Shown: positions 1 to 64,000 of the stretch, piece by piece
Layout: each line of letters opens with the position of its first letter
How positions within the stretch are numbered: the first letter of the stretch is position 1
Origin: Sulfobacillus acidophilus DSM 10332
Lineage (GTDB): Bacteria > Bacillota > Sulfobacillia > Sulfobacillales > Sulfobacillaceae
Direction: 5' to 3'
Assembly (NCBI GenBank): GCA_000237975.1
Contig: CP003179.1
Span: 2,634,270 to 2,698,269 of the forward strand
Length of the DNA: 64,000 bases
Notes under the pieces: model-generated
The model's input: only the letters and a program-made list of their open reading frames with translations
Database searches by the model: none
What the model was told of the DNA's origin: nothing
Position numbers and translations under genes: made by a program

Positions 1-1297
1 CCACCCGATTGGTCTGGCCGCCGCCAATCCCGACCGTCACACCGTGGTTCACCACCACAATCGCGTTGGACTTGACCATGGCCACCGAAGCCCAAGCCAA
101 CCTCAAATCGGCGGGGGACACCCGACCCGCCCAATCGGGTCCGGCGACCCGAGTCCAGCGGTCCCAGGCGCTATAGTGGTCATCTCGCGCTTGCACCAAG
201 AGGCCTCCCGTGACCGAACGGACCTCCCAATCCATCGGATGGGCGCCCGCCGGGACTTGAAATACGCGTAAATTCTTCTTCCGGCCCAACGTCGCCAGTG
301 CCTCGGGGGTAAAATCGGGGGCCACCACAACTTCCAAAAACAAATCGGTCAACGCCTCGGCCAACGAGGTATCGACCGGTCGGTTAACGGCCACGATACC
401 GCCAAAAATCGAGACCGGATCCGCATCATGCGCCTTTCGATAGGCTTCGTTCACCGTATCCGCCACCGCCACCGCACAGGGGGTTTGATGTTTGACCACC
501 ACAGCCGCCGGCTCTTCTTCTAACGAAGCCGCGAGCCGCCATGCGGTATCCAAATCGGCCCAGTTATTGTAGGACAGCGCTTTCCCCTGCAAGAGCGTAC
601 CGTGCGCCACGCCGCCCGGCCCGGGCCACCGGTAAAATGCGGCGGGTTGGTGTGGATTTTCCCCATAACGAAGAGACTCTTGCCGGGTCCCGCCGATGGC
701 CCACCGACGCGGCCACCATCCCTCCGGCAGCGGCCCTAGCGTCGAGGCGATCATCGCGTCGTACCAGGCGGTGTGATAGAGGGCCGCTTGGGCCCATAGC
801 CGCCGCTCGTTTAACGTCCACTCGTGCAATGGTTTTTGCATAAACTCGGCATATTGCTCCGGATCCACCACCGGGATGACGCGGGCAAAATTTTTGGCCG
901 CCGCCCGAATTAACGCCACACCGCCAATATCAATCGATTCAATCCGATCGGCCAGCGGGGCGTTTTGTTCAAGAGCCGTTTCGTAGGGATACAGGTTAAC
1001 CACCACCACATCAATTCGGGGTGCCTCTAATGCCTCCCGCTGAGCGCGATGATGGGCCAATGATTCGTCCGCCAAAAGCCCGGCATACACTTTGGGATGA
1101 AGCGTCTTGACCCGGCCGTCAAGAATTTCGCCAAAACCCGTCAAAGATTCCACCGTGTGTACGGTGAAGCCGGATTCGCTCAACGCCGTCGCGGTGCTTT
1201 GGGTAGCCAACAACTGAAGCCCTTGGTCGACCAGCCAGCGGGCCAAATCGACCAAGCCCCGTTTATCGCTGACACTGATTAAAGCCCATGAATCCAT
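1..1297 (-). CDS. purH: Bifunctional AICAR transformylase/IMP cyclohydrolase PurH (C-terminus cut by window edge)
   Basis: Catalyses the last two steps of IMP synthesis: formylation of AICAR with 10-formyl-THF, then ring closure. The window holds 432 codons of a family usually near 510-530, so the C-terminal part lies beyond base 1. An N-terminal MGS-like cyclohydrolase domain begins MDSWALISVSDKRG. The transformylase part has SYNNWADLDTAW and KHQTPCA (usual KHxxPCG, with Ala for Gly), and GIGGGQTNRV near the edge matches the GIGxGQxxRV segment. The ATG at 1297 lies inside the end of purN and is preceded by GGAGGAGG. It is the last gene of the purine run, and also recycles AICAR released by histidine synthesis. 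Confidence 0.96.
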   Translation of the reverse strand, partial: MDSWALISVSDKRGLVDLARWLVDQGLQLLATQSTATALSESGFTVHTVESLTGFGEILDGRVKTLHPKVYAGLLADESLAHHRAQREALEAPRIDVVVVNLYPYETALEQNAPLADRIESIDIGGVALIRAAAKNFARVIPVVDPEQYAEFMQKPLHEWTLNERRLWAQAALYHTAWYDAMIASTLGPLPEGWWPRRWAIGGTRQESLRYGENPHQPAAFYRWPGPGGVAHGTLLQGKALSYNNWADLDTAWRLAASLEEEPAAVVVKHQTPCAVAVADTVNEAYRKAHDADPVSIFGGIVAVNRPVDTSLAEALTDLFLEVVVAPDFTPEALATLGRKKNLRVFQVPAGAHPMDWEVRSVTGGLLVQARDDHYSAWDRWTRVAGPDWAGRVSPADLRLAWASVAMVKSNAIVVVNHGVTVGIGGGQTNRV

Positions 1298-1896
1298 GTT
1301 TTGACCTCCTCCTGCCACAAAACCCCTCGGGTGGGATGCCACTCAATGAAACCTTGGTCCAATGCCCAGATCACCCGCGGGTAGAGGCTATGTTCCACCT
1401 GATGCACCCGCATCGCCAAATCGTCGACCGTATCGGTCGGATAACGCGGCACGGGCACTTGGGCAATCAAGGGCCCCGAATCTTGCCCTTCATCAACAAA
1501 ATGCACACTGACGCCTGTCCAGAGCACGCCGGCTTCATAGGCCCTTTCAATGGCATGGAGTCCGGTAAAGGCCGGCAATAACGAAGGGTGCAAATTCACC
1601 AGCCGCCCACGGTAGCGATCAACCAAAGCCGGCGTCAGCCATCGCAAAAATCCGGCCAAAGCCACCGCTTCAATGCCTTGGGATTCCAAAACGTCCAGCA
1701 GTCGGCGATCGTAGGCGTCCCGATCGCCACCGACCTCTTGCGCGGTCAACACGACGGCCGGAACGCCATACTGTGCCGCAATGCCAAGCGCCCCGGCGGT
1801 CCGTCGGTGAGACACCACCAACGCGACGGGAAATCCGGTGTCCAAAAGGGCCTTCAGGTTTGTACCGGCGCCGCCGACCAATACTGCCCACCTCAT
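1279..1896 (-). CDS. purN: Phosphoribosylglycinamide formyltransferase PurN (205 aa)
   Basis: Transfers formyl from 10-formyl-THF to GAR in purine synthesis. The product starts MRWAVLVGGAGTNLKAL, the phosphate-binding turn (usual GNGSN, here GAGTN). The catalytic region LVNLHPSLLPAFTG carries the Asn and His, and HFVDEGQDSGP the catalytic Asp. The ATG at 1896 forms an ATGA overlap with the purM stop; an alternative ATG six bases upstream (1902) would add two residues. I prefer 1896 because GGGTGTGG is then well spaced. The gene overlaps purH by 19 bases, so translation is probably coupled. Confidence 0.95.
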   Translation of the reverse strand: MRWAVLVGGAGTNLKALLDTGFPVALVVSHRRTAGALGIAAQYGVPAVVLTAQEVGGDRDAYDRRLLDVLESQGIEAVALAGFLRWLTPALVDRYRGRLVNLHPSLLPAFTGLHAIERAYEAGVLWTGVSVHFVDEGQDSGPLIAQVPVPRYPTDTVDDLAMRVHQVEHSLYPRVIWALDQGFIEWHPTRGVLWQEEVKTWIHGL

Positions 1897-2900
1897 CGCC
1901 ATCCCACACCCGGTTCCTGACGCACGTCCCCTATCAAGTAGAGAGGCGGAGCGGTATCCGGCCAGGCCTTTTGAAGGGCGGACACGTCCTCCTCCGATAC
2001 CACCAAGGTAAACCCGATGCCTACGTTGAAAGTCCGTGCCGTCTCGGCAAAGCTCAAATTGCCCCACCGTGCCACCTCACGCATTAAATCCGGCACCGGC
2101 CACGCCGCCGGATCGAGGACCGCCCCTAGGCCTCCGAGGGTACGCGGCAAATTCTCGACCAGCCCGCCGCCGGTGATATGCGCCATGGCTAAAATCGGAC
2201 TGTCGCCCGGTAATAGCGGCAACACCCAGGGAACATAGATGCGGGTGGGGGTTAACAACTGATCGCCTAACCGGGCCGCATCCGATCGAGGCCAGGGGTC
2301 CTCGTAGCTCAGGGTTTGAGATTCCACCAATTTGCGGACCAGCTGATAACCGTTCGAATGAAACCCCGACGATGCGACCCCGAATATCTTGTCGCCCACG
2401 GCCGGAGCGCGCCGTGGCGAATGGACACGCCGCCCCACGGCAAATCCGGCCAAATCATGATGGGTTCCATAGACGTCGGGCATTTCGGCGGTTTCCCCGC
2501 CTAATAAGGCACATCCCGCCTGGCGACAGCCTTCCACCATACCGGCCACCAAATCGCCGATCACATCCGGGTCGACGTGCCCCGTGGCGATATAATCTAA
2601 AAAAAAGAGCGGTTCGGCGCCTGCCGCGAGTATATCGTTGACATTCATCGCAACCAGATCGATACCGATGGTGCGATATTCCCCCAGCGCTTCCGCAATT
2701 AAAATTTTGGATCCCACGCCATCCGCCCCGGCCACCAAATCGGTGCCCGGTAAGCGAAAGACGCCGGCAAAGCCGCCAACATCTTCCACCACCTCCGGTC
2801 GCCGGGTTTGTCCCACCAATTGGCGGATCCGGCGTACCGCTTGATCACCGCGGTCGATGCTCACTCCCGCCCGTTCATACGTCCATTCTTCACCCGCCAT
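1893..2900 (-). CDS. purM: Phosphoribosylformylglycinamidine cyclo-ligase PurM (335 aa)
   Basis: AIR synthetase: ATP-dependent ring closure of FGAM. PurM/PurL superfamily signatures are in order: GVGSKILIAEALG near the N-terminal third, GGETAEMPDVY at the centre, GVASSGFHSNGYQLVR and HITGGGLVENLPR in the C-terminal half. The length equals the usual 330-350. The start at 2900 has AGGAGGTACAGC directly before it and overlaps the purF stop by 11 bases. Normal family member with no missing signature. Confidence 0.97.
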   Translation of the reverse strand: MAGEEWTYERAGVSIDRGDQAVRRIRQLVGQTRRPEVVEDVGGFAGVFRLPGTDLVAGADGVGSKILIAEALGEYRTIGIDLVAMNVNDILAAGAEPLFFLDYIATGHVDPDVIGDLVAGMVEGCRQAGCALLGGETAEMPDVYGTHHDLAGFAVGRRVHSPRRAPAVGDKIFGVASSGFHSNGYQLVRKLVESQTLSYEDPWPRSDAARLGDQLLTPTRIYVPWVLPLLPGDSPILAMAHITGGGLVENLPRTLGGLGAVLDPAAWPVPDLMREVARWGNLSFAETARTFNVGIGFTLVVSEEDVSALQKAWPDTAPPLYLIGDVRQEPGVGWR

Positions 2901-4269
2901 GCTGTACCTCCTGTTCCACCGGCACCGGATAACCTTGGCCGAAACACGCCAGACACCAACCTTCTTGGCCTAGCGCCCGTTTTAATCCGGCCACGGAGAG
3001 ATAGGCCAACGAGTCGGCCCCTACCATATCCGCCAGCTCATCCACGCTTAAGTTACGCGCCGCCAACTCGCCCGCCCGGGAGGTATCAATGCCATAATGG
3101 CAGGGATCTCGATAAGGGGGGGACGCAATCCGCATATGCACTTCTTTAGCGCCGGCTTGCCGGAGCAACTGAATAATGTAACGGGAGGTCGTCCCCCGCA
3201 CCAAACTATCATCCACCAGGACTACCCGCCGGCCCGCCACGACTTCTTTGACCGCAGACAGTTTTAACCGGACCGCCGATTCCCGGTGATCCCGATTGGG
3301 TGCGATGAACGTCCGGGCAATATAGCGGTTTTTCACTAAACCGAAGTCAAACGGAATACCCGACGTCTCGGCGTACCCCATAGCCGCCGGCAGACTCGAG
3401 TCCGGCACGCCGACCACGACATCCGCTGCTTGCGGCGCCTCTTCCGCCAGTTGGCGGCCTAACTCACGGCGTTTGAGGTGCATACTCCGGCCTTGCCACA
3501 AGGAATCCGGGCGCGAGAAATAAATCACCTCAAAGGCACAGGCATGCGTTTCGGCCGGCGGTCGATACCGTTCGCTCATAATCCCGTGTTCATCAATCCG
3601 GACCATCTCGCCCGGCTCCACATCCCGCAACCAAATGGCATCCACCATGTCTAAGGCACAGGTTTCCGACGCCAACACCCAAGCACCGGCCGGGGTTCGT
3701 CCAATCACCAAGGGGCGGAGCCCCCAGGGATCACGTGCGCCGTAAAGGGCTTCCCCGGCCAGCACCCCAAAGGCAAATCCCCCTTCAAGCTGCGCCAACG
3801 CTTCACTCAGTGCCTGGTCAAGCGTCGGTCGGGTACTTTTGGCTATCAGGTGGGCAAGAACCTCGGAGTCACTAGTCCCTTGAAAAATGGACCCTTCTTG
3901 AGCCAACCGTTCCCGAAGCGCCCGGTGGTTGACCAGATTTCCGTTATGGGCCAAGGCCAGCGGACCAAAACGGGTATGCATCATTAAAGGCTGGGCATTC
4001 ATCGCTTCCGAGGCACCGGTGGTGGAATAGCGCACGTGACCGAGCGCCACCTGGCCCGGCTGATGGGCCAAATCCTTGATTTTGACCGCTTCCTGCAAAA
4101 GACCCATCCCTTTTTGTACATGGATCTGCCCCTGATCCAACACGGCAATGCCGGCACTTTCCTGGCCCCGGTGCTGTAGGCTGAAAGTTCCCCAGTAGGC
4201 TTTAACGGCAGCTTCCGGATCGCCCCAAATGGCAAATACGCCACATTCCTCGTGGAGCTCGTCACTCAT
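2890..4269 (-). CDS. purF: Amidophosphoribosyltransferase PurF, Fe-S type (459 aa)
   Basis: Commits PRPP to purine synthesis, making phosphoribosylamine with glutamine as N donor. The short leader SDELHEE before Cys9 (ECGVFAI) looks like the propeptide cleaved in Bacillus-type PurF to expose the Ntn nucleophile. The PRPP site is VVLVDDSLVRGTTSRYI. A C-terminal CLACFGQGYPV pair plus Cys in ACAFEVIYF and DPCHYGID match the four 4Fe-4S ligands of the oxygen-sensitive Bacillus type. I chose ATG 4269, which forms ATGA with the purL stop and has GGAGGTGACACC before it; an upstream in-frame ATG at 4329 would only add purL-overlapping sequence. Confidence 0.97.
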   Translation of the reverse strand: MSDELHEECGVFAIWGDPEAAVKAYWGTFSLQHRGQESAGIAVLDQGQIHVQKGMGLLQEAVKIKDLAHQPGQVALGHVRYSTTGASEAMNAQPLMMHTRFGPLALAHNGNLVNHRALRERLAQEGSIFQGTSDSEVLAHLIAKSTRPTLDQALSEALAQLEGGFAFGVLAGEALYGARDPWGLRPLVIGRTPAGAWVLASETCALDMVDAIWLRDVEPGEMVRIDEHGIMSERYRPPAETHACAFEVIYFSRPDSLWQGRSMHLKRRELGRQLAEEAPQAADVVVGVPDSSLPAAMGYAETSGIPFDFGLVKNRYIARTFIAPNRDHRESAVRLKLSAVKEVVAGRRVVLVDDSLVRGTTSRYIIQLLRQAGAKEVHMRIASPPYRDPCHYGIDTSRAGELAARNLSVDELADMVGADSLAYLSVAGLKRALGQEGWCLACFGQGYPVPVEQEVQHGG

Positions 4270-6452
4270 GGTGTCACCTCCTCGGTATAGGGTTGACGAT
4301 AGTACGCGAGAACCTCGGTTCGGGTCCATTCAAAGGAGCCTAACCGAAAAATCCCGTCGGGGGTAACCGTCGCGATCGGGAACCCGGTGAGACCGGCATC
4401 GGCCAAGGATTGTGCCAACCGGTCCTGCCCGTTGGTTTCCACTTCCATAATCCATTGCGGAACCGCCTCGTTGACCCAGACGGCCCCCGCCTCCGGGCCG
4501 ATGTGGGTTTCTAACCCCAAGCCGCTTTCGGCCGCCAGCCACATCCTGGTCAACGTCAATAACGCCCCGCCGTCTCCCACCGCTCGACAGGCCCGGACAC
4601 CGGGTGCGGTCACGCTACGGCGAACCCACTCCAGGGCCCGATGATCGGCCTCGGGATCCGAAGAGCGCGAATAAGGCGCGCCCCAACCGGTGAGCCGAGC
4701 CCATACGCTGCCGCCGAGCATGGCTTCCGGCCGGGCGGGCGGATGAATAAGCCACAGCGCATGTCCCGCCGCTTGTAAAGCATCTGGAACCGGTTGCCGG
4801 GGACGATCGTGGCGGCCCACGACGCCAATGATACCGGTGGGCCAGATAGCTTGACCGTCGGTTTCGTTATGAAGGGAGACATTGCCGCCGGTCACCGGGA
4901 CCCCGGTCAGCCGGGCCGCGTCGGCAATCCCGCGCAATAAGGCCGCCAGCGCCTGAAACGCCTCCGGTTTATAGGGATTCCCGGCATTAATGCCGTCGGT
5001 AAGACCCAACGGCTCGGCTCCTTGAGCCGCCAGAACCGCCAACACGCGCAGGACCGTGGCAAACCCGGCGGCATAGGCATCGCCCGCGGCCCAGCGACCG
5101 GGTCCGGACACGGCCACCGCCAATCCCGGCTCCACCCCTTTTAACTGCAAGATCGCCAGGTCATGGTCCGGGCCCCAAACGGTATGCGTTTGAATCATCG
5201 AATCATATTGCCGGTAGACGGATTGCCGATCGCGGCAATCTCGCGCCTGCCAGAGATGTTCAATCGTTGAACGGGTTAACGTCACGGTCGTCGCCGACGA
5301 CACCGCCGGGGGCGCCAGGGGTTCGGCTAATTGTTGCCAAAAATCGTCGGTTACCGGCCGGAGCGGTACTTCGTCGGCCAACCAGGCAGGATGCACCTCG
5401 CCGACCAGCTCTTCGGCAAAAAACAACTGCAGTCGAGGCCGTTCGGTCACCCGGCCGATGACCGCCCAAGGGACCTCCCAATGCCGTGCAATGGCAATGA
5501 CCCGTTCCACTTGGGCTTCCGGCACCACCAAGAGCATGCGTTCCTGAGTTTCCGAGAGCATGATCTCATACGGTGTCATCCCGGCTTCACGCACCGGGAC
5601 CTGATCAAGCCACAGTTCGGCCCCGACCCCCGAACGCGCCAGCAATTCGGCGGTCGCGGATGTCAGTCCGGCCGCCCCTAAGTCCTGCACCGCATCTAAA
5701 ATGCCTTCCGCCACCGCCATTAACGTGGCTTCCATCACCAATTTACCTAAGAAGGGATCCCCGACCTGTACGGTCGGCCGCAGATCATCGTCTCCCCCGG
5801 AAAAATCGCGGGACGCCAAGAGGCTTGCCCCGTGAATGCCGTCGCGACCCGTTTTACGGCCCCAGAGCACCAACAACGAGCCCGGTTGGGCAGTGTCGGC
5901 CCCTATTTTATGGCGTGGCGACCGAATCCCGACCGCCAGCACGTTGACCAACGGATTCTTGGCATAGCCGGGACCAAACCCGATATCGCCGGTTACGGTG
6001 GGAATCCCGATTGCATTGCCGTACATTCCCACGCCCCGCACCACACCGTCTAAAAGCACCTGACTGGCCTCGTCTTCGCCAAAGCGCAGCGCGTCCGCCA
6101 GCGCGACGGGACGCGCCCCCATGGCGACGATATCGCGGATAATGCCACCGACACCGGTTGCCGCCCCTTGTTCCGGCTCTACATAGGACGGATGGTTATG
6201 ACTTTCAATTTTAAACGCCACTTCCCATTCCGGGGTCAGACGGACCACCCCGGCATTGCCGCCGGGCCCGGTCACCACGTGCGGTCCCTGATGCGGGAGA
6301 TGTTTTAAAAGCCCCTTGGAATTTTTGTAACTGCAATGCTCGGACCACAGCGCCCCGAAGAGCCCTAATTCTAAATCGTTGGGCGTACGCCCCATCAGCC
6401 GCAATACCTCCTGGTATTCGGCCCGGGTTAAGCCGACATCCTCCGGTTGCAT
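4266..6452 (-). CDS. purL: Phosphoribosylformylglycinamidine synthase subunit PurL, short type (728 aa)
   Basis: Synthetase subunit of FGAM synthase, working with PurS and PurQ encoded just upstream. Length is that of the small Bacillus/Thermotoga PurL (about 720-750), not the 1,300-residue fused enzyme. Visible signatures are WSEHCSYKNSK near residue 40, ESHNHPSYVEP, GAATGVGGIIRDI and, in the C-terminal half, VTGGNVSLHNET. ATG 6452 shares one base with the purQ stop (TAATG) and is served by AGGAGGACAGAGAGGG. An in-frame ATG at 6476 inside purQ is less likely. Confidence 0.97.
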   Translation of the reverse strand: MQPEDVGLTRAEYQEVLRLMGRTPNDLELGLFGALWSEHCSYKNSKGLLKHLPHQGPHVVTGPGGNAGVVRLTPEWEVAFKIESHNHPSYVEPEQGAATGVGGIIRDIVAMGARPVALADALRFGEDEASQVLLDGVVRGVGMYGNAIGIPTVTGDIGFGPGYAKNPLVNVLAVGIRSPRHKIGADTAQPGSLLVLWGRKTGRDGIHGASLLASRDFSGGDDDLRPTVQVGDPFLGKLVMEATLMAVAEGILDAVQDLGAAGLTSATAELLARSGVGAELWLDQVPVREAGMTPYEIMLSETQERMLLVVPEAQVERVIAIARHWEVPWAVIGRVTERPRLQLFFAEELVGEVHPAWLADEVPLRPVTDDFWQQLAEPLAPPAVSSATTVTLTRSTIEHLWQARDCRDRQSVYRQYDSMIQTHTVWGPDHDLAILQLKGVEPGLAVAVSGPGRWAAGDAYAAGFATVLRVLAVLAAQGAEPLGLTDGINAGNPYKPEAFQALAALLRGIADAARLTGVPVTGGNVSLHNETDGQAIWPTGIIGVVGRHDRPRQPVPDALQAAGHALWLIHPPARPEAMLGGSVWARLTGWGAPYSRSSDPEADHRALEWVRRSVTAPGVRACRAVGDGGALLTLTRMWLAAESGLGLETHIGPEAGAVWVNEAVPQWIMEVETNGQDRLAQSLADAGLTGFPIATVTPDGIFRLGSFEWTRTEVLAYYRQPYTEEVTP

Positions 6453-7135
6453 TACCCTCTCTGTCCTCCTAACCACGCCCGCAAAAAGTGTTGTCCGTCC
6501 GACGAGCCTAAATAGACCGCCATAGCCCGTTCGGGATGCGGCATCAACCCGACGACGGAACCTTGGGCGATCCCGGCAATATTCTCGATCGAACCGTTGG
6601 GATTTGCTTCCGGAGTCGGTCGGCCCTCTTCATCCGTGTATTGAAACAAAAGCCCACCGGTTTGCCGCAAGCGCTCCAAATCCTCCGGCGTAGCCCAATA
6701 GGAACCTTCCCGGTGCGCAATCGGCAAGCGCCAAAGGGTACCCGCGGGAATGCCGGGAAATAGCGGGTTTTCCGAGACCACCTTGACGGTTTCCCATCCA
6801 CAGCGAAATTTGCCGTCCGGATTCGTCCTCAGGGCCCCCGGCAAAAGCCCCCGTTCGGTGAGAATTTGAAATCCGTTACAAATGCCTAACACCGGCAGCC
6901 GATCATTTTCCACCCGCCGGGCTATCCCGTCCATCACGGGTGCCTCGGCCGCCAAGGCACCACTGCGGAGATAATCACCGTAAGAAAACCCGCCGGGCAG
7001 CACCACGCGATCCACGGAGCCCACATCCGGCGCAGTATACCAAACCGGCACCACCTCCACTCCCAGCGACTCCAGGGCCCAAACGGTATCCTGATCGCAA
7101 TTGGATCCCGGGAAGCTGACCACGGCTACTTTCAT
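6452..7135 (-). CDS. purQ: FGAM synthase glutaminase subunit PurQ (227 aa)
   Basis: Class I glutamine amidotransferase that feeds ammonia to PurL. The N-terminus MKVAVVSFPGSNCDQD is typical. The nucleophile is Cys86 in LGICNGFQ, and the His/Glu of the triad are His200 and Glu202 in MPHPERA. The start overlaps the purS stop by four bases (ATGA) and the stop touches the purL start, as expected for stoichiometric production of a complex. Confidence 0.97.
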   Translation of the reverse strand: MKVAVVSFPGSNCDQDTVWALESLGVEVVPVWYTAPDVGSVDRVVLPGGFSYGDYLRSGALAAEAPVMDGIARRVENDRLPVLGICNGFQILTERGLLPGALRTNPDGKFRCGWETVKVVSENPLFPGIPAGTLWRLPIAHREGSYWATPEDLERLRQTGGLLFQYTDEEGRPTPEANPNGSIENIAGIAQGSVVGLMPHPERAMAVYLGSSDGQHFLRAWLGGQRG

Positions 7136-7383
7136 ACCGGGTCCACCTCAATCCCGAAATGCTCCATCACCGGGTTGGCCAAGAGCCGGCGGGCCATTTG
7201 TTGCCCCAGTTCGCGCGCTTCGTCGGCATCCGGCGCCTCAATTTCCACAACGATGTGTTTGCCGATCCGCACGCCGCTTACCGGATACCCTAACCGCTGC
7301 AGCACCGAAAGGGTCGCTTCGCCCGCGGGATCTAAAATTTCCGGTTTGGGCATAACTTGGACCTGCAGCCGAAATCGTGCCAT
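7132..7383 (-). CDS. purS: FGAM synthase small subunit PurS (83 aa)
   Basis: Small bridging subunit needed for PurQ-PurL assembly and ammonia transfer. The sequence MARFRLQVQVMPKPEILDP followed by RLGYPVSGVRIGKHI is the standard PurS fold, and 83 residues is the normal size. It overlaps purC by one base at its start and purQ by four bases at its end. Nothing unusual is seen. Confidence 0.96.
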   Translation of the reverse strand: MARFRLQVQVMPKPEILDPAGEATLSVLQRLGYPVSGVRIGKHIVVEIEAPDADEARELGQQMARRLLANPVMEHFGIEVDPV

Positions 7384-8078
7384 TATGTCATCACCCGCTT
7401 CAAAATTTCTTGATAGGCCTCTTCGACACCGCCGAGATCGCGACGGAACCGATCCTTGTCAAGCCGTTCCCGAGTCTGGCTATCCCACAATCGGCAGGTA
7501 TCCGGAGAAATCTCGTCGCCCAGCATCAGTTGCCCTTCAAACCAGCCGAATTCCAATTTGAAATCGACGAGCAAAATGCCCCGTTCCTGGAAAAACGGCC
7601 GTAGCCACTCATTTATTTGCATCGCCTGCCGGCGAATCGCCGCTAACTCTTGAGGGCTGGCCAAGTGGAGCAACCGTACATGGTCATCGTTAATCAAGGG
7701 ATCGCCGAGCGCGTCGTTTTTGTAATAAAGCTCCAAGACCGGTTGATCAATCGCGGTCCCCTCCGGCAACCCCGTCCGCTGACTTAATGAGCCGGCCACC
7801 CCATTTCGGACCACCACTTCCAATCCAATCATGGTCAGTTGCCGGACTAACAGATGGCGGTCGTCCAACCGCCGAATCAAGTGGGTCGGGATATCCTTTT
7901 CCATAAGCCACTGAAAGATCCGAGCGGTCATCTGCGCATTGACGGACCCCTTGTCAGCAATCTGGCCGCGCTTCTGGCCGTTAAAAGCCGTGGCGTCGTC
8001 TTTGAACTCCATAATCAATTGGCCGGGAACCTCTGACCGGTAGACTTTTTTGGCTTTCCCCTCATACAGCAATTCCAT
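7383..8078 (-). CDS. purC: SAICAR synthase PurC (231 aa)
   Basis: Couples CAIR and aspartate with ATP. It begins MELLYEGKAKKVYRSE (the nucleotide-binding GKAK loop) and continues with DATAFNGQKRG and a VVRNGVAGS segment typical of bacterial PurC. DFKLEFG in the C-terminal half is the conserved magnesium/ATP region. Two bases separate its start from the purB stop. No purE or purK is visible in the window, although PurC needs their product. Confidence 0.96.
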   Translation of the reverse strand: MELLYEGKAKKVYRSEVPGQLIMEFKDDATAFNGQKRGQIADKGSVNAQMTARIFQWLMEKDIPTHLIRRLDDRHLLVRQLTMIGLEVVVRNGVAGSLSQRTGLPEGTAIDQPVLELYYKNDALGDPLINDDHVRLLHLASPQELAAIRRQAMQINEWLRPFFQERGILLVDFKLEFGWFEGQLMLGDEISPDTCRLWDSQTRERLDKDRFRRDLGGVEEAYQEILKRVMT

Positions 8079-8080
8079 GG

Positions 8081-9382
8081 CTATTCCTCCAGTCCTAACC
8101 GCTGATAGATAGCATCGATGGCCGCCAAATAGGGTTCCACCCGAAAAAGGTCCTCGAGCTCGTCGGACGACAAGCGCGCTTTGACGTCCGGATCCTCCCG
8201 AAGCCGCTCTTGAAACGATTGCCGGGGATCCGCGAGTGCGGCCATCGCATTCCGCTGAACGACCTGATATGCGTCGTCACGCGACATGCCTTGATCCACT
8301 AAAGCCAAAAGCACTTTGCCGGAAAAAATCAAGCCGCCGGTTTTTTCGATGTTTTCCCGCATCCGGTCGGCACGAATCGTCAGTCCTTCGACGATCCGAA
8401 TCATCTGGTGAATCATATAATCGGCCAACGTGGTGGCATCGGGTAACATCACCCGCTCCACCGACGAATGGGAAATGTCCCGTTCATACCACAAGGGGAT
8501 GTCTTCCAAAGCGGGTACCACATAGCCTCGTAGAAGGCGGGCCAACCCGGAGATTTGCTCAGACTTGATTGGATTCCGTTTATGCGGCATGGCCGACGAT
8601 CCCCGTTGGCCACTGGCAAACGGTTCTTCCAGTTCCCCCACCTCGGTCCGCTGGGATAGCCGAATTTCGGTGGCCATCTTGTCGAGCGTGCCCCCTAAAA
8701 TCGCCAACGCCGCAATGACTTCGGCATGGCGATCGCGTTGCAGCACTTGCGTCGACAACGGTGCCGGAGTCAAACCCAGCCGCTCGCCCACATACGCTTC
8801 GACGGCCGGCGGGATATTGGCATAGTTCCCGACCGCTCCCGAAATTTTCATCACCGCCATGCCCTGCCGCGCCCGGAGAATCCGATCGCGACTGCGGCCC
8901 AACTCGAGCCACCACAAGGCCCATTTGAGTCCATGACTGGTCGGCTCGGCATGCATGCCATGGGTCCGTCCCATCACCGGCACCCACTTATTCTCAATCG
9001 CCCGTTGCCGCACCTTTTCGATGAGCGCGTCCAATCCCTCCAAAATGATATCGAGCGCCTCGACTATCAAAGAGCTCAGGGCCGTATCCACCACATCGGT
9101 GGACGTCAATCCGAAGTGAATATATTTGGCGTCTTCCGCGTCCACGGTCTCCGCCACGGCGCTAATAAACGCCAAAACATCATGATGGTAGCGGGCTTCA
9201 TAAAACTCCACCCGGGCAGGGTCCACCGTCGCCCGACGCAAACGCTGCGCGACCCCGGGCGGAATATGCCCGAGCTTTTCCCAAGCTTCCACCGCATAAA
9301 TTTCGACCAATAACCAGCGTTGATAGCGGGTGAGATCCGACCACAACTCCCGTAAACGCGGTCGGGCATAGCGATCAATCAC
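8081..9382 (-). CDS. purB: Adenylosuccinate lyase PurB (433 aa)
   Basis: Fumarase/aspartase-superfamily lyase acting twice: SAICAR to AICAR, and adenylosuccinate to AMP. The superfamily signature SSAMPHKRNPIKSEQ is intact, and GRTHGMHAEPTS carries a catalytic His. The start codon is GTG at 9382, preceded by GGGAGTGACA. It is the first gene of the purine operon, so the operator-like repeats 12-56 bases upstream would control the whole run. Confidence 0.97.
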   Translation of the reverse strand: MIDRYARPRLRELWSDLTRYQRWLLVEIYAVEAWEKLGHIPPGVAQRLRRATVDPARVEFYEARYHHDVLAFISAVAETVDAEDAKYIHFGLTSTDVVDTALSSLIVEALDIILEGLDALIEKVRQRAIENKWVPVMGRTHGMHAEPTSHGLKWALWWLELGRSRDRILRARQGMAVMKISGAVGNYANIPPAVEAYVGERLGLTPAPLSTQVLQRDRHAEVIAALAILGGTLDKMATEIRLSQRTEVGELEEPFASGQRGSSAMPHKRNPIKSEQISGLARLLRGYVVPALEDIPLWYERDISHSSVERVMLPDATTLADYMIHQMIRIVEGLTIRADRMRENIEKTGGLIFSGKVLLALVDQGMSRDDAYQVVQRNAMAALADPRQSFQERLREDPDVKARLSSDELEDLFRVEPYLAAIDAIYQRLGLEE

Positions 9383-9393
9383 ACTGTCACTCC

Positions 9394-9438
9394 CAATCCG
9401 AACATTCTACTTAAACCATATAGCTAACGTTCGTGTTT
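9394..9438. promoter_or_regulatory. Candidate PurR operator: two convergent PurBox-like sites before purB
   Basis: Plus-strand bases 9394-9406 read CAATCCGAACATT, matching 12 of 13 positions of the Bacillus PurBox AWWWCCGAACWWT. A weaker copy with a CGAAC core lies on the minus strand at 9438-9426. The cores face each other and the boxes are about 19 bp apart; in B. subtilis such pairs lie 16-17 bp apart. A weak minus-strand promoter (TAGACA then TATATG, 15-bp gap) overlaps the second box. No purR gene is in the window, so the regulator is inferred. Confidence 0.5.
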
Positions 9439-9509
9439 GTCTACCTTTCATAGCACGACATTTTGGGTTTTAGCATGAGGATGCTGACGTTTTTTATCCT
9501 CCCGGCAAT

Positions 9510-9543
9510 AAAAAAAACCCCTGCCGGATATTCCGCAGGGGTT
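9510..9543 (-). terminator. Rho-independent terminator of the merR-hpt-guaA unit
   Basis: On the minus strand, six bases after the guaA stop, CCCCTGC pairs with GCAGGGG and the stem is followed by eight T residues. It separates the salvage operon from the purB promoter region. Confidence 0.9.
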
Positions 9544-9548
9544 CGTGC

Positions 9549-11072
9549 TTATTCCCACTCAATCGTGCCGGGCGGCTTGGACGTGATATCGTAGACCACC
9601 CGGTTAACCGCCGGCACCTCACCGACAACCCGATTAGCAATCGCATCCAGAACCTCGGGCGGTAATCGTACCCAATCGGCCGTCATCCCGTCTAAACTTT
9701 CCACCGCCCGCACCACGAGCGGATAACCGTAGGTGCGCTGGTCTCCCATCACACCGACGGCGCGGATATCCAACAAGACAGCAAATGCCTGCCACACTTG
9801 GCGATTGAGCCCGGCCCGGTCAATTTCCTGCCGCACGATGGCATCGGCCGCCCGTACGATCGCCACTTTCTCGCGGGTCACTTCCCCGATGATACGCACC
9901 GCGAGCCCGGGACCGGGAAACGGATGCCGCCACACTAGCCGATCGGGCAATCCAAGGGCCGTGCCGATGCGCCGCACTTCGTCTTTAAATAGCCACCGAA
10001 GGGGTTCCACCACGCGAAAGCGCATATCCTCCGGCAGCCCCCCCACATTGTGATGGGATTTAATGGTGCGGGCTTGTCCACCGCCCGATTCAATCACATC
10101 GGGATAGACCGTCCCTTGGATTAAAACCTCGCGAGGCCCAAGCGCCTGTTCGGTGGCTTCAAAAGCCCGTATGAACTCCCGTCCGATAATTTTCCGTTTG
10201 GCTTCGGGGTCGGTCACCCCGGCTAAAGCCGCGAAAAATTGCTCCGAGGCATCCACGATGTGTAAATCAATCTGATCGGCAAATACGCTCCGGATCTCGT
10301 CCACTTCATCGGCCCGCATTAACCCATGATCGATAAGAACCGCCGTCAAACGATCGCCAATCGCGCGCGCCGCCAATGCGCCCGCAACCGCCGAATCGAC
10401 GCCGCCCGAAAGGGCGATTAAAGCCCGGCCTTCCCCGACCTCGGCTCGGATTTGGGCCACCGCTTGATCAATCACTTCCGCCGGACGCCAATCGGGACGA
10501 AGACCGGCCACCCGGTATAAAAAGTTTTCTATCAAGCGCTGACCCTCGGGCGTATGGTGGACTTCCGGATGGTATTGCACCGCCCATAAATTTCGGGCGG
10601 GATCTCCCATTGCCGCAATCGGCGTGGTCGGGGTTGACGCCAAAACCTGAAATCCCGGTGGGGCCGACTCGACGATATCGCCATGGCTCATCCACACCGT
10701 CGACGGTGAAGACAGTCCCTCCAACAAGGGCACCATGCGCTGAATCGTCATACGGGACCGCCCATATTCTTGCCGGGCGGCCGGAATGACCCGCCCTCCC
10801 AAAAGATGCGCCATCAGTTGCATCCCGTAGCAAATCCCCAATACCGGAATACCCAACTCGAATACCGCCGGGTCCATGGTGGGCGCCCCCGGTTCAAACA
10901 CGCTGGCCGGGCCACCCGACAAAATCACCGCGTCGGCCCCTTTATCCCGGATAGTCGCGGCCGGCGTATCGCCCGGCAACACTTCCGAAAAAATTTCCGC
11001 TTCCCGTACCCGTCGGGCAATCAGTTGATTATATTGGGCACCAAAATCCAACACAATGACATGCGAAGCCAT
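9549..11072 (-). CDS. guaA: GMP synthase (glutamine-hydrolysing) GuaA (507 aa)
   Basis: Converts XMP to GMP. The N-terminal glutaminase has Cys81 in LGICYGMQ and a HPE motif (QYHPEVHHT). The ATP-pyrophosphatase P-loop is ALSGGVDSAV near residue 220, and the C-terminus KPPGTIEWE is the conserved XMP-binding tail. AAGGAG inside the end of hpt precedes the ATG. It works with GuaB encoded at 20.8-22.2 kb. It is the last gene of the merR-hpt-guaA unit, ending at a clear terminator. Confidence 0.98.
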   Translation of the reverse strand: MASHVIVLDFGAQYNQLIARRVREAEIFSEVLPGDTPAATIRDKGADAVILSGGPASVFEPGAPTMDPAVFELGIPVLGICYGMQLMAHLLGGRVIPAARQEYGRSRMTIQRMVPLLEGLSSPSTVWMSHGDIVESAPPGFQVLASTPTTPIAAMGDPARNLWAVQYHPEVHHTPEGQRLIENFLYRVAGLRPDWRPAEVIDQAVAQIRAEVGEGRALIALSGGVDSAVAGALAARAIGDRLTAVLIDHGLMRADEVDEIRSVFADQIDLHIVDASEQFFAALAGVTDPEAKRKIIGREFIRAFEATEQALGPREVLIQGTVYPDVIESGGGQARTIKSHHNVGGLPEDMRFRVVEPLRWLFKDEVRRIGTALGLPDRLVWRHPFPGPGLAVRIIGEVTREKVAIVRAADAIVRQEIDRAGLNRQVWQAFAVLLDIRAVGVMGDQRTYGYPLVVRAVESLDGMTADWVRLPPEVLDAIANRVVGEVPAVNRVVYDITSKPPGTIEWE

Positions 11073-11073
11073 G

Positions 11074-11610
11074 TTAACTCCTTACTAGCCGACAGACGTC
11101 ACTTAAATTGCGATAGCGCTCATCGACATCCAGCCCATAGCCCACCACAAATTCGTCCGGGATTTCAAATCCTTTATAGTGCACGGGCACCGCGACTTGT
11201 CGGCGGGCCGGTTTATCTAACAAGGCACAAATCTTGACGCTCATGGCGCCGCGCGATCGCACATGGCCATAAATGTAGTTCAGTGTGAGTCCGGTGTCTA
11301 CTATATCCTCGACCACAATCACATGTTTGCCGTCTAAACTGTAATCCAAATCTTTCAATATCCGAACCACACCCGAGGATTTCGTCGCATGGCCATACGA
11401 CGAGACCGCCATAAAATCGACGGCTAAAGGCAAGTCGATGGCCCGCGCCAAATCGGCCACGAATACAAAAGAACCCTTTAAGATGCCAATCAAGACCAAA
11501 CTTTTGTCCTGGTAATCCAGCGTAATTCGCCGCCCCAGTTGTTCCACCCGCGCCTGGATGTCTCGAGCACTTAACAAGACCTCCAGCCGCTCACCGGGTA
11601 ACGTTTGCAC
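11074..11610 (-). CDS. hpt: Hypoxanthine phosphoribosyltransferase (178 aa)
   Basis: Salvages hypoxanthine/guanine with PRPP to IMP/GMP. The PRPP loop is VIVVEDIVDTGLTL, and the N-terminal IGILKGSFVFVADLAR segment is typical of bacterial HPRT. The start is GTG at 11610, sharing one base with the TAG stop of the upstream regulator gene and served by GGAGGAG. It sits between a MerR-type gene and guaA, so it belongs to a purine-salvage unit rather than the common tilS-ftsH context. Confidence 0.95.
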   Translation of the reverse strand: MQTLPGERLEVLLSARDIQARVEQLGRRITLDYQDKSLVLIGILKGSFVFVADLARAIDLPLAVDFMAVSSYGHATKSSGVVRILKDLDYSLDGKHVIVVEDIVDTGLTLNYIYGHVRSRGAMSVKICALLDKPARRQVAVPVHYKGFEIPDEFVVGYGLDVDERYRNLSDVCRLVRS

Positions 11611-11996
11611 TAATGCTTCTCCTCCGTTTCATCGTCCCGGGATAGCCGTCGAATGATTTGCGCCCGATCGCGTAAAGGATAGAGCGATCGGTGCCGAGGG
11701 GCTTCCCCATGGGCAATGCGCTTACCTTCAAAATACGCTTCGGCATCCCATTCCACTTCGGGCGTCCGGTCATCGAGCCGCTCCCGAATCGCTTTCAGGG
11801 ATAGTCCGCTTTCCAAAAGACGCTTAATCTCCAATAAGCGCTCGATATCATGTTGAGAATAAAGTCGCTGGTTGCCCTCGCTGCGGCGCGGAGCCAAAAG
11901 ATGCAATGTTTCGTAATACCGGATGCGCCGCTCGGTGAGTCCAGTTCGTTCCCGGACTTCCCCGATGGAGAATAATACCGGTTCACTATCGCGCAT
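11610..11996 (-). CDS. MerR-family transcriptional regulator (128 aa), GlnR-like in its DNA-binding part
   Basis: The N-terminal winged helix FSIGEVRERTGLTERRIRYYE, then EGNQRLYSQHDIERLLEIK, is a MerR domain; among MerR proteins the wording resembles GlnR/TnrA. The C-terminal half is short, charged and has no metal-binding cysteines, so a metal sensor is unlikely. The ATG at 11996 follows AAAGGAAG. It leads an operon with hpt and guaA, suggesting control of purine salvage or a nitrogen/purine link (inference). Its own leader contains a long inverted repeat. Confidence 0.85.
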   Translation of the reverse strand: MRDSEPVLFSIGEVRERTGLTERRIRYYETLHLLAPRRSEGNQRLYSQHDIERLLEIKRLLESGLSLKAIRERLDDRTPEVEWDAEAYFEGKRIAHGEAPRHRSLYPLRDRAQIIRRLSRDDETEEKH

Positions 11997-12116
11997 CGTG
12001 CTAACTTCCTTTCACGAAATCCTGGCCGCTCCAATGAGAATCCGGATTTTTACGCTACCATGTCATCAGCCAAAGCTCAAGGAAAAAACGGTACGTTTGG
12101 CGTCGAACATAACAAC

Positions 12117-12153
12117 ACTCGGGGAAGCAGCCGTTTTAGTCACCCCGAGTATA
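12117..12153 (-). promoter_or_regulatory. Putative promoter and inverted repeat in the merR-hpt-guaA leader
   Basis: ACTCGGGG (12117-12124) and CCCCGAGT (12143-12150) form a perfect 8-bp inverted repeat with an 18-base spacer. A minus-strand TATACT (12153-12148) overlaps the repeat by three bases and could be a -10 box, with a weak TTAAGA 18 bases further up. The repeat could be an operator or a hairpin at the very 5' end of the roughly 145-nt leader. Confidence 0.4.
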
Positions 12154-12222
12154 CAATATCCCTCACATGTATCTTAACGGATTTGCGAGCCGCTTCAAAA
12201 CTCCTCTCATGCGAAAATGAAG

Positions 12223-12251
12223 AAAAACCTCGCCGCCATTCGACGAGGTTT
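12223..12251 (-). terminator. Terminator after the coiled-coil gene
   Basis: On the minus strand AAACCTCG pairs with CGAGGTTT (12-base loop region), followed by a T-rich run TTTTTCTTC. It lies eight bases after the stop of the gene at 12259. Confidence 0.85.
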
Positions 12252-12258
12252 AGGGAGA

Positions 12259-12750
12259 TTAGGCTTCTTCGATTCGGCTTCGTAGGTTCCGTTCGGCGAT
12301 CATGCGCTCCAATCGCGCGATCTCTTGATGCGCTTGCCCCAACTTATACGACAGCTCTTGCATCTTCAATTCTTGACGTTCAATGCGGTCGTACCGCCCG
12401 CGCATTTCTTGCGTCAGCACACCCACCAAATCTTTCAGCATAAGATGCTGCGACTCGAGCATACTGGCCCACTCCATCATTTCCGGGCGAGGCGTCAACG
12501 CCAGGGGCGCCGATAGGCTGCTCCGATGACGACGTACCCGCGTCGGTGCCGGCAAATTTTCCGCCAATGAGGCCAGTTCCCGATATTCCGCACGGTTAAG
12601 CCCGACCAAGTCCTCGGTTTTCACGACGTATGGACGCCCTGCCACACCTTTTTTCCGTTCGGCCGGCAACCTTCCCTGCCGGACATCGTCACGCAATGTA
12701 CTGGCTAATTCGGGCGCCAACTCCATCAATTGCGTTAGCATCACTTCCAT
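12259..12750 (-). CDS. Unknown protein with C-terminal coiled coil (163 aa)
   Basis: I do not recognise the family. The first 70 residues are charged and contain LVGLNRAEYRELASLAENL, which could be a small helical or winged-helix unit. Residues about 105-155 are a heptad-like helix rich in Glu, Gln, Arg and Leu that looks like a coiled coil. No membrane segment or cysteine is present. GGAGG stands nine bases before ATG 12750; a second ATG is at 12741. It is a single-gene unit between groL and merR with its own terminator. A DNA-binding or structural role is possible but unproven. Confidence 0.75.
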   Translation of the reverse strand: MEVMLTQLMELAPELASTLRDDVRQGRLPAERKKGVAGRPYVVKTEDLVGLNRAEYRELASLAENLPAPTRVRRHRSSLSAPLALTPRPEMMEWASMLESQHLMLKDLVGVLTQEMRGRYDRIERQELKMQELSYKLGQAHQEIARLERMIAERNLRSRIEEA

Positions 12751-13001
12751 GACTCATGCCTCCATTCCATCCAAATCGGACTGACATGGATATGATTCCC
12801 ATTCATTGCCGATTTCATTCCTAGAGGTTGTCAATCCCCACTTCGGATCGATTAGGCGGGGGGATGGTCCCATTGCTTGCCCAATCCTCGAGAGCCGGGT
12901 ACCGGAAACTTCGTGACCCGAACGGGCCGGATTGCGCAATGGTTTGACGTCAACGGACAAGATACCCGAAAACAAAGAATGGACCACGGCGCGGAATGAC
13001 C
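12751..13001. other. Long non-coding gap with three consecutive 10-bp palindromes
   Basis: No convincing gene lies here. CCCGAACGGG (12917-12926, arms CCCG/CGGG), ATTGCGCAAT (12931-12940, perfect) and TTGACGTCAA (12944-12953, perfect) follow each other with centres 14 and 13 bp apart. A minus-strand TTGACA occurs at 12834-12829, but no good -10 follows at normal spacing, so the promoter of the coiled-coil gene is not resolved. Confidence 0.5.
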
Positions 13002-13031
13002 AAAAGAAAACGCCCTGGGGTAGCCCAGGGC
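13002..13031 (-). terminator. Terminator of the groS-groL operon
   Basis: Minus-strand GCCCTGGG pairs with CCCAGGGC (four-base loop) and is followed by GTTTTCTTTTG. It lies 18 bases after the groL stop. Confidence 0.9.
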
Positions 13032-13049
13032 CTCTTGTCGCAAAGCGAC

Positions 13050-14675
<1,626 letters not shown>

Positions 14676-14731
14676 TTATCCTCCTTAACGATTCGATTTT
14701 CCCGCGGATCCCTTCATAATCATTCGTCCGG

Positions 14732-15034
14732 CTACGCCGGCACTTTAGCCGGGGCCATAACGGCCATTATGTCTGACTCCCGCAGCAGAAGATAGTCTTG
14801 GTTTTCCAGGCGTACTTTCATGCCCGCATCGGCCGCATACAAGACAACTTCGCCGACATGTACTTCTAATTGGGCTCGGGTTCCGTTTTCCAACAACCGA
14901 CCACTGCCAACCGCCACCACTTCGCCTCGGCCCAGCTGATCATGCGCAGTGTCGGGCAGGACAATCCCCGCTACCGTTTTTTCTTCGACGATCGGTTTAA
15001 TGATCACATGGTCGCTTAATGGACGTAGTTCCAC
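14732..15034 (-). CDS. groS: Co-chaperonin GroES (100 aa)
   Basis: Lid of the chaperonin. MELRPLSDHVIIKPIVEE at the N-terminus and the mobile-loop region KTVAGIVLPDTA are typical, with LLLRESDIMAV near the end. At 100 residues it is slightly longer than the usual 94-97 because of an APAKVPA tail. GGGGAGGG precedes the ATG. First gene of the CIRCE-controlled operon. Confidence 0.98.
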   Translation of the reverse strand: MELRPLSDHVIIKPIVEEKTVAGIVLPDTAHDQLGRGEVVAVGSGRLLENGTRAQLEVHVGEVVLYAADAGMKVRLENQDYLLLRESDIMAVMAPAKVPA

Positions 15035-15064
15035 GGTCTTCCCTCCCCTATGTGAACGGCTCTG

Positions 15065-15091
15065 TTAGCACTCGCTGAGCCTGAGTGCTAA
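15065..15091. promoter_or_regulatory. CIRCE operator (HrcA binding site)
   Basis: TTAGCACTC (15065-15073), nine bases, then GAGTGCTAA (15083-15091): a perfect match to the CIRCE consensus. It lies 30 bases upstream of groS and just downstream of the predicted -10 box, where bound HrcA would block transcription. No hrcA gene is in the window. Confidence 0.97.
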
Positions 15092-15107
15092 CAAGATTCC
15101 ATGAAGG

Positions 15108-15136
15108 AGTTTACCCAATCTCTCCGTCTCCGTCAA
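15108..15136 (-). promoter_or_regulatory. Vegetative promoter of groS-groL
   Basis: Minus-strand -35 TTGACG (15136-15131) and -10 TAAACT (15113-15108) with a 17-base spacer, ending 16 bases before CIRCE. Confidence 0.8.
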
Positions 15137-15181
15137 ATAATTCCCAGGATGGGAGATTCGGCGGAATTTGGGCCTCTCGCC

Positions 15182-15214
15182 CGCTTAAATCCTTCAAACA
15201 CCTGATTTTAAGCG
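15182..15214. repeat. Inverted repeat after the MoaB-family gene
   Basis: CGCTTAAA (15182-15189) and TTTAAGCG (15207-15214) form a perfect 8-bp inverted repeat with a 17-base spacer, just downstream of the gene at 15221. There is no T run, so it is at best an atypical terminator. Confidence 0.35.
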
Positions 15215-15220
15215 ATCTCG

Positions 15221-15700
15221 TCACTTTTCATGTTGCGTCTTTCCTTGTGAGACGTCCAGCGCATGCGGCAAGATGGGGAGCACGACGGGCCACAACTGCT
15301 CGATGGCTTTAGGGGATCCCGGAAAATTAATTATAAGCGTCGTACGGGCCAATCCGGCCACCGCCCGTGAAATCATCCCAAACGGAGTATGCGCTAAAGA
15401 AGCCTGCCGCATGGCTTCCGGAATGCCGGGAATTTCTCGGTCAATGACCGCCCGCGTCGCCTCCGGCATCACATCCCGCGGGCCCAAACCCGTCCCTCCG
15501 GTGGTGAGAATGAGGTGAATGCCTTGGTCCACCCATTCCCTCATTTGCGAAATCAGTTGATCGGCTTCATCCGGCAAGACGCGATACGCGACGACGGTGC
15601 CGATCGCACCGGCCAACCGTTGCAAAAGCGTCCCCGACGTATCGGCCCGTATCGCCTGATAGGAGGCGTCACTGGATGTCAGCACCGCAATAGTCCGCAT
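15221..15700 (-). CDS. moaB: MogA/MoaB-family molybdenum cofactor protein (159 aa)
   Basis: Family member that adenylylates molybdopterin before molybdate insertion (role known for MogA, and inferred here). Visible motifs are the nucleotide-binding TTGGTGLGPRDVMPEAT and NFPGSPKAIEQLW, both standard for MoaB/MogA. The single-domain 159-residue length fits. It lies 18 bases after moaC, in one direction with it. A likely customer in the window is the molybdopterin oxidoreductase at 44.2-46.2 kb. Confidence 0.88.
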   Translation of the reverse strand: MRTIAVLTSSDASYQAIRADTSGTLLQRLAGAIGTVVAYRVLPDEADQLISQMREWVDQGIHLILTTGGTGLGPRDVMPEATRAVIDREIPGIPEAMRQASLAHTPFGMISRAVAGLARTTLIINFPGSPKAIEQLWPVVLPILPHALDVSQGKTQHEK

Positions 15701-15718
15701 ACCCGTCCTCCTTTGGGT

Positions 15719-16219
15719 TCATTCCGGTTCTGGAGGCGTTTCGGTACGACGGTATGTCCCCGACCGACCTCCCGTTTTTTCCACCAACTGAACACCCGTC
15801 ATGACCATACCACGATCACGTGCTTTCAACATGTCGTAAAGCGTCAAAAGGGCAGCCGTTACCGCCGTGAGCGCCTCCATTTCCACACCGGTCGCCCAGA
15901 CCGTCTCCACCGTCGCCAGCACCCGAAAACCGTCGGGCTCCGGGCTAATCTCGACCGCAACATGGGTCAACGGAACCGGATGGGCTAACGGAATCCACTC
16001 GGCGGTGCGTTTCGCGGCTTGAATAGCGGCAACCCGTGCCACGGCCAGCACATCACCTTTCGGAGCCGCGTGTTGCCGCACCAAGTTCACCACCTCGGGA
16101 GTGGTGACCAGACGGCCCTCCGCCACGGCCCGACGAGGGGTCGACGGCTTAGCGGCCACGTCGACCATGTGCACTTCCCCGGCGTCGTTCAAATGCGGAA
16201 AGTCACGATGAGGGGCCAC
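15719..16219 (-). CDS. moaC: Cyclic pyranopterin monophosphate synthase MoaC (166 aa)
   Basis: With MoaA, turns GTP into cyclic pyranopterin monophosphate. LNDAGEVHMVDVAAKP is the conserved start, IPLAHPVPLTHV and TGVEMEALTAVTAALLTLYDM the core signatures, and KTGGRSG the C-terminal motif with the catalytic Lys region. The length is normal. Its start overlaps the stop of the upstream membrane-protein gene by 17 bases. No moaA is visible nearby. Confidence 0.95.
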   Translation of the reverse strand: MAPHRDFPHLNDAGEVHMVDVAAKPSTPRRAVAEGRLVTTPEVVNLVRQHAAPKGDVLAVARVAAIQAAKRTAEWIPLAHPVPLTHVAVEISPEPDGFRVLATVETVWATGVEMEALTAVTAALLTLYDMLKARDRGMVMTGVQLVEKTGGRSGTYRRTETPPEPE

Positions 16220-16580
16220 TCGGCATCTCTCCTTTAAGATTCATCCAGCGACGGGTCGGAGTGCCGGATACCCGAGCGGCCGACCACAGCACCGGCAAAA
16301 CGCCCGCCACATAACCCAGCCGGAGGCCGGTCAGGATGCCTTGATGGCTTTGGGGGACAGCCATTAAGGCAAATCCCAGCGCCACCCCGGTCAACGCCCC
16401 CCAGAAAGCCCGAGTGGAGGACCTCCGGAAAGTATACCGGGCCAATGCCCCCATGCCGATGAGCCAACCGGCCAACACCCAAAATCCGGCCCCTCGGGTA
16501 AACGGCCATAAGTAGAGCCAACCGGAAACCGCACTGATGACCATCACGCCACTTAATCCTATCGTCGACAAGCGGACCAC
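16203..16580 (-). CDS. Small membrane protein, unknown (125 aa)
   Basis: I recognise no family. Hydrophobic stretches at about residues 5-25, 32-48, 60-76 and 85-101 suggest four transmembrane helices, with Arg-rich loops (RYTFRRSSTR). The C-terminus is hydrophilic. It overlaps moaC by 17 bases and so is probably co-transcribed with moaC and moaB. A link to molybdate or cofactor handling would be speculation. Confidence 0.7.
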   Translation of the reverse strand: MVRLSTIGLSGVMVISAVSGWLYLWPFTRGAGFWVLAGWLIGMGALARYTFRRSSTRAFWGALTGVALGFALMAVPQSHQGILTGLRLGYVAGVLPVLWSAARVSGTPTRRWMNLKGEMPSGPSS

Positions 16581-16669
16581 TTTGTCACCTCACGTATAGG
16601 GTGCGCATCTCGCGCACACACTGCCTAAGGACTTTTCGGGGACCCGTAATCATCGAAAGGAGACCGACC

Positions 16670-17392
16670 ATGCGCGCCATTTGGACCCTTCTCGCAACCT
16701 GGCTGAGCTTTTGGGGATTTCACCCGGCCAAATTCCATCACATCACGGCTCCTCTCCCGCGCATCGTCGCCTTGACGTTTGATGATGGGCCCTCGCCGGT
16801 TTATACTCCCAAAATTCTCACGATCTTAAAAGACAACAACGTGCACGCGACGTTTTTTGTACTTGGCAGCGAAGCCGAAAGGTTTCCCCAGGTGACCCGG
16901 GAGATTATTCGGCAAGGATCGGTCATTGCCAACCACGGCTATGGTCATCTCAACTTTTTTCACGCGGGCGTCCAACGCATGTGGATGGATGCCGAAAAAA
17001 CCCAAAATCTCCTGCAAAAATCAGGGATTCCCACGGTCGCTTTCTATCGCCCGCCTTACGGCAACAGTAGCCCGCGGCTAATCGAAGCATTCCGGACCCA
17101 TGGCTATACGACGGTCTTTTGGTCGATTGATACGCGCGATTGGGCGATGCCGTCTACCGCCACCATTATTCGCCGCACCCTCAACCAGATCCAACCCGGG
17201 GCCATCATTCTTATGCATGACGGCGGCGGCAACCGCCAGCAAACGGTTGAGGCCGTCGCCGCCATTGTTAAATTCCTCCGGGCGGACGGATATCGGTTTG
17301 TCACTCTGCCACAATATGTAAAGGAGTTGCACCTCAATCCGCCTCCGGCCCGATTGCCGCTACCTGCCGAACCGCCCCCTCAGGCGGGATAG
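16670..17392 (+). CDS. Secreted polysaccharide deacetylase, NodB domain (240 aa)
   Basis: Probable metal-dependent deacetylase of cell-wall or other polysaccharide. All NodB motifs are visible: TFDDGPSP (catalytic Asp and metal Asp), NHGYGHLN (metal His pair), RPPYGNSSPR, DTRDW and LMHDGGG. The N-terminus RAIWTLLATWLSFWG is a signal peptide or anchor. I chose ATG 16670 because GAAAGGAGA precedes it; an in-frame ATG at 16601 lacks a ribosome site. It is transcribed divergently from the moaC unit. Resembles sporulation-type PdaA/PdaB enzymes in size. Confidence 0.9.
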   Translation: MRAIWTLLATWLSFWGFHPAKFHHITAPLPRIVALTFDDGPSPVYTPKILTILKDNNVHATFFVLGSEAERFPQVTREIIRQGSVIANHGYGHLNFFHAGVQRMWMDAEKTQNLLQKSGIPTVAFYRPPYGNSSPRLIEAFRTHGYTTVFWSIDTRDWAMPSTATIIRRTLNQIQPGAIILMHDGGGNRQQTVEAVAAIVKFLRADGYRFVTLPQYVKELHLNPPPARLPLPAEPPPQAG

Positions 17393-18228
17393 GTGTAAAA
17401 TCCGCGACCGGTTTTCCGTCCCCAATGGCCGGCATCCACCATCTGCCGCAGCAAGGGCGCGGGCCGGTACTTGGGATCGCCAAATCCCCGGTATAACACC
17501 TCTAAAATCGCCAAACAGGTGTCAAGTCCGATAAAGTCGGCCAACTGCAAGGGTCCCATAGGATGTCGCATGCCCAGTTTCATAATGGTATCGATCGCCT
17601 CGGGAGTGGCCACCCCTTCTTGCAAGGCAAAAATCGCCTCGTTAATCATGGGCATTAAAATCCGGTTGGCGATAAAGCCCGGGTAATCTTTTACCGGCAC
17701 CGGCGTTTTGCCCAATTCCTCCGCCCAGGCCATGACGCGACGGGTGGTCTCCGGACTCGTTTCGGCGCCTTCAATCACTTCGACCAACTCCATCACCGGC
17801 ACCGGATTCATAAAATGCATGCCGATTACCCGGTCCGGACGTCGCGTGGCGCGGGCCAACCGCGTAATACTGATGGACGACGTATTCGACGCCAATATCG
17901 CCGCATCCGGCAACGCCTGATCCAACGTTTCCATCAATTCACGTTTCGCCGTTTCTTCTTCAATGATGGCCTCTACCGCCAAATCGACGGCGGGCCAGGT
18001 GCTTCCCGGCGGCAAAGGCGTCAGCCGTTGCCGGGCCGCGGCGACCCGTGGGCCATCCGCCGGATTTTTTTCCCCGCGGCGAGCCAACCGTTTTTCGATG
18101 CCCGCCACCCCACGGTTCAAGGACTCACTCGCCACATCCGTCAAATAGACTTGCCAGCCGGCCCAAATCGCCGTTTCCGCAATCCCGGACCCCATTTGGC
18201 CGGCCCCAATCACTAAGAGGGTGGTCAT
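17380..18228 (-). CDS. hbd: 3-hydroxybutyryl-CoA dehydrogenase (282 aa)
   Basis: NAD(P)-dependent interconversion of acetoacetyl-CoA and 3-hydroxybutyryl-CoA. MTTLLVIGAGQMGSGIAETA is the Rossmann loop; IGMHFMNPVPVMELVEVI holds the catalytic His and VKDYPGFIANRILMPMINEA the signature helix. The 282-residue length equals clostridial Hbd. ATG 18228 follows AAGGAGGCC. It lies directly after the thiolase gene, so the two probably form a short C4 pathway. The 3' end overlaps the convergent deacetylase gene by 13 bases. Confidence 0.95.
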   Translation of the reverse strand: MTTLLVIGAGQMGSGIAETAIWAGWQVYLTDVASESLNRGVAGIEKRLARRGEKNPADGPRVAAARQRLTPLPPGSTWPAVDLAVEAIIEEETAKRELMETLDQALPDAAILASNTSSISITRLARATRRPDRVIGMHFMNPVPVMELVEVIEGAETSPETTRRVMAWAEELGKTPVPVKDYPGFIANRILMPMINEAIFALQEGVATPEAIDTIMKLGMRHPMGPLQLADFIGLDTCLAILEVLYRGFGDPKYRPAPLLRQMVDAGHWGRKTGRGFYTYPA

Positions 18229-18238
18229 ATTGGCCTCC

Positions 18239-19426
18239 TTAATCAACCCGCACGACGGTCGCCTCGCCTTGGCCGCCGCCCGAACAAATAGTCGCCACAC
18301 CGTATCCGCCGCCACGATGCCGCAACTCCAGAATGAGGGTCAATAAAATGCGGGCTCCCGACGCACCGATCGGATGTCCCAACGCCACCGCGCCGCCATT
18401 GACATTGACGCGGTCCGGATCCAACGCCAAAAGTTTCATGCTGGTCAACGTCACGGCAGCAAAGGCTTCGTTAATTTCCCACAAATGGACGTCCTGTGGC
18501 GTCAACCCGACTTTTTGCAGCGCCGCTTGGGCCGCATAGGCCGGCACCGTGTGAAGATATTTGGGCTCCCGCGAGGCCCACCCACTACTTATAATCGTAG
18601 CCAACGGCGTCAGACCCAATTCTTCCGCCCGCGCCCGATCCATCAACAATAGAGCCGCCGCCCCGTCGGTCAAACCCGGCGCGTTGCCTGCCGTGACGGT
18701 GCCGTCCGGTTGAAAGGCCGGCTTTAACGCGGCCAGCTTTTCGCGCGAGGTATCGCGCCGTGGATGCAAGTCGTCGCTTACCCGATTTCGGGTACCTTTC
18801 GGGCCGGGTGCCTCGACCGGGACGATTTCTTCCGCCAGCCGTCCCCGGTCTATGGCCTGAATGGCCCGTTCATGGCTCCGATAGGCCCAATCGTCTTGCG
18901 CGTCACGACCAATTTGGTACTCGCGTGCCACTTCCGATCCGTAAACCCCCATATGGCACTGCCCAAAGCTGCACCAAAGTCCGTCGTGGACGACGGCATC
19001 CACCAGCGTTTGATCCCCCATGCGAATGCCCCACCGCGCCTGCGAGGACACCAGGAAGGGAGCTTGACTCATTGATTCCATGCCGCCGGCGACGGCAATC
19101 CGGATATCCCCGGTCCGAATGGCCATATCCGCCAGATTAACCGCGCGGAGGCTCGATGCGCACACCTTATTAATCGTGTCACTCGGCACCGTTTCCGGTA
19201 AACCGGCGGCCATAGAGGCTTGGCGAGAGGGAATTTGTCCGGCTCCCGCTTGCACCACTTGGCCAAAAAACACGTAATCCACCCGTTCGGGCGCCACTCG
19301 ACCGGCGCGGTCAAGTACGCCGCGGATGGCGATTGCCCCTAAATCGGTTGCCGACACGTCTTTTAACGCCCCGCCAAACGGCACAAAGGGCGTGCGGGCT
19401 ACCGCCACCACCACCGTCTCTTGCAT
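18239..19426 (-). CDS. thl: Acetyl-CoA acetyltransferase (thiolase) (395 aa)
   Basis: Condenses two acetyl-CoA to acetoacetyl-CoA or the reverse. The nucleophilic Cys is in NKVCASSLRAV; the second active-site region is GHPIGASGARILLTL, and the base Cys is in ATICSGGGQGEA near the end. The length is standard. A 10-base gap separates it from the downstream dehydrogenase, suggesting an operon for acetoacetyl-CoA metabolism (polyhydroxybutyrate, fatty acid oxidation or ketone use cannot be told apart). Confidence 0.96.
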   Translation of the reverse strand: MQETVVVAVARTPFVPFGGALKDVSATDLGAIAIRGVLDRAGRVAPERVDYVFFGQVVQAGAGQIPSRQASMAAGLPETVPSDTINKVCASSLRAVNLADMAIRTGDIRIAVAGGMESMSQAPFLVSSQARWGIRMGDQTLVDAVVHDGLWCSFGQCHMGVYGSEVAREYQIGRDAQDDWAYRSHERAIQAIDRGRLAEEIVPVEAPGPKGTRNRVSDDLHPRRDTSREKLAALKPAFQPDGTVTAGNAPGLTDGAAALLLMDRARAEELGLTPLATIISSGWASREPKYLHTVPAYAAQAALQKVGLTPQDVHLWEINEAFAAVTLTSMKLLALDPDRVNVNGGAVALGHPIGASGARILLTLILELRHRGGGYGVATICSGGGQGEATVVRVD

Positions 19427-19448
19427 GCTGGCTCACTCCTTTACCCGG

Positions 19449-20729
19449 TTACCGATCGTAAACCGGGTTTAACTCCCGACGGACAATCTCCGCACCTAAG
19501 GCGGAGAGTTTTTCTTCCATTGCATGATAACCGCGATCGATATATTCGACCCCGTCAACCACGGTGAGGCCTTCCGCCCGTAGTCCCGCCAACACCAGGG
19601 CGGCCCCTCCCCGAATATCCTGCGCCTGTACCGGTGCCCCCGTCAATCGGTCGACCCCCCGAATAATGGCGGTATCGCGATCGAGTTTAATGTCGGCGCC
19701 CAACCGGACCAAATCGTGGGTATACCCGAAGCGATTTTCAAACACGGTTTCTTGCACAACGGAGATGCCCTCCGCAATCGATAACAAGGAAACCATTTGG
19801 GGATGTAAATCGGTCGGAAATCCGGGATGTGGCAAGGTTTCGATATCGACCGCCTGTGGACGGCGCGGCGCGGTAAGCCGAATCCAATCCATATCGGATT
19901 CAATCGTCATGCCGCTTTGTTGCAGTTTGAGCAGCACGGTGGTCAAGTGCTCCGGAATCACGTTGGCCACCGTGACCACCCCCCCGGTCACGGCGCCGGC
20001 TATTAAATAGGTTCCCGCTTCCAGCCGATCGGGGATAATTTCATGTCGGGTCCCGTGTAAACGGGACACGCCTTCGATCCGGATTAAATTCGTCCCGGCG
20101 CCCCGTACTTTGGCCCCCATCGCATTCAAGAAATTGGCGACGTCTACAATTTCCGGCTCCATCGCCGCGTTTTCCAATACCGTGGTGCCCTCGGCCAAAC
20201 TACCGGCAATCATTAAGTTTAATGTGGTCCCAAATGATGCGCGCTCCACGTAAAACCGCGTTCCCTGCAGCCGACCGTCGACCGTTCCCTGAATCGACCC
20301 ATGTTCCAGCCACATGGTCGCCCCCAACGCCTGGAAACCCTGAATATGAAAATTGACCGGCCGTGACCCGATTTGGCAGCCGCCCGGAAAGGCGACGTCC
20401 GCGCGACCCAGTCGAGCCAACAAGAGGCCGACCAAATAGGTCGACCCGCGTAGCTTTCGTGCCAGATCATAACGGGCCTGGTATCCCGTCAACTGTTCGG
20501 CATTAATAGCCAGACGCGATTCCGACAGCCACTCGATGCGCGCGCCCAGCTCGCGCAAGATTTGACATAAATCCAGAATGTCCGTATACCGCGGCACGTT
20601 TTCTAAAATCGTATCGCCGGTGGCGGCAAGCGCCGCGGCGGTAATGATGGGTAAGGCACTATTTTTAGAGCCGGCGACGGTGACGTCACCCGCCAATGCA
20701 TGTCCACCTTCAATGACAAACTGTGCCAT
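19449..20729 (-). CDS. murA: UDP-N-acetylglucosamine 1-carboxyvinyltransferase MurA (426 aa)
   Basis: First committed step of peptidoglycan synthesis, using PEP. The catalytic Cys is in FPGGCQIGSRPVNFHI, so the enzyme should be fosfomycin sensitive. LAGDVTVAGSKNSALPII at the N-terminus has the conserved Lys-Asn. The length is normal. It lies after guaB with a 39-base gap, an unusual neighbour pair but in line with murC upstream of guaB. Confidence 0.97.
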   Translation of the reverse strand: MAQFVIEGGHALAGDVTVAGSKNSALPIITAAALAATGDTILENVPRYTDILDLCQILRELGARIEWLSESRLAINAEQLTGYQARYDLARKLRGSTYLVGLLLARLGRADVAFPGGCQIGSRPVNFHIQGFQALGATMWLEHGSIQGTVDGRLQGTRFYVERASFGTTLNLMIAGSLAEGTTVLENAAMEPEIVDVANFLNAMGAKVRGAGTNLIRIEGVSRLHGTRHEIIPDRLEAGTYLIAGAVTGGVVTVANVIPEHLTTVLLKLQQSGMTIESDMDWIRLTAPRRPQAVDIETLPHPGFPTDLHPQMVSLLSIAEGISVVQETVFENRFGYTHDLVRLGADIKLDRDTAIIRGVDRLTGAPVQAQDIRGGAALVLAGLRAEGLTVVDGVEYIDRGYHAMEEKLSALGAEIVRRELNPVYDR

Positions 20730-20768
20730 CGGGGCGATTCCTCCGCTCGATCAGAAGCCCAATTCATC

Positions 20769-23644
<2,876 letters not shown>

Positions 23645-23715
23645 TGACTCACCCCATTGCCCTGGTTATGGTAGCCTACGCGATTGCAGAGGCTTTTATC
23701 AATTGGGGCCCGAGG

Positions 23716-24228
23716 TTACTGAAAGTGCCAGCCGACCGATAACCAACGTTGCACGTAACTTTGGGAAGCCGCCACAATTTTGGCCCGTTCGTCCTCGGTC
23801 ACCGACCTCACCCGTTTGCCGGGACGCCCCAAAACTAAGGAACCGGGGGCAATCACCGCTCCTTCCGGAATTAACGTCCCCGCGCCGATAATGCTATGGT
23901 CGCCAATCACGGCGCCATTCATGATAATACTGCCCATCCCAATCAGGACCCGGCTCTCGACCCGTGCCCCATGAATAATGGCCCCGTGACCAACCGTCAC
24001 CTCGTCGCCAATCGTCACCGGAAATCCGGGATCGGCGTGGATCACCACGTTATCTTGGATATTCGTGCGGGCCCCGATCTCAATCCGTTCCAAATCGCCC
24101 CGAATGACGGCATTAAACCATACGGACGCATGCGGGCCGAGAGCGACTCGGCCAATCACATAGGATCCCGGAGCCAAAAATACCGGAGGATCAACCACCG
24201 GCGATTGGTCCTCATAGTCTAACAGCAT
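23716..24228 (-). CDS. Gamma-carbonic anhydrase-like hexapeptide-repeat protein (170 aa)
   Basis: Left-handed beta-helix protein of the YrdA/PaaY/gamma-CA group. The zinc-ligand histidines appear in DNVVIHAD and TVGHGAIIHGA, and NAVIRGDLERIEIG with hexapeptide repeats fill residues 20-140. ATG 24228 is preceded by GAGGAGAG and overlaps the tsaD stop by ten bases. Carbonic anhydrase activity is only inferred from the intact His triad. Confidence 0.88.
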   Translation of the reverse strand: MLLDYEDQSPVVDPPVFLAPGSYVIGRVALGPHASVWFNAVIRGDLERIEIGARTNIQDNVVIHADPGFPVTIGDEVTVGHGAIIHGARVESRVLIGMGSIIMNGAVIGDHSIIGAGTLIPEGAVIAPGSLVLGRPGKRVRSVTEDERAKIVAASQSYVQRWLSVGWHFQ

Positions 24229-25253
24229 GTCCCACTCTCCTCTCCCCTCGCTCCCGCCATAGCCTCCCGTAACGGCCACGGCGTTTGAGGCCCCTCTTCC
24301 CGACCTAAACGCTCGCCTTTTGTGAGCCGGTAATACCCCAACGCGGCCACCATCGCCCCGTTGTCGGTGCACAGTTCCACAGGCGGCACATGCAAGGTCA
24401 CTTGTCGACGAGAGGCCCAATCCCCTAATTTTTCCCTTACCCGCCGATTGGCCGACACTCCCCCGGCCAAATAGAGGTGAGCGACGGGATATTTTTCGTA
24501 CGCGCGCTCGATATTGCGCGTTAGCGCTTCGGCCACCGCCTCTTGCAACGCGAACGCCAGTTCCGGTGCGCGATCGGGCACATCGGCGGCCAATTGCCGA
24601 AGACGCGTTTTCACCCCGCTAAAGCTGAAATTCAGCGAATCGGCCCCCAGTCGGGCGACCGGCAAGGTAATCGACCGGTCGGGACGGGCTTGGTCGGCTA
24701 ACCGCTCAATAGCCGGGCCCCCCGGATAGGGCAAGCCCAAAATCCGCGCCCCTTTATCGAACGCCTCGCCCGCCGCGTCATCTAAGGTTTCGCCCAATAC
24801 CGCCAATTGGCCGTGATCGGTCCAATAGGCCAGCGTGGTATGACCGCCCGACACGATCAGCGCCAGCGCCGGAAATTGAATGGGGGCAATCAGCGCGTTG
24901 GCATAAAGGTGGGCTTCCAAATGATGCACCCCGACCACCGGCCGGTTAAGGGCAGACCCGACCGATTTGGCAAAGGTGACACCGACCAATAAGGCGCCGA
25001 TGAGGCCCGGTCCCCGGGTCACCGCCACCCCGTCGACATCCTGCCAGTCCATGCCGGCGGCGTGAAGGGCATCCCGCACGGTCGGCAAAATCGACAGCAC
25101 ATGCTCCCGGGCGGCCACTTCCGGCACGACGCCGCCAAATTTTTGTTGGATGGCCGCCGACGATGATCTTAACGAGCTTATCAGGTGCCGACCATTTTCC
25201 ACCACGGCGGCCGCCGTGTCGTCACAGGATGTCTCAATTCCCAAAATGCGCAT
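24219..25253 (-). CDS. tsaD: tRNA N6-adenosine threonylcarbamoyltransferase TsaD (344 aa)
   Basis: Transfers threonylcarbamoyl to A37 of ANN-decoding tRNAs, with TsaB and TsaE (both encoded 2-3 kb away). MRILGIETSCDDTAAAVVENG is the family start, VHHLEAHLYANAL carries the metal-binding HxEAH-like pair, and LYLAGGVSANRRVREKL the C-terminal signature. ATG 25253 follows GAGGAGAG. Its start is only 12 bases from that of a divergent membrane-protein gene. Confidence 0.96.
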   Translation of the reverse strand: MRILGIETSCDDTAAAVVENGRHLISSLRSSSAAIQQKFGGVVPEVAAREHVLSILPTVRDALHAAGMDWQDVDGVAVTRGPGLIGALLVGVTFAKSVGSALNRPVVGVHHLEAHLYANALIAPIQFPALALIVSGGHTTLAYWTDHGQLAVLGETLDDAAGEAFDKGARILGLPYPGGPAIERLADQARPDRSITLPVARLGADSLNFSFSGVKTRLRQLAADVPDRAPELAFALQEAVAEALTRNIERAYEKYPVAHLYLAGGVSANRRVREKLGDWASRRQVTLHVPPVELCTDNGAMVAALGYYRLTKGERLGREEGPQTPWPLREAMAGARGEESGTCC

Positions 25254-25265
25254 AAATCTCTCCTC

Positions 25266-25781
25266 ATGGGCCACAGTAAGCAAAAAGGGGTGTTTGGTTT
25301 GGCTCTCGTTATTGGGTACGGTACCCTGTTGTTTCTGGTCTATGCGGCCCCGGCGTTGCTCACCTTATCCCCTCTGACCTACGGACGGGTTATGTCGTTA
25401 GCTCACTTTGTGGTGTTTTTAGTCAGTATCGTCGGGTTCGTCGGACTCGGACATGCCTTGGCCCGACGCGGCCGACCGCGTTTTTGGGTCGGGGTCGGTT
25501 TGGGCGGCCTCATCGGCGCCCTAGGGACCGCTGTCACCCAGTATGTCTCGCATCTGCCGCAAGCCGAAACCGCCTTTATCCAACAACTGCACGGAGTTCC
25601 CCGGGAAGCCGCCGTCACCATGCTCCACCTGCACCTGGTGACCTCCATCATCCTGTCGATCCTCATGAATGCCGTCATTTGGGCGTTCGTCGGCGGACTG
25701 GCCACCTGGTGGGGCGGGCTCGTCGTGCGGCGTCCGACACCCGATCAGCCGACCGCCGAACAGGACCGGTCGGCCGGCTAG
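25266..25781 (+). CDS. Four-helix membrane protein, unknown (171 aa)
   Basis: No family recognised. Four hydrophobic segments at about residues 8-32, 40-66, 72-96 and 124-152, with a QLHGVPREAAVTML loop and a hydrophilic proline-rich tail. ATG 25266 has no ribosome site, and the start lies 12 bases from the divergent tsaD start, so the mRNA is leaderless, begins inside tsaD, or the true start is a TTG about ten codons downstream behind AAAGGGGTG. The stop overlaps that of convergent rimI (shared CTAG). Confidence 0.65.
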   Translation: MGHSKQKGVFGLALVIGYGTLLFLVYAAPALLTLSPLTYGRVMSLAHFVVFLVSIVGFVGLGHALARRGRPRFWVGVGLGGLIGALGTAVTQYVSHLPQAETAFIQQLHGVPREAAVTMLHLHLVTSIILSILMNAVIWAFVGGLATWWGGLVVRRPTPDQPTAEQDRSAG

Positions 25782-26251
25782 AGCGGATCCTTCCACATGA
25801 TAAACGCATCTTCCCGAGGATCGGTATAGTACCCGCGTCGGACCCCTAATTGAATAAAGCCCAGTTTCTGATAGAGATTTTGGGCCACCAAATTGGACCG
25901 GCGGACCTCCAACGTCATCCGGTGCGCCCCCAGACTTTTCGCCCGATCCATTAACCCCACCATCATGCGTTCCCCTAAATGGTGGCCGCGAAAGTCGGGA
26001 TGAACCGCCACGTTGGTAACATGCGCCTCATCTAAAATAATCCACATGCCCCCATACGCCACTACCCGTCCATGAAAATCCAGTACCAGGTAGGTGGCGA
26101 AATTATTCTCCATCAGTTCCGAATGAAACGCATTACGTGACCAGGGGGTAGGAAAAGATCGACTTTCAATGGCCATCACCGCATCCAAATCCGACAGATA
26201 CATATCCCGGACGACAACCACCGATTCGGGACCGTCATTTATGACCGCCAT
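25778..26251 (-). CDS. rimI: Ribosomal-protein/peptide N-acetyltransferase RimI (157 aa)
   Basis: GNAT acetyltransferase of the RimI type. FPTPWSRNAFHSEL, NVAVHPDFRGHHLGERMM (acetyl-CoA loop, with His in place of the usual third-position Gly) and EVRRSNLVAQNLYQKLGF are the family motifs in order. The setting tsaE-tsaB-rimI is the classic bacterial arrangement. There are 11 bases between it and tsaB. Substrate S18 is assumed from the family. Confidence 0.93.
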   Translation of the reverse strand: MAVINDGPESVVVVRDMYLSDLDAVMAIESRSFPTPWSRNAFHSELMENNFATYLVLDFHGRVVAYGGMWIILDEAHVTNVAVHPDFRGHHLGERMMVGLMDRAKSLGAHRMTLEVRRSNLVAQNLYQKLGFIQLGVRRGYYTDPREDAFIMWKDPL

Positions 26252-26262
26252 AATTCACCTCG

Positions 26263-26913
26263 CTAGACACTGGCCGCCGGCGGCCGAAGGTAAGCGGGCG
26301 CCAAGGTCAGCGGATCGTCACTCTCTCCCCATTGTACTGCCGGCCAGGCCGTCAATGCTACTTGGCCGCCGGAAAGAATCGCCTGCCCGGGGCGTGCCTG
26401 TCGCCCGATGCGGCTCAGCCACTGCGCGTCTTCCGCGGCCGGGCCTAAGACCACCACCTCCCGCGTCAGCGGAAATCCCTCCGGCAACGCGCCGTTGATC
26501 GCGGTATCCGGTATTAAAGGCTCCGGCCCGCTCGGTCCGACCCAATAGTATCCTAAATAGAAGGCCGAACCCCGTCGTTCGCTGGTCACCACCACATAGG
26601 CGGGGGGAGCTACACCGCGAGCCCACGCCGCCAACGAGGACACCCCTTTAACCGGAACACCCCAAATGGCGGCATAAGCCTTGGCTGCCGTGACCGCCAC
26701 CCGCACGCCGGTAAACGATCCCGGTCCCACGCCCACGGCCAAACCGTCGGGCCGACCGAACTCCCGCACCAGCTGATCGATCCACGACACTAAATGAGTG
26801 CCGGCCAACCGTGGCCGCGCCCAGGTGATATCCGCCACGACACGTCCGTCGTCAATTAATCCGACGGATAACGACGGACCGGACGCGTCCCACCCGAGAA
26901 CCTTATATCCCAA
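26263..26913 (-). CDS. tsaB: tRNA threonylcarbamoyladenosine synthesis protein TsaB (216 aa)
   Basis: Inactive TsaD paralogue that scaffolds the t6A complex. The N-terminal LGWDASGPSLSVGLIDDGRV is an ASKHA-type first strand, and GVGPGSFTGVRVAVTAAKAYA is the conserved TsaB signature. It lacks the HxEAH metal motif, as expected. Three bases separate it from tsaE. Confidence 0.94.
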   Translation of the reverse strand: MGYKVLGWDASGPSLSVGLIDDGRVVADITWARPRLAGTHLVSWIDQLVREFGRPDGLAVGVGPGSFTGVRVAVTAAKAYAAIWGVPVKGVSSLAAWARGVAPPAYVVVTSERRGSAFYLGYYWVGPSGPEPLIPDTAINGALPEGFPLTREVVVLGPAAEDAQWLSRIGRQARPGQAILSGGQVALTAWPAVQWGESDDPLTLAPAYLRPPAASV

Positions 26914-26916
26914 TCG

Positions 26917-27411
26917 TCATCTCTCCTCCTGCCGGTTCTGTCGGCGCAGGGCTTCGACGAAAGGGCGACCCCACGCCTGCACGATAAATTGCCGGGTCCC
27001 GTCCGGCCGCACGTCAATCGTGCATTCCACCCGCTCCGGATACTGGTCTTGAATCGCCTCTCCCCACTCGACGACCAAAACGGTCCCCGGGGTGTGGAAA
27101 GCCGGCAGATCCAACGCCCACACATCGGTCGCCTGCTCGATCCGATATAAATCCGCATGAACAATGTCCAGGCCCGGAATCCGATAGGCGTGGACCAAAT
27201 CAAACGTCGGCGACTTGACGGGTTCCATGACGCCTAAGTTGCGTAAAAGGCTTTGGGCCAAGGTGGTTTTGCCCGCGCCCAGATCACCCTTTAGCAATAA
27301 GACGCCGCCCTCGCGCAAAATCTCGGCCAACCGGGCCGCGATCCGTTCGGTATCGGCCAGGTCTCGGGCGGTCCACTCAACGGTTAAAGTGGTCGAAGGC
27401 GCGTCGGCCAT
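26917..27411 (-). CDS. tsaE: tRNA threonylcarbamoyladenosine synthesis ATPase TsaE (164 aa)
   Basis: P-loop ATPase of the t6A complex. Walker A is LLKGDLGAGKTTLAQSLL; SPTFDLVHAY and HADLYRI follow as usual, and VVEWGE is the Walker-B-like segment. The gene overlaps thiL by 35 bases. Confidence 0.95.
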   Translation of the reverse strand: MADAPSTTLTVEWTARDLADTERIAARLAEILREGGVLLLKGDLGAGKTTLAQSLLRNLGVMEPVKSPTFDLVHAYRIPGLDIVHADLYRIEQATDVWALDLPAFHTPGTVLVVEWGEAIQDQYPERVECTIDVRPDGTRQFIVQAWGRPFVEALRRQNRQEER

Positions 27412-28375
27412 CCCACTCTACCTCCTCACCGCCCAACTGCCAGCGAATGCCCGGCTCGTCGGTGACCCGTCCGATATCCGTAACCGGCACCCCCACGTGA
27501 TTAGCCGCTTCCAAGACATTCGGCAACCGCGACCCGGGTACCGCCATTAAGAGCTCGTAATCCTCCCCACCGTAGAGCGCGAATTCTTCGACCGATACGC
27601 CGTAAATGCGGGCCACCTCCCGTGTGGCCTGATCAATAGGCAACCGATCAATTTGGATCTCGGCGCCAATCCCTCCGAAGCGGGTCAATTCCTCGACCTC
27701 GGCCTCGAGCCCGTCAGAAATATCGGTCATGGCATGAACAAACGGCGCCACGGCCTGGCCGAGTTCAACGCGAGGGGTCGGTGTCAGGTGCGCGACCAAG
27801 ACACTGCGTTCGGTAATATTATTGCCGGGCCAATGGCCCCCGTGGCTGAGCAGTTGATACCCGGCATAACTCGCGCCCAGTCGCCCGGACACCAATAAAT
27901 GATCGCCGGGTCGCGCCCCCATCCGCCGAATCGGGCCGCTGGCCCCGGGACGTCCTAAAATCGTCACATCGAGAACCAGCCGATCCGGAGAGCCTACCGT
28001 GTCGCCGCCGATAATATAGGCGCCGTACCGATCCAGGGTGCGTGTCAAGCCGCGGATTAAATCCTCCACGACTTCGACCCGCAAATTGGCCGGCAAAGCG
28101 AGACTGGTCAGAACCGCCGCCGGGATGCCCCCCATCGCGGCAATATCACTTAAATTGACCGCCGCCGCCTTGGCCCCCACCTGCTCCGGCGTCGACCAGT
28201 CCCAGCGAAAGTGAATTTCTTCCACCAACATATCCTGACTGATTAACCATCCGGCCGGATCCCCGGGAACCACCGCCGCATCATCGCCAATCCCCACAAA
28301 TCCTGGCGCCGGAGTTGGCTGCATCCGGTGAATCATGGCAATCAGGCCCCGCTCTCCGACCTCTCGAATCAGCAC
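27377..28375 (-). CDS. thiL: Thiamine-monophosphate kinase ThiL (332 aa)
   Basis: Phosphorylates thiamine monophosphate to the diphosphate cofactor. The family's PurM-like fold shows IGDDAAVV near residue 30, AVNLSDIAAMGGIPAA, GGDTVGSP and TDISDGLEAEV. The start is GTG at 28375, preceded by GGAGGGGACACC. ThiL often sits ahead of tsaE in Firmicutes, as here. First gene of the thiL-tsaE-tsaB-rimI run. Confidence 0.95.
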   Translation of the reverse strand: MLIREVGERGLIAMIHRMQPTPAPGFVGIGDDAAVVPGDPAGWLISQDMLVEEIHFRWDWSTPEQVGAKAAAVNLSDIAAMGGIPAAVLTSLALPANLRVEVVEDLIRGLTRTLDRYGAYIIGGDTVGSPDRLVLDVTILGRPGASGPIRRMGARPGDHLLVSGRLGASYAGYQLLSHGGHWPGNNITERSVLVAHLTPTPRVELGQAVAPFVHAMTDISDGLEAEVEELTRFGGIGAEIQIDRLPIDQATREVARIYGVSVEEFALYGGEDYELLMAVPGSRLPNVLEAANHVGVPVTDIGRVTDEPGIRWQLGGEEVEWDGRRAFDHFNR

Positions 28376-28451
28376 GGTGTCCCCTCCTTCGTACTGAAAG
28401 GCATCTTAACAAAATTTGTCCACTCTGGCATCCGGTCCGGTCAACCGAACA

Positions 28452-28460
28452 TGATACAAT
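28452..28460 (+). promoter_or_regulatory. Extended -10 promoter of the alpha/beta hydrolase gene
   Basis: TGATACAAT is a TGn-type extended -10 box, 40 bases before the ATG. No good -35 is seen at 17 bases, as often for extended -10 promoters. Confidence 0.55.
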
Positions 28461-28500
28461 AATGCGGAATTGAGCGGTTCACCGAGTGGGAGGCGACACC

Positions 28501-29292
28501 ATGACGTTTCAACGGATGTCACACGAATGGCGGGGCTATCGGCTCAGCTGGTGGGAAGCGGGCTCGGGATCCCGCCGGATCGTTTTGTTACACGGAGGCG
28601 GCGGTACCGGGAAAGCCTGGGCCCATCAACTCACCTATCTGAGCCAATTGGGCTATCACGTCATAGCCCCCGATATGCCGGGATTCGGCCAGTCGGATTG
28701 GCTGGAGGGGGTCACGCGGGTCGACCAGTTAGGCCCGGCACTCGCCGACTGGTTTTTCGACCAAGGATGGACATCTTTTGTTCTCGGCGGCAATTCCATG
28801 GGCGGGCGCGTCGCCCTGTCGTTGGCCTCTCATCACCCCGAACCGGTCGAGGGCCTGATTATTTTGGATTCCGTCGGCGTCCGGTTACCCGACGTGCCCA
28901 TCCTCAATCCCTTAAGTTTACCCCCGCAGCAATTCATGTCGGGATTGGTCCACGACCCCTCCCGTTACAAAACGGCAACGCCGTACCGCACCTTAGAAGA
29001 CGCCCAAGAACTCAATCGCGGGCGCCAGTCGTTTGCCCGCTATCTGGGCGAGGAAGGGATTACCGCCGATCCCACGCTGGATCTCAGCCGTCTCACCATG
29101 CCCAGTCTCTTAATTTGGGGCCGTCACGATCGGATTGTGCCGTTGGCCTATGGGCAGGCGCTCAGGCAAGCCTTACCGGATGCAGAACTCCTGGTCATCG
29201 AGGATTGCGGTCATTTACCGCATATCGAAACCCCCGAACTCACCAATCAAGCCATCCACGACTTTCTCACCCGACGGATCTGGCCACATTAA
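28501..29292 (+). CDS. Alpha/beta hydrolase (263 aa)
   Basis: Esterase/C-C hydrolase-type fold. The oxyanion segment LLHGGGGTGKAW lies near residue 30, the nucleophile is Ser99 in GGNSMGG, the acid Asp is in WGRHDRIVP and the base is His238 in CGHLPHIE, so the triad is complete. GGGAGGCG precedes ATG 28501. Best resemblance is to the MhpC/BphD-like branch, but the substrate cannot be read. The stop overlaps the panD stop (TTAA) in a convergent pair. Confidence 0.9.
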   Translation: MTFQRMSHEWRGYRLSWWEAGSGSRRIVLLHGGGGTGKAWAHQLTYLSQLGYHVIAPDMPGFGQSDWLEGVTRVDQLGPALADWFFDQGWTSFVLGGNSMGGRVALSLASHHPEPVEGLIILDSVGVRLPDVPILNPLSLPPQQFMSGLVHDPSRYKTATPYRTLEDAQELNRGRQSFARYLGEEGITADPTLDLSRLTMPSLLIWGRHDRIVPLAYGQALRQALPDAELLVIEDCGHLPHIETPELTNQAIHDFLTRRIWPH

Positions 29293-29693
29293 GGTCCGCC
29301 GGCGGGATCCGGATAGAGGGTAAAAGGGGGTTCAATCGTCAGGACATCCGTGACCCGGTTGTTGTCGTCCACAAACACCAATTTCGGATAATAACGGTCC
29401 AGTTCCTCGGCCGATACCTGGCGGTACCCGATAATAATCACCCGATCGTCTGGATGGAACAACCGGGCCGGCGGCCCATTCAGACAAATATCGCCCCGCC
29501 CGCGCGGCCCTTCAATAATATAGGTGTGCCAAAGCGCCCCCGTCGCCAAATTCGAAATTTGCACCATTTCATAGGGCATCAAGCCCGATGCGTCCAATAA
29601 ATCGCGATCGATGGTTACCGACCCGACATAATTTAAATCGGCCTCCGTCACCCGGGCGCGATGAATTTTTGCCGCCAGCATGCGATAGTACAT
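29289..29693 (-). CDS. panD: Aspartate 1-decarboxylase PanD (134 aa)
   Basis: Makes beta-alanine for pantothenate/CoA by a pyruvoyl enzyme formed through self-cleavage. From the ATG at 29693 the Gly24-Ser25 cleavage site falls exactly where the family has it (YVGSVTID), and Lys9, His11 and RARVTEADLNY match. GGAGGG precedes this start; an in-frame upstream ATG at 29756 would displace the site. The C-terminus is slightly extended. No panB or panC is nearby. Confidence 0.93.
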   Translation of the reverse strand: MYYRMLAAKIHRARVTEADLNYVGSVTIDRDLLDASGLMPYEMVQISNLATGALWHTYIIEGPRGRGDICLNGPPARLFHPDDRVIIIGYRQVSAEELDRYYPKLVFVDDNNRVTDVLTIEPPFTLYPDPAGGP

Positions 29694-29771
29694 CCGATTC
29701 CCTCCGCGAAGCGCCGTGATTTCGTGCTTAGCATCCACGAAATCCGCCGAGCTCATGCATTCCCGAAGAGG

Positions 29772-30242
29772 TTACCAGCCACTGCCGGAACTGCCGGCCA
29801 GGGGCGGTAAGGACGGCGTCGCCACGAACCAGAGGCCTTGCACCCCCTGCCCGTGGAGTTCATGCGGCCCAAAATCGCCGCGATAGGTATATAAAAGATG
29901 GCCGTTATATTCGACCTGACCGCGAAAGAGACTGAAATGGCCCGGGACGCCTGCCACCGCCGCCGGTGCGGCCGAGGCTTTCAACGGCAGCCAAAGCGCT
30001 TGACAGGCACCCGTACACGCTTGTCGATCCGGTTGATCGGACACAAAATAATATAGGGTATCGCCGGCGCGATTGACCAAAATCGTCTCCGGTTTACCCG
30101 AAACCGTTACGGTTGCCACCTCGACCAGAGGCTCGGATTTGGCGGCGGAGGAGGCCGTCGCCCGGGGAGTGGCGGATCCGCACCCCGTCATCGTCACCAC
30201 GGCCAAGAAAAGCATGCTCACGGTCCATTTGGGGATAGGCAT
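29772..30242 (-). CDS. Secreted lipoprotein with Lipoprotein_15-type repeats (156 aa)
   Basis: The signal sequence KWTVSMLFLAVVTM ends in lipobox MTGC, so it is a membrane-anchored lipoprotein. The mature part has the motifs LYYFVSDQPDRQACTGAC and HLLYTYRGDFGP of the COG4315-type family (Yx(F/W/Y)xxD repeats), function unknown. GGAGAGGTGA serves the ATG at 30242; the upstream ATG at 30260 is less likely. The tail is Gly/Ser rich. Confidence 0.85.
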   Translation of the reverse strand: MPIPKWTVSMLFLAVVTMTGCGSATPRATASSAAKSEPLVEVATVTVSGKPETILVNRAGDTLYYFVSDQPDRQACTGACQALWLPLKASAAPAAVAGVPGHFSLFRGQVEYNGHLLYTYRGDFGPHELHGQGVQGLWFVATPSLPPLAGSSGSGW

Positions 30243-30278
30243 CGTTATCACCTCTCCCATATTATCGACTATTTTTTA

Positions 30279-30872
30279 TTATCTGACCATTGTTAGAAAT
30301 GGGCCCGAAGCCGGATCCGTACTCACGCCCATCTCTCTCAAAAAGGCCGCCAACCGGTCTAAATGATCCCGATATTGCGGCCAAAACGCCCGTCGGTAAA
30401 TCAAATAAGCCGGATGGTAAAGCGCCACCGCCCACCGGCTTTCCGCCAACGGGAACGGCGCGCCTGCCGTGACGTCTTTCCACGAACCCCCGGTCAGGCT
30501 CTCCCAGGCTGTCCGGCCGAAAGTGACAATCACTTGGGGATTAACCGTCCGCACATCGTCCATCAGCCAGGGACGACACGCGATGACCTCGTCCGGCAAC
30601 GGCGGACGATTTTTCCGGCCATCGTCGGTGGGGCGGCAGCGGACCGCATTGGCCAACCAAATCGTGTCACGCGAGAGCCCCAGATACTCCAACACCTGGT
30701 CAAAAATCTTGCCGGCCGCCCCTTGAAATCCGTAGCCCGTGCGATCCTCGTCGCGACCCGGCGCTTCCCCTACCATCATGACGGTAGCCTGGGGATTTCC
30801 CCGGCCCACGACCACCTGCGTTCGGCGGTCGGCCAAGCGACAGCGTCGACACTCTCGTTGCGGGTCTGTCAT
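30279..30872 (-). CDS. Family 4 uracil-DNA glycosylase with Fe-S cluster (197 aa)
   Basis: Removes uracil from DNA. Four cysteines (CRRC near the start, CRPTDDG and VIAC in the centre) match the 4Fe-4S ligands of thermophile-type UDG. VGEAPGRDEDRTG is motif 1, and LYHPAYLIYRR carries the HPxxL motif. ATG 30872 forms ATGA with the stop of the upstream Fur-family gene, so repair and the redox regulator are translationally coupled. A thermophilic or DNA-damaging habitat fits. Confidence 0.92.
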   Translation of the reverse strand: MTDPQRECRRCRLADRRTQVVVGRGNPQATVMMVGEAPGRDEDRTGYGFQGAAGKIFDQVLEYLGLSRDTIWLANAVRCRPTDDGRKNRPPLPDEVIACRPWLMDDVRTVNPQVIVTFGRTAWESLTGGSWKDVTAGAPFPLAESRWAVALYHPAYLIYRRAFWPQYRDHLDRLAAFLREMGVSTDPASGPFLTMVR

Positions 30873-31300
30873 GCTCCCGCCCCCCCTTGGCAGGCGGGAC
30901 AGACACCCGACCAGATAATGCTGCGCTTGAGGATAGCCCATCCCGCGGAACTCGGGGCATCGGGCTCAAAGGCGGCCGCCGGCACATCTTGAAACGCGCC
31001 GCAACGCACACAATACATATGATCATGATGGTGCCGGTTGGCATCGTAAAAACGACGCCCGCGATTTTCCACCACCGAAATCATCCCCACCTCCGCCAAG
31101 CGATCTAACGTGTTATACACGGTCGCCAGGCTAAGGGCAGGGAGGCGGCGCGCCACATACCGGTAAACCTCGTCGGCATCCGGATGGGATAACCGATAAA
31201 CCGCTTCAAGGACAGCCAATCGCTGGGGCGTGGCCCGAAGTCCATGATGACGCAAAAGATCCGCCAACTGGTCGACTGCCATCGATTGAGAATCGCTCAA
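30869..31300 (-). CDS. Fur-family regulator, PerR-like (143 aa)
   Basis: Winged-helix LRATPQRLAVLEAVYRL plus a metal-binding half. RRFYDANRHHHDHMYCVRC has the Asp and His ligands at PerR positions, and AFQDV puts Asp where PerR has D104 (Fur has Glu). The structural zinc pairs CVRC and CPAC are intact. The first possible start is TTG 31300; ATG 31282 is the alternative. The gene lies between a Fe-S DNA glycosylase and the DUF3501/Fe-S/rubrerythrin genes, whose promoter has a PerR-box-like site. Confidence 0.9.
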   Translation of the reverse strand: MSDSQSMAVDQLADLLRHHGLRATPQRLAVLEAVYRLSHPDADEVYRYVARRLPALSLATVYNTLDRLAEVGMISVVENRGRRFYDANRHHHDHMYCVRCGAFQDVPAAAFEPDAPSSAGWAILKRSIIWSGVCPACQGGAGA

Positions 31301-31333
31301 CTCTTAGACGGCGCTGATGCGCCTCCCTCCTTT
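31286..31333 (-). promoter_or_regulatory. Leader of the PerR-like gene: ribosome site, hairpin and palindrome over the start
   Basis: AAAGGAGGGA (31333-31324) is 20 bases from the TTG start, too far alone, but GGCGC/GCGCC (31323-31310, four-base loop) between them could fold and shorten the distance to about nine. TTGAG-CGATT-CTCAA (31300-31286) is an inverted repeat covering the start codon and might be an autoregulatory site. Confidence 0.35.
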
Positions 31334-31353
31334 ACCTGGCTTCACCGCGTCCG

Positions 31354-31932
31354 CTAACTCTCCAGCAAATCGGCCACCAACGAGGCTACCGTTGTGGGCG
31401 CAAGCGGGGTACGATAGGAATATGCGGGATGGGTGGTCACCAGCTCCGCCCGATCCGTTTCCGCTAATGCCTGCCGCTGGGCCGGCGTAAACCGGAACGT
31501 CAAGTAATGCACGGTGCTGGTTTTTTCTTCCGTAGACCGCCCTAACTCCGCCTCGGCATGAACTTTCTGGTCCCCGAAGGTGAGCCAGACGGTTTCTTCC
31601 AACCCGCTTAATTCCTTTAAGATCGCCGGCATGTCGTCCTGTTGGACCAACTCGATTAATAGCGTGGCGCCGATTGCCAACCCTTCCGGCAACAAATCGT
31701 TATAGACGTCGATTTCTTGTTGCACCAACGCCGGATCGACGATATGCTCAATGCGGCACATTTCTTGAATCTGAAACTTCATGGTCTCGCGGTTTTCAAA
31801 AACGACCGATACGCGAGGCCCGATGCCGACGCGGCGCACCTTTTTCAAAGCAATCACCTGCCGCCGGATGTGATCGCGGGCGCGTTCGTAATCGCGGATA
31901 TCCATGATATCGGATAACGTCAACGGTTTCAT
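31354..31932 (-). CDS. DUF3501 protein (192 aa)
   Basis: Member of the uncharacterised DUF3501 family: KPLTLSDIMDIRDYERARD at the start, IGPRVSVVFENRETMKFQIQ and an EDDMPAILKEL-like acidic stretch are typical. No catalytic motif is evident. I chose ATG 31932, preceded by GGGGAGGC. It lies directly after the CCG-domain Fe-S gene. In other bacteria DUF3501, this Fe-S protein and rubrerythrin occur together, so they probably act in one redox or peroxide system (inference). Confidence 0.88.
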   Translation of the reverse strand: MKPLTLSDIMDIRDYERARDHIRRQVIALKKVRRVGIGPRVSVVFENRETMKFQIQEMCRIEHIVDPALVQQEIDVYNDLLPEGLAIGATLLIELVQQDDMPAILKELSGLEETVWLTFGDQKVHAEAELGRSTEEKTSTVHYLTFRFTPAQRQALAETDRAELVTTHPAYSYRTPLAPTTVASLVADLLES

Positions 31933-31948
31933 TGGCTCGCCTCCCCTC

Positions 31949-33223
31949 TCAGTTATTCCCCTCTGACGAAAGCCCATAAGCCCGGGCCAGCAACTCGACC
32001 GGATGCTTGGGCACTTCATCGGTTACCGTCTCAATCTGTAAACCGGCCAAGGCACAGTCGGAACACGCATGGGTATCGTGAGCCTGCCGGAATTTTTCCG
32101 TCAGTTTGGCCGAGACTTTCAAGGACTCTTCGTAATAGGTATGCTTAAGTCCCCAGGTCCCGTCAATCCCGGCACACCGGTCGACGACGTCCACCCGCGT
32201 ACCGTCCACCGCTTCCAATAAATCTTTGGCGGCTCGCTTGAGTCCTTGCGATTTGGTGTGACACGAGAGGTGGTAGGTCACCGGGCCTAATGACGACTGG
32301 AAATCTTTCTGAAGTTGTCCCTTCCGCATTTTGTCGGCGAGATATTCCGTGATATCCTGCGTCATCGATGCCACGATCTGCGCGTCCTCGGTTCCGACCA
32401 ACGTGGCGTAATCCCGTTTGATTAATAACGCGCATGTGGGTTGGAGCGCCAAGATGGGTTTGCCGGCCTTGGCATACGGAGCTAACAGGGCCACATTCTG
32501 TTTGGCCCGTCGAATGGCGCCCTCGACATCCCCGCCATCCAACGCCGGCATGCCACAACAAACCTGTCCCTCGGGCACGGTCGCCGTCAGTTGGTTATGC
32601 GCCAATACCGCTAAGGCCGCTTGGCCAATCCCCGGCTCATGGTACTCCACCGTGCACGTGGAAAAGATGACCGCATCAACCGCCTCGGGCTGGACCGCAT
32701 TGGCGGCCCGCTTTTTTACCCAGTCGGAAAACCGCACCGGCGCAAACCGCGGGAGATGCCGTCGGTGGTCAATTCCGTAGACGCGTTCCATCCAGCGGCG
32801 AAGAACGGGGTTCTTGACGGACCAGTTTGCCAGTTTAGGGGCGAGGTGGCCCATTTGCCCGACCTGTTCGGGGTTGCCCAAAAATCGATCGGTCCGGCTA
32901 ATCCCATGCTTCTTGGCTCGAATAGCCTTCGAACGCAACATGAGACGGGGAAAGTCGAGATCGAAGCGATGAGGGGGGACATAGGGACACTTGATAAAGC
33001 ACAAATTGCATTGATAGCACAAATCGGCGACGCGGGCGATTTCCGTTTCGGTAATCTTTTGGGCGTCGTCATCGTGCCCTTCGACCGCTTCAAAGAGGAC
33101 AGGAAAAGATGGACACAAATTATAACAAAGACGACATCCGTTACAAATGTCGAATGCTTGCACCATGTCCTGGTGCAGCGCCGTTTCGTCCCAATAGGCG
33201 GGGTGATGCGGATTATATTCCAT
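31949..33223 (-). CDS. CCG-domain iron-sulfur protein (HdrD/GlpC-like, 424 aa)
   Basis: Two 4Fe-4S motifs near the N-terminus ([12 protein letters not shown] and [12 protein letters not shown]) followed by two cysteine-rich CCG domains. The first CCG is intact (CTVEYHE through QVCCGMP), with CHTKS, RCAG and CSDC in the second, where the first Cys of the CCG triplet is Arg. This type carries electrons or a quinone site in GlpC and heterodisulfide reductases. No catalytic partner other than rubrerythrin and DUF3501 is near. GGAGG precedes the ATG. Confidence 0.92.
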
Positions 33224-33273
33224 GAAACCTCCTCCGGGATAATAGGGAAAGGGGGGCAGAGCCCCCCACCGAT

Positions 33274-33693
33274 TTACTCCGCCAAATTCTCGAGCCCTTT
33301 AGAGAAGCGGCCGGCGTGGCTCTTCTCCGCCCGCGCCAAGGTTTCGAACCATTCCGCGATTTCGTCAAATCCTTCTTCCCGCGCCGTTTTGGCAAAGCCC
33401 GGGTACATTTGGGTATATTCGTATGTTTCCCCTTCAATCGCACTCTTCAAGTTTTGTTCCGTGCTGCCCACCGGCACCCCGGTCACCGGGTCGCCCACTT
33501 CCTCCAAAAACTCGAAATGCCCAAAGGCGTGTCCCGTTTCGCCTTCGGCGACATCGCGGAACAATCCGGCAATTTCCGGCCGCCCTTCAATATCCGCCTT
33601 TTGAGCAAAATAAAGATACCGGCGGTTAGCTTGGGACTCCCCGGCAAACGCTTCTTTCAGGTTTTCGTGGGTCTTGCTGCCACGCAGTTCCAT
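33274..33693 (-). CDS. Rubrerythrin without rubredoxin domain (139 aa)
   Basis: Di-iron peroxidase fold. The diiron ligands appear as Glu19 (GESQANR), Glu52/His55 (EGETGHA), Glu89 (EGETYEY) and Glu123/His126 (RAEKSHA). The C-terminal CxxC rubredoxin domain is absent, so electrons must come from a partner; the Fe-S gene 50 bases downstream is the obvious candidate. AGTAGGAGGG precedes the ATG. First gene of the group, behind a PerR-box-like site. Confidence 0.95.
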
Positions 33694-33716
33694 CAGAAAC
33701 CCTCCTACTATATATT

Positions 33717-33751
33717 TTAGGCAATGTTACCTAATAATCATTCTAATGTAA
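33717..33751 (-). promoter_or_regulatory. PerR-box-like operator inside the rubrerythrin promoter
   Basis: Minus-strand TTAGAATGATTATTA (33746-33732) matches 12 of 14 defined positions of the PerR box TTATAATnATTATAA. It lies between a possible -35 TTACAT (33751-33746) and -10 TAACAT (33729-33724), spacer 16. A second inverted repeat TTAGG-N8-CCTAA (33717-33734) overlaps it. Confidence 0.65.
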
Positions 33752-33819
33752 TACCATATCTCCGACAACCCCCTGCGAAAAATAATCGTCCCAGAAATCC
33801 CGGGTATCGGATTTAGACC

Positions 33820-34968
33820 CTATCCCCGCTCCCACACCGGTCGGCCGGCAATCCACACCGTGTGTGCCTTGGCCGTCAGATGCGTGAGAGGGTTGTCCGA
33901 CCATAATACGATATCCGCTTCCCGTCCGACTTGGAGGGAACCTACGCGATCCGCGATGCCCAAAATCTTCGCCGGATTTCCCGTCACCGCCGCCAATGCC
34001 TGATCCGGATCCATCCCCTCCCGGACAGCCAGACCGGCATATAATGCTAAATACTCGGCCGGCACCACCGGATGGTCGGAGGCTATCGCGGTCAGAATCC
34101 CGGCCCGCGCCAAGGCGACCGGGGTCCAAAAGCCCTTCTGGCGGAGCTCCGCTTTGCTCCGGGCAGCAAACGACGGCCCCGTGACAACGGGCACGTCCGC
34201 GCGTTTCAGTTCATCGATAATCAAATGGGCCTCCGTACCATGATCGATAACCGTCCGCACTTTATACGGCGCCACCACCCGCAAGGCGGTAAGAATATCG
34301 TCGGCCCGATGGGCATGAATCCGTAACGGAATATCCCGACGGATCACCAAACCGAGCGCCTCCAGTTTGGGATCATACTGCTTCCAGTCGAGCGGAGGAT
34401 CGTTTTGATACCGGCGCGCACGCTCCAACCATTCCCGTAAGACAGCCGCCACCCCGGGCCGAGACGCCGGCCGCCGTTTTTGTCCGCCGTGAATCCGAAT
34501 CGGATTTTCCCCCAAAGCCGCTTTCATCCCGGCCGCCTGCACCATCAGCATAGATTCGACGGTCTCGCCGGCCAAATGCAGCACGGAACCGATCCCGCCA
34601 ATCACATTGGCGGATCCGATGGTAATAAACGCGGCCGTTACGCCGGCCGCCAACGCTTCCCCAATCGCCGGATCGCGGGGATTGACCCCGTCAATCGCCC
34701 GCAGATCTGCCGTCACCGCGTCGGTGGGCTCGTTGACATCCTGATGGGCTGGGCCTTCCCCGCTCGTCGTGATGCCCAGGTGACTATGGGCATCAATCAA
34801 TCCCGGAAGACACCAAGCGCCCCGCGCGTCAATCGCCGGCACTCCCGCCGGAGGCTGATAATGTCCTTCGACCGCCTGAATTCTCCCGTCGTCATCCACC
34901 AACAAGCCGCCCCGTTCATAGGAGACACCTTGCCCGTCCCACAGTCTGGCATTGACCAATGCCCACAT
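33820..34968 (-). CDS. Amidohydrolase, imidazolonepropionase-like (382 aa)
   Basis: Metal-dependent TIM-barrel hydrolase. DAHSHLGI gives the first metal His pair, LRIHAHRADD and VIDHGTEAHL later His ligands, and SDHPVVP the catalytic Asp. The flanking beta-sandwich parts (residues 1-55 and the C-terminal PAKILGIADRVGSLQVG) are present. It lies two bases after the asparaginase gene. Substrate unknown; the asparaginase and glutamine-amidotransferase neighbours suggest nitrogen-compound breakdown. Confidence 0.88.
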   Translation of the reverse strand: MWALVNARLWDGQGVSYERGGLLVDDDGRIQAVEGHYQPPAGVPAIDARGAWCLPGLIDAHSHLGITTSGEGPAHQDVNEPTDAVTADLRAIDGVNPRDPAIGEALAAGVTAAFITIGSANVIGGIGSVLHLAGETVESMLMVQAAGMKAALGENPIRIHGGQKRRPASRPGVAAVLREWLERARRYQNDPPLDWKQYDPKLEALGLVIRRDIPLRIHAHRADDILTALRVVAPYKVRTVIDHGTEAHLIIDELKRADVPVVTGPSFAARSKAELRQKGFWTPVALARAGILTAIASDHPVVPAEYLALYAGLAVREGMDPDQALAAVTGNPAKILGIADRVGSLQVGREADIVLWSDNPLTHLTAKAHTVWIAGRPVWERG

Positions 34969-34970
34969 GG

Positions 34971-35984
34971 TTAGAGCCTCCCCGCGTGTAACGTCAATAC
35001 CGGCCGAATGGCTCCAACCACGGTGCCGCTATGGTTCGTGATGACCGGATGCAGCACATCGGCCAATTTCTCTTCCATTTCCGGCGTTAATTCATCCAGT
35101 TGCCGGAGAATCTCCGCCACCACCGGGCCCATCACCCGGCTGTTGCCGTCTTCCAGTTTCACCGCGATCCCGAGTCCCCGCTCCGGAATGCCTAAGCAAA
35201 ATACGGCCTCGGCTCCCCCTTTGGCCACAAACCGATAGTCGGTGGCTTCCGCCAACGTCACTTCCAAACGGCCCGTACCCGAGACCAGTTCCGGATGATG
35301 CCGCATCGCCTCCGCGATCATCCAGGCAGCGCCCGCCGTTCCCACGTCGAGTCCCCGCGGATCGACAAGGCGGGCATAAGCCAAAGCCATGCGGCTTAAC
35401 GGTAGATAAAACGTCGGCACTCCACACCCGTCAATCCCGGTGGCCAAATCATCCGGCCGCATACGGGTCATTGTCAGCACGGCCTGGCGGATGTGTTGCT
35501 GAACCGGGTGATCCGGTAGATGGTATCCGCTGCGCGGCGCATTCAAAAGGGTCGCCAACATCAGCATGCCCGTGTGCTTGCCGCTGCAGTTATTGTGCAA
35601 TACCGTCGGTGCCTGGTGTTGACGGATCAGTTCCCAGGCGGTGTCCCGATGGCTCGGGGGATGAATCCCGCAGATGAGCTCATCTGGGCTCGCCCCCAAC
35701 CGTTCCAGAAGATCCGTGACCAGCGCCAAGTGTTGGGCTTCGCCGCCGTGTGAGGCACAGATGATGGCGATTTCTTCCGGCGTCAGATGAAACGCCGCTT
35801 GGCCCCCCGCCTCCAATAACGGTAAGGCTTGAAAAGGTTTGGCGCTCGAGCGCCAAAACGTTCGGTAGTCCGGGTCGCCGAACCAATAGCGGATATGTCC
35901 AAGACTGTCGACGACCGCCACATCGGCCCGCACCCGGCTTTCGACCAGTCCGCCGCGCAAAAGCTCAACCGCATACGCCGCCAT
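34971..35984 (-). CDS. L-asparaginase II family protein (337 aa)
   Basis: Resembles the Rhizobium etli-type asparaginase (COG4448), not the EcAII fold. RSSAKPFQALPLLEAG, ASHGGEAQHL and LHNNCSGKHTGMLMLA are the conserved blocks, followed by DGCGVPTFYLPLSRMA. The cysteine-bearing metal-binding segment NNCSGKH is intact. Shares one base with the PuuD-type gene stop (TAATG). Would release ammonia from asparagine. Confidence 0.88.
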   Translation of the reverse strand: MAAYAVELLRGGLVESRVRADVAVVDSLGHIRYWFGDPDYRTFWRSSAKPFQALPLLEAGGQAAFHLTPEEIAIICASHGGEAQHLALVTDLLERLGASPDELICGIHPPSHRDTAWELIRQHQAPTVLHNNCSGKHTGMLMLATLLNAPRSGYHLPDHPVQQHIRQAVLTMTRMRPDDLATGIDGCGVPTFYLPLSRMALAYARLVDPRGLDVGTAGAAWMIAEAMRHHPELVSGTGRLEVTLAEATDYRFVAKGGAEAVFCLGIPERGLGIAVKLEDGNSRVMGPVVAEILRQLDELTPEMEEKLADVLHPVITNHSGTVVGAIRPVLTLHAGRL

Positions 35985-36718
35985 TAATCCATCTCCCCGG
36001 TCCGGCCGACTTGATAGGCCTGGGCTTGTGCCACAAAATGCTCAAATAATGCGCGAGCCGGCCGATCATCGCCGAACAAATCTTCCGGATGCCATTGCAC
36101 GCCAAACCACCCTTTACTCTCATGCTCCATCGCTTCGATCACCCCGTCTTCCGCCCAAGCTACCGCCCGCCAGCCCGCCGGCACCTGGGCCACCGCCTGA
36201 TGGTGAAAGGAGTTGACCGCCACTTGGTCCTTTCCGAGAATCGCCCGCAACCGGGAGTCCGGGGCAATCCGGACAGTATGGGTCTTTTCCTCACGGGCCT
36301 GGGTTTGCTGATGCCGCAGCAGCGACTCCGGCAAAACGCGGGGAATATCCTGAATTAATCGACCGCCCAACCCGACGGCTAACGCCTGGACCCCTCGGCA
36401 GATGCCAAAAACCGGCATGTCAAGTTGCTCGGCCTGATGTAATAAAGCAAGTTCGGTGTGGTCCCGTTCGGGCACCACCCCGTCCATATCGGTGCCTTGC
36501 GGCACTTCCCCGTAGTGGACGGGATCAAAATCGGACCCTCCGGTCAATAAAAGGCCATGACAATGGGCCAATATCTCGACACTATCCGGCAAATTGGCCA
36601 ACAGCACCGGAATCCCGCCGGCTTGCCGGATAGCCTCCAAATAGGGCCTTCTGACCCAATCTCGTCCGACGCCGTCTACCACACTAAAAGACATCGATAC
36701 GCCTATCCAGGGCTTCAC
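35984..36718 (-). CDS. PuuD-type gamma-glutamyl hydrolase, class I amidotransferase (244 aa)
   Basis: Peptidase C26. The nucleophile is Cys107 in FGICRGVQALAV, TGGSDFDP is the oxyanion block and VQWHPED holds the His and Glu. The start is GTG at 36718 after GAGGA, giving the family-like opening PWIGVSMS. It is the first gene of a run with asparaginase and amidohydrolase, so probably cleaves gamma-glutamyl compounds. No PuuA/B partners are near. Confidence 0.9.
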   Translation of the reverse strand: MKPWIGVSMSFSVVDGVGRDWVRRPYLEAIRQAGGIPVLLANLPDSVEILAHCHGLLLTGGSDFDPVHYGEVPQGTDMDGVVPERDHTELALLHQAEQLDMPVFGICRGVQALAVGLGGRLIQDIPRVLPESLLRHQQTQAREEKTHTVRIAPDSRLRAILGKDQVAVNSFHHQAVAQVPAGWRAVAWAEDGVIEAMEHESKGWFGVQWHPEDLFGDDRPARALFEHFVAQAQAYQVGRTGEMD

Positions 36719-36739
36719 GTGGCCGTCCTCTTTTCTATG

Positions 36740-37105
36740 CTATAATTCCGTCAACCCTAAACTAATTGCAATTGCCGCATTTACCCGAGCCATGGTCTCC
36801 GGTTTTAGATGCGCAATGCGTTCTTTGAGTCGCCGTTTATCTATCGTACGAATTTGTTCCAACAAAATCACCGAGTCCCGATTGAGTCCGGATTCTTCCG
36901 CTTTCACTTCAACATGAATCGGCAACCGGGCTTTTAACACTTGTGACGTCACGGCGCATACAATCGTGGTAGGACTATACCGATTACCGATATCATTTTG
37001 CAAAATTAAGACCGGGCGCACGCCCCCCTGCTCCGACCCCACCACCGGAGACAAATCCGCAAAAAAAATGTCGCCTCGACGAACGGCGATTTCCGTCCCG
37101 GCCAC
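36740..37105 (-). CDS. mazF: Type II toxin, endoribonuclease MazF/EndoA (121 aa)
   Basis: mRNA interferase. [21 protein letters not shown] is the MazF start, [12 protein letters not shown] and [10 protein letters not shown] follow, and the C-terminal [12 protein letters not shown] is the EndoA/Bacillus form. The start is GTG at 37105 with AGGAGTAGAGAC. It lies four bases after the antitoxin gene. Located beside alr, as ndoA is in Bacilli, so it is likely chromosomal and ancestral. Confidence 0.95.
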
Positions 37106-37109
37106 GTCT

Positions 37110-37364
37110 CTACTCCTGGGGTATTCCGGCTAAATCCCAACGCTCTTCCGCAAACGCAACATTTAAAAAGCCCATTTCCTGATAACCCTTGATCAACTCT
37201 TCCCGAATCTGCTGGCGCCGTTGTTCCGCGAGGTAAAACTCTACGCTTTCCCGAATCAGTTCGCTGCGCTTGCGTCCCTCGCCGGAGGCCACTTGATCTA
37301 ACGCATCGACCAAATGATGGGGCAAACGCACAACCACACGGCGGCTGGCTTCCAAAATCTCCAC
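37110..37364 (-). CDS. Ribbon-helix-helix antitoxin of MazF (84 aa)
   Basis: [19 protein letters not shown] and [15 protein letters not shown] form an RHH DNA-binding domain; the acidic and aromatic C-terminus ([19 protein letters not shown]) is the toxin-binding part. I place the start at GTG 37364, with AGGGGAAAGAG in front. A longer frame to TTG 37415 exists, but that TTG is the -35 box of a strong promoter, so it cannot belong to the mRNA. 84 residues is near the 93 of B. subtilis EndoAI. Confidence 0.88.
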
Positions 37365-37385
37365 CTCTTTCCCCTGACTACCCGT

Positions 37386-37415
37386 ATTATAGACTTCCCG
37401 AAAATCACGGGTCAA
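37386..37415 (-). promoter_or_regulatory. Strong promoter of the mazEF pair
   Basis: Minus-strand -35 TTGACC (37415-37410), 18-base spacer, -10 TATAAT (37391-37386). Transcription would begin near 37378, leaving a short leader that contains the AGGGGAAAGAG site of the antitoxin start. The alr stop is 16 bases upstream. Confidence 0.8.
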
Positions 37416-37430
37416 TCAATGCCTTAAACG

Positions 37431-38576
37431 TTAACGGTCCTCAAGATATTCCCGTGGTACCCGGGTCCCGATCCGCGTCACGATTTCATAACCGATGGTG
37501 CCCGCCCATTCGGCCAGATGATTGGCGGTGAGACGCTCTTCCCCGTCGTCGCCGAGGAGGGTCACCCGATCCCCTACGTGCGCATCTAACGCCTCCGGCA
37601 GCCGGACCACCAATTGATCCATCGACACCCGGCCGATGACCGGGCATCGGTATCCCCCGATTAATACGGCAGCCTGATTGGACAATCCCCGTAAATAGCC
37701 GTCGGCATATCCGACCGGTATGGTCGCCCAACGTTCGGCTGTCCGAGCACGATAGGTACGTCCATACCCTTGGCTCGTCCCCGGCTCGACCGCCTTAATC
37801 ATGGCAATCCGGCTATACCAACTTAACGCCGGCCGAAGCCCCCATTCCCCCGGCAACGGGTCGATGCCATAAAGCGCAATCCCCACCCGCACCAAATTAA
37901 AATGCATGCCGGGCCAACGTAAGGTGGCCGCGGAATTGGCCAGATGAAGCCAAGGCGGAAGGCTTCCCCGTTTTTGCCGTAGCCATTCCACCGCATCCAA
38001 AAACCGCTTTAACTGCTCTCGACTCGAGGCCGGATCGTCCTGATCGGCATCCGCTAAATGCGACATGAGCCCTTGCCAGACAATCCGGGGATGACTCAAC
38101 CGTTCGAGCCATGCCTCATCCAATCCGGCGGCCGGAATCCCGATGCGTCCCATCCCCGTATCAAGTTTAAGATGGACTCGCGCTTCGCGATCCACCTCTT
38201 GTGCGGCCTCAATGACCCACTCGAGGCTTTCCGGGCTGTAGACCACAACGTCCAGTCGATAGCGGATGGCCGCGGCCAATTGCTCCCGGTTATTCGGGCC
38301 CAGCACCAAAATCGGGGCTTGAACCCCCGCTTCCCGCAGTTCAATGCCTTCCTCCGCCATCGCCACCCCCAGCCAACGGGCACCGGCCGCCAACGCGGCT
38401 TGTGCCACCGGTAGGGCTCCGTGTCCATATCCGTCGGCCTTAACCACTGCCATCAGCGCGACATCCGGGCCGATAACCTGTAACAAACGTCGCACGTTTG
38501 ATTGAATGGCGCCCAGATTGACGCTTGCCACCGTTCCCCGAAGAGATGCTGCTATCGCCATGCCGTGTTGCCTCAC
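37431..38576 (-). CDS. alr: Alanine racemase Alr (381 aa)
   Basis: PLP enzyme making D-alanine for peptidoglycan. The PLP lysine is Lys46 in AVVKADGYGHGA, and YSRIAMIKAVEPGTSQGYGRTYRA gives the second-domain segment before the catalytic Tyr region. The length is normal. GTG 38576 overlaps the nnrD stop (GTGA); ATG 38561 with GTGAGG before it is a possible alternative that drops five residues. Confidence 0.96.
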   Translation of the reverse strand: MRQHGMAIAASLRGTVASVNLGAIQSNVRRLLQVIGPDVALMAVVKADGYGHGALPVAQAALAAGARWLGVAMAEEGIELREAGVQAPILVLGPNNREQLAAAIRYRLDVVVYSPESLEWVIEAAQEVDREARVHLKLDTGMGRIGIPAAGLDEAWLERLSHPRIVWQGLMSHLADADQDDPASSREQLKRFLDAVEWLRQKRGSLPPWLHLANSAATLRWPGMHFNLVRVGIALYGIDPLPGEWGLRPALSWYSRIAMIKAVEPGTSQGYGRTYRARTAERWATIPVGYADGYLRGLSNQAAVLIGGYRCPVIGRVSMDQLVVRLPEALDAHVGDRVTLLGDDGEERLTANHLAEWAGTIGYEIVTRIGTRVPREYLEDR

Positions 38577-40096
38577 TTCCAGTACCGGGGTAGCCCCTCG
38601 GGCACCCCTTCTTGTTCTATCGTCTGCCAGGCTTCCGGCAGTGCGGCAATGATGTCCCGACTCGTAGCCCCATGCCCCATTCGGGGCCGAATCACATCCC
38701 CCGCAATCCCGTGCCAGTACGCTCCAAGCGCGGCCGCAACGGGGCCGGGATACCCTTGGGCCAAGAGAGCCCCGATAACGCCCGACAAGACATCACCGCT
38801 GCCGGCCGTGGCCAGCTCGGTTTGCCCGCTCGGGTTGACCCAGATCTCCGTCGGACCGGCGATGAGCGTCCGGTAGCCTTTCAACAGGCACGTCGCCCCC
38901 CATCGGGATTGCGCCTCTAGCACATACTGCCGGCGGTCTTGATTCACATGCTGGGCCGACCGGCCCAACAAGCGGCCAAGCTCTCCCGCGTGCGGGGTCA
39001 GCACGACCTCCGGCCGTGCCAAAAGGTTTGGCGGCATTGTCGGCACCAACCGGAGCGCGTCGGCATCAATCACCGTCGGACGGCCCAACGCCAAAATCCG
39101 CCACAAAAGCTCGGGACTCACCCGGTGTCCGAGCCCGGGGCCGATCACCACCGCATCGGCCTTCCGTGCACGATCCATTAAGTGCGGCGACATTTTCAAG
39201 TCGCCCTCGGCGGTATCGTCCAGTCTGTGCGCAATTAACTCCGGCACTTCCAGATAGACGCCGGCTTGAGCGGGCAATAACAGTTCCACCAGCCCCGCCC
39301 CGGCCTTCAAACTCGCCCAACCCGCGAGTTGCGGGGCACCCGGCATCGCCCGCGAACCGCCGATGACCACCACATGACCCCGACGATATTTATGGTCCAA
39401 CACCCTGGGCGGCCGAATCCAATCGTGAGCCGTTCGAGGGTCAATCCAGCGCCCCGACCCGGGAGTCGGTGCCAGTCCGATATCGGCCACAACCAACGAG
39501 CCCGTCAATCCCGCGCCGGGGTAGCCGACATGTCCCCATTTTGTCGCCCCAAAAGTCACCGTGGCCATCACGTTCACGGAGGGGCCGGTGTACCGACCGG
39601 TATCCGTGTCGGTCCCCGACACCAGATCGACCGCCACCACGGGCAGACGGCGTTCAGCCACGGCCAAAAGCCACCGGAAAGCCGGATGGCGGTCTAGCGT
39701 CCCGTGAAATCCTACGCCAAAGACGGCGTCGATCACCAGCGTGACCGAATCGAGTCCGGCATCGAGGGGATGGTCGTAACCCACGACCTGCACCCCCGCT
39801 TGTCGCGCCGCCCGCACGACCCCGTCGGCCCCGGGAAACCGGGGTACCCCGTCGGATACGACCGTTACGGAGACATTCGACGCGAGATGCCGGGCGGCCA
39901 CCCACCCGTCACCCCCGTTCGACCCGGGGCCGGTAAGCACCAGAATTCGACCCGTCAATCCCTGGTGCCGTACCCAGCGGGCCACTTGAAAACCGGCTAA
40001 TTCCATTAAAGCCGCCGACGGTACGCCCTGATCAATCGTGGCCCGGTCTGCCCTCCGGGCTTCCGCTTCCGTCCACACCAGGTGCCGATTCCACAC
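38573..40096 (-). CDS. Bifunctional NAD(P)HX epimerase/dehydratase NnrE-NnrD (507 aa)
   Basis: Repairs hydrated NAD(P)H. The N-terminal epimerase half has LTGPGSNGGDGWVAARHL and VDLVSGTDTDTG. The C-terminal ADP-dependent dehydratase half has RGHVVVIGGSRAMPGAPQLA, TPHAGELGRLL and TAGSGDVLSGVIGALLA. I chose GTG 40096 because GGAGGG lies eight bases ahead; this overlaps acpS by 65 bases. The order acpS-nnrDE-alr is the common Firmicute arrangement. Confidence 0.93.
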   Translation of the reverse strand: MWNRHLVWTEAEARRADRATIDQGVPSAALMELAGFQVARWVRHQGLTGRILVLTGPGSNGGDGWVAARHLASNVSVTVVSDGVPRFPGADGVVRAARQAGVQVVGYDHPLDAGLDSVTLVIDAVFGVGFHGTLDRHPAFRWLLAVAERRLPVVAVDLVSGTDTDTGRYTGPSVNVMATVTFGATKWGHVGYPGAGLTGSLVVADIGLAPTPGSGRWIDPRTAHDWIRPPRVLDHKYRRGHVVVIGGSRAMPGAPQLAGWASLKAGAGLVELLLPAQAGVYLEVPELIAHRLDDTAEGDLKMSPHLMDRARKADAVVIGPGLGHRVSPELLWRILALGRPTVIDADALRLVPTMPPNLLARPEVVLTPHAGELGRLLGRSAQHVNQDRRQYVLEAQSRWGATCLLKGYRTLIAGPTEIWVNPSGQTELATAGSGDVLSGVIGALLAQGYPGPVAAALGAYWHGIAGDVIRPRMGHGATSRDIIAALPEAWQTIEQEGVPEGLPRYWK

Positions 40097-40481
40097 CCAC
40101 GCGTCCCTCCAATAATGCCATCGCCACCGCATAGTCCCGCTCATGGCTCAAAGACACCCGGACATCCAGCCGGTATTGTTCCAGCCATTCGCCTAACGGT
40201 CCGGAAATGACCACCCGCGGGGCTTGACCCGGCTGGCGGAGAATTTCGATTTGACGGTACCGACTCCCTCGTAGGCCCCCGACCGCCTTAATGATGGCCT
40301 CTTTCGCGGCAAAGCGAGCGGCCAGGTATTGCAGCCGCTCTCGTCCGGTGGCCACACCGGCCAGTTCCTCGGAAGAAAATAGTCGGGTTAAAAATGCCGG
40401 TCGCCGGTCGACCAACCGACGAATCCGATCTACCTGAACGATATCGACCCCGAACCCGACAATTCCCTTAGGGCTTTTCAA
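40032..40481 (-). CDS. acpS: Holo-[acyl-carrier-protein] synthase AcpS (149 aa)
   Basis: Attaches phosphopantetheine to acyl carrier protein. GFGVDIVQVDRI holds the metal Asp, ARFAAKEAIIKAVGG the catalytic Glu and Lys, and VSLSHERDYAVAMALL the C-terminal core. The enzyme normally ends there (about 120-125 residues); here about 25 extra polar residues (VESAPGVDGSGSPE) run into nnrDE. The start is probably TTG at 40481, overlapping the methyltransferase end by 14 bases; its ribosome site is only a GGGGGC. Confidence 0.88.
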   Translation of the reverse strand: MKSPKGIVGFGVDIVQVDRIRRLVDRRPAFLTRLFSSEELAGVATGRERLQYLAARFAAKEAIIKAVGGLRGSRYRQIEILRQPGQAPRVVISGPLGEWLEQYRLDVRVSLSHERDYAVAMALLEGRVGVESAPGVDGSGSPEGRPGHD

Positions 40482-41076
40482 AAATTAGCCCCCAGGTCAC
40501 CGGTCCCGGCGTAAAAGACCCGACTTTAATAAAGCCATGGGCCGTTATTTCCTCTTCCACCTCTTCCGGATGCATCCGAATCGCAACCGGCGGACCGTTC
40601 ACCGATTCGTCTTTTACCCAATCGACGACAACCCAACGCGCCCCCGACTTCATAATGCGAAACATCTCGTCAATCGCCGAAGGCCGCCCCTCGACATCAT
40701 GATACATGGTATGCCAAACCACTCGGTCAACGTAGTCGGCCGGCAGGTGCGTCGCCTCGGCACGGGCTTGAATGACCTCCACCTGGGCTAAATGATCTGC
40801 TTGACTACGCTCTCTTAAGGCGCGGACGGCATCCGGACTGGGGTCGATGGCCAAGACACGGCCACTCGCCCCCACGGCCATGGCCAACGGAAACGTCAGC
40901 CAACCGACGCCGGCCCCGACATCGGCCACTTTATCGCCCGGGCGGGCGTCAACGGCTTCCAAGACCGGTGCCCGCGGCATCCATTGTTCCCGATCGGGAT
41001 GCTCTAAATGACGTAAATGGTCTTCGGTCCACTCGTGATGGTGGTGATGGTGATGACCCGGCTCATGTTCGGCCAT
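40468..41076 (-). CDS. SAM-dependent methyltransferase with seven-His N-terminus (202 aa)
   Basis: Class I methyltransferase: VADVGAGVGWLTFPLAMA is the SAM loop, and LAIDPSPDAVRALRERS the second. The first 20 residues include HHHHHHH, followed by an acidic EWTED, a natural metal-binding-like run. ATG 41076 follows AAGGGGAGC. Substrate unknown; ubiE-like overall. It lies 65 bases from the small membrane-peptide gene and overlaps acpS. No second metal motif is visible. Confidence 0.85.
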   Translation of the reverse strand: MAEHEPGHHHHHHHEWTEDHLRHLEHPDREQWMPRAPVLEAVDARPGDKVADVGAGVGWLTFPLAMAVGASGRVLAIDPSPDAVRALRERSQADHLAQVEVIQARAEATHLPADYVDRVVWHTMYHDVEGRPSAIDEMFRIMKSGARWVVVDWVKDESVNGPPVAIRMHPEEVEEEITAHGFIKVGSFTPGPVTWGLIFEKP

Positions 41077-41141
41077 GGCGTGCTCCCCTTCCCGATATCC
41101 TTCTTTCGGTATTGTACTCGAAAATCCGGAAAATCTGGGAA

Positions 41142-41273
41142 TTAGCCGTGAAAAAGCCCGCCGAGAATAGCCCCCACCAGTCCCATCAGGACCACCGCCA
41201 GCCATCCCCCGCCGGCACCGCCGGTCGCCAGGGCCGCCAATCCGGCCCCGCCGAGTACTCGCCTAATCCGCAT
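41142..41273 (-). CDS. Small glycine-rich membrane peptide (43 aa)
   Basis: The frame starts MRIRRVLGGAGLAALATGG and ends VGAILGGLFHG, one hydrophobic helix with glycine-zipper spacing and a positive N-terminus. ATG 41273 shares its A with the TGA stop of the preceding DNA-binding protein gene, a translation-coupling arrangement. Codon use matches the neighbours. No family recognised; a chance frame is possible at this length. Confidence 0.6.
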   Translation of the reverse strand: MRIRRVLGGAGLAALATGGAGGGWLAVVLMGLVGAILGGLFHG

Positions 41274-41896
41274 CAGGACGCTCCATCCAAGAGATCCCAC
41301 CCGTCGGCACAGGGAATAAATTGATAGCCGACCGAACGGACCGTCTGAATATGCCCTTCACCCAACACTTGGCGGAGATGATGAATGCCTGTCCGCAGAT
41401 GGCTGTCGCTCCAGGGCTGCCATCCCCAGCCGGATGCCGCTTCGTTGATAGCCTCGGCCGTCATTAACGGTTTACCCGCCATCACCAGTACCGCCAACAG
41501 CTGAAACACCCGCGTGGGTAAGCGTATTTCCTGTCCGTGATGCCATACCCGTTGCTCGGCCAAGGAGAGTTCCGTGCACGGGTTGCCGGCGGTAAAGGGA
41601 ATCATGTGGTCCAATTGGGCGGGGGTCACCCAGACGGCCAACGGACTGAGATAGTCGGTCACCATCATTGTGGGCACCTCCTCGCTCACGGCGGTATAAA
41701 TCACGACCGATAGCCAGCGGGGGTCCTCCAATACCGCCGGGTCGATGACCAAATAGTCCACGGTGTGCTGACTCAAGCCCTCTAACACTTGATTCACGGT
41801 ATGGAGCGTTAGAACCTCACACCCGGCCAATTGACCGGATATCCAAGGGCGAAATCCTTCCGGCGCAAAGATGCCTACACGGACGCGAGACGCCAT
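41273..41896 (-). CDS. OmpR/PhoB-type winged-helix protein with atypical receiver-like half (207 aa)
   Basis: The C-terminal ~95 residues form a trans-reg-C domain: EIRLPTRVFQLLAVLVMAG, SDSHLRTGIHHLRQVLG and IQTVRSVGYQFIP, the standard wing. The N-terminal half VRVGIFAPEGF...VDYLVIDPAVLE looks like a receiver, but the acidic pair and the conserved Lys are not visible, so phosphorylation is doubtful. ATG 41896 is spaced seven bases from GGAGGCG. It follows uppP in one direction, and phased TTAAC repeats lie ahead of uppP. Confidence 0.82.
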   Translation of the reverse strand: MASRVRVGIFAPEGFRPWISGQLAGCEVLTLHTVNQVLEGLSQHTVDYLVIDPAVLEDPRWLSVVIYTAVSEEVPTMMVTDYLSPLAVWVTPAQLDHMIPFTAGNPCTELSLAEQRVWHHGQEIRLPTRVFQLLAVLVMAGKPLMTAEAINEAASGWGWQPWSDSHLRTGIHHLRQVLGEGHIQTVRSVGYQFIPCADGWDLLDGAS

Positions 41897-41921
41897 GCCC
41901 ATCGCCTCCTCCCTCGAATGC

Positions 41922-42722
41922 CTACCATCCCCATGTCAATGCCGCCAAACTGACCGCTCCCAGCATGAGGGACGCCCACCCCAACCGGCGAAGACCATGT
42001 TGGCGAAAATAGCCTAAAAGATAGCGGGCCGCCCACGCGGCCACCACGAAAGCCAAAAAGCCGCCGCCGAGAGCTCGACTGACCATTCCCGGACTCCCAT
42101 GAGCCAACTTGGGCAATTCCACCAAGGCCGCCCCAAAAATTAAGGGAAACGCCACCAAAAAGCTGAAATGGGCGGCACTTTCGTAATCGAGCCCCTGACG
42201 CGCACTCCCCCAAAGGGCGAGACCGGAGCGGGAGAATCCCGGAATCAGCGCCAATATCTGATAAAGGCCAATACGTAAGGCCGCGAGCCATCCGAGATCA
42301 TCCCACCAACGCAAAGACGGCCGTGCGGCCAACGGTGCCCGCACCAACAACACGCCATTGACCATTAACATGACCGCCGCCAAGCGGGGACTGGAAAAAA
42401 ACCCGGCCACCCAGTGTTTGGCCAATAGTCCGGCCACTCCCGCCGGCAAGGCGGCCGTCAGGATCAAAAGCAATTGCCGCCGCCGATGGCGGTCACGCAC
42501 GAGGCCACGTAAAATTTGCCACCAAACGTGCCCAAACACGACGAAAAGTCCGAGCGCGGTTCCCAAATGGAGAGCGACCACGAACGGCAAATATACCCGA
42601 CCGACCGGTACGGGCCATCCCAACACATGGGGGACAATGATGAGAAGTCCTAAGCTCGAAAACGGAAAAAGTTCCGCAAACCCTTGCAGCGCCCCTAAAC
42701 TGAGGGCCGATAGCCAACTCAT
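41922..42722 (-). CDS. uppP: UppP/BacA-family undecaprenyl-diphosphatase homologue (266 aa)
   Basis: Polytopic membrane protein with seven or eight hydrophobic segments and the family motifs ALQGFAELFPFSSLG and PGFSRSGLALWGS. In E. coli BacA the corresponding residues are E17, E21, H30, S173, R174 and T178. Here Q, E, Leu, Ser, Arg and Ala occupy them, so His30 and Thr178 are lost. It may be a paralogue with altered function. AAGGAGGCC precedes the ATG. Confidence 0.85.
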   Translation of the reverse strand: MSWLSALSLGALQGFAELFPFSSLGLLIIVPHVLGWPVPVGRVYLPFVVALHLGTALGLFVVFGHVWWQILRGLVRDRHRRRQLLLILTAALPAGVAGLLAKHWVAGFFSSPRLAAVMLMVNGVLLVRAPLAARPSLRWWDDLGWLAALRIGLYQILALIPGFSRSGLALWGSARQGLDYESAAHFSFLVAFPLIFGAALVELPKLAHGSPGMVSRALGGGFLAFVVAAWAARYLLGYFRQHGLRRLGWASLMLGAVSLAALTWGW

Positions 42723-42768
42723 TGAGGCCTCCTTGATATCGTTATGCCGCCATTATGGCAACCTCCGA

Positions 42769-42807
42769 TTAACCCATGATTGGCGTTCGGTTAACGTTTG
42801 ATTAACA
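42769..42807. promoter_or_regulatory. Pho-box-like direct repeats, 11-bp period
   Basis: TTAACC (42769), TTGGCG (42780), TTAACG (42791) and TTAACA (42802) stand at exact 11-bp steps, resembling the B. subtilis PhoP site (TTAACA-type hexamers with five-base gaps). They lie 47-85 bases upstream of uppP and about 105-140 bases before the cytochrome gene. A minus-strand CATAAT (42757-42752) could be the uppP -10. Confidence 0.5.
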
Positions 42808-42867
42808 TTTAGTGACGCGTCCCGGCCCGTCGGTTGTCGATTGTCCGCCGTTGGATTAAAATGGCTC

Positions 42868-42886
42868 CCGTGACGTATACTCACGG
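42868..42886 (+). promoter_or_regulatory. Inverted repeat over the -10 box of the cytochrome c gene
   Basis: CCGTGA (42868-42873) and TCACGG (42881-42886) flank CGTATAC, so the putative -10 TATACT (42876-42881) sits inside a palindrome. TTGGAT at 42851 is a weak -35 with a 19-base gap. A repressor site is suggested. Confidence 0.4.
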
Positions 42887-42913
42887 TACATTCCCGAGAA
42901 AGGGTGGCCACAC

Positions 42914-43303
42914 ATGAAACGATCGGCAGTCTGGCTGGTTCCCTGGTTATTGGTCGGCCTGATCGTCGGTTGCGGCCCGACCGAAACCGCCAATCCGCCC
43001 AGTAGCACCCCATCTTCCAATAAACCGGTCGTCGTCAACATTGCGGCCGGACGGGCGTTATTTCAACATGTCTGCGCCTACTGCCACGGCAGCCAAGGTC
43101 AGGGGGGTGTACGCATGGGCGCACCGGCCCTCTGGGGGCCGTCAGGGGTCATCAAAGGTAGCAGTTATGACAATCAAGCCGCTCTTGCCGGTTTCATTCA
43201 ACAATATATGCCGCTGGAAGCGGTCAACGGGGTCAATCCGGGCAGCTTGACCACCAGCCAAGCCAATAACGTGGCCGCCTACATCCTCCAGCAAAATAAA
43301 TAA
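42914..43303 (+). CDS. Lipoprotein cytochrome c, single haem (129 aa)
   Basis: Signal peptide with lipobox LIVGC (Cys20), then a Ser/Pro linker. The haem motif is CAYCH (Cys54, Cys57, His58), and Met99 in QQYMPLE is the likely sixth ligand. It is anchored outside the membrane and shuttles electrons, like cytochrome c-551/550 of Bacillus. The start follows AAAGGGTGG. A divergent uppP unit shares its upstream region. Confidence 0.93.
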   Translation: MKRSAVWLVPWLLVGLIVGCGPTETANPPSSTPSSNKPVVVNIAAGRALFQHVCAYCHGSQGQGGVRMGAPALWGPSGVIKGSSYDNQAALAGFIQQYMPLEAVNGVNPGSLTTSQANNVAAYILQQNK

Positions 43304-43304
43304 G

Positions 43305-43325
43305 GGCCCCGGTTCGGTCGGGGCC
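43305..43325. terminator. Bidirectional hairpin between cytochrome c and the convergent formiminotransferase gene
   Basis: GGCCCCG pairs with CGGGGCC, seven-base loop. On the minus strand a T-rich CTTATTTATTTT follows, so it terminates the gene at 43336; on the plus strand there is no T run. Confidence 0.75.
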
Positions 43326-43335
43326 TACCCAATTC

Positions 43336-44238
43336 TCACGACTGATCCGTCGCCTGGCGAACCGCCTCTTCGACAATCCGGAACCGATCAAAATCCCACA
43401 ATCCCAAGTAATGGCGCACAATGTCTTCGACGGCCGCCATCGGCATAAACCCGATAAGCTCGGTCCGCACCACCCGCGTCCCCCATCGTTGGGCCTCGAC
43501 CCGCACCAGATCGAGTGCTCGCGGTAAAGGCGTGGTCGGATAGTCGACCAAGTTCATCGACACCTGCACCATTCCTTGCGAGGGCCGGGTGTCCATCGCC
43601 AACGCCTTGACGCCGGCCAAGCCCCCCGAGGAATGCCGCACGGCACGCGCCACGCGCTCGGCAACGGCCAAATCTTGGGTGTCCAAATAGGCATTAAAGG
43701 CAATTAACGGCCGCCGGGCGCCTACCGCAACCGCTCCGGCACTGGGATGCGGCCGAATAGGCCCGACATCCGGCGGATCTTTCGCCATCCGATCGGCCAA
43801 TCCTTCAAATTGTCCCCGGCGCACCGCCGCCAAGTTTTTACGTTCGGGTTTGAGGGCCGACGCTTCATAATAGAACACCGGCAACTGTAATTCCGCCGCC
43901 AACCGCTCGCCCAAGCGACGAGAAACCGAGACCGCATCCGGTAAAGAAGCCCCGGAGAGCGGTACGAACGGAATCACGTCGACGGCGCCGATACGCGGAT
44001 GCGTTCCCTGATGCCGCCGTAAATCAATCCGCTCGACCGCCACCCGAGACACCCGCACCAAAGCCTCCACCAGCGCCGTGGGCTCTCCGGCCAAAGTCAT
44101 GACCGAGCGATGATGGTCAGGGTCGGCTTCAAACCCCAACCGGTAAACGCCGGGGATCCCCTCAACCGACCGCTTTAACGCCTCCAGCGTCTCGGCATCC
44201 CGGCCTTCGGAAAAGTTGGGAATCGATTCAATCCACAT
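43336..44238 (-). CDS. ftcD: Glutamate formimidoyltransferase-like protein (300 aa)
   Basis: Folate-dependent transfer of formimino from N-formimino-glutamate. Family blocks are IESIPNFSEGRDAETLEAL, DPDHHRSVMTLAGEPTAL, RHQGTHPRIGAVDVIPFVPL and GLAGVKALAMD. ATG 44238 follows GGAGGATCTC. The fused cyclodeaminase domain is absent, as in stand-alone bacterial forms. No hut genes are near, so the substrate may be different. Overlaps the oxidoreductase end by 11 bases. Confidence 0.88.
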   Translation of the reverse strand: MWIESIPNFSEGRDAETLEALKRSVEGIPGVYRLGFEADPDHHRSVMTLAGEPTALVEALVRVSRVAVERIDLRRHQGTHPRIGAVDVIPFVPLSGASLPDAVSVSRRLGERLAAELQLPVFYYEASALKPERKNLAAVRRGQFEGLADRMAKDPPDVGPIRPHPSAGAVAVGARRPLIAFNAYLDTQDLAVAERVARAVRHSSGGLAGVKALAMDTRPSQGMVQVSMNLVDYPTTPLPRALDLVRVEAQRWGTRVVRTELIGFMPMAAVEDIVRHYLGLWDFDRFRIVEEAVRQATDQS

Positions 44239-46231
44239 GAGATCCTCCTGCCCATTTCTCGACCGCCACCCGGGCGTCGTAAAAGGTCGCGCCGCCCCCC
44301 ACGTCACTTAATTCATCCGGGGTCAATTGATTCACGTTGCCGCCATACGGATGATCCGACAGCCACCGCACCGCATAACTCACGACAACTCCCGGCCTCG
44401 GTAAATCACTGGACCTCGCCTGCATGACCGTCTGCCCCCGATGATTATAGACCCGTACCCACTCGCCGTCATGGAGTCCCTGACGGCTCATATCCTCGGG
44501 ATTCATCCACAAGATCGGAGGCCCTTTGATCACCCGCGGCAAATTGCCATAACTGGATTTAATGGTTTCTCGGGCAGACGGCGACACGAGACAAAAAGGG
44601 CCTGAATTGAAATCGTCTACCGGCTTGGCGGCGGGAGGCGGCTCTAAATGAATACGCCCGTCGTCGGTCAAAATCGGGGTATCCACAAACGGCCTGGCCT
44701 CCGGCTTCGGCCCCGCTTTCACCACGCCCTGGTCCCGGAGGCGAGACCGGAACTCCGGGGGATAGCCTTCCAGCGCATCTTGCAAAAGCTCGTCGTCACT
44801 CGCGACGAGTGCCGGATCCGTCAGGTGTAATGCGCGCGCCAGGCGGCGAAAAAATTCCGGGTTGGACACGGCTTCTCCCGGTGGAGCCACCGCCGGCCGA
44901 TTCCATTGCCAATAGCGATGCCAATAAGACAGGTGCAGATCGCTGATTTCCCAGCTCATGGCCGCGGGAAAGACATAGTCCGCATATCGGGCGGTATCCG
45001 TCATAAAACTGTCGTGCACAACCATCAATAAGTCCTCTCGCGCGAGGCCCTCCAGGACCCGGCGCTGATAGGGGGCCGTTGCCGCCGGATTGCTGTTGTA
45101 GACAATGAGGGCCTGAATCGGGGGATCGGTTAGTTCCGTCAGGGCGCGGCCCAACTGGACCATATTGACCTTACGGACGGTGCCGGGCTTCAAATCCGGG
45201 CGCGTCAACCGATCTTGAGACAAGGAAAACGCACCGCTGTTACTCAATAGGAATCCCCCACCCCGATCCATAAAAGCACCCGTTATAGCCGCCAATGCCG
45301 CAAGCGTCCAAATAATCCGCCCACCCCGTCGATGCCGTTGAACGCCAAAGCCGGGCCGAATTAATAACGGGCGGATCGTCGCCAGTCGATCAACCAAGGT
45401 CTCCAACACGCCGAGGGATACGCCGGTGACCTCCGCCGCCCGCTCCAACGGCCAAGCCTCGGCCTCCCGCCGATACGCCTCAAATCCTCGGGTATAGCGG
45501 GCGATAAACGGTTGATGATGGCGATTTTGGCGGATGAGCGCCTGACCTAAGGAGAGCGCCAAGACATCATCCGTCCCCGGCCGAATCGCCACATGGTACC
45601 CATAGCGTTCTGCCGCGGCCGTTTTTAGGGGATCCACCACGATGATTTCGGCCCCGTTTTGAACCGCCTGATCCAATAAGGGCACTTGATGAATGTTCGT
45701 CGCCATTGGGTTGGTCCCCCACAGGAGAATGAGCCGCGCTTCGGGGATGGTTTCCGGATCCGGTCCCAACCGCTGACCAAACATCGCCGTGAGCACCCAA
45801 TCGGCCGCCCCCGTACAAATCGTCCGTTCCAGCTCACTGGCGCCCAACGCATGAAACACCCGGCGGTCCATTGACGCTTCGCTGAGAACCCCCATGTTGC
45901 CGGAATAGCTATAGGGCAAAATGGCTTCGCCGCCAACCGTATCGCGAATCTGTTGGAGGCGTTCGGCCACTTCCGATAATGCCTGATCCCAACTCACCCG
46001 TTGAAATGTCCCCTGACCTTTAGCCCCTACCCGCTTTAAGGGGTAGAGCACCCGGTCGGGGTGGTTGACCCGTTCAACGGCATGATTCACTTTATAGCAG
46101 ACAAAATTCCGGGTTAAAGGCTGAAGCCGACTGCCGGCCACCCGGACAATCCGGTCCTGATTCACCGTCAGCTCAACACTACACGTATCGTAACAGTCGT
46201 GAGAACATACGGCGGGATGTGTTTCGGCCAT
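44228..46231 (-). CDS. Molybdopterin oxidoreductase, DMSO reductase superfamily (667 aa)
   Basis: The N-terminal CSHDCYDTC, then FVCYK, gives four Cys for a 4Fe-4S cluster, followed by molybdopterin-binding repeats (PGFGVQRHRRGGR) and a C-terminal dinucleotide-binding domain (MNPEDMSRQGLHDGEWVRVYNHRGQ). No Tat signal, no membrane anchor and no second subunit are nearby, so it may be a cytoplasmic YoaE-like enzyme. ATG 46231 follows AGGGAGCG. moaB and moaC lie 28 kb away. Substrate unknown. Confidence 0.9.
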   Translation of the reverse strand: MAETHPAVCSHDCYDTCSVELTVNQDRIVRVAGSRLQPLTRNFVCYKVNHAVERVNHPDRVLYPLKRVGAKGQGTFQRVSWDQALSEVAERLQQIRDTVGGEAILPYSYSGNMGVLSEASMDRRVFHALGASELERTICTGAADWVLTAMFGQRLGPDPETIPEARLILLWGTNPMATNIHQVPLLDQAVQNGAEIIVVDPLKTAAAERYGYHVAIRPGTDDVLALSLGQALIRQNRHHQPFIARYTRGFEAYRREAEAWPLERAAEVTGVSLGVLETLVDRLATIRPLLIRPGFGVQRHRRGGRIIWTLAALAAITGAFMDRGGGFLLSNSGAFSLSQDRLTRPDLKPGTVRKVNMVQLGRALTELTDPPIQALIVYNSNPAATAPYQRRVLEGLAREDLLMVVHDSFMTDTARYADYVFPAAMSWEISDLHLSYWHRYWQWNRPAVAPPGEAVSNPEFFRRLARALHLTDPALVASDDELLQDALEGYPPEFRSRLRDQGVVKAGPKPEARPFVDTPILTDDGRIHLEPPPAAKPVDDFNSGPFCLVSPSARETIKSSYGNLPRVIKGPPILWMNPEDMSRQGLHDGEWVRVYNHRGQTVMQARSSDLPRPGVVVSYAVRWLSDHPYGGNVNQLTPDELSDVGGGATFYDARVAVEKWAGGSHVD

Positions 46232-46312
46232 CGTTAGACGCTCCCTGCATGAGATCACCCGAGTTTGCCCCATATTGTATCATGCCGGTTCGGCGAAGGC
46301 GGGATAGACGAT

Positions 46313-46318
46313 TATAAT
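46313..46318 (+). promoter_or_regulatory. -10 box of the MFS gene
   Basis: TATAAT, 46 bases before the MFS start. An acceptable -35 is missing; TTCGGC at 46289 with 18 bases spacing is weak. Confidence 0.5.
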
Positions 46319-46363
46319 GAGACCGGACAGTTTAATAGTTGAGCCTCGAAGGACGGTGAGAGC

Positions 46364-47551
46364 ATGAACCAAGCGCCTGCTGCCGATGTGCACCACACGC
46401 CTACCGCGCGCGGTACCGTCTGGAAAACGTTAGGCTTTACCATATCCCACTTTTTCAATGACTCGTATCCCAGCCTCTATCCGGCCCTCTTGCCGGTTTT
46501 AATGGTGGATATGAAATTTTCCGTGGCCTTAGCCGGCCTTCTAAGCAGCATCGTCGCCCTGACCACCCAGTTATTACAGCCGGTTATGGGACTTTGGGCG
46601 GACCGGGTGGGCACCCGCTATTTTGTCGTGGGCGGTCTATTGGCCGGATCCGTCCTCACGGCCGGCGCGCTCGCCTGGGCTCCGAGTTATACGGTCTTCG
46701 TCGCCCTCTTGTTGATAGCCGGGTTGGGCAACGCGGCATTTCACCCGCATGCGTCGGCCTTGGTCGGAGACCTCACCAAGGAACGTAAGGGATTTTTTAT
46801 GAGTCTTTTTATGATTGGCGGAAACCTAGGACGGGCCATGGCCCCGATTATGGTCACCACGGCTTATTTATGGTGGGGCCGCCAGGGACTGTGGGTGCTT
46901 GCGCTACCGGGCGTGGTTGTCGCGCTGCTGGCCTACCGGTTGCTGACGCCCCCGCCTAAACCTCGCCCGCGGTCAAGCCAACTCTTGACCCGAGGACTAT
47001 TCCCCGCCATTTGGGGAGCCGGTGCCCTGCTTTTGGTGGTGGCACTGCGTAATTTAGCGTCCATGGCGGCATTGACGTTGATCCCGATCTATTGGCGCCA
47101 CTTGCACCGCCCCTTGACCGAGTCCGCCTTGTTGTTGACGGTCATGTTTTTGACCGGGGCTGTCGGCAACATGAGCGGCGGAGCCCTCTCCGATCGCTTG
47201 GGGGCCAAGCCGGTGATGATTGGGTCCGCCCTGCTCACCAGCGCCACCATTTGGTGGTTTTTGAGCAGTCGGGGCTGGACCACGTGGCTGGCGATTGGGG
47301 TATTGGGATTTGCCTTATACTCCACCGGCTCGGTCGTCATGGTCTTTGGCCAAGCCCTTTTTCCGCAAAATAAAGGGATGGCCTCAGGTCTGACTCTCGG
47401 CGTCGGAAATACCCTGGGGGCCCTCGCAGTCGGACTCATCGGGTTGGTCGCGTCGCATTGGAGCATCCCGGCAGCCTTTGAAGCGACCGCGGTTATCGTC
47501 TTGGCGTCGATTCCGTTTGTGGTCCCGTTAAAAACGCCGGAACGGATTTGA
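46364..47551 (+). CDS. MFS transporter, fosmidomycin-resistance (Fsr)-like (395 aa)
   Basis: About 12 hydrophobic helices. HFFNDSYPSLYPALLPVL near residue 30 is the Fsr/YfnC-type opening; GLWADRVGTRY after helix 2 and GGALSDRLGAKPV after helix 8 are the MFS A-loop signatures. No substrate motif. It is transcribed alone and divergently from the oxidoreductase gene. Its last 59 bases overlap the convergent glycosylase gene, so one of the two ends may be shorter than drawn. Confidence 0.88.
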   Translation: MNQAPAADVHHTPTARGTVWKTLGFTISHFFNDSYPSLYPALLPVLMVDMKFSVALAGLLSSIVALTTQLLQPVMGLWADRVGTRYFVVGGLLAGSVLTAGALAWAPSYTVFVALLLIAGLGNAAFHPHASALVGDLTKERKGFFMSLFMIGGNLGRAMAPIMVTTAYLWWGRQGLWVLALPGVVVALLAYRLLTPPPKPRPRSSQLLTRGLFPAIWGAGALLLVVALRNLASMAALTLIPIYWRHLHRPLTESALLLTVMFLTGAVGNMSGGALSDRLGAKPVMIGSALLTSATIWWFLSSRGWTTWLAIGVLGFALYSTGSVVMVFGQALFPQNKGMASGLTLGVGNTLGALAVGLIGLVASHWSIPAAFEATAVIVLASIPFVVPLKTPERI

Positions 47552-48158
47552 CCGAGACGGCCGGGTGACCCCCAATCCAAAACCGCCAAGGCCACTCGGC
47601 CGCTTCCCCCGCGTAATCCACATGAATCCGAGGGCCGCGCGCAATTTGATAAGAAGGCCACGGGGTATCCGGACGAGCCAACCATAGCGGCGGTTGCCAT
47701 AACGGATGACCGTAATAGCGGCGGTCAATCCCGAGGGCCCGACATAACTTTCCCGGACCGGCCAAAAGCCGATCCCGCTGACGAGGGGTCTGGGCTTCCG
47801 GCCAGTCCCCCAGCGGTTCCAGCGCGCGGATTAAAATGGCTTCCGGGGCGCCCGGGGGCCCGCTCACAACATTTAAGCAATGATACATCCCGTAAATCAG
47901 ATAGACATAGGCATACCCCGGCGGTCCGAACATGACGGCTGTCCGCTCGGTGCGGCGACCGCCATACGAATGGGCAGCCCGATCATGTGGCCCTTGATAC
48001 ATTTCACATTCCACAATTCGTCCCACCCGTCGCCCCTCGGGAGTGTCCTTGACGACGACCCAGTCGAGTAAGGCCATGGCGAGCCGCTCCGTCGGTTGAT
48101 CCAAATCCGTCGGGGTGACGGGAATCATTAAGCGACCATCCAACCGAAAAGAATTCAT
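47493..48158 (-). CDS. 3-methyladenine DNA glycosylase, AAG/Mpg family (221 aa)
   Basis: Alkylation repair. IVECEMYQGPHDRAAHSYGGRRTERTAVMF contains the catalytic Glu and the conserved Tyr; YGMYHCLNVV and LAGPGKLCRALGI are further AAG blocks. The C-terminal 20 residues go beyond the usual end into the convergent MFS gene. No ribosome site is visible before ATG 48158; ATG 48128 is an option but also poor. A strong hairpin lies upstream. Confidence 0.9.
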   Translation of the reverse strand: MNSFRLDGRLMIPVTPTDLDQPTERLAMALLDWVVVKDTPEGRRVGRIVECEMYQGPHDRAAHSYGGRRTERTAVMFGPPGYAYVYLIYGMYHCLNVVSGPPGAPEAILIRALEPLGDWPEAQTPRQRDRLLAGPGKLCRALGIDRRYYGHPLWQPPLWLARPDTPWPSYQIARGPRIHVDYAGEAAEWPWRFWIGGHPAVSVKSVPAFLTGPQTESTPRR

Positions 48159-48176
48159 AATATGAGCCTAGCAGGC

Positions 48177-48204
48177 GAATGCCCCCGCAACAAGGGGGGC
48201 ATTC
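48177..48204. repeat. Perfect 10-bp hairpin between DUF1540 and the glycosylase gene
   Basis: GAATGCCCCC (48177-48186) and GGGGGCATTC (48195-48204), eight-base loop. No T run follows in either direction, so it is not a normal terminator. It sits 19 bases upstream of the glycosylase start. Confidence 0.6.
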
Positions 48205-48222
48205 CGACACCGTAGGCGGACT

Positions 48223-48447
48223 TTAAGAACGCCGGAAAAACGTTTTACAGGCGGTCTCTTCACAAGAAGAGGCCGGGGTTTCCCCGATTTCCGACACAAT
48301 CATTTCGGTTTGATTCACGTCCACCGCTTCGGAATATTTTCGGGCCGCCGCATCGGACGTGATTAAAATGCTTTCCGCGTTACAGTAATTGTTGGGCGCC
48401 CAAAAATAACAGTTGTCCACCGTACAACGGACAGAGATTTGCGGCAC
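48223..48447 (-). CDS. DUF1540 protein (74 aa)
   Basis: Small cysteine protein of the DUF1540 family: VRCTVDNCYFWAPNNYCNAESILI at the start and SCEETACKTFF at the end provide six cysteines in two groups, suggesting a metal site. GTG 48447 follows AAAGGGAGG. It is divergent from UspA and shares its promoter region. DUF1540 proteins are common in sporulating Firmicutes; the role is unknown. Confidence 0.88.
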   Translation of the reverse strand: MPQISVRCTVDNCYFWAPNNYCNAESILITSDAAARKYSEAVDVNQTEMIVSEIGETPASSCEETACKTFFRRS

Positions 48448-48537
48448 GCAAAATTCCTCCCTTTAGGTTCAGTCTGCCGGTATTTTGGGCCAAAACGGCT
48501 TACACTATACGAATCCTCTGCCCAGAAAGGAGCCCAC

Positions 48538-48987
48538 ATGATGTTGCACATCGTATTAGCCTCCGACGGGTCCCCGGCATCCCAGGCCGCCGCCCAATGG
48601 ATCACCCGGCATTTTACGCCGAACGAAATCCGACTGACGGTATTAACGGTCTCCTCCACCACAGTGCCTGATTGGGGTCCGGCCAATTTTGGCCCGGTGC
48701 CGATGACCGCGGACGCATTGGAAACCCAACATTGGGCAAAAGCGCAAACGGACGCCGATGCCTTAATCCACCTCGTCGCCGCCTTTCATCCCCAAAAAGT
48801 CGTCATCCAAGCCGATGCCGTGGTCCCGGCGATTATCCGGGGGGCCGTACAGCATCAAGCCGACGTGATCGTCGTGGGCCGCCACAATCGGCCGGATTGG
48901 CACGCCTGGTTTTTGGGCAGCGTGGCCCGAGGATTAGCCGAAGCCTCCCCGCTTCCGGTCTGGATTATTCCTCCGAAAACCCGCTAA
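48538..48987 (+). CDS. Universal stress protein UspA (149 aa)
   Basis: ATP-binding-type Usp fold: IVLASDGSPASQAAAQW at the start, ADVIVVGRHNRPDW and LGSVARGLAEASPLPVWII near the end, the G-x-x-G-x9-G-(S/T) signature. Start 48538 follows AGAAAGGAGC; a second ATG is next to it. A T-tailed hairpin ends the gene. Probably a stress-induced protein in the cytoplasm. Confidence 0.92.
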   Translation: MMLHIVLASDGSPASQAAAQWITRHFTPNEIRLTVLTVSSTTVPDWGPANFGPVPMTADALETQHWAKAQTDADALIHLVAAFHPQKVVIQADAVVPAIIRGAVQHQADVIVVGRHNRPDWHAWFLGSVARGLAEASPLPVWIIPPKTR

Positions 48988-49020
48988 TCAGATCTTAAAG
49001 CCGGCCACGGCCGCCTTCTT

Positions 49021-49053
49021 CCCTCGCCCCCGCTTGATGGGGACGGGTTTTTT
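49021..49053 (+). terminator. Terminator of the UspA gene
   Basis: CCC-TCG-CCCC pairs with GGGG-AC-GGG, eight-base loop, then six T residues on the plus strand. Confidence 0.7.
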
Positions 49054-49135
49054 ATGATTGATCGCCTGTTATCGCGGGCCGATCCCGGCGACATTCCCGG
49101 GCGCCCGGCATAGGCTAAGACATGTAGGAGGCATG

Positions 49136-50182
49136 ATGTCTATGAAGCCTTGGCGACATCTGGTGGTCCTGACCCAGGAGAATCACTCGTTTGACCAAAT
49201 GTTTGGCCATTATCCAGGCGTTGACGGCACACCTCAACATGTCCGCATGCCGAATCCGCGCGGGGCGCCGGTGAGCCCGTTTCCCTACTCCCATAAAGAT
49301 TGCGCACTGTACTGGACGAATCCCCCCCATTCTTGGAATGCGATTCATGAAGAATGGGATCACGGCAAAATGGATGGATTTGTCCGGGTCGGCGGCCCCA
49401 TGACCATGGGCTATTTCCCGGACTCTTGGATTAGCGGTTACCGCCGATTGGCGGAGCGGGGGATTTTACTCGATCACTATCACGCCGCCGTTTTAGGGCC
49501 CACGTTGCCTAATCGCCTGTATTTAATTTCCGGCACCAGTGCCGGTACCCTGAACGACCCGCCCGTCGGTAGCCGGCAAACCTTCGAACAGCCGACCGTC
49601 TTTGATCAATTGCTCGATGCCCATATCCGCTGGGCCTATTATATCGACGGCTATCATCCCACGCCGATATCCCGGGCCATCGCCAAAGCGTCTTATTTCT
49701 GTCCCCTGCTCTGGTTTCCGCGGTTTCAACAAGACCCCCGGCGTGCTCGCCACCTTCAACCGTTATCGCAATTTTTCCGGGACGTCAGACGCCAAACGCT
49801 GCCTGACGTCGTGTTTATTGCGCCCGGACTTTGGACCAGCGGCCATCCGCCCACCCCCATTGCCCTGAGCATGCGGCAAGCACTGGCGGTTTACCGCGCT
49901 TTGTCCCTATCGCCCACCTGGTCCGACACGCTCCTGATTCTGAATTTTGATGAAGCGGGGGGCTATTATGATCATGTGCCGCCGCCCGTCGTCGACACGT
50001 TTGGGCCGGGCATCCGTGTGCCCGCTATTTTGCTGTCCGGTCGGTTTTCGGCAGGTATTTCCCACACCGTGTTCGATCACACTTCGGTTCTCCGCCTCAT
50101 CGAAGAACAATACGGGTTCCCGCTCTTGGGTAGCCGCACGCGCCGCATGAACAGTCTGGCGGCCGCCTGGTCAGGACTTTAA
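49136..50182 (+). CDS. Phosphoesterase (phospholipase C/acid phosphatase) family (348 aa)
   Basis: PF04185-type enzyme: VVLTQENHSFDQMFGHYPGVDG is the family opening with the Glu-Asn metal pair, NFDEAGGYYDHVPPP the second metal block and DHTSVLRLIEEQYG the last. The usual signal peptide is missing and the domain starts at once, so it may be cytoplasmic, unless an upstream start was missed. ATG 49136 or 49142 after AGGAGG; the choice is uncertain. The last 12 bases overlap a convergent gene. Confidence 0.85.
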   Translation: MSMKPWRHLVVLTQENHSFDQMFGHYPGVDGTPQHVRMPNPRGAPVSPFPYSHKDCALYWTNPPHSWNAIHEEWDHGKMDGFVRVGGPMTMGYFPDSWISGYRRLAERGILLDHYHAAVLGPTLPNRLYLISGTSAGTLNDPPVGSRQTFEQPTVFDQLLDAHIRWAYYIDGYHPTPISRAIAKASYFCPLLWFPRFQQDPRRARHLQPLSQFFRDVRRQTLPDVVFIAPGLWTSGHPPTPIALSMRQALAVYRALSLSPTWSDTLLILNFDEAGGYYDHVPPPVVDTFGPGIRVPAILLSGRFSAGISHTVFDHTSVLRLIEEQYGFPLLGSRTRRMNSLAAAWSGL

Positions 50183-50743
50183 CGTCCGGGCCAAGGCCCG
50201 ACGGGCCTCCGGCAACGTCAAGGCCCCATTCGAACGTGTTACCACCTGGCCTTGCCGATTGATAAATAAGATGGTCGGAAAGTACTGGATATTCCAATGG
50301 CTGACCCCCGCGGGATCAATAAAGGGGTGAATATTGGTCGCTTGCAGATGAAACACCGCGAGATAACGGCGTAGATTGGCCGCCATGCCGGCGGCGCCCA
50401 CTCGTGCGCCGACTTCGTCTTGCCCGGAAAACGGGGGGGTTTGGGGTCCGGGATTGCCAATCCCGGCATAAGGCGACACATTCACAATGTCCAAGGTCAC
50501 TCCCGGAGTATGAATCAGGGCTGGCCACACATACCGATCGTCATAGGCGCAATATTTACACCAGGTCGCCATTAACATCACAATCGTGGCCCGCTGTCCG
50601 TAAACAAGCTGTGCCGGCTTTTGATTTAAGCTTTGTAATCCTCCGGAGGCGGCCGGAGCCCGATGAAAGGCCTGCCAGAGAATCCCCGCCAACACAAAAA
50701 GCGCTAAGAGGCCCGCGACCCAGACCGTCCGGCGAACCCGCAT
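50171..50743 (-). CDS. Membrane-anchored thioredoxin-like protein (190 aa)
   Basis: The N-terminal helix WVAGLLALFVLAGILW anchors it outside. The redox motif is CKYC (Cys62, Cys65) in MLMATWCKYC, and the cis-Pro loop is QYFPTILFINRQG. The insertion between them is longer than in ResA and Gly-rich. It may reduce or oxidise extracytoplasmic thiols or assist haem attachment; no partner is adjacent. Confidence 0.88.
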   Translation of the reverse strand: MRVRRTVWVAGLLALFVLAGILWQAFHRAPAASGGLQSLNQKPAQLVYGQRATIVMLMATWCKYCAYDDRYVWPALIHTPGVTLDIVNVSPYAGIGNPGPQTPPFSGQDEVGARVGAAGMAANLRRYLAVFHLQATNIHPFIDPAGVSHWNIQYFPTILFINRQGQVVTRSNGALTLPEARRALARTLKS

Positions 50744-50803
50744 CCTGATTCCCCCTTGCTATTTCAGTGTATTATAACTCGTAGGAACAGGAGGGCGGAC
50801 AGG

Positions 50804-51958
50804 GTGGACAAAATCGCGATTGTCGGCGGCGGTATCGGTGGTCTTACGTTAGCCGCTCTCCTGCGACGCCAGGGACAGCACGAACTGAGTATTTGGGAGC
50901 AATCAGCCACCCTAGCGCCCGTTGGCGCCGCCCTGGCGCTGGCGCCGAATGCCGCTCGAATACTCGCCCAGTTGGATTTGTTGGACGAGGTGTCGGTCGC
51001 AGGTACACGAATTACCCGGTATGTCTATGAAAACGCTCAGGGTCTCCGGTGGCACACCCTTTCCCTGGCCCCACTCAAAGACGCCTGGCAAGTCGACGCC
51101 TGGTGCATTCCCCGCAGCGCACTGCAACAAGCCTTGATGCGGACGTTAACGGACGTCCCCATTTATCTGGGAGATGGCGTGACAGGCGTCGGCCGCGAGC
51201 CGTCGGAGCGGGTATGGCTCAAAACTCGGCAAAATCGCCGATGGGAAGGCGACGGGATTATTGGCGCCGACGGCGTCCATTCGACCGTCCGCCAGGCGTT
51301 AGGGGTGCCTGCCCATTTACGCTCAGCCGGGTTTTATGCTTTTCGGGGAGTGGCCCAAGGACGGTTACCCGACCGCTGGCTCGGCACCGCTACCGAACGG
51401 TGGGGTTTGGACCGGCATTTCGGGTTCAGCCAGATGGGGCCGGAACGCATCTATTGGTATGCCACCTGGCCGAAAACCGATACGCCACCGTCCTGGACCG
51501 ACGTCATCGACTTCTTCTCCTCGTGGGGAGAGCCCATCCGGGACCTGCTCCAGGCGACCGCCCCTACGGACCGGCTCTGTCATCCGATCGTTGACCGAAA
51601 CCCCTGGGCCGATTGGGGGCGCGACCGGATTATCCTGATGGGAGACGCCGCCCACGCTATGACCCCGAATCTCGGACAAGGGGGATGCCAAGCCATGCTG
51701 GATGCTTGGAGCTTGAGTCATTACCTCGGGCGATATCCGATCCCCGCCGCGTTCGACCGCTATCGGCATTTTCGGCATCGGCGGGCGGCTCGGGTCGCCT
51801 ACCTCTCCCGACTGTATGGCCGTGTGGGGCACTGGTCAGGAATCCCGGGCCGGATTCGGAATCTCGTCTGGACCCACATCCCGGATTCTTGGCTAGCACG
51901 TGCCCCTCTTTGGGCCCTAGGCCGTCCCGCCACGGAATGGCCCCAATCTATCGCATAA
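50804..51958 (+). CDS. FAD-dependent monooxygenase (384 aa)
   Basis: Group A flavin hydroxylase. IAIVGGGIGGLTLAALL is the FAD-binding loop, DGVHSTVRQAL the DG motif and LMGDAAHAMTPNLGQGGCQAML the GD motif. The start is GTG 50804 with AGGAGGGCGGACAGG. Substrate unknown; zeaxanthin epoxidase/salicylate hydroxylase-like group. It lies 13 bases before hisC and may share its transcript, an odd neighbour. Confidence 0.92.
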   Translation: MDKIAIVGGGIGGLTLAALLRRQGQHELSIWEQSATLAPVGAALALAPNAARILAQLDLLDEVSVAGTRITRYVYENAQGLRWHTLSLAPLKDAWQVDAWCIPRSALQQALMRTLTDVPIYLGDGVTGVGREPSERVWLKTRQNRRWEGDGIIGADGVHSTVRQALGVPAHLRSAGFYAFRGVAQGRLPDRWLGTATERWGLDRHFGFSQMGPERIYWYATWPKTDTPPSWTDVIDFFSSWGEPIRDLLQATAPTDRLCHPIVDRNPWADWGRDRIILMGDAAHAMTPNLGQGGCQAMLDAWSLSHYLGRYPIPAAFDRYRHFRHRRAARVAYLSRLYGRVGHWSGIPGRIRNLVWTHIPDSWLARAPLWALGRPATEWPQSIA

Positions 51959-51971
51959 AGGAGGCGCCTCT

Positions 51972-53069
51972 GTGACCATTCAACCGCGCCCGGACATTGA
52001 GGCTTTACACGGATACTCCCCCGGCCGCTCCCAAGCGTTGGTCGCACGGGAAACCGGTCGGCAACACATCATCAAGCTCGCGTCCAACGAAAGCCTGTGG
52101 GGACCCTCGGAGCGAGCCCGACAAGCGGCCGAAGACATGTTGGCCGCCGTCTACCGCTATCCTGAGGTCCAACCGCCCGAATTGTTAGAGGCGCTGGCCG
52201 AACGGCACGGTATCGATCCGCGCCAGATCATCGTCGGCAATGGCGCCGACGAAATCTTACGGTTAGTCGCCCAAGCCTACGTAGCCCCCGGACAGTCGGT
52301 ATTGTACCCCCAACCCGGTTTTTCGGCGTACGGCTTTGCGGCCACCTTAGTTTCCGGCACCGGCATTCCCGTCCCCTTGACCCCGGACGGACGAAACGAT
52401 TTAACCAGGACGTTAGACGCCATCCGACCGGATACCCGACTAATTTATCTCTGCTCACCCAATAACCCCACGGGCGGGAGCATTACCCAGGCCGAATGGG
52501 AAGCCTTTCTGCACCAATTGCCCGACGGGGTGTTGGTGGTCGTGGACGGGGCGTATTGGGAATTTTTGGACCAACCGGACGTACCTGATATTCTGGGGGC
52601 CATCCAATCCGGCTACCCGGTTTTAATGGCCCGAACCTTTTCCAAACTGTATGCTTTGGCCGGATTGCGCATCGGCTGGGCGATTAGTACCCCCGACATT
52701 ATCCACACCCTCCAAAAGGTGCGCGACCCGTTTTCTTTGAACTTGGTCGGTGCCGCGGCGGCGGTGGGCGCATTGGGGGACTCCGCCTATTACGAAGACG
52801 TGAGACACCAAACGCTGGCCGCCCGCGCCCACTTTATGGACCAACTGGCCAGACGGCACATTGTCCCCTTTCCCAGTCAAGCCAACTTTGTCACCTTTCC
52901 GGTACCCGAGCCGGCCGAAACCGTGGCCCAAAAACTGGAATATCAAGGCTTTATTGTACGGCCGACGACCAATTTCGGACTCCCCGGCCATATTCGCGTC
53001 ACCATGGCCCCGCCCGCCGTGTTAGACCAATTTTGGCTGGCTTGGGATACGATACACCCGGCAACCTGA
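51972..53069 (+). CDS. hisC: Histidinol-phosphate aminotransferase HisC (365 aa)
   Basis: PLP transaminase of histidine synthesis. IIVGNGADEILRLVAQAY, LCSPNNPTGGSIT and ARTFSKLYALAGLRIGW (Lys in FSK) are the family blocks. The start is GTG 51972 after AAAGGAGGCGCC. It is separated from the main his operon by 2.5 kb with an MFS gene and a phosphatase between. A hairpin follows. Confidence 0.95.
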   Translation: MTIQPRPDIEALHGYSPGRSQALVARETGRQHIIKLASNESLWGPSERARQAAEDMLAAVYRYPEVQPPELLEALAERHGIDPRQIIVGNGADEILRLVAQAYVAPGQSVLYPQPGFSAYGFAATLVSGTGIPVPLTPDGRNDLTRTLDAIRPDTRLIYLCSPNNPTGGSITQAEWEAFLHQLPDGVLVVVDGAYWEFLDQPDVPDILGAIQSGYPVLMARTFSKLYALAGLRIGWAISTPDIIHTLQKVRDPFSLNLVGAAAAVGALGDSAYYEDVRHQTLAARAHFMDQLARRHIVPFPSQANFVTFPVPEPAETVAQKLEYQGFIVRPTTNFGLPGHIRVTMAPPAVLDQFWLAWDTIHPAT

Positions 53070-53086
53070 TTCGAGGCTGCCGGGTG
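53055..53086. terminator. Hairpin over the hisC stop
   Basis: CACCCGGCA pairs with TGCCGGGTG (9 bp, 14-base loop containing the TGA stop). A short T run (CTTTTT) begins 13 bases downstream, so termination is possible but not textbook. Confidence 0.5.
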
Positions 53087-53103
53087 CCGACCGACAACGC
53101 TTT

Positions 53104-54501
53104 TTAGGCTGTCGGCTCGAGAGGCCCCTGGATCGCATCCGGTCCGATTTCTCCGGACGTGATTTCCAACGGCTGATTTTTGGTCTCCGGAACGCCGACT
53201 AAGGTCACGACCGCCGCCAGTAATGCCACCGAAGCCAAAAAGGTAATGGCAAAGGATTCGCCATAGCGTTGGAACAATGCCGGGAAGACAAAAGCGGTCA
53301 AGGCGGCGCCCAGACGACCCGCAGCCACAGTCCACGACTGAACCCACGCCCGAATCTTGGTGGGCGCCAATTCCACCCCGAGTACCCCGGAGGCGGACAC
53401 CGAACCGGGACCGGCTTGTTGAATAAGGTTTTCTAACCCATAGACGAATAGTCCGGCCAACGGCAGAGCGGTCAGTTGGGCACGGTACATACTAAAGGCC
53501 AGCAGCAGGACCGCCATGCCGAGAAACCCCAGGGTTTGCAAGGGTTTACGCCCCCAACGGTCAATCAGCAGCAACGCGATGAGGCCGCCCGGTACGACGA
53601 ATCCAAATTCCATCACGAGCTGAAACGTGCCGGCGGTGAGGCCGATGCCTTTGGCAATTAGCGAAGGGCCAAACAAAATACCCGAGTAGGCGACGATGTC
53701 GAACAAAAACCACAAGAGGGCCGCCACGAAAAACCGGCCTTTCAACTGCGAAAGATATTCGAACGGAGAACGCGGATCGGCGACGTCCGTCGGTTCCGGT
53801 GCGACGGGCGCTCCCGCCACCTCCGTGATGACCTGATGAAGCTTGTCTTTGTCCCCCCGGATACGAGCCAAAAACCGGGCGGTTTCCGGCATTTGACGGC
53901 GGAGATAGATCACGGCCGCCGCCGGGACCGCCCCAAACCCTAACACGATCCGCCAAATGAGGTCCGACGGCACGTGCCCGGCGGCCAACAGCAAATAGAG
54001 GACCGCGGCAAATGTCGCCCCCAGTCCCCAGGTCAGCCCAAAGCCCACTGCCATGCTCTTACCCCGATCCGATACGTTTGCATGCTCTCCCATGATTAAA
54101 GGCGACAGGACATAATCGGCACCCACCCCAATTCCTAAAACAAATCGAACCGCAATCAACGCCGGGATATTCGGTACGAAGGCTTGCAGGAGACCGGCCA
54201 GCGCCATAATCAGCACGTCGAGCCCATAAAACGCCTTTCGTCCCCGGTTGGCCAACCCGCCAAAAATCAGGGCCCCGAGCGCGGCGCCCACCAAAGCCGA
54301 ACCCGCCAGCAACGAACTTTCGAGACCGGTCAGGCTTTTGACGCCGAAAGAGGCTAAGGCCAGCGGTAACACGATGCCTAAAGACGATAAGTCATATCCG
54401 TCCGTAAATACGCCCATGCCTGTCGTCAGGACCGACTTCAAATGAAACCGCTTAAATCGTGCATGATCTAAAGGACTGAAGATACTCAACGGAGAATTCA
54501 T
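53104..54501 (-). CDS. MFS transporter, sugar/phosphate-porter type (465 aa)
   Basis: Twelve predicted helices, with FTDGYDLSSLGIVLPLAL near residue 30, a form seen in the Pho84/sugar-porter branch, and GGLANRGRKAFYGLD and LLIDRWGRKPLQTLG in the two MFS A-loops. A long central loop (residues about 205-250) is hydrophilic. The start overlaps the phosphatase stop by four bases. The substrate may be phosphate or an organic anion (inference). Confidence 0.87.
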   Translation of the reverse strand: MNSPLSIFSPLDHARFKRFHLKSVLTTGMGVFTDGYDLSSLGIVLPLALASFGVKSLTGLESSLLAGSALVGAALGALIFGGLANRGRKAFYGLDVLIMALAGLLQAFVPNIPALIAVRFVLGIGVGADYVLSPLIMGEHANVSDRGKSMAVGFGLTWGLGATFAAVLYLLLAAGHVPSDLIWRIVLGFGAVPAAAVIYLRRQMPETARFLARIRGDKDKLHQVITEVAGAPVAPEPTDVADPRSPFEYLSQLKGRFFVAALLWFLFDIVAYSGILFGPSLIAKGIGLTAGTFQLVMEFGFVVPGGLIALLLIDRWGRKPLQTLGFLGMAVLLLAFSMYRAQLTALPLAGLFVYGLENLIQQAGPGSVSASGVLGVELAPTKIRAWVQSWTVAAGRLGAALTAFVFPALFQRYGESFAITFLASVALLAAVVTLVGVPETKNQPLEITSGEIGPDAIQGPLEPTA

Positions 54502-55400
54502 CGGGTACTCCTTTCATTGACGGCGGTTTTCTCGTCATCCGCCGATGCCCAAGCCCAGCGCCCCTGCCAGTCGGCCGGCGGGCCCCAGTGATACGCATGC
54601 GAATCCGACAGCTGTGCCCCGAACCGTTCCCAGAAGGTTTGAGGGCCCGCCCCCACTTGGCTTTGGTAGGTAATGTCGGACTCCCCCAGGTGAAAGAGCC
54701 ACCATTGACTGGGGCCCGGCCCCAGGCCGCCCGCCGTCATTTGCGTAATCCCGTCGGCCAGCCGCCGCACGGATGCGGCATGCACATGGCCGGCCAGATA
54801 TAACACGCGTGACCCGATTGGCGCCAGGCTAGCCCGTAACGCTGGCAAACTGTGGGCAATATAGTCACCGGCGCCGAATACGGCCAGCGGTCCGGTGGCC
54901 CGCACCGTTTCCAACGGATAGTGGGCCAAGATCACGACGGGGGTATCCTCTTCAGAAATGGCGGCTTGGAGACGCGGAATGCTGCCGTCCGGATCTCCGT
55001 CACGAAGTGCGACGGCCATAATCCGGATCGGTCCCAGGCGCCGGACGGACACCGGCTCCGATAGACCAAACGCTTGGGCAAACGGGGTCGCGGCCCACGG
55101 CTCGGAGTGGTACCGTTCGGTATCCGGATAGGTGGCTCCCCGCAAACGATTGGCCCCCAAGTCATGGTTGCCCGGCACGACCATATAGGGGACGCCCAAA
55201 TCCTCCAACCACTGCCGAACTCCGATAAATTGCGCGGGATCGGCGCTTCCATAGGTCGTAAGATCCCCGGTTACCACGACCAAATCCGGCAATGCCTGCC
55301 GCACTTGGCGGGCGGTCAGGCGTAACGCATCTTGTCCACCGGAAAAATAGCGTTCCGGGTTTTCCCAGTGTAAATCGGATAGATGGGCAATACGCCACAT
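54498..55400 (-). CDS. Calcineurin-like metallophosphatase (300 aa)
   Basis: All metal motifs are present: SDLHW (Asp9, His11), VVTGDLT, VPGNHD, LAHYP and AGHVHA. No signal peptide, so cytoplasmic. The 3',5'-cyclic nucleotide phosphodiesterase CpdA-like group is a fair match. It overlaps the downstream MFS gene by four bases, suggesting a functional pair such as phosphate release and transport (inference). Confidence 0.88.
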   Translation of the reverse strand: MWRIAHLSDLHWENPERYFSGGQDALRLTARQVRQALPDLVVVTGDLTTYGSADPAQFIGVRQWLEDLGVPYMVVPGNHDLGANRLRGATYPDTERYHSEPWAATPFAQAFGLSEPVSVRRLGPIRIMAVALRDGDPDGSIPRLQAAISEEDTPVVILAHYPLETVRATGPLAVFGAGDYIAHSLPALRASLAPIGSRVLYLAGHVHAASVRRLADGITQMTAGGLGPGPSQWWLFHLGESDITYQSQVGAGPQTFWERFGAQLSDSHAYHWGPPADWQGRWAWASADDEKTAVNERSTR

Positions 55401-55554
55401 ATAACCCCCTCCGATTTCTACGGTAAAAGACGCGGATGAATTTTCCGGGATCCGGGAATTAAAAACCGGTTAAGGTTCAATGACACAACCCATTGGAAGA
55501 CATCCCGGCAAAAGGGCGGGCAGACGGAGTCAAAGAACCTTACGGCCCTATCTC

Positions 55555-55584
55555 TTGACAAGATTGGCTTTCGGCATTTATTCT
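55555..55584 (+). promoter_or_regulatory. Promoter of the histidine operon
   Basis: TTGACA (55555-55560), 18-base spacer, TATTCT (55579-55584), 49 bases before hisZ. No T-box or leader-peptide attenuator was seen in the roughly 230-base gap. Confidence 0.65.
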
Positions 55585-55632
55585 TTAGCGTAATAAATCG
55601 GTAGTGCATTAAACTTCTTAAAGGGTGATTGC

Positions 55633-56466
55633 GTGCTTAATGCCTGGTTACGGCATAATCGACAGCAATATCATGTATTCGTCCGACTGATTGATTTTTT
55701 GCTCGGACAAGGGTTTGACCCGGTCCCCACGCCGCCGACGCGCGACGCGGAGTACCGGCAAGACCACACCCGGGCCATGTTGGACATTTTATCGTCCTTT
55801 CGGGATTGGGATAGCCGTCGGCCGCTCAAAGTCTTTTCGACCGGCCCCTTATACCAACCCCGGACATCCCAGTGGACCGAAGCGATTGATGTGGAGATTT
55901 TGGACGGCAACGAACCGGACGGCGATGCGCAAGCCCTTGAACTGATCGGCACCATCATGCCCACTTTAGCCGAAGAGATTCCGCAAGACGAACTTTTTTT
56001 AGTCGTCGGGCATGTGGGTTGGCTCGGGACCGTGCTGTCCCGGCTGGGTATGCCGGTCGACGCCCAACAAGAGATCCACACGGCGTTTCGACAGGGGGAT
56101 CTGGTTGCTGCCGACCACTGGTTATCCCGTTATGATTCGCGGGTGCGATCGCTTTTGGTGCCCAAGTCCGCCCACGAGTTTTTTCCCGCCCTCGAAGAAT
56201 GGATCCCGGGCATTACGGCAGCCCAGCCCCATTGGGCGGTGCCTGATCATTGGACCGTTCGTTGGGATCTCTCCCTAACCGGCAGCTGGCCATACTACAC
56301 GGGCCTCGTCTTTTCGTTGGGCCATCCCGAAATTGGTCATCCGCTGTTAAACGGCGGCCGCTTCAGCCTGACCCAAGGCCGACACAGTTGGCACGGTGTA
56401 GGCTTTACCTTATATCCGGATCCCATGCACCGATATCTCGGCATGCTCGATGGAGGCCAGTATTAA
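55633..56466 (+). CDS. hisZ: ATP phosphoribosyltransferase regulatory subunit HisZ (277 aa)
   Basis: HisRS-like subunit needed by short HisG. Class II synthetase-like stretches remain (DAEYRQDHTRAML, STGPLYQP, TEAIDVEILDG), but catalytic motifs of histidyl-tRNA synthetase are degenerate, as expected. At 277 residues it is shorter than most HisZ (about 320-390). The start is GTG 55633 after AAAGGGTGAT. Stop and hisG start share one base. Confidence 0.82.
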   Translation: MLNAWLRHNRQQYHVFVRLIDFLLGQGFDPVPTPPTRDAEYRQDHTRAMLDILSSFRDWDSRRPLKVFSTGPLYQPRTSQWTEAIDVEILDGNEPDGDAQALELIGTIMPTLAEEIPQDELFLVVGHVGWLGTVLSRLGMPVDAQQEIHTAFRQGDLVAADHWLSRYDSRVRSLLVPKSAHEFFPALEEWIPGITAAQPHWAVPDHWTVRWDLSLTGSWPYYTGLVFSLGHPEIGHPLLNGGRFSLTQGRHSWHGVGFTLYPDPMHRYLGMLDGGQY

Positions 56467-57116
56467 TGAAATGGACACACGTCACCGTTGCCGTCGCCAA
56501 AGGCCGGATTCTCGACGGGACCCGCCGCTTATGGACCGATGCCGGGCTCGTCTGGCCCATTCGCGATAAGTCGCGGCAATTATGGGCCCGGCCCACCGAT
56601 CAAACGCCCGGTGTCATCATTGCCCGGTCGCGCGATATTAGCACCCTGGTAGCCCGCGGTATCGCCGATTTGGGTGTCGTCGGGCTGGATGTCTTACGAG
56701 AATATCCCGACCCCGGAGTCATTCAAGTGGCTGATTTGGCGTTTGCCCGTTGTCGCGTAGTGCTGGCCGGTAAGCAGCCGGTGTGGCCGGAAGGGCCCAC
56801 CCGGATCGCTACGAAATATCGCCGCATTGCCGAACAATTTTTTCGGGAGCAAGCCCATCCGATTGAAATTGTCTCATTGTCCGGCAGCCTAGAATTGGCC
56901 CCCTTAATCGGCTTAGCCCCTTATATCGTGGACATCGTCGACACGGGTCGCACGTTAAAGGAGCACGGGCTGGTGGAAGTGACCACCCTTTTTGAGTCGA
57001 CCGCCCGGCTCATTGCCAATCCGGCGCTGTGGCGGACTAAACCGGCTGTAGGGGCACTGCGGTCCCTCTTCTGCCAAAAAAGCGAATCCCTCGACGAGAA
57101 AGGAGTCCCTTTATGA
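56466..57116 (+). CDS. hisG: ATP phosphoribosyltransferase HisG, short form (216 aa)
   Basis: First step of histidine synthesis. VAVAKGRILDGT is the family start, and IVDIVDTGRTLKEHGLVE the PRPP-binding loop. It lacks the C-terminal regulatory domain of the long form, so HisZ is required. ATG 56466 overlaps the hisZ stop, and its own end overlaps hisD by four bases. Confidence 0.95.
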   Translation: MKWTHVTVAVAKGRILDGTRRLWTDAGLVWPIRDKSRQLWARPTDQTPGVIIARSRDISTLVARGIADLGVVGLDVLREYPDPGVIQVADLAFARCRVVLAGKQPVWPEGPTRIATKYRRIAEQFFREQAHPIEIVSLSGSLELAPLIGLAPYIVDIVDTGRTLKEHGLVEVTTLFESTARLIANPALWRTKPAVGALRSLFCQKSESLDEKGVPL

Positions 57117-58318
57117 GCGATCCGTTAATCGGAGACATTTTGGACGCCGTCCGCGATCGCGGGGTCAAAGCCGTCTTAGAGTACACGGAAGCCTTTGATC
57201 ACGTTCGGTTGTCGCCCGACGATTTGATTTGGAACCCTCTCGCAGAAGCCCCGGCCGTCATTGATCCGGCCGTCCGGGAAGCCGTCGATTTTGCCATGGA
57301 TCAAATTCGTCGCTTTCACGAGGCAACCCGACCGGCCCCGGTGACCGTCAACCAAGCTCCCGGGCTCATTCTCCGCGAGGTCTTCCAGCCCTTAGGACGG
57401 GTGGGACTTTATGTACCCAACGGCCAATTTCCTTTGGTGTCCAGTTTAATGATGACCGCCATCCCGGCCCAAGTCGCGGGGGTCACGGATCTGGTCGTGG
57501 CCATTGCCCCCCGGGGTCATGTCACGTCGGATCCGGTCTGGCTCTATGTCCTGCAGAAACTGGGCATTCGCCAAGTGTTGCGGGTGGGCGGGGCGCAAGC
57601 CATCGCCGCGCTCGGTTACGGATTGCCGGGATTACCGCCGGTGGACTTAATCGCCGGTCCCGGGAACCGCTATGTCGCGTGGGCCAAACAAGAACTCTTT
57701 CGCCGCGGGGTGACCGGCATCGACGTCATTGCAGGTCCGTCGGAAGTCTTGGTGATAAGCCAAGATACGGCTTTCGCACCTTTGGTCGCCTTGGATTTGT
57801 TGGCTCAGGCGGAACACGACCCCGACGCGAAAGCGTATTTGGTCAGTTGGAACCCGGACCTGATCGCGGCCGTCAAAGATTATATCGCCTCTCACGTCAA
57901 CCCCGCAGACCGCCTAGGCCAAATCGAGTATATTTTGGTGGCGAATGCGAACGAAGCCGTTCAGACCGCCAACCGCATAGCCCCCGAACATCTAGGGCTT
58001 ATCGGGGCGGAGGTAGAGCCCCTCTGGCCTCAACTGACCACGGCGGGTGCCCTCTTTGTGGGTCGACTGGCCGGGCAAGCCTTGGGCGATTATGTCGCCG
58101 GCCCGAGCCACGTATTGCCGACCGGTCACACCGGCCGCTTCTTGTCCGGGCTTTCGACCCGTACATTTATGCGCCGAATCAGTGTCATTCAAACCGAGGA
58201 TGCTTTACCGGCCGCGTTTTTGGAAGCCGGACAGGTATTGGCCCACTTGGAAGGCTTGCGGTATCACGAACAATCGTTAGCCGTCCGACAACAATTACGC
58301 GGTCAGGAGGGGCTCTAA
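57113..58318 (+). CDS. hisD: Histidinol dehydrogenase HisD (401 aa)
   Basis: Zinc enzyme for the last two steps. LREVFQPLGRVGLYVPNG and LIAGPGNRYVAWAKQELF are the NAD and substrate segments, GIDVIAGPSEVLVI and QAEHDPDAKAY hold the catalytic Glu-His region, and GPSHVLPTGHTGRF is the zinc/His block. The length is slightly below the usual 425-435 because of a short N-terminus. ATGA overlap with hisG. Confidence 0.96.
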   Translation: MSDPLIGDILDAVRDRGVKAVLEYTEAFDHVRLSPDDLIWNPLAEAPAVIDPAVREAVDFAMDQIRRFHEATRPAPVTVNQAPGLILREVFQPLGRVGLYVPNGQFPLVSSLMMTAIPAQVAGVTDLVVAIAPRGHVTSDPVWLYVLQKLGIRQVLRVGGAQAIAALGYGLPGLPPVDLIAGPGNRYVAWAKQELFRRGVTGIDVIAGPSEVLVISQDTAFAPLVALDLLAQAEHDPDAKAYLVSWNPDLIAAVKDYIASHVNPADRLGQIEYILVANANEAVQTANRIAPEHLGLIGAEVEPLWPQLTTAGALFVGRLAGQALGDYVAGPSHVLPTGHTGRFLSGLSTRTFMRRISVIQTEDALPAAFLEAGQVLAHLEGLRYHEQSLAVRQQLRGQEGL

Positions 58319-58319
58319 T

Positions 58320-58907
58320 ATGGAGCGAGAAGGTGCCATCGAACGCACGACGCGTGAAACGAGCGTGTCGGTATGGGTCTCGCTCGATCGGCGGGCCGAG
58401 CCCCAGATCAGTACCAACCTCCCGCTTTTTAGCCATTTTTTAACCGCTCTCACCCACCATTCGGGACTGGCGTGGCGCATTCAGGCGGAAGGGGATGTGG
58501 ATGTCGATCCGCATCACTTGATTGAAGATGTCGGGATCGTGATGGGTCAAGCGGTAGCCCAAGCCCTCGGCAATCATGCCGGAATTCGGCGCTTCGGACA
58601 ACGCTATTTACCGATGGACGAGGCTCTGGTGCTCTGTGCGCTGGACATTTCCGGCCGGGGTCGCTGCTATTGGGGCGGGGCCTTTCCCGATCGCCCGATT
58701 AATGGCGTCAGCGCGGAAGTCTGGCCGGAATTTTTTCAAGCGTTCGCGGCCCAGGCGGGCATCACCCTGCACCTGCGCTATATCGCGGGAGAAAATGCCC
58801 ACCACGTCTACGAGGCAGCGTTTAAAGCCCTGGGAAAAGCCCTCTCCGAAGCCGTCGCGCTCGTACCGGGCGTCGGCATCCCTTCGACGAAAGGGGTGAT
58901 ATCGTGA
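58320..58907 (+). CDS. hisB: Imidazoleglycerol-phosphate dehydratase HisB (195 aa)
   Basis: Manganese-dependent dehydratase. DPHHLIEDVGIVMGQA and GENAHHVYEAAFKALGKAL are the metal-binding HxxxE/HH motifs of both half-domains. Single-function form (no phosphatase domain). The start is ATG 58320, one base after hisD, with AGGAGGGGC. No histidinol-phosphate phosphatase is recognised in the operon. Confidence 0.96.
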   Translation: MEREGAIERTTRETSVSVWVSLDRRAEPQISTNLPLFSHFLTALTHHSGLAWRIQAEGDVDVDPHHLIEDVGIVMGQAVAQALGNHAGIRRFGQRYLPMDEALVLCALDISGRGRCYWGGAFPDRPINGVSAEVWPEFFQAFAAQAGITLHLRYIAGENAHHVYEAAFKALGKALSEAVALVPGVGIPSTKGVIS

Positions 58908-59506
58908 AGGTGGCGATTATCGACTACGGACACGGCAACTTCGGCAGTCTTCGCACCGCATTAAACCGGTTAGCGATCCAGCCGGTCGTCTGGCATCACG
59001 GAGACGACGTGGAAGCGGTCGATTGGGTCATTTTTCCGGGAGTCGGATCCCTCAAAGATGTGATGGCACAACTCACCTCACAAAACGTGCTCGATCGGCT
59101 GGAATCCCTCAAAGACCAAGGAACCCGCTTTTTGGGCATTTGCCTAGGATTGCAGTTATTCTTCGACGAAGGTGAAGAGGGCGGGCCGGGATTGGGCTGG
59201 ATTCCCGGTCGTGTTCCCCAGCTCGACGCCCCGGTTTTGCCGCATATCGGCTGGAACACGGTCACCCCGTCGGACCCCCACGACCGTCTATGGCGCGATC
59301 TGCCTCCGGAGCCCGCTTTTTATTTTGTCCATAGCTACTATGTGGCCCCGGAAAACCCTACCATTGTACGCGGCACGACGGAGTACCATCAGGTGTTCCC
59401 GAGCGTGATCGTCGCCCCTCCCTTAATTGGCGTGCAATTTCATCCGGAATTATCCGGGCGGGCCGGACATCAGCTCTTGAAAAATATCTTAGAGGAGGGA
59501 AGCTAA
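58904..59506 (+). CDS. hisH: Imidazole glycerol-phosphate synthase glutaminase HisH (200 aa)
   Basis: Class I amidotransferase partner of HisF. The nucleophile is Cys80 in LGICLGLQLFF, and the His/Glu pair lies in VQFHPELSG. The GTG start overlaps the hisB stop (GTGA). The YGHGNFGSLRTAL opening is typical. Feeds ammonia to HisF and so helps release AICAR. Confidence 0.96.
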   Translation: MKVAIIDYGHGNFGSLRTALNRLAIQPVVWHHGDDVEAVDWVIFPGVGSLKDVMAQLTSQNVLDRLESLKDQGTRFLGICLGLQLFFDEGEEGGPGLGWIPGRVPQLDAPVLPHIGWNTVTPSDPHDRLWRDLPPEPAFYFVHSYYVAPENPTIVRGTTEYHQVFPSVIVAPPLIGVQFHPELSGRAGHQLLKNILEEGS

Positions 59507-59508
59507 GC

Positions 59509-60219
59509 ATGGCCGCGTTGGAAGTCTGGCCGGCATTGGATTTACTGGCGGGGCAAGTCGTACGTCTGACCCAGGGGGATTATGATCGTGAGACGCGTTA
59601 TGCCGACGATCCGGTCGCCCTGTTGGAGACCCGGCTTCACTGCATGCCGCCCCGGATTCATCTGATTGACTTGGATGGCGCCCGACGGGGCGAATTTACG
59701 GCCTGGTCGGTCCTCCAGCGTTTAGCGGTAATGGGAGTGCGCGTGGAAGCGGGTGGCGGCTTTCGAACCATGGGGGCCATCGACCGGGCGTTGGCCCACG
59801 GGGCCGAACGGGTCATTTTGGGTACTCGCCTGTTGTCCGATGCCCATTTTGCCCAGGCGGCCCTTCGCCACTTCGGCGCCTCCCGCCTGGTCGCCAGTCT
59901 CGATGTCCGTCACGGCCGGGCCCAAGTGCAGGGGTGGCTCGAGGAGGGCGCCGACGCGCTGGATACGTGGGATACCTTGTGGCAAGTCGGTTACCGCCTG
60001 GTCAACGTCACCGATATTTCCGGCGACGGCACGCTCCGGGGACTGGACGAACACTTTTGGCAGCCTTGGACCAAGGTGCCCGGTAACGTAGGGGCCGGGG
60101 GCGGTATTGCCTCCCCCGACGATCTCCGGCGCTTGGAGAGTTGGGGAATCCCCCGGGCGGTCGTCGGCAAGGCTTGGCTGGAAGGCCAGATCGATTTGAA
60201 AGAGGTGATTCCGTGCTAA
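59509..60219 (+). CDS. hisA: Phosphoribosylformimino-AICAR isomerase HisA (236 aa)
   Basis: TIM barrel. WPALDLLAGQVVRLTQGDYDRET carries the catalytic Asp (ALDL) and phosphate-binding site; NVTDISGDGTLRG holds the second Asp. The length is normal. AGGAGGGAAGC precedes ATG 59509. Its stop overlaps hisF by seven bases. Confidence 0.95.
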   Translation: MAALEVWPALDLLAGQVVRLTQGDYDRETRYADDPVALLETRLHCMPPRIHLIDLDGARRGEFTAWSVLQRLAVMGVRVEAGGGFRTMGAIDRALAHGAERVILGTRLLSDAHFAQAALRHFGASRLVASLDVRHGRAQVQGWLEEGADALDTWDTLWQVGYRLVNVTDISGDGTLRGLDEHFWQPWTKVPGNVGAGGGIASPDDLRRLESWGIPRAVVGKAWLEGQIDLKEVIPC

Positions 60220-60968
60220 TGCCACGCATTATCCCCTGCTTGGATGTCCGTCACGGCCGGGTGGTCAAAGGGGTTCATTTCGAAAATTTGGTCGACAGCG
60301 GCGATCCCGTCGAATTGGCGGCCCGCTATGATCAAGAGGGCGCCGACGAACTGGTCTGGCTCGATATTGTGGCGACCGTGGAAGATTTGGCCTTAAGTTT
60401 GTCGCTGATTCAACAGGCCCGGGACCAATTGGCCATTCCGCTGACGGTCGGCGGCGGCATCCGGTCGATTGGCCACGTCGAAGACTTGTTGGCTCATGGA
60501 GCCGATAAGGTCTCGATCAACTCGTATGCGTTAATTCATCCGGACATCATCACCCAGATTGCCGACCGTTGGGGATCCCAGTGTGTCGTCGTCGCGGTCG
60601 ACGCCAAACGGGAAGGGGACCATTTCCAGGTCTACTCCCATGGGGGGCGCCAACGAACCCCCTATGAACTCGGCGAGTGGTTACGGGAAGCGGAAGACCG
60701 GGGAGCCGGCGAATTTCTGTTAACCAGCATGGACAAAGACGGCACGCAAACCGGTTATGATCTCGCCATGTTGGCCTACGCCCGGACCATGGTCCAGCGC
60801 CCAGTGATAGCCTCCGGCGGCGCAGGGTCCATTACCCACATTGAAGAGGCTTTAACCCAAGGCAATCAAGCTGTCTTGCTCGCCAGCATCCTGCACCAAG
60901 AGCGCCTCAGCATTGCCGATATCAAACGTACGCTACTGACTAAAGGAGTCACCGTCCGATGGCCGTAA
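60213..60968 (+). CDS. hisF: Imidazole glycerol-phosphate synthase cyclase HisF (251 aa)
   Basis: Makes IGP and AICAR with His[19 protein letters not shown] is the family start with catalytic Asp; [12 protein letters not shown] holds the second Asp. I chose GTG 60213, since GAGGTGA is then well placed and the product opens [12 protein letters not shown], close to other HisF. ATG 60219 is an alternative. Four to ten bases overlap hisIE. Confidence 0.95.
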
Positions 60969-61606
60969 TTCACGAGCACAACAAAACGCTATACCCTGTT
61001 ATCGTTCAGCACGTGCGCACTTTACAAGTTCTCATGTTCGCCTTTGCCGACGACGAAGCCTTGCGGCTCACGCGGGAAACCGGCTATGCCCATTTCTATA
61101 GTCGGTCCCGGCAAGCCTTATGGAAAAAAGGCGAAACGTCGGGACACGTCCAACCGGTCATCGACATTCGGACCGATTGTGACCAGGACACCTACCTGTA
61201 TCTGGTCGATAGCCCCTATCCGGCGTGTCACTTGAATCGTGATTCGTGTTTCGGCGATGCGCCCAAAGCCCCGGCCGATCCCCTAACCCGCTTGATGGCC
61301 ATTATCCGAGACCGCCTGGCCGCAGGTGACCTGGAGCATTCCTACTCCGCCAAAATGGTGACGGGCCCGCTCGAACGGTTGTTAAAGAAAATTGGGGAAG
61401 AAGCGATTGAAGTCATCATTGCGGCGGCGCAATCGCAATCCGCTCCCGACACGGTGCCCGCGCGTGCGACAAAAGACGATTTGACATGGGAAACCGTGGA
61501 TTTACTTTACCACTTGGCCGCGCTGTTAACCCGCTTTGATTTGCCTTTGGAGGCGCTGCAAGCGGAAGTGGAACACCGTCACCGGCCCACCGAATCGGAC
61601 GCATGA
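60959..61606 (+). CDS. hisI: Phosphoribosyl-AMP cyclohydrolase/phosphoribosyl-ATP pyrophosphatase HisIE (215 aa)
   Basis: Fused enzyme. HisI part: [33 protein letters not shown] and [12 protein letters not shown] with metal Asp/Cys residues. HisE part after about residue 105: [26 protein letters not shown] and [15 protein letters not shown]. It ends the his operon and overlaps the convergent membrane-protein gene by 28 bases. No terminator was found. Confidence 0.95.
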
Positions 61607-62223
61607 TACCGAAGAGCCGCTAACAGGCCGGCTAATCCCACCCCCGCCAATACGACATGCGCGGGTGTCCAATACGGGGGAAGCGTTTGACTGAGCCGAT
61701 CGGCCAATAAAATGGCCCAAGCCAGAAAAAAGAGGGTCCCGCCCGCCGCTTCCCGCCAGTCGGGCAACTGCCGGACGCGCCCCCAAGCCACCCATAGGGC
61801 CAACAGCACCACCACGGGAGCCAAGTCGGATCGATTAACGGCCAATATGACCAACCCGTAGAAGGTGGCCCCGGTGGCCGCCCGAAGCCATCGGCGGACA
61901 TCGGCGGGTACCGGTCGGCCTGCCTCTTTCACATGCCAGACAATCAGGAGAAAAGCCCCCGCGATCGCCCCGGTTCGGGTAAATGGCACCAAGAACCAGG
62001 TCAGGGGATGCGACCAAACCGAAGGACTGATGAGAATGGCCCACAGTTTTGCCCCAATTGCGGCAGCCACTACCAACCGGAGAAAAAAGTCGCCGCCGAA
62101 GCGATCGGCCGTCGACGGTTCGTGTCGCTGTAGCAAAAACCATACCAGCCCCAAGCCCCCCAGGATTTCCAGCTGGCTCGTAATCAGTTGCAACGGACCG
62201 AGTTCTAGGCTAGACGGAATCAT
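61579..62223 (-). CDS. Membrane protein, weakly Lgt-like (214 aa)
   Basis: Six or seven hydrophobic helices. The opening [20 protein letters not shown] has a faint similarity to prolipoprotein diacylglyceryl transferase, but the Lgt signature (Arg-rich GNFxNxE block) is not visible, so enzymatic activity is doubtful. The start overlaps the tlpA-like stop by four bases (ATGA), so it is co-expressed with that reductase. Confidence 0.65.
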
Positions 62224-62765
62224 GACCGAGCGGCCTCCTGGATATGGGCCTTCATCGCTGCATAGGTCTCCGCACCATAGACAATGGCGACAATCCGGCC
62301 TTGCCGGTTAATATAAAAGGTCGTGGGTAAGACCGTCACTTGATAGGCTCGTTGAATGGCACCCGAAGAATCCAACAGGACCGGGGCGGCAAGATGATAG
62401 CGGGCGGCGAATTGGCGCGCCGCCGTGACGCTGTCGTGAGCCGTAATATCGACGGTGACCACTTGATACTGCCCATCTGCGCGGGCTCCCATTTCAGCCA
62501 CCGCCGGCGCTTCCACTTGACAAAACTCACACCAGCTGGCCCAAAAGTTCACCATTAACGGACGGCCGGGCGTGAGATGCCAGGGCTGTCCAGTTAAGGT
62601 GCGAACCGTAATCGGTGGCGCCGGACGACCGACCGCCACGGTGGCAGATGGTCCGAGGGTCAACCGAAATCCCGGGAGCGGACGAAGACCGATCACACTC
62701 ACGGCGGCGAGTACCCCGAATACCAGCCAACCCCAACCGCTTTGTCGAGTATGTACCACCCTCAT
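62220..62765 (-). CDS. TlpA/ResA-like thiol-disulfide reductase (181 aa)
   Basis: N-terminal anchor WGWLVFGVLAAVSVIG, then a thioredoxin fold with CEFC (Cys79, Cys82) in FWASWCEFC and cis-Pro in VLPTTFYINRQG. Likely extracytoplasmic reductase, possibly for cytochrome c maturation; a c-type cytochrome is at 42.9 kb. First gene of a two-gene unit. Confidence 0.9.
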   Translation of the reverse strand: MRVVHTRQSGWGWLVFGVLAAVSVIGLRPLPGFRLTLGPSATVAVGRPAPPITVRTLTGQPWHLTPGRPLMVNFWASWCEFCQVEAPAVAEMGARADGQYQVVTVDITAHDSVTAARQFAARYHLAAPVLLDSSGAIQRAYQVTVLPTTFYINRQGRIVAIVYGAETYAAMKAHIQEAARS

Positions 62766-62852
62766 CCCTCCGCGAGGTCATGGTACCCAAAGCGCCCGTT
62801 TATGACAAGCCTGGGAGTATGTCGGCTCCCCTCTCGGGTTACCCTACTCTCC

Positions 62853-64000
62853 ATGTTATACTTATCACGAACAGCCCTCATCAGCCTTGGTCTGAGTGTT
62901 ATCGTCGGCGGTGTCCCGTCGCCAAAAGCCGCGCTGGTGCCTCTCACACCGGCCGAACAAGCCGTCAAGCAGGCGCTCACCGCTCTGGTCACGCAAGAAG
63001 ACCAAGCCATTTTAGCGCAAAATCCAAAGGCGCTACGGGCCGTATTTGTGCCCGGGGCGTCCTCGGCAGAAGACGCCTTCGACCACGCGCACGATCGGGA
63101 GGCATTTTTGGCCGCGTGGGCCAAAGCCCGTCAAATCCGGTTACAGGCGGTCACGGTCACATTACGCACCCCGCATATCACGTTCCAGTCACCGGAACGG
63201 GTCAAAGTCTTTGCCGTGGTGTCGGAAAACTACACCTATCGCTATCTACCGACCGGTCCGCTTCAGCATTTTGGGCTGGGTATCCGCCACGACTATGTCT
63301 TGCAGGCCGTCGACCGCCAGTGGCGCATTCGAGCGGACGATTTTACCGATCCCTTAGATCAAGACACGCGGATTCCCCAAGCCGCCAAGCCGGCTACCGA
63401 CACCCCTCGGGTTTCCGGGCCGCACCAACCGCCGGCTCCCCTGAATAAAAACGCCGAAGCCGCCGTCCACTATGCCGACGAATACTGCGGGGCGGCCCCG
63501 GGCTGCGGGAATCACGGCTTTTACAATCGGGCCTACAATAACTACAACGGGGAAGGCGGGGATTGCACCAATTTTATTTCTCAAGCCTTAAAAGCCGGCG
63601 GATTTCGGGAGACCTGCGGCTGGAGCTACGACCGCCACCGGGGTGAAGGGAGTTACGCTTGGTCGAATGCGGTGGGACTCGCCGAATACCTGGCCGCGAG
63701 CGGGCGGGCTACATCGTATGCCGAAGGCCGCTACCCGTCCATCACGCGGCCTACCGAACGCTTTCCCCACGGATCTATCGCCGCCTTGCGGCCCGGTGAC
63801 CTGATTTCCTATGTCGAACGCGGTCGCCCCATCCATACCGCCATGGTTACCGGATTCGACTCAAAGGGGGTTCCGTTGGTCGATTCCCACACGTCGGACC
63901 GCTACCATGTGCCCTGGGACTTGGGTTGGGATCGCTCGACCCGGTATATTTTGTGGCATGTCCACTATCCCAATCCGTCACGGCAAAAGACTTTGCCATA
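62853..64000 (+). CDS. Secreted amidase-domain (Amidase_6-type) protein, 3' end at the window edge (382 codons seen)
   Basis: Signal peptide in residues 1-27 (LISLGLSVIVGGV). Residues about 32-165 are an unknown extracellular region; residues 200-380 match the putative amidase domain, with Cys238 in GGDCTNFISQAL and a His in PIHTAMVTGF, a papain-like pair. The reading frame still runs at base 64000, where the next codon begins TA. ATG 62853 has no clear ribosome site. Possibly a spore or wall hydrolase. Confidence 0.8.
   Translation, partial: MLYLSRTALISLGLSVIVGGVPSPKAALVPLTPAEQAVKQALTALVTQEDQAILAQNPKALRAVFVPGASSAEDAFDHAHDREAFLAAWAKARQIRLQAVTVTLRTPHITFQSPERVKVFAVVSENYTYRYLPTGPLQHFGLGIRHDYVLQAVDRQWRIRADDFTDPLDQDTRIPQAAKPATDTPRVSGPHQPPAPLNKNAEAAVHYADEYCGAAPGCGNHGFYNRAYNNYNGEGGDCTNFISQALKAGGFRETCGWSYDRHRGEGSYAWSNAVGLAEYLAASGRATSYAEGRYPSITRPTERFPHGSIAALRPGDLISYVERGRPIHTAMVTGFDSKGVPLVDSHTSDRYHVPWDLGWDRSTRYILWHVHYPNPSRQKTLP

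Follow-up and report, generated by a model that had tools for sequence, protein, structure and literature searches.

In Bacillus subtilis, PhoP acts on repeats of TTAACA. Pho boxes elsewhere are known as 11-nt direct repeats with units such as CTGTCAT in Escherichia coli and GTTCACC in Streptomyces coelicolor (PMC4415409). For Sulfobacillus, S. acidophilus included, the available text of one report describes a phoB/phoR/pst/phoU cluster (PMC6803676). Within the response regulators, ChxR, HP1043 and NblR are recognized as atypical members (PMC3960148). Here we analysed a stretch of 64 kb (the window, whose own numbering is used below unless chromosome positions are specified) from S. acidophilus DSM 10332, the genome of which totals 3,557,831 bp with a chromosome of 3,472,898 bp (PMC3558970). 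The window carries a short repeat between a uppP-like gene of the BacA family (41922-42722, minus strand) and a divergent cytochrome c gene (42914-43303, plus strand; Pfam Cytochrom_C). Our analysis indicates that this repeat is very probably a PhoP-type Pho box, from which a phosphate-starvation promoter, reading leftward into uppP and the regulator gene behind it, would be activated.

On the plus strand, positions 42769-42812 read TTAACCCATGA TTGGCGTTCGG TTAACGTTTGA TTAACATTTAG, with TTAAC at 42769, 42791 and 42802 and TTGGC at 42780. All four positions and the step of exactly 11 bp given by the initial annotation were confirmed. Pho boxes are characterized by at least two 11-nt direct repeats arranged head to tail, as present here. 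TTAACN6TTAAC occurs once in the 64-kb window against an expectation of 0.05, and a search of the 3.56-Mb genome for the four-unit pattern with up to three mismatches gave five matches in four places, compared with one for the reversed control; the window site, with two mismatches, is joint best in the genome. These counts place the repeat well beyond chance. The same motif is found only a few times in the genome, mostly at phosphate genes, and precedes genes of phosphate uptake. In the genome stretches examined, boxes are present at least at four PHS-type phosphate:H+ symporter genes (chromosome 141046, 307226, 3353102 and 3387316), a PHO4/PiT transporter gene (1710147), pstB-pstS (1053270) and an operon encoding SBP, permease, ATPase and glycerophosphodiesterase (ABC/GDPD; 40510). 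Exact TTAAYMNAANNTTAAYMNAA is confined to four genomic places, one being the window site on the minus strand. Because nearly all of the few genomic sites lie at phosphate genes, we consider the Pho reading of the motif to be right, and the earlier assignment of the repeat as a Pho-type operator of the OmpR/PhoB class is supported at the level of sequence. Candidates at 467961 and 3376914 (PWM no higher than 13.2) and at 804911 (inside an ORF) look like noise and were set aside. At chromosome 3365529 (L101 / L140), in the vicinity of arsA, another box separates arsB from a pyridine nucleotide-disulphide oxidoreductase gene, a possible link of phosphate starvation to arsenic handling.

A blind scan of 34 genomes of the family for three exact TTAAC units produced 14 matches in 12 places, and its reversed control gave 0. 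PHS or PiT genes adjoin ten of these 12 places, which identifies the motif as the Pho box of the Sulfobacillus family; one of the other two is without a clear target and one faces a transposase-like gene. The latter (L125, genome G016) is a strong box, and in a related genome (L126) a PHS transporter gene occupies that place, so the transposase-like gene is possibly an insertion. Boxes at PHS, pst, GDPD, surE, wHTH and uppP genes are mostly oriented toward the gene. PiT boxes point away from their gene and lie directly against its start codon in 7/7 of the exact-match set (loci L116, L122, L123 and L127-L130). From these orientations we infer that a box pointing toward its gene would activate and that a box pointing away, as at PiT, would repress. 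The window also holds a weaker array resembling a Pho box (55430-55484, minus strand; PWM 14.5, below the cut-off of 18) upstream of a gene for a calcineurin-like metallophosphoesterase (54498-55400, minus strand; Pfam Metallophos), and a similar metallophosphoesterase gene in a relative (L077) has a box in front.

The TTAA core is palindromic, and the strand of the box was therefore judged from its flanks. For the training of an 11-mer PWM, five boxes came from the same genome and ten from wHTH and surE genes in relatives; the window site was excluded. This matrix gave 28.5 bits on the minus strand and 14.65 on the plus strand, with shuffled windows reaching at most 21.5; the values for a matrix built from the genome's own boxes were 37.2, 11.84 and at most 12.5, respectively. 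The initial annotation had read the repeat on the plus strand, an orientation these scores contradict: the DNA at 42769-42812 (TTAAC three times plus TTGGC) is the weaker-scoring reading, and the minus-strand box at 42762-42805 is the top PWM site of the entire window and matches the other boxes of the genome much more closely. Judged from the flanks, the box is on the minus strand and faces uppP. Read from 42805 down to 42762, its four 11-bp units are TTAATCAAACG (42805-42795), TTAACCGAACG (42794-42784), the poor unit CCAATCATGGG (42783-42773) and TTAATCGGAGG (42772-42762), and GTCACTAAATG just upstream (42806-42816, minus strand; PWM unit score 6.1) may be a weak fifth.

Sequence directly 3' of the minus-strand box reads TTGC-CATAAT-G, placing a -10 hexamer, CATAAT (42752-42757, minus strand), 4 nt past the box and 10 nt past the last TTAAT core. 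The same slot is filled by a -10-like hexamer behind other oriented boxes: similarity to TATAAT peaks at offset +4, with a mean of 3.22 of 6 matches versus 0.6 to 2.5 elsewhere, and the second-highest peak is the +11 repeat of this offset, from boxes with an extra unit. The box thus stands at the fixed distance from a -10 element seen at activated promoters. The 11-mer TTGCCATAATG is identical behind the uppP box and the box of the ABC/GDPD operon, and a ribosome binding site, AAGGAGG (42728-42734, minus strand), precedes the uppP ATG. Conservation of the repeat in relatives, on which the initial annotation had staked its proposal, was borne out with a matrix that had no uppP boxes in training and a cut-off of 18. 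Scores at or above the cut-off were found in 12/28 uppP upstream regions (window included), exclusively on the coding strand. The box is accordingly kept in the same orientation by 11/27 uppP relatives, from genera g5, g7, g9, g11 and g13 of two families, a fraction to be read in light of the phylogenetic non-independence of these genomes; 16/27, including all of genus g8, score below 18. Only the 11-bp step works at uppP, other spacings yielding none, and 0.07% of shuffles reach 18.

Given that intergenic DNA is often rich in TTAA, the repeat could be a chance product of A+T-rich sequence, but the shuffles, reversed-pattern controls and spacing controls all disfavor this explanation and leave it a negligible probability. 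The box might also, or mainly, drive the divergent cytochrome c gene, whose regulation the initial annotation had raised as a possibility, and it does lie in the shared intergenic region with three TTAAC on the plus strand. Orientation and distance nonetheless misfit: the plus-strand PWM score falls within the shuffle range, the plus strand has no -10 in the slot required for one (TGACGCGTCCC follows), the cytochrome start codon lies at a distance of 107 bp, and uppP has different neighbors in those relatives that were examined. A separate sigma-70-like match before the cytochrome gene (42834-42862) was no better than chance in a regional promoter scan. The cytochrome gene is not convincingly under the box, and we regard its control from this site as unlikely. 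Repression of uppP by PhoP is similarly improbable; the PiT boxes, which abut the start codon and point away, suggest that repression occurs within the regulon, but the window box is co-directional with uppP and has its -10 at the activating distance, an arrangement shared with the PHS and GDPD genes.

A further proposal concerned the protein that binds. The initial annotation had assigned this role to the product of the gene 19 bp behind uppP, which has its own RBS and ends at 41902 rather than at 41896 (41273-41902, minus strand), and had envisaged autoregulation. Consistent with this idea, the presumed operon itself encodes an OmpR/PhoB-type winged helix (C-terminal, as is typical of the class; Pfam Trans_reg_C, 39 bits), and relatives of this wHTH gene often carry a Pho box of their own, in the neighborhood of surE, uppP or phosphate transporter genes. 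Some of these boxes were in the PWM training, and a plain count of TTAAC at the 11-bp step gave the same picture. However, boxes are present in genomes G006, G012 and G015, where no full-length homologue was found, and the other boxed phosphate genes match a PhoP regulon. In PhoB (1GXP), Arg, Thr and His contact bases. The recognition helix of the wHTH protein reads SDSHLRTGIHHLRQVL, compared with SRTVDVHVRHLREKL in PhoP, and therefore lacks these residues. Autoregulation by the wHTH protein is thus unlikely, and the protein is probably a regulon member rather than the binder. The likely binder is PhoP, encoded elsewhere at chromosome 737841-738518 and followed by PhoR, PstS, PstB and PhoU. 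RegX3 is its closest solved relative, and the response regulator found beside uppP in G006 and G028 is 55% identical to it (best match L010). No clear box was seen upstream of phoP or of the pst genes next to it.

The wHTH protein departs from a typical response regulator. Pfam detected no receiver domain in it, and across its family the acidic pair is absent and the phospho-acceptor position varies among D, E and N; the receiver set of acidic pair, Asp and Lys is therefore lacking. A structural model of moderate confidence (pLDDT 71, pTM 0.46) suggests a shortened, degenerate receiver-like domain, with full-length response regulators aligning over residues 6-198. When 154 genomes of the class were scanned, the full-length family proved restricted to the Sulfobacillus family, and a contig scan with the wHTH protein alone as query found no relative. 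Cys109 (window numbering) is near-invariant and His121, His174, His184 and Cys198 are invariant in the family, a possible metal or redox site. The first gene of the unit encodes a protein assigned by sequence to the BacA family as UppP-like (Pfam BacA, 180.5 bits; cut-off 33.4). Aligned to 5oon, it has Leu at the position of E. coli His30, and the conserved SSxGH motif reads SSLGL. Leu or Ile occupies this position in all close UppP relatives in which the motif was read, and the genome's second UppP (L113) retains His30. Among the papers inspected in a literature search, with subscription journals mostly outside its scope, none linked UppP to a Pho regulon.

We propose that phosphate scarcity would lead to phosphorylation of PhoP, which would bind head to tail across the four 11-bp units, substituting for a -35 element, and recruit RNA polymerase to CATAAT, 10 nt past the last core. 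Transcription of uppP would be expected to start near 42745. The repeat, its strand, the -10 geometry, the motif shared with phosphate genes and its conservation at uppP are computed results; that PhoP binds here, that it activates, and that uppP is transcribed together with the regulator gene are inferred. Of the targets named earlier, uppP is probable and so is the wHTH gene that follows it, and both are likely members of the Sulfobacillus phosphate-starvation regulon; inclusion of the later small genes is not supported. More tentatively, and with appreciable doubt, the phosphate response of the Sulfobacillus family may include a lineage-specific second tier in which a His30-less UppP of changed function and a phosphorylation-independent pseudo-receiver regulator are both induced by PhoP. 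The UppP might, for example, handle undecaprenyl phosphate under phosphate limitation, and the regulator could possibly sense metal or redox state through its invariant Cys and His.

These results constitute a first operator map of a Sulfobacillus Pho regulon, in a genus used in biomining, and place recycling of a cell-wall lipid carrier and an uncharacterized atypical regulator under predicted phosphate control. They also supply a directly testable orientation rule, in which boxes facing a gene with a -10 would activate and boxes facing away at PiT would repress. The operator class is a known one. Like the Pho boxes of PhoB and PhoP, those of the Sulfobacillus family are tandem head-to-tail 11-nt units before phosphate-uptake genes, and their TTAAC core is near the Bacillus consensus; they differ in their predicted consensus, TTAAC[CA]-N2-A-rich, with the last core 10 nt from the -10. 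Relative to the available text of the Sulfobacillus report (PMC6803676), which gives the gene cluster only, the present analysis adds operators and the uppP, wHTH and PHS targets. The two cargo genes of the window box are unusual. As modeled, the pseudo-receiver regulator resembles ChxR, HP1043 and NblR in its OmpR/PhoB fold and a receiver without phosphorylation residues, but forms a separate group restricted to the Sulfobacillus family, with a shortened receiver and invariant Cys and His. The UppP shares the BacA family with the E. coli protein (5oon, 6cb2) and keeps Glu21, Ser27 and the PGxSRS motif, whereas His30 is replaced by Leu or Ile wherever the motif was read, a substitution that sets it apart from both E. 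coli UppP and the His-bearing second UppP of its own genome.
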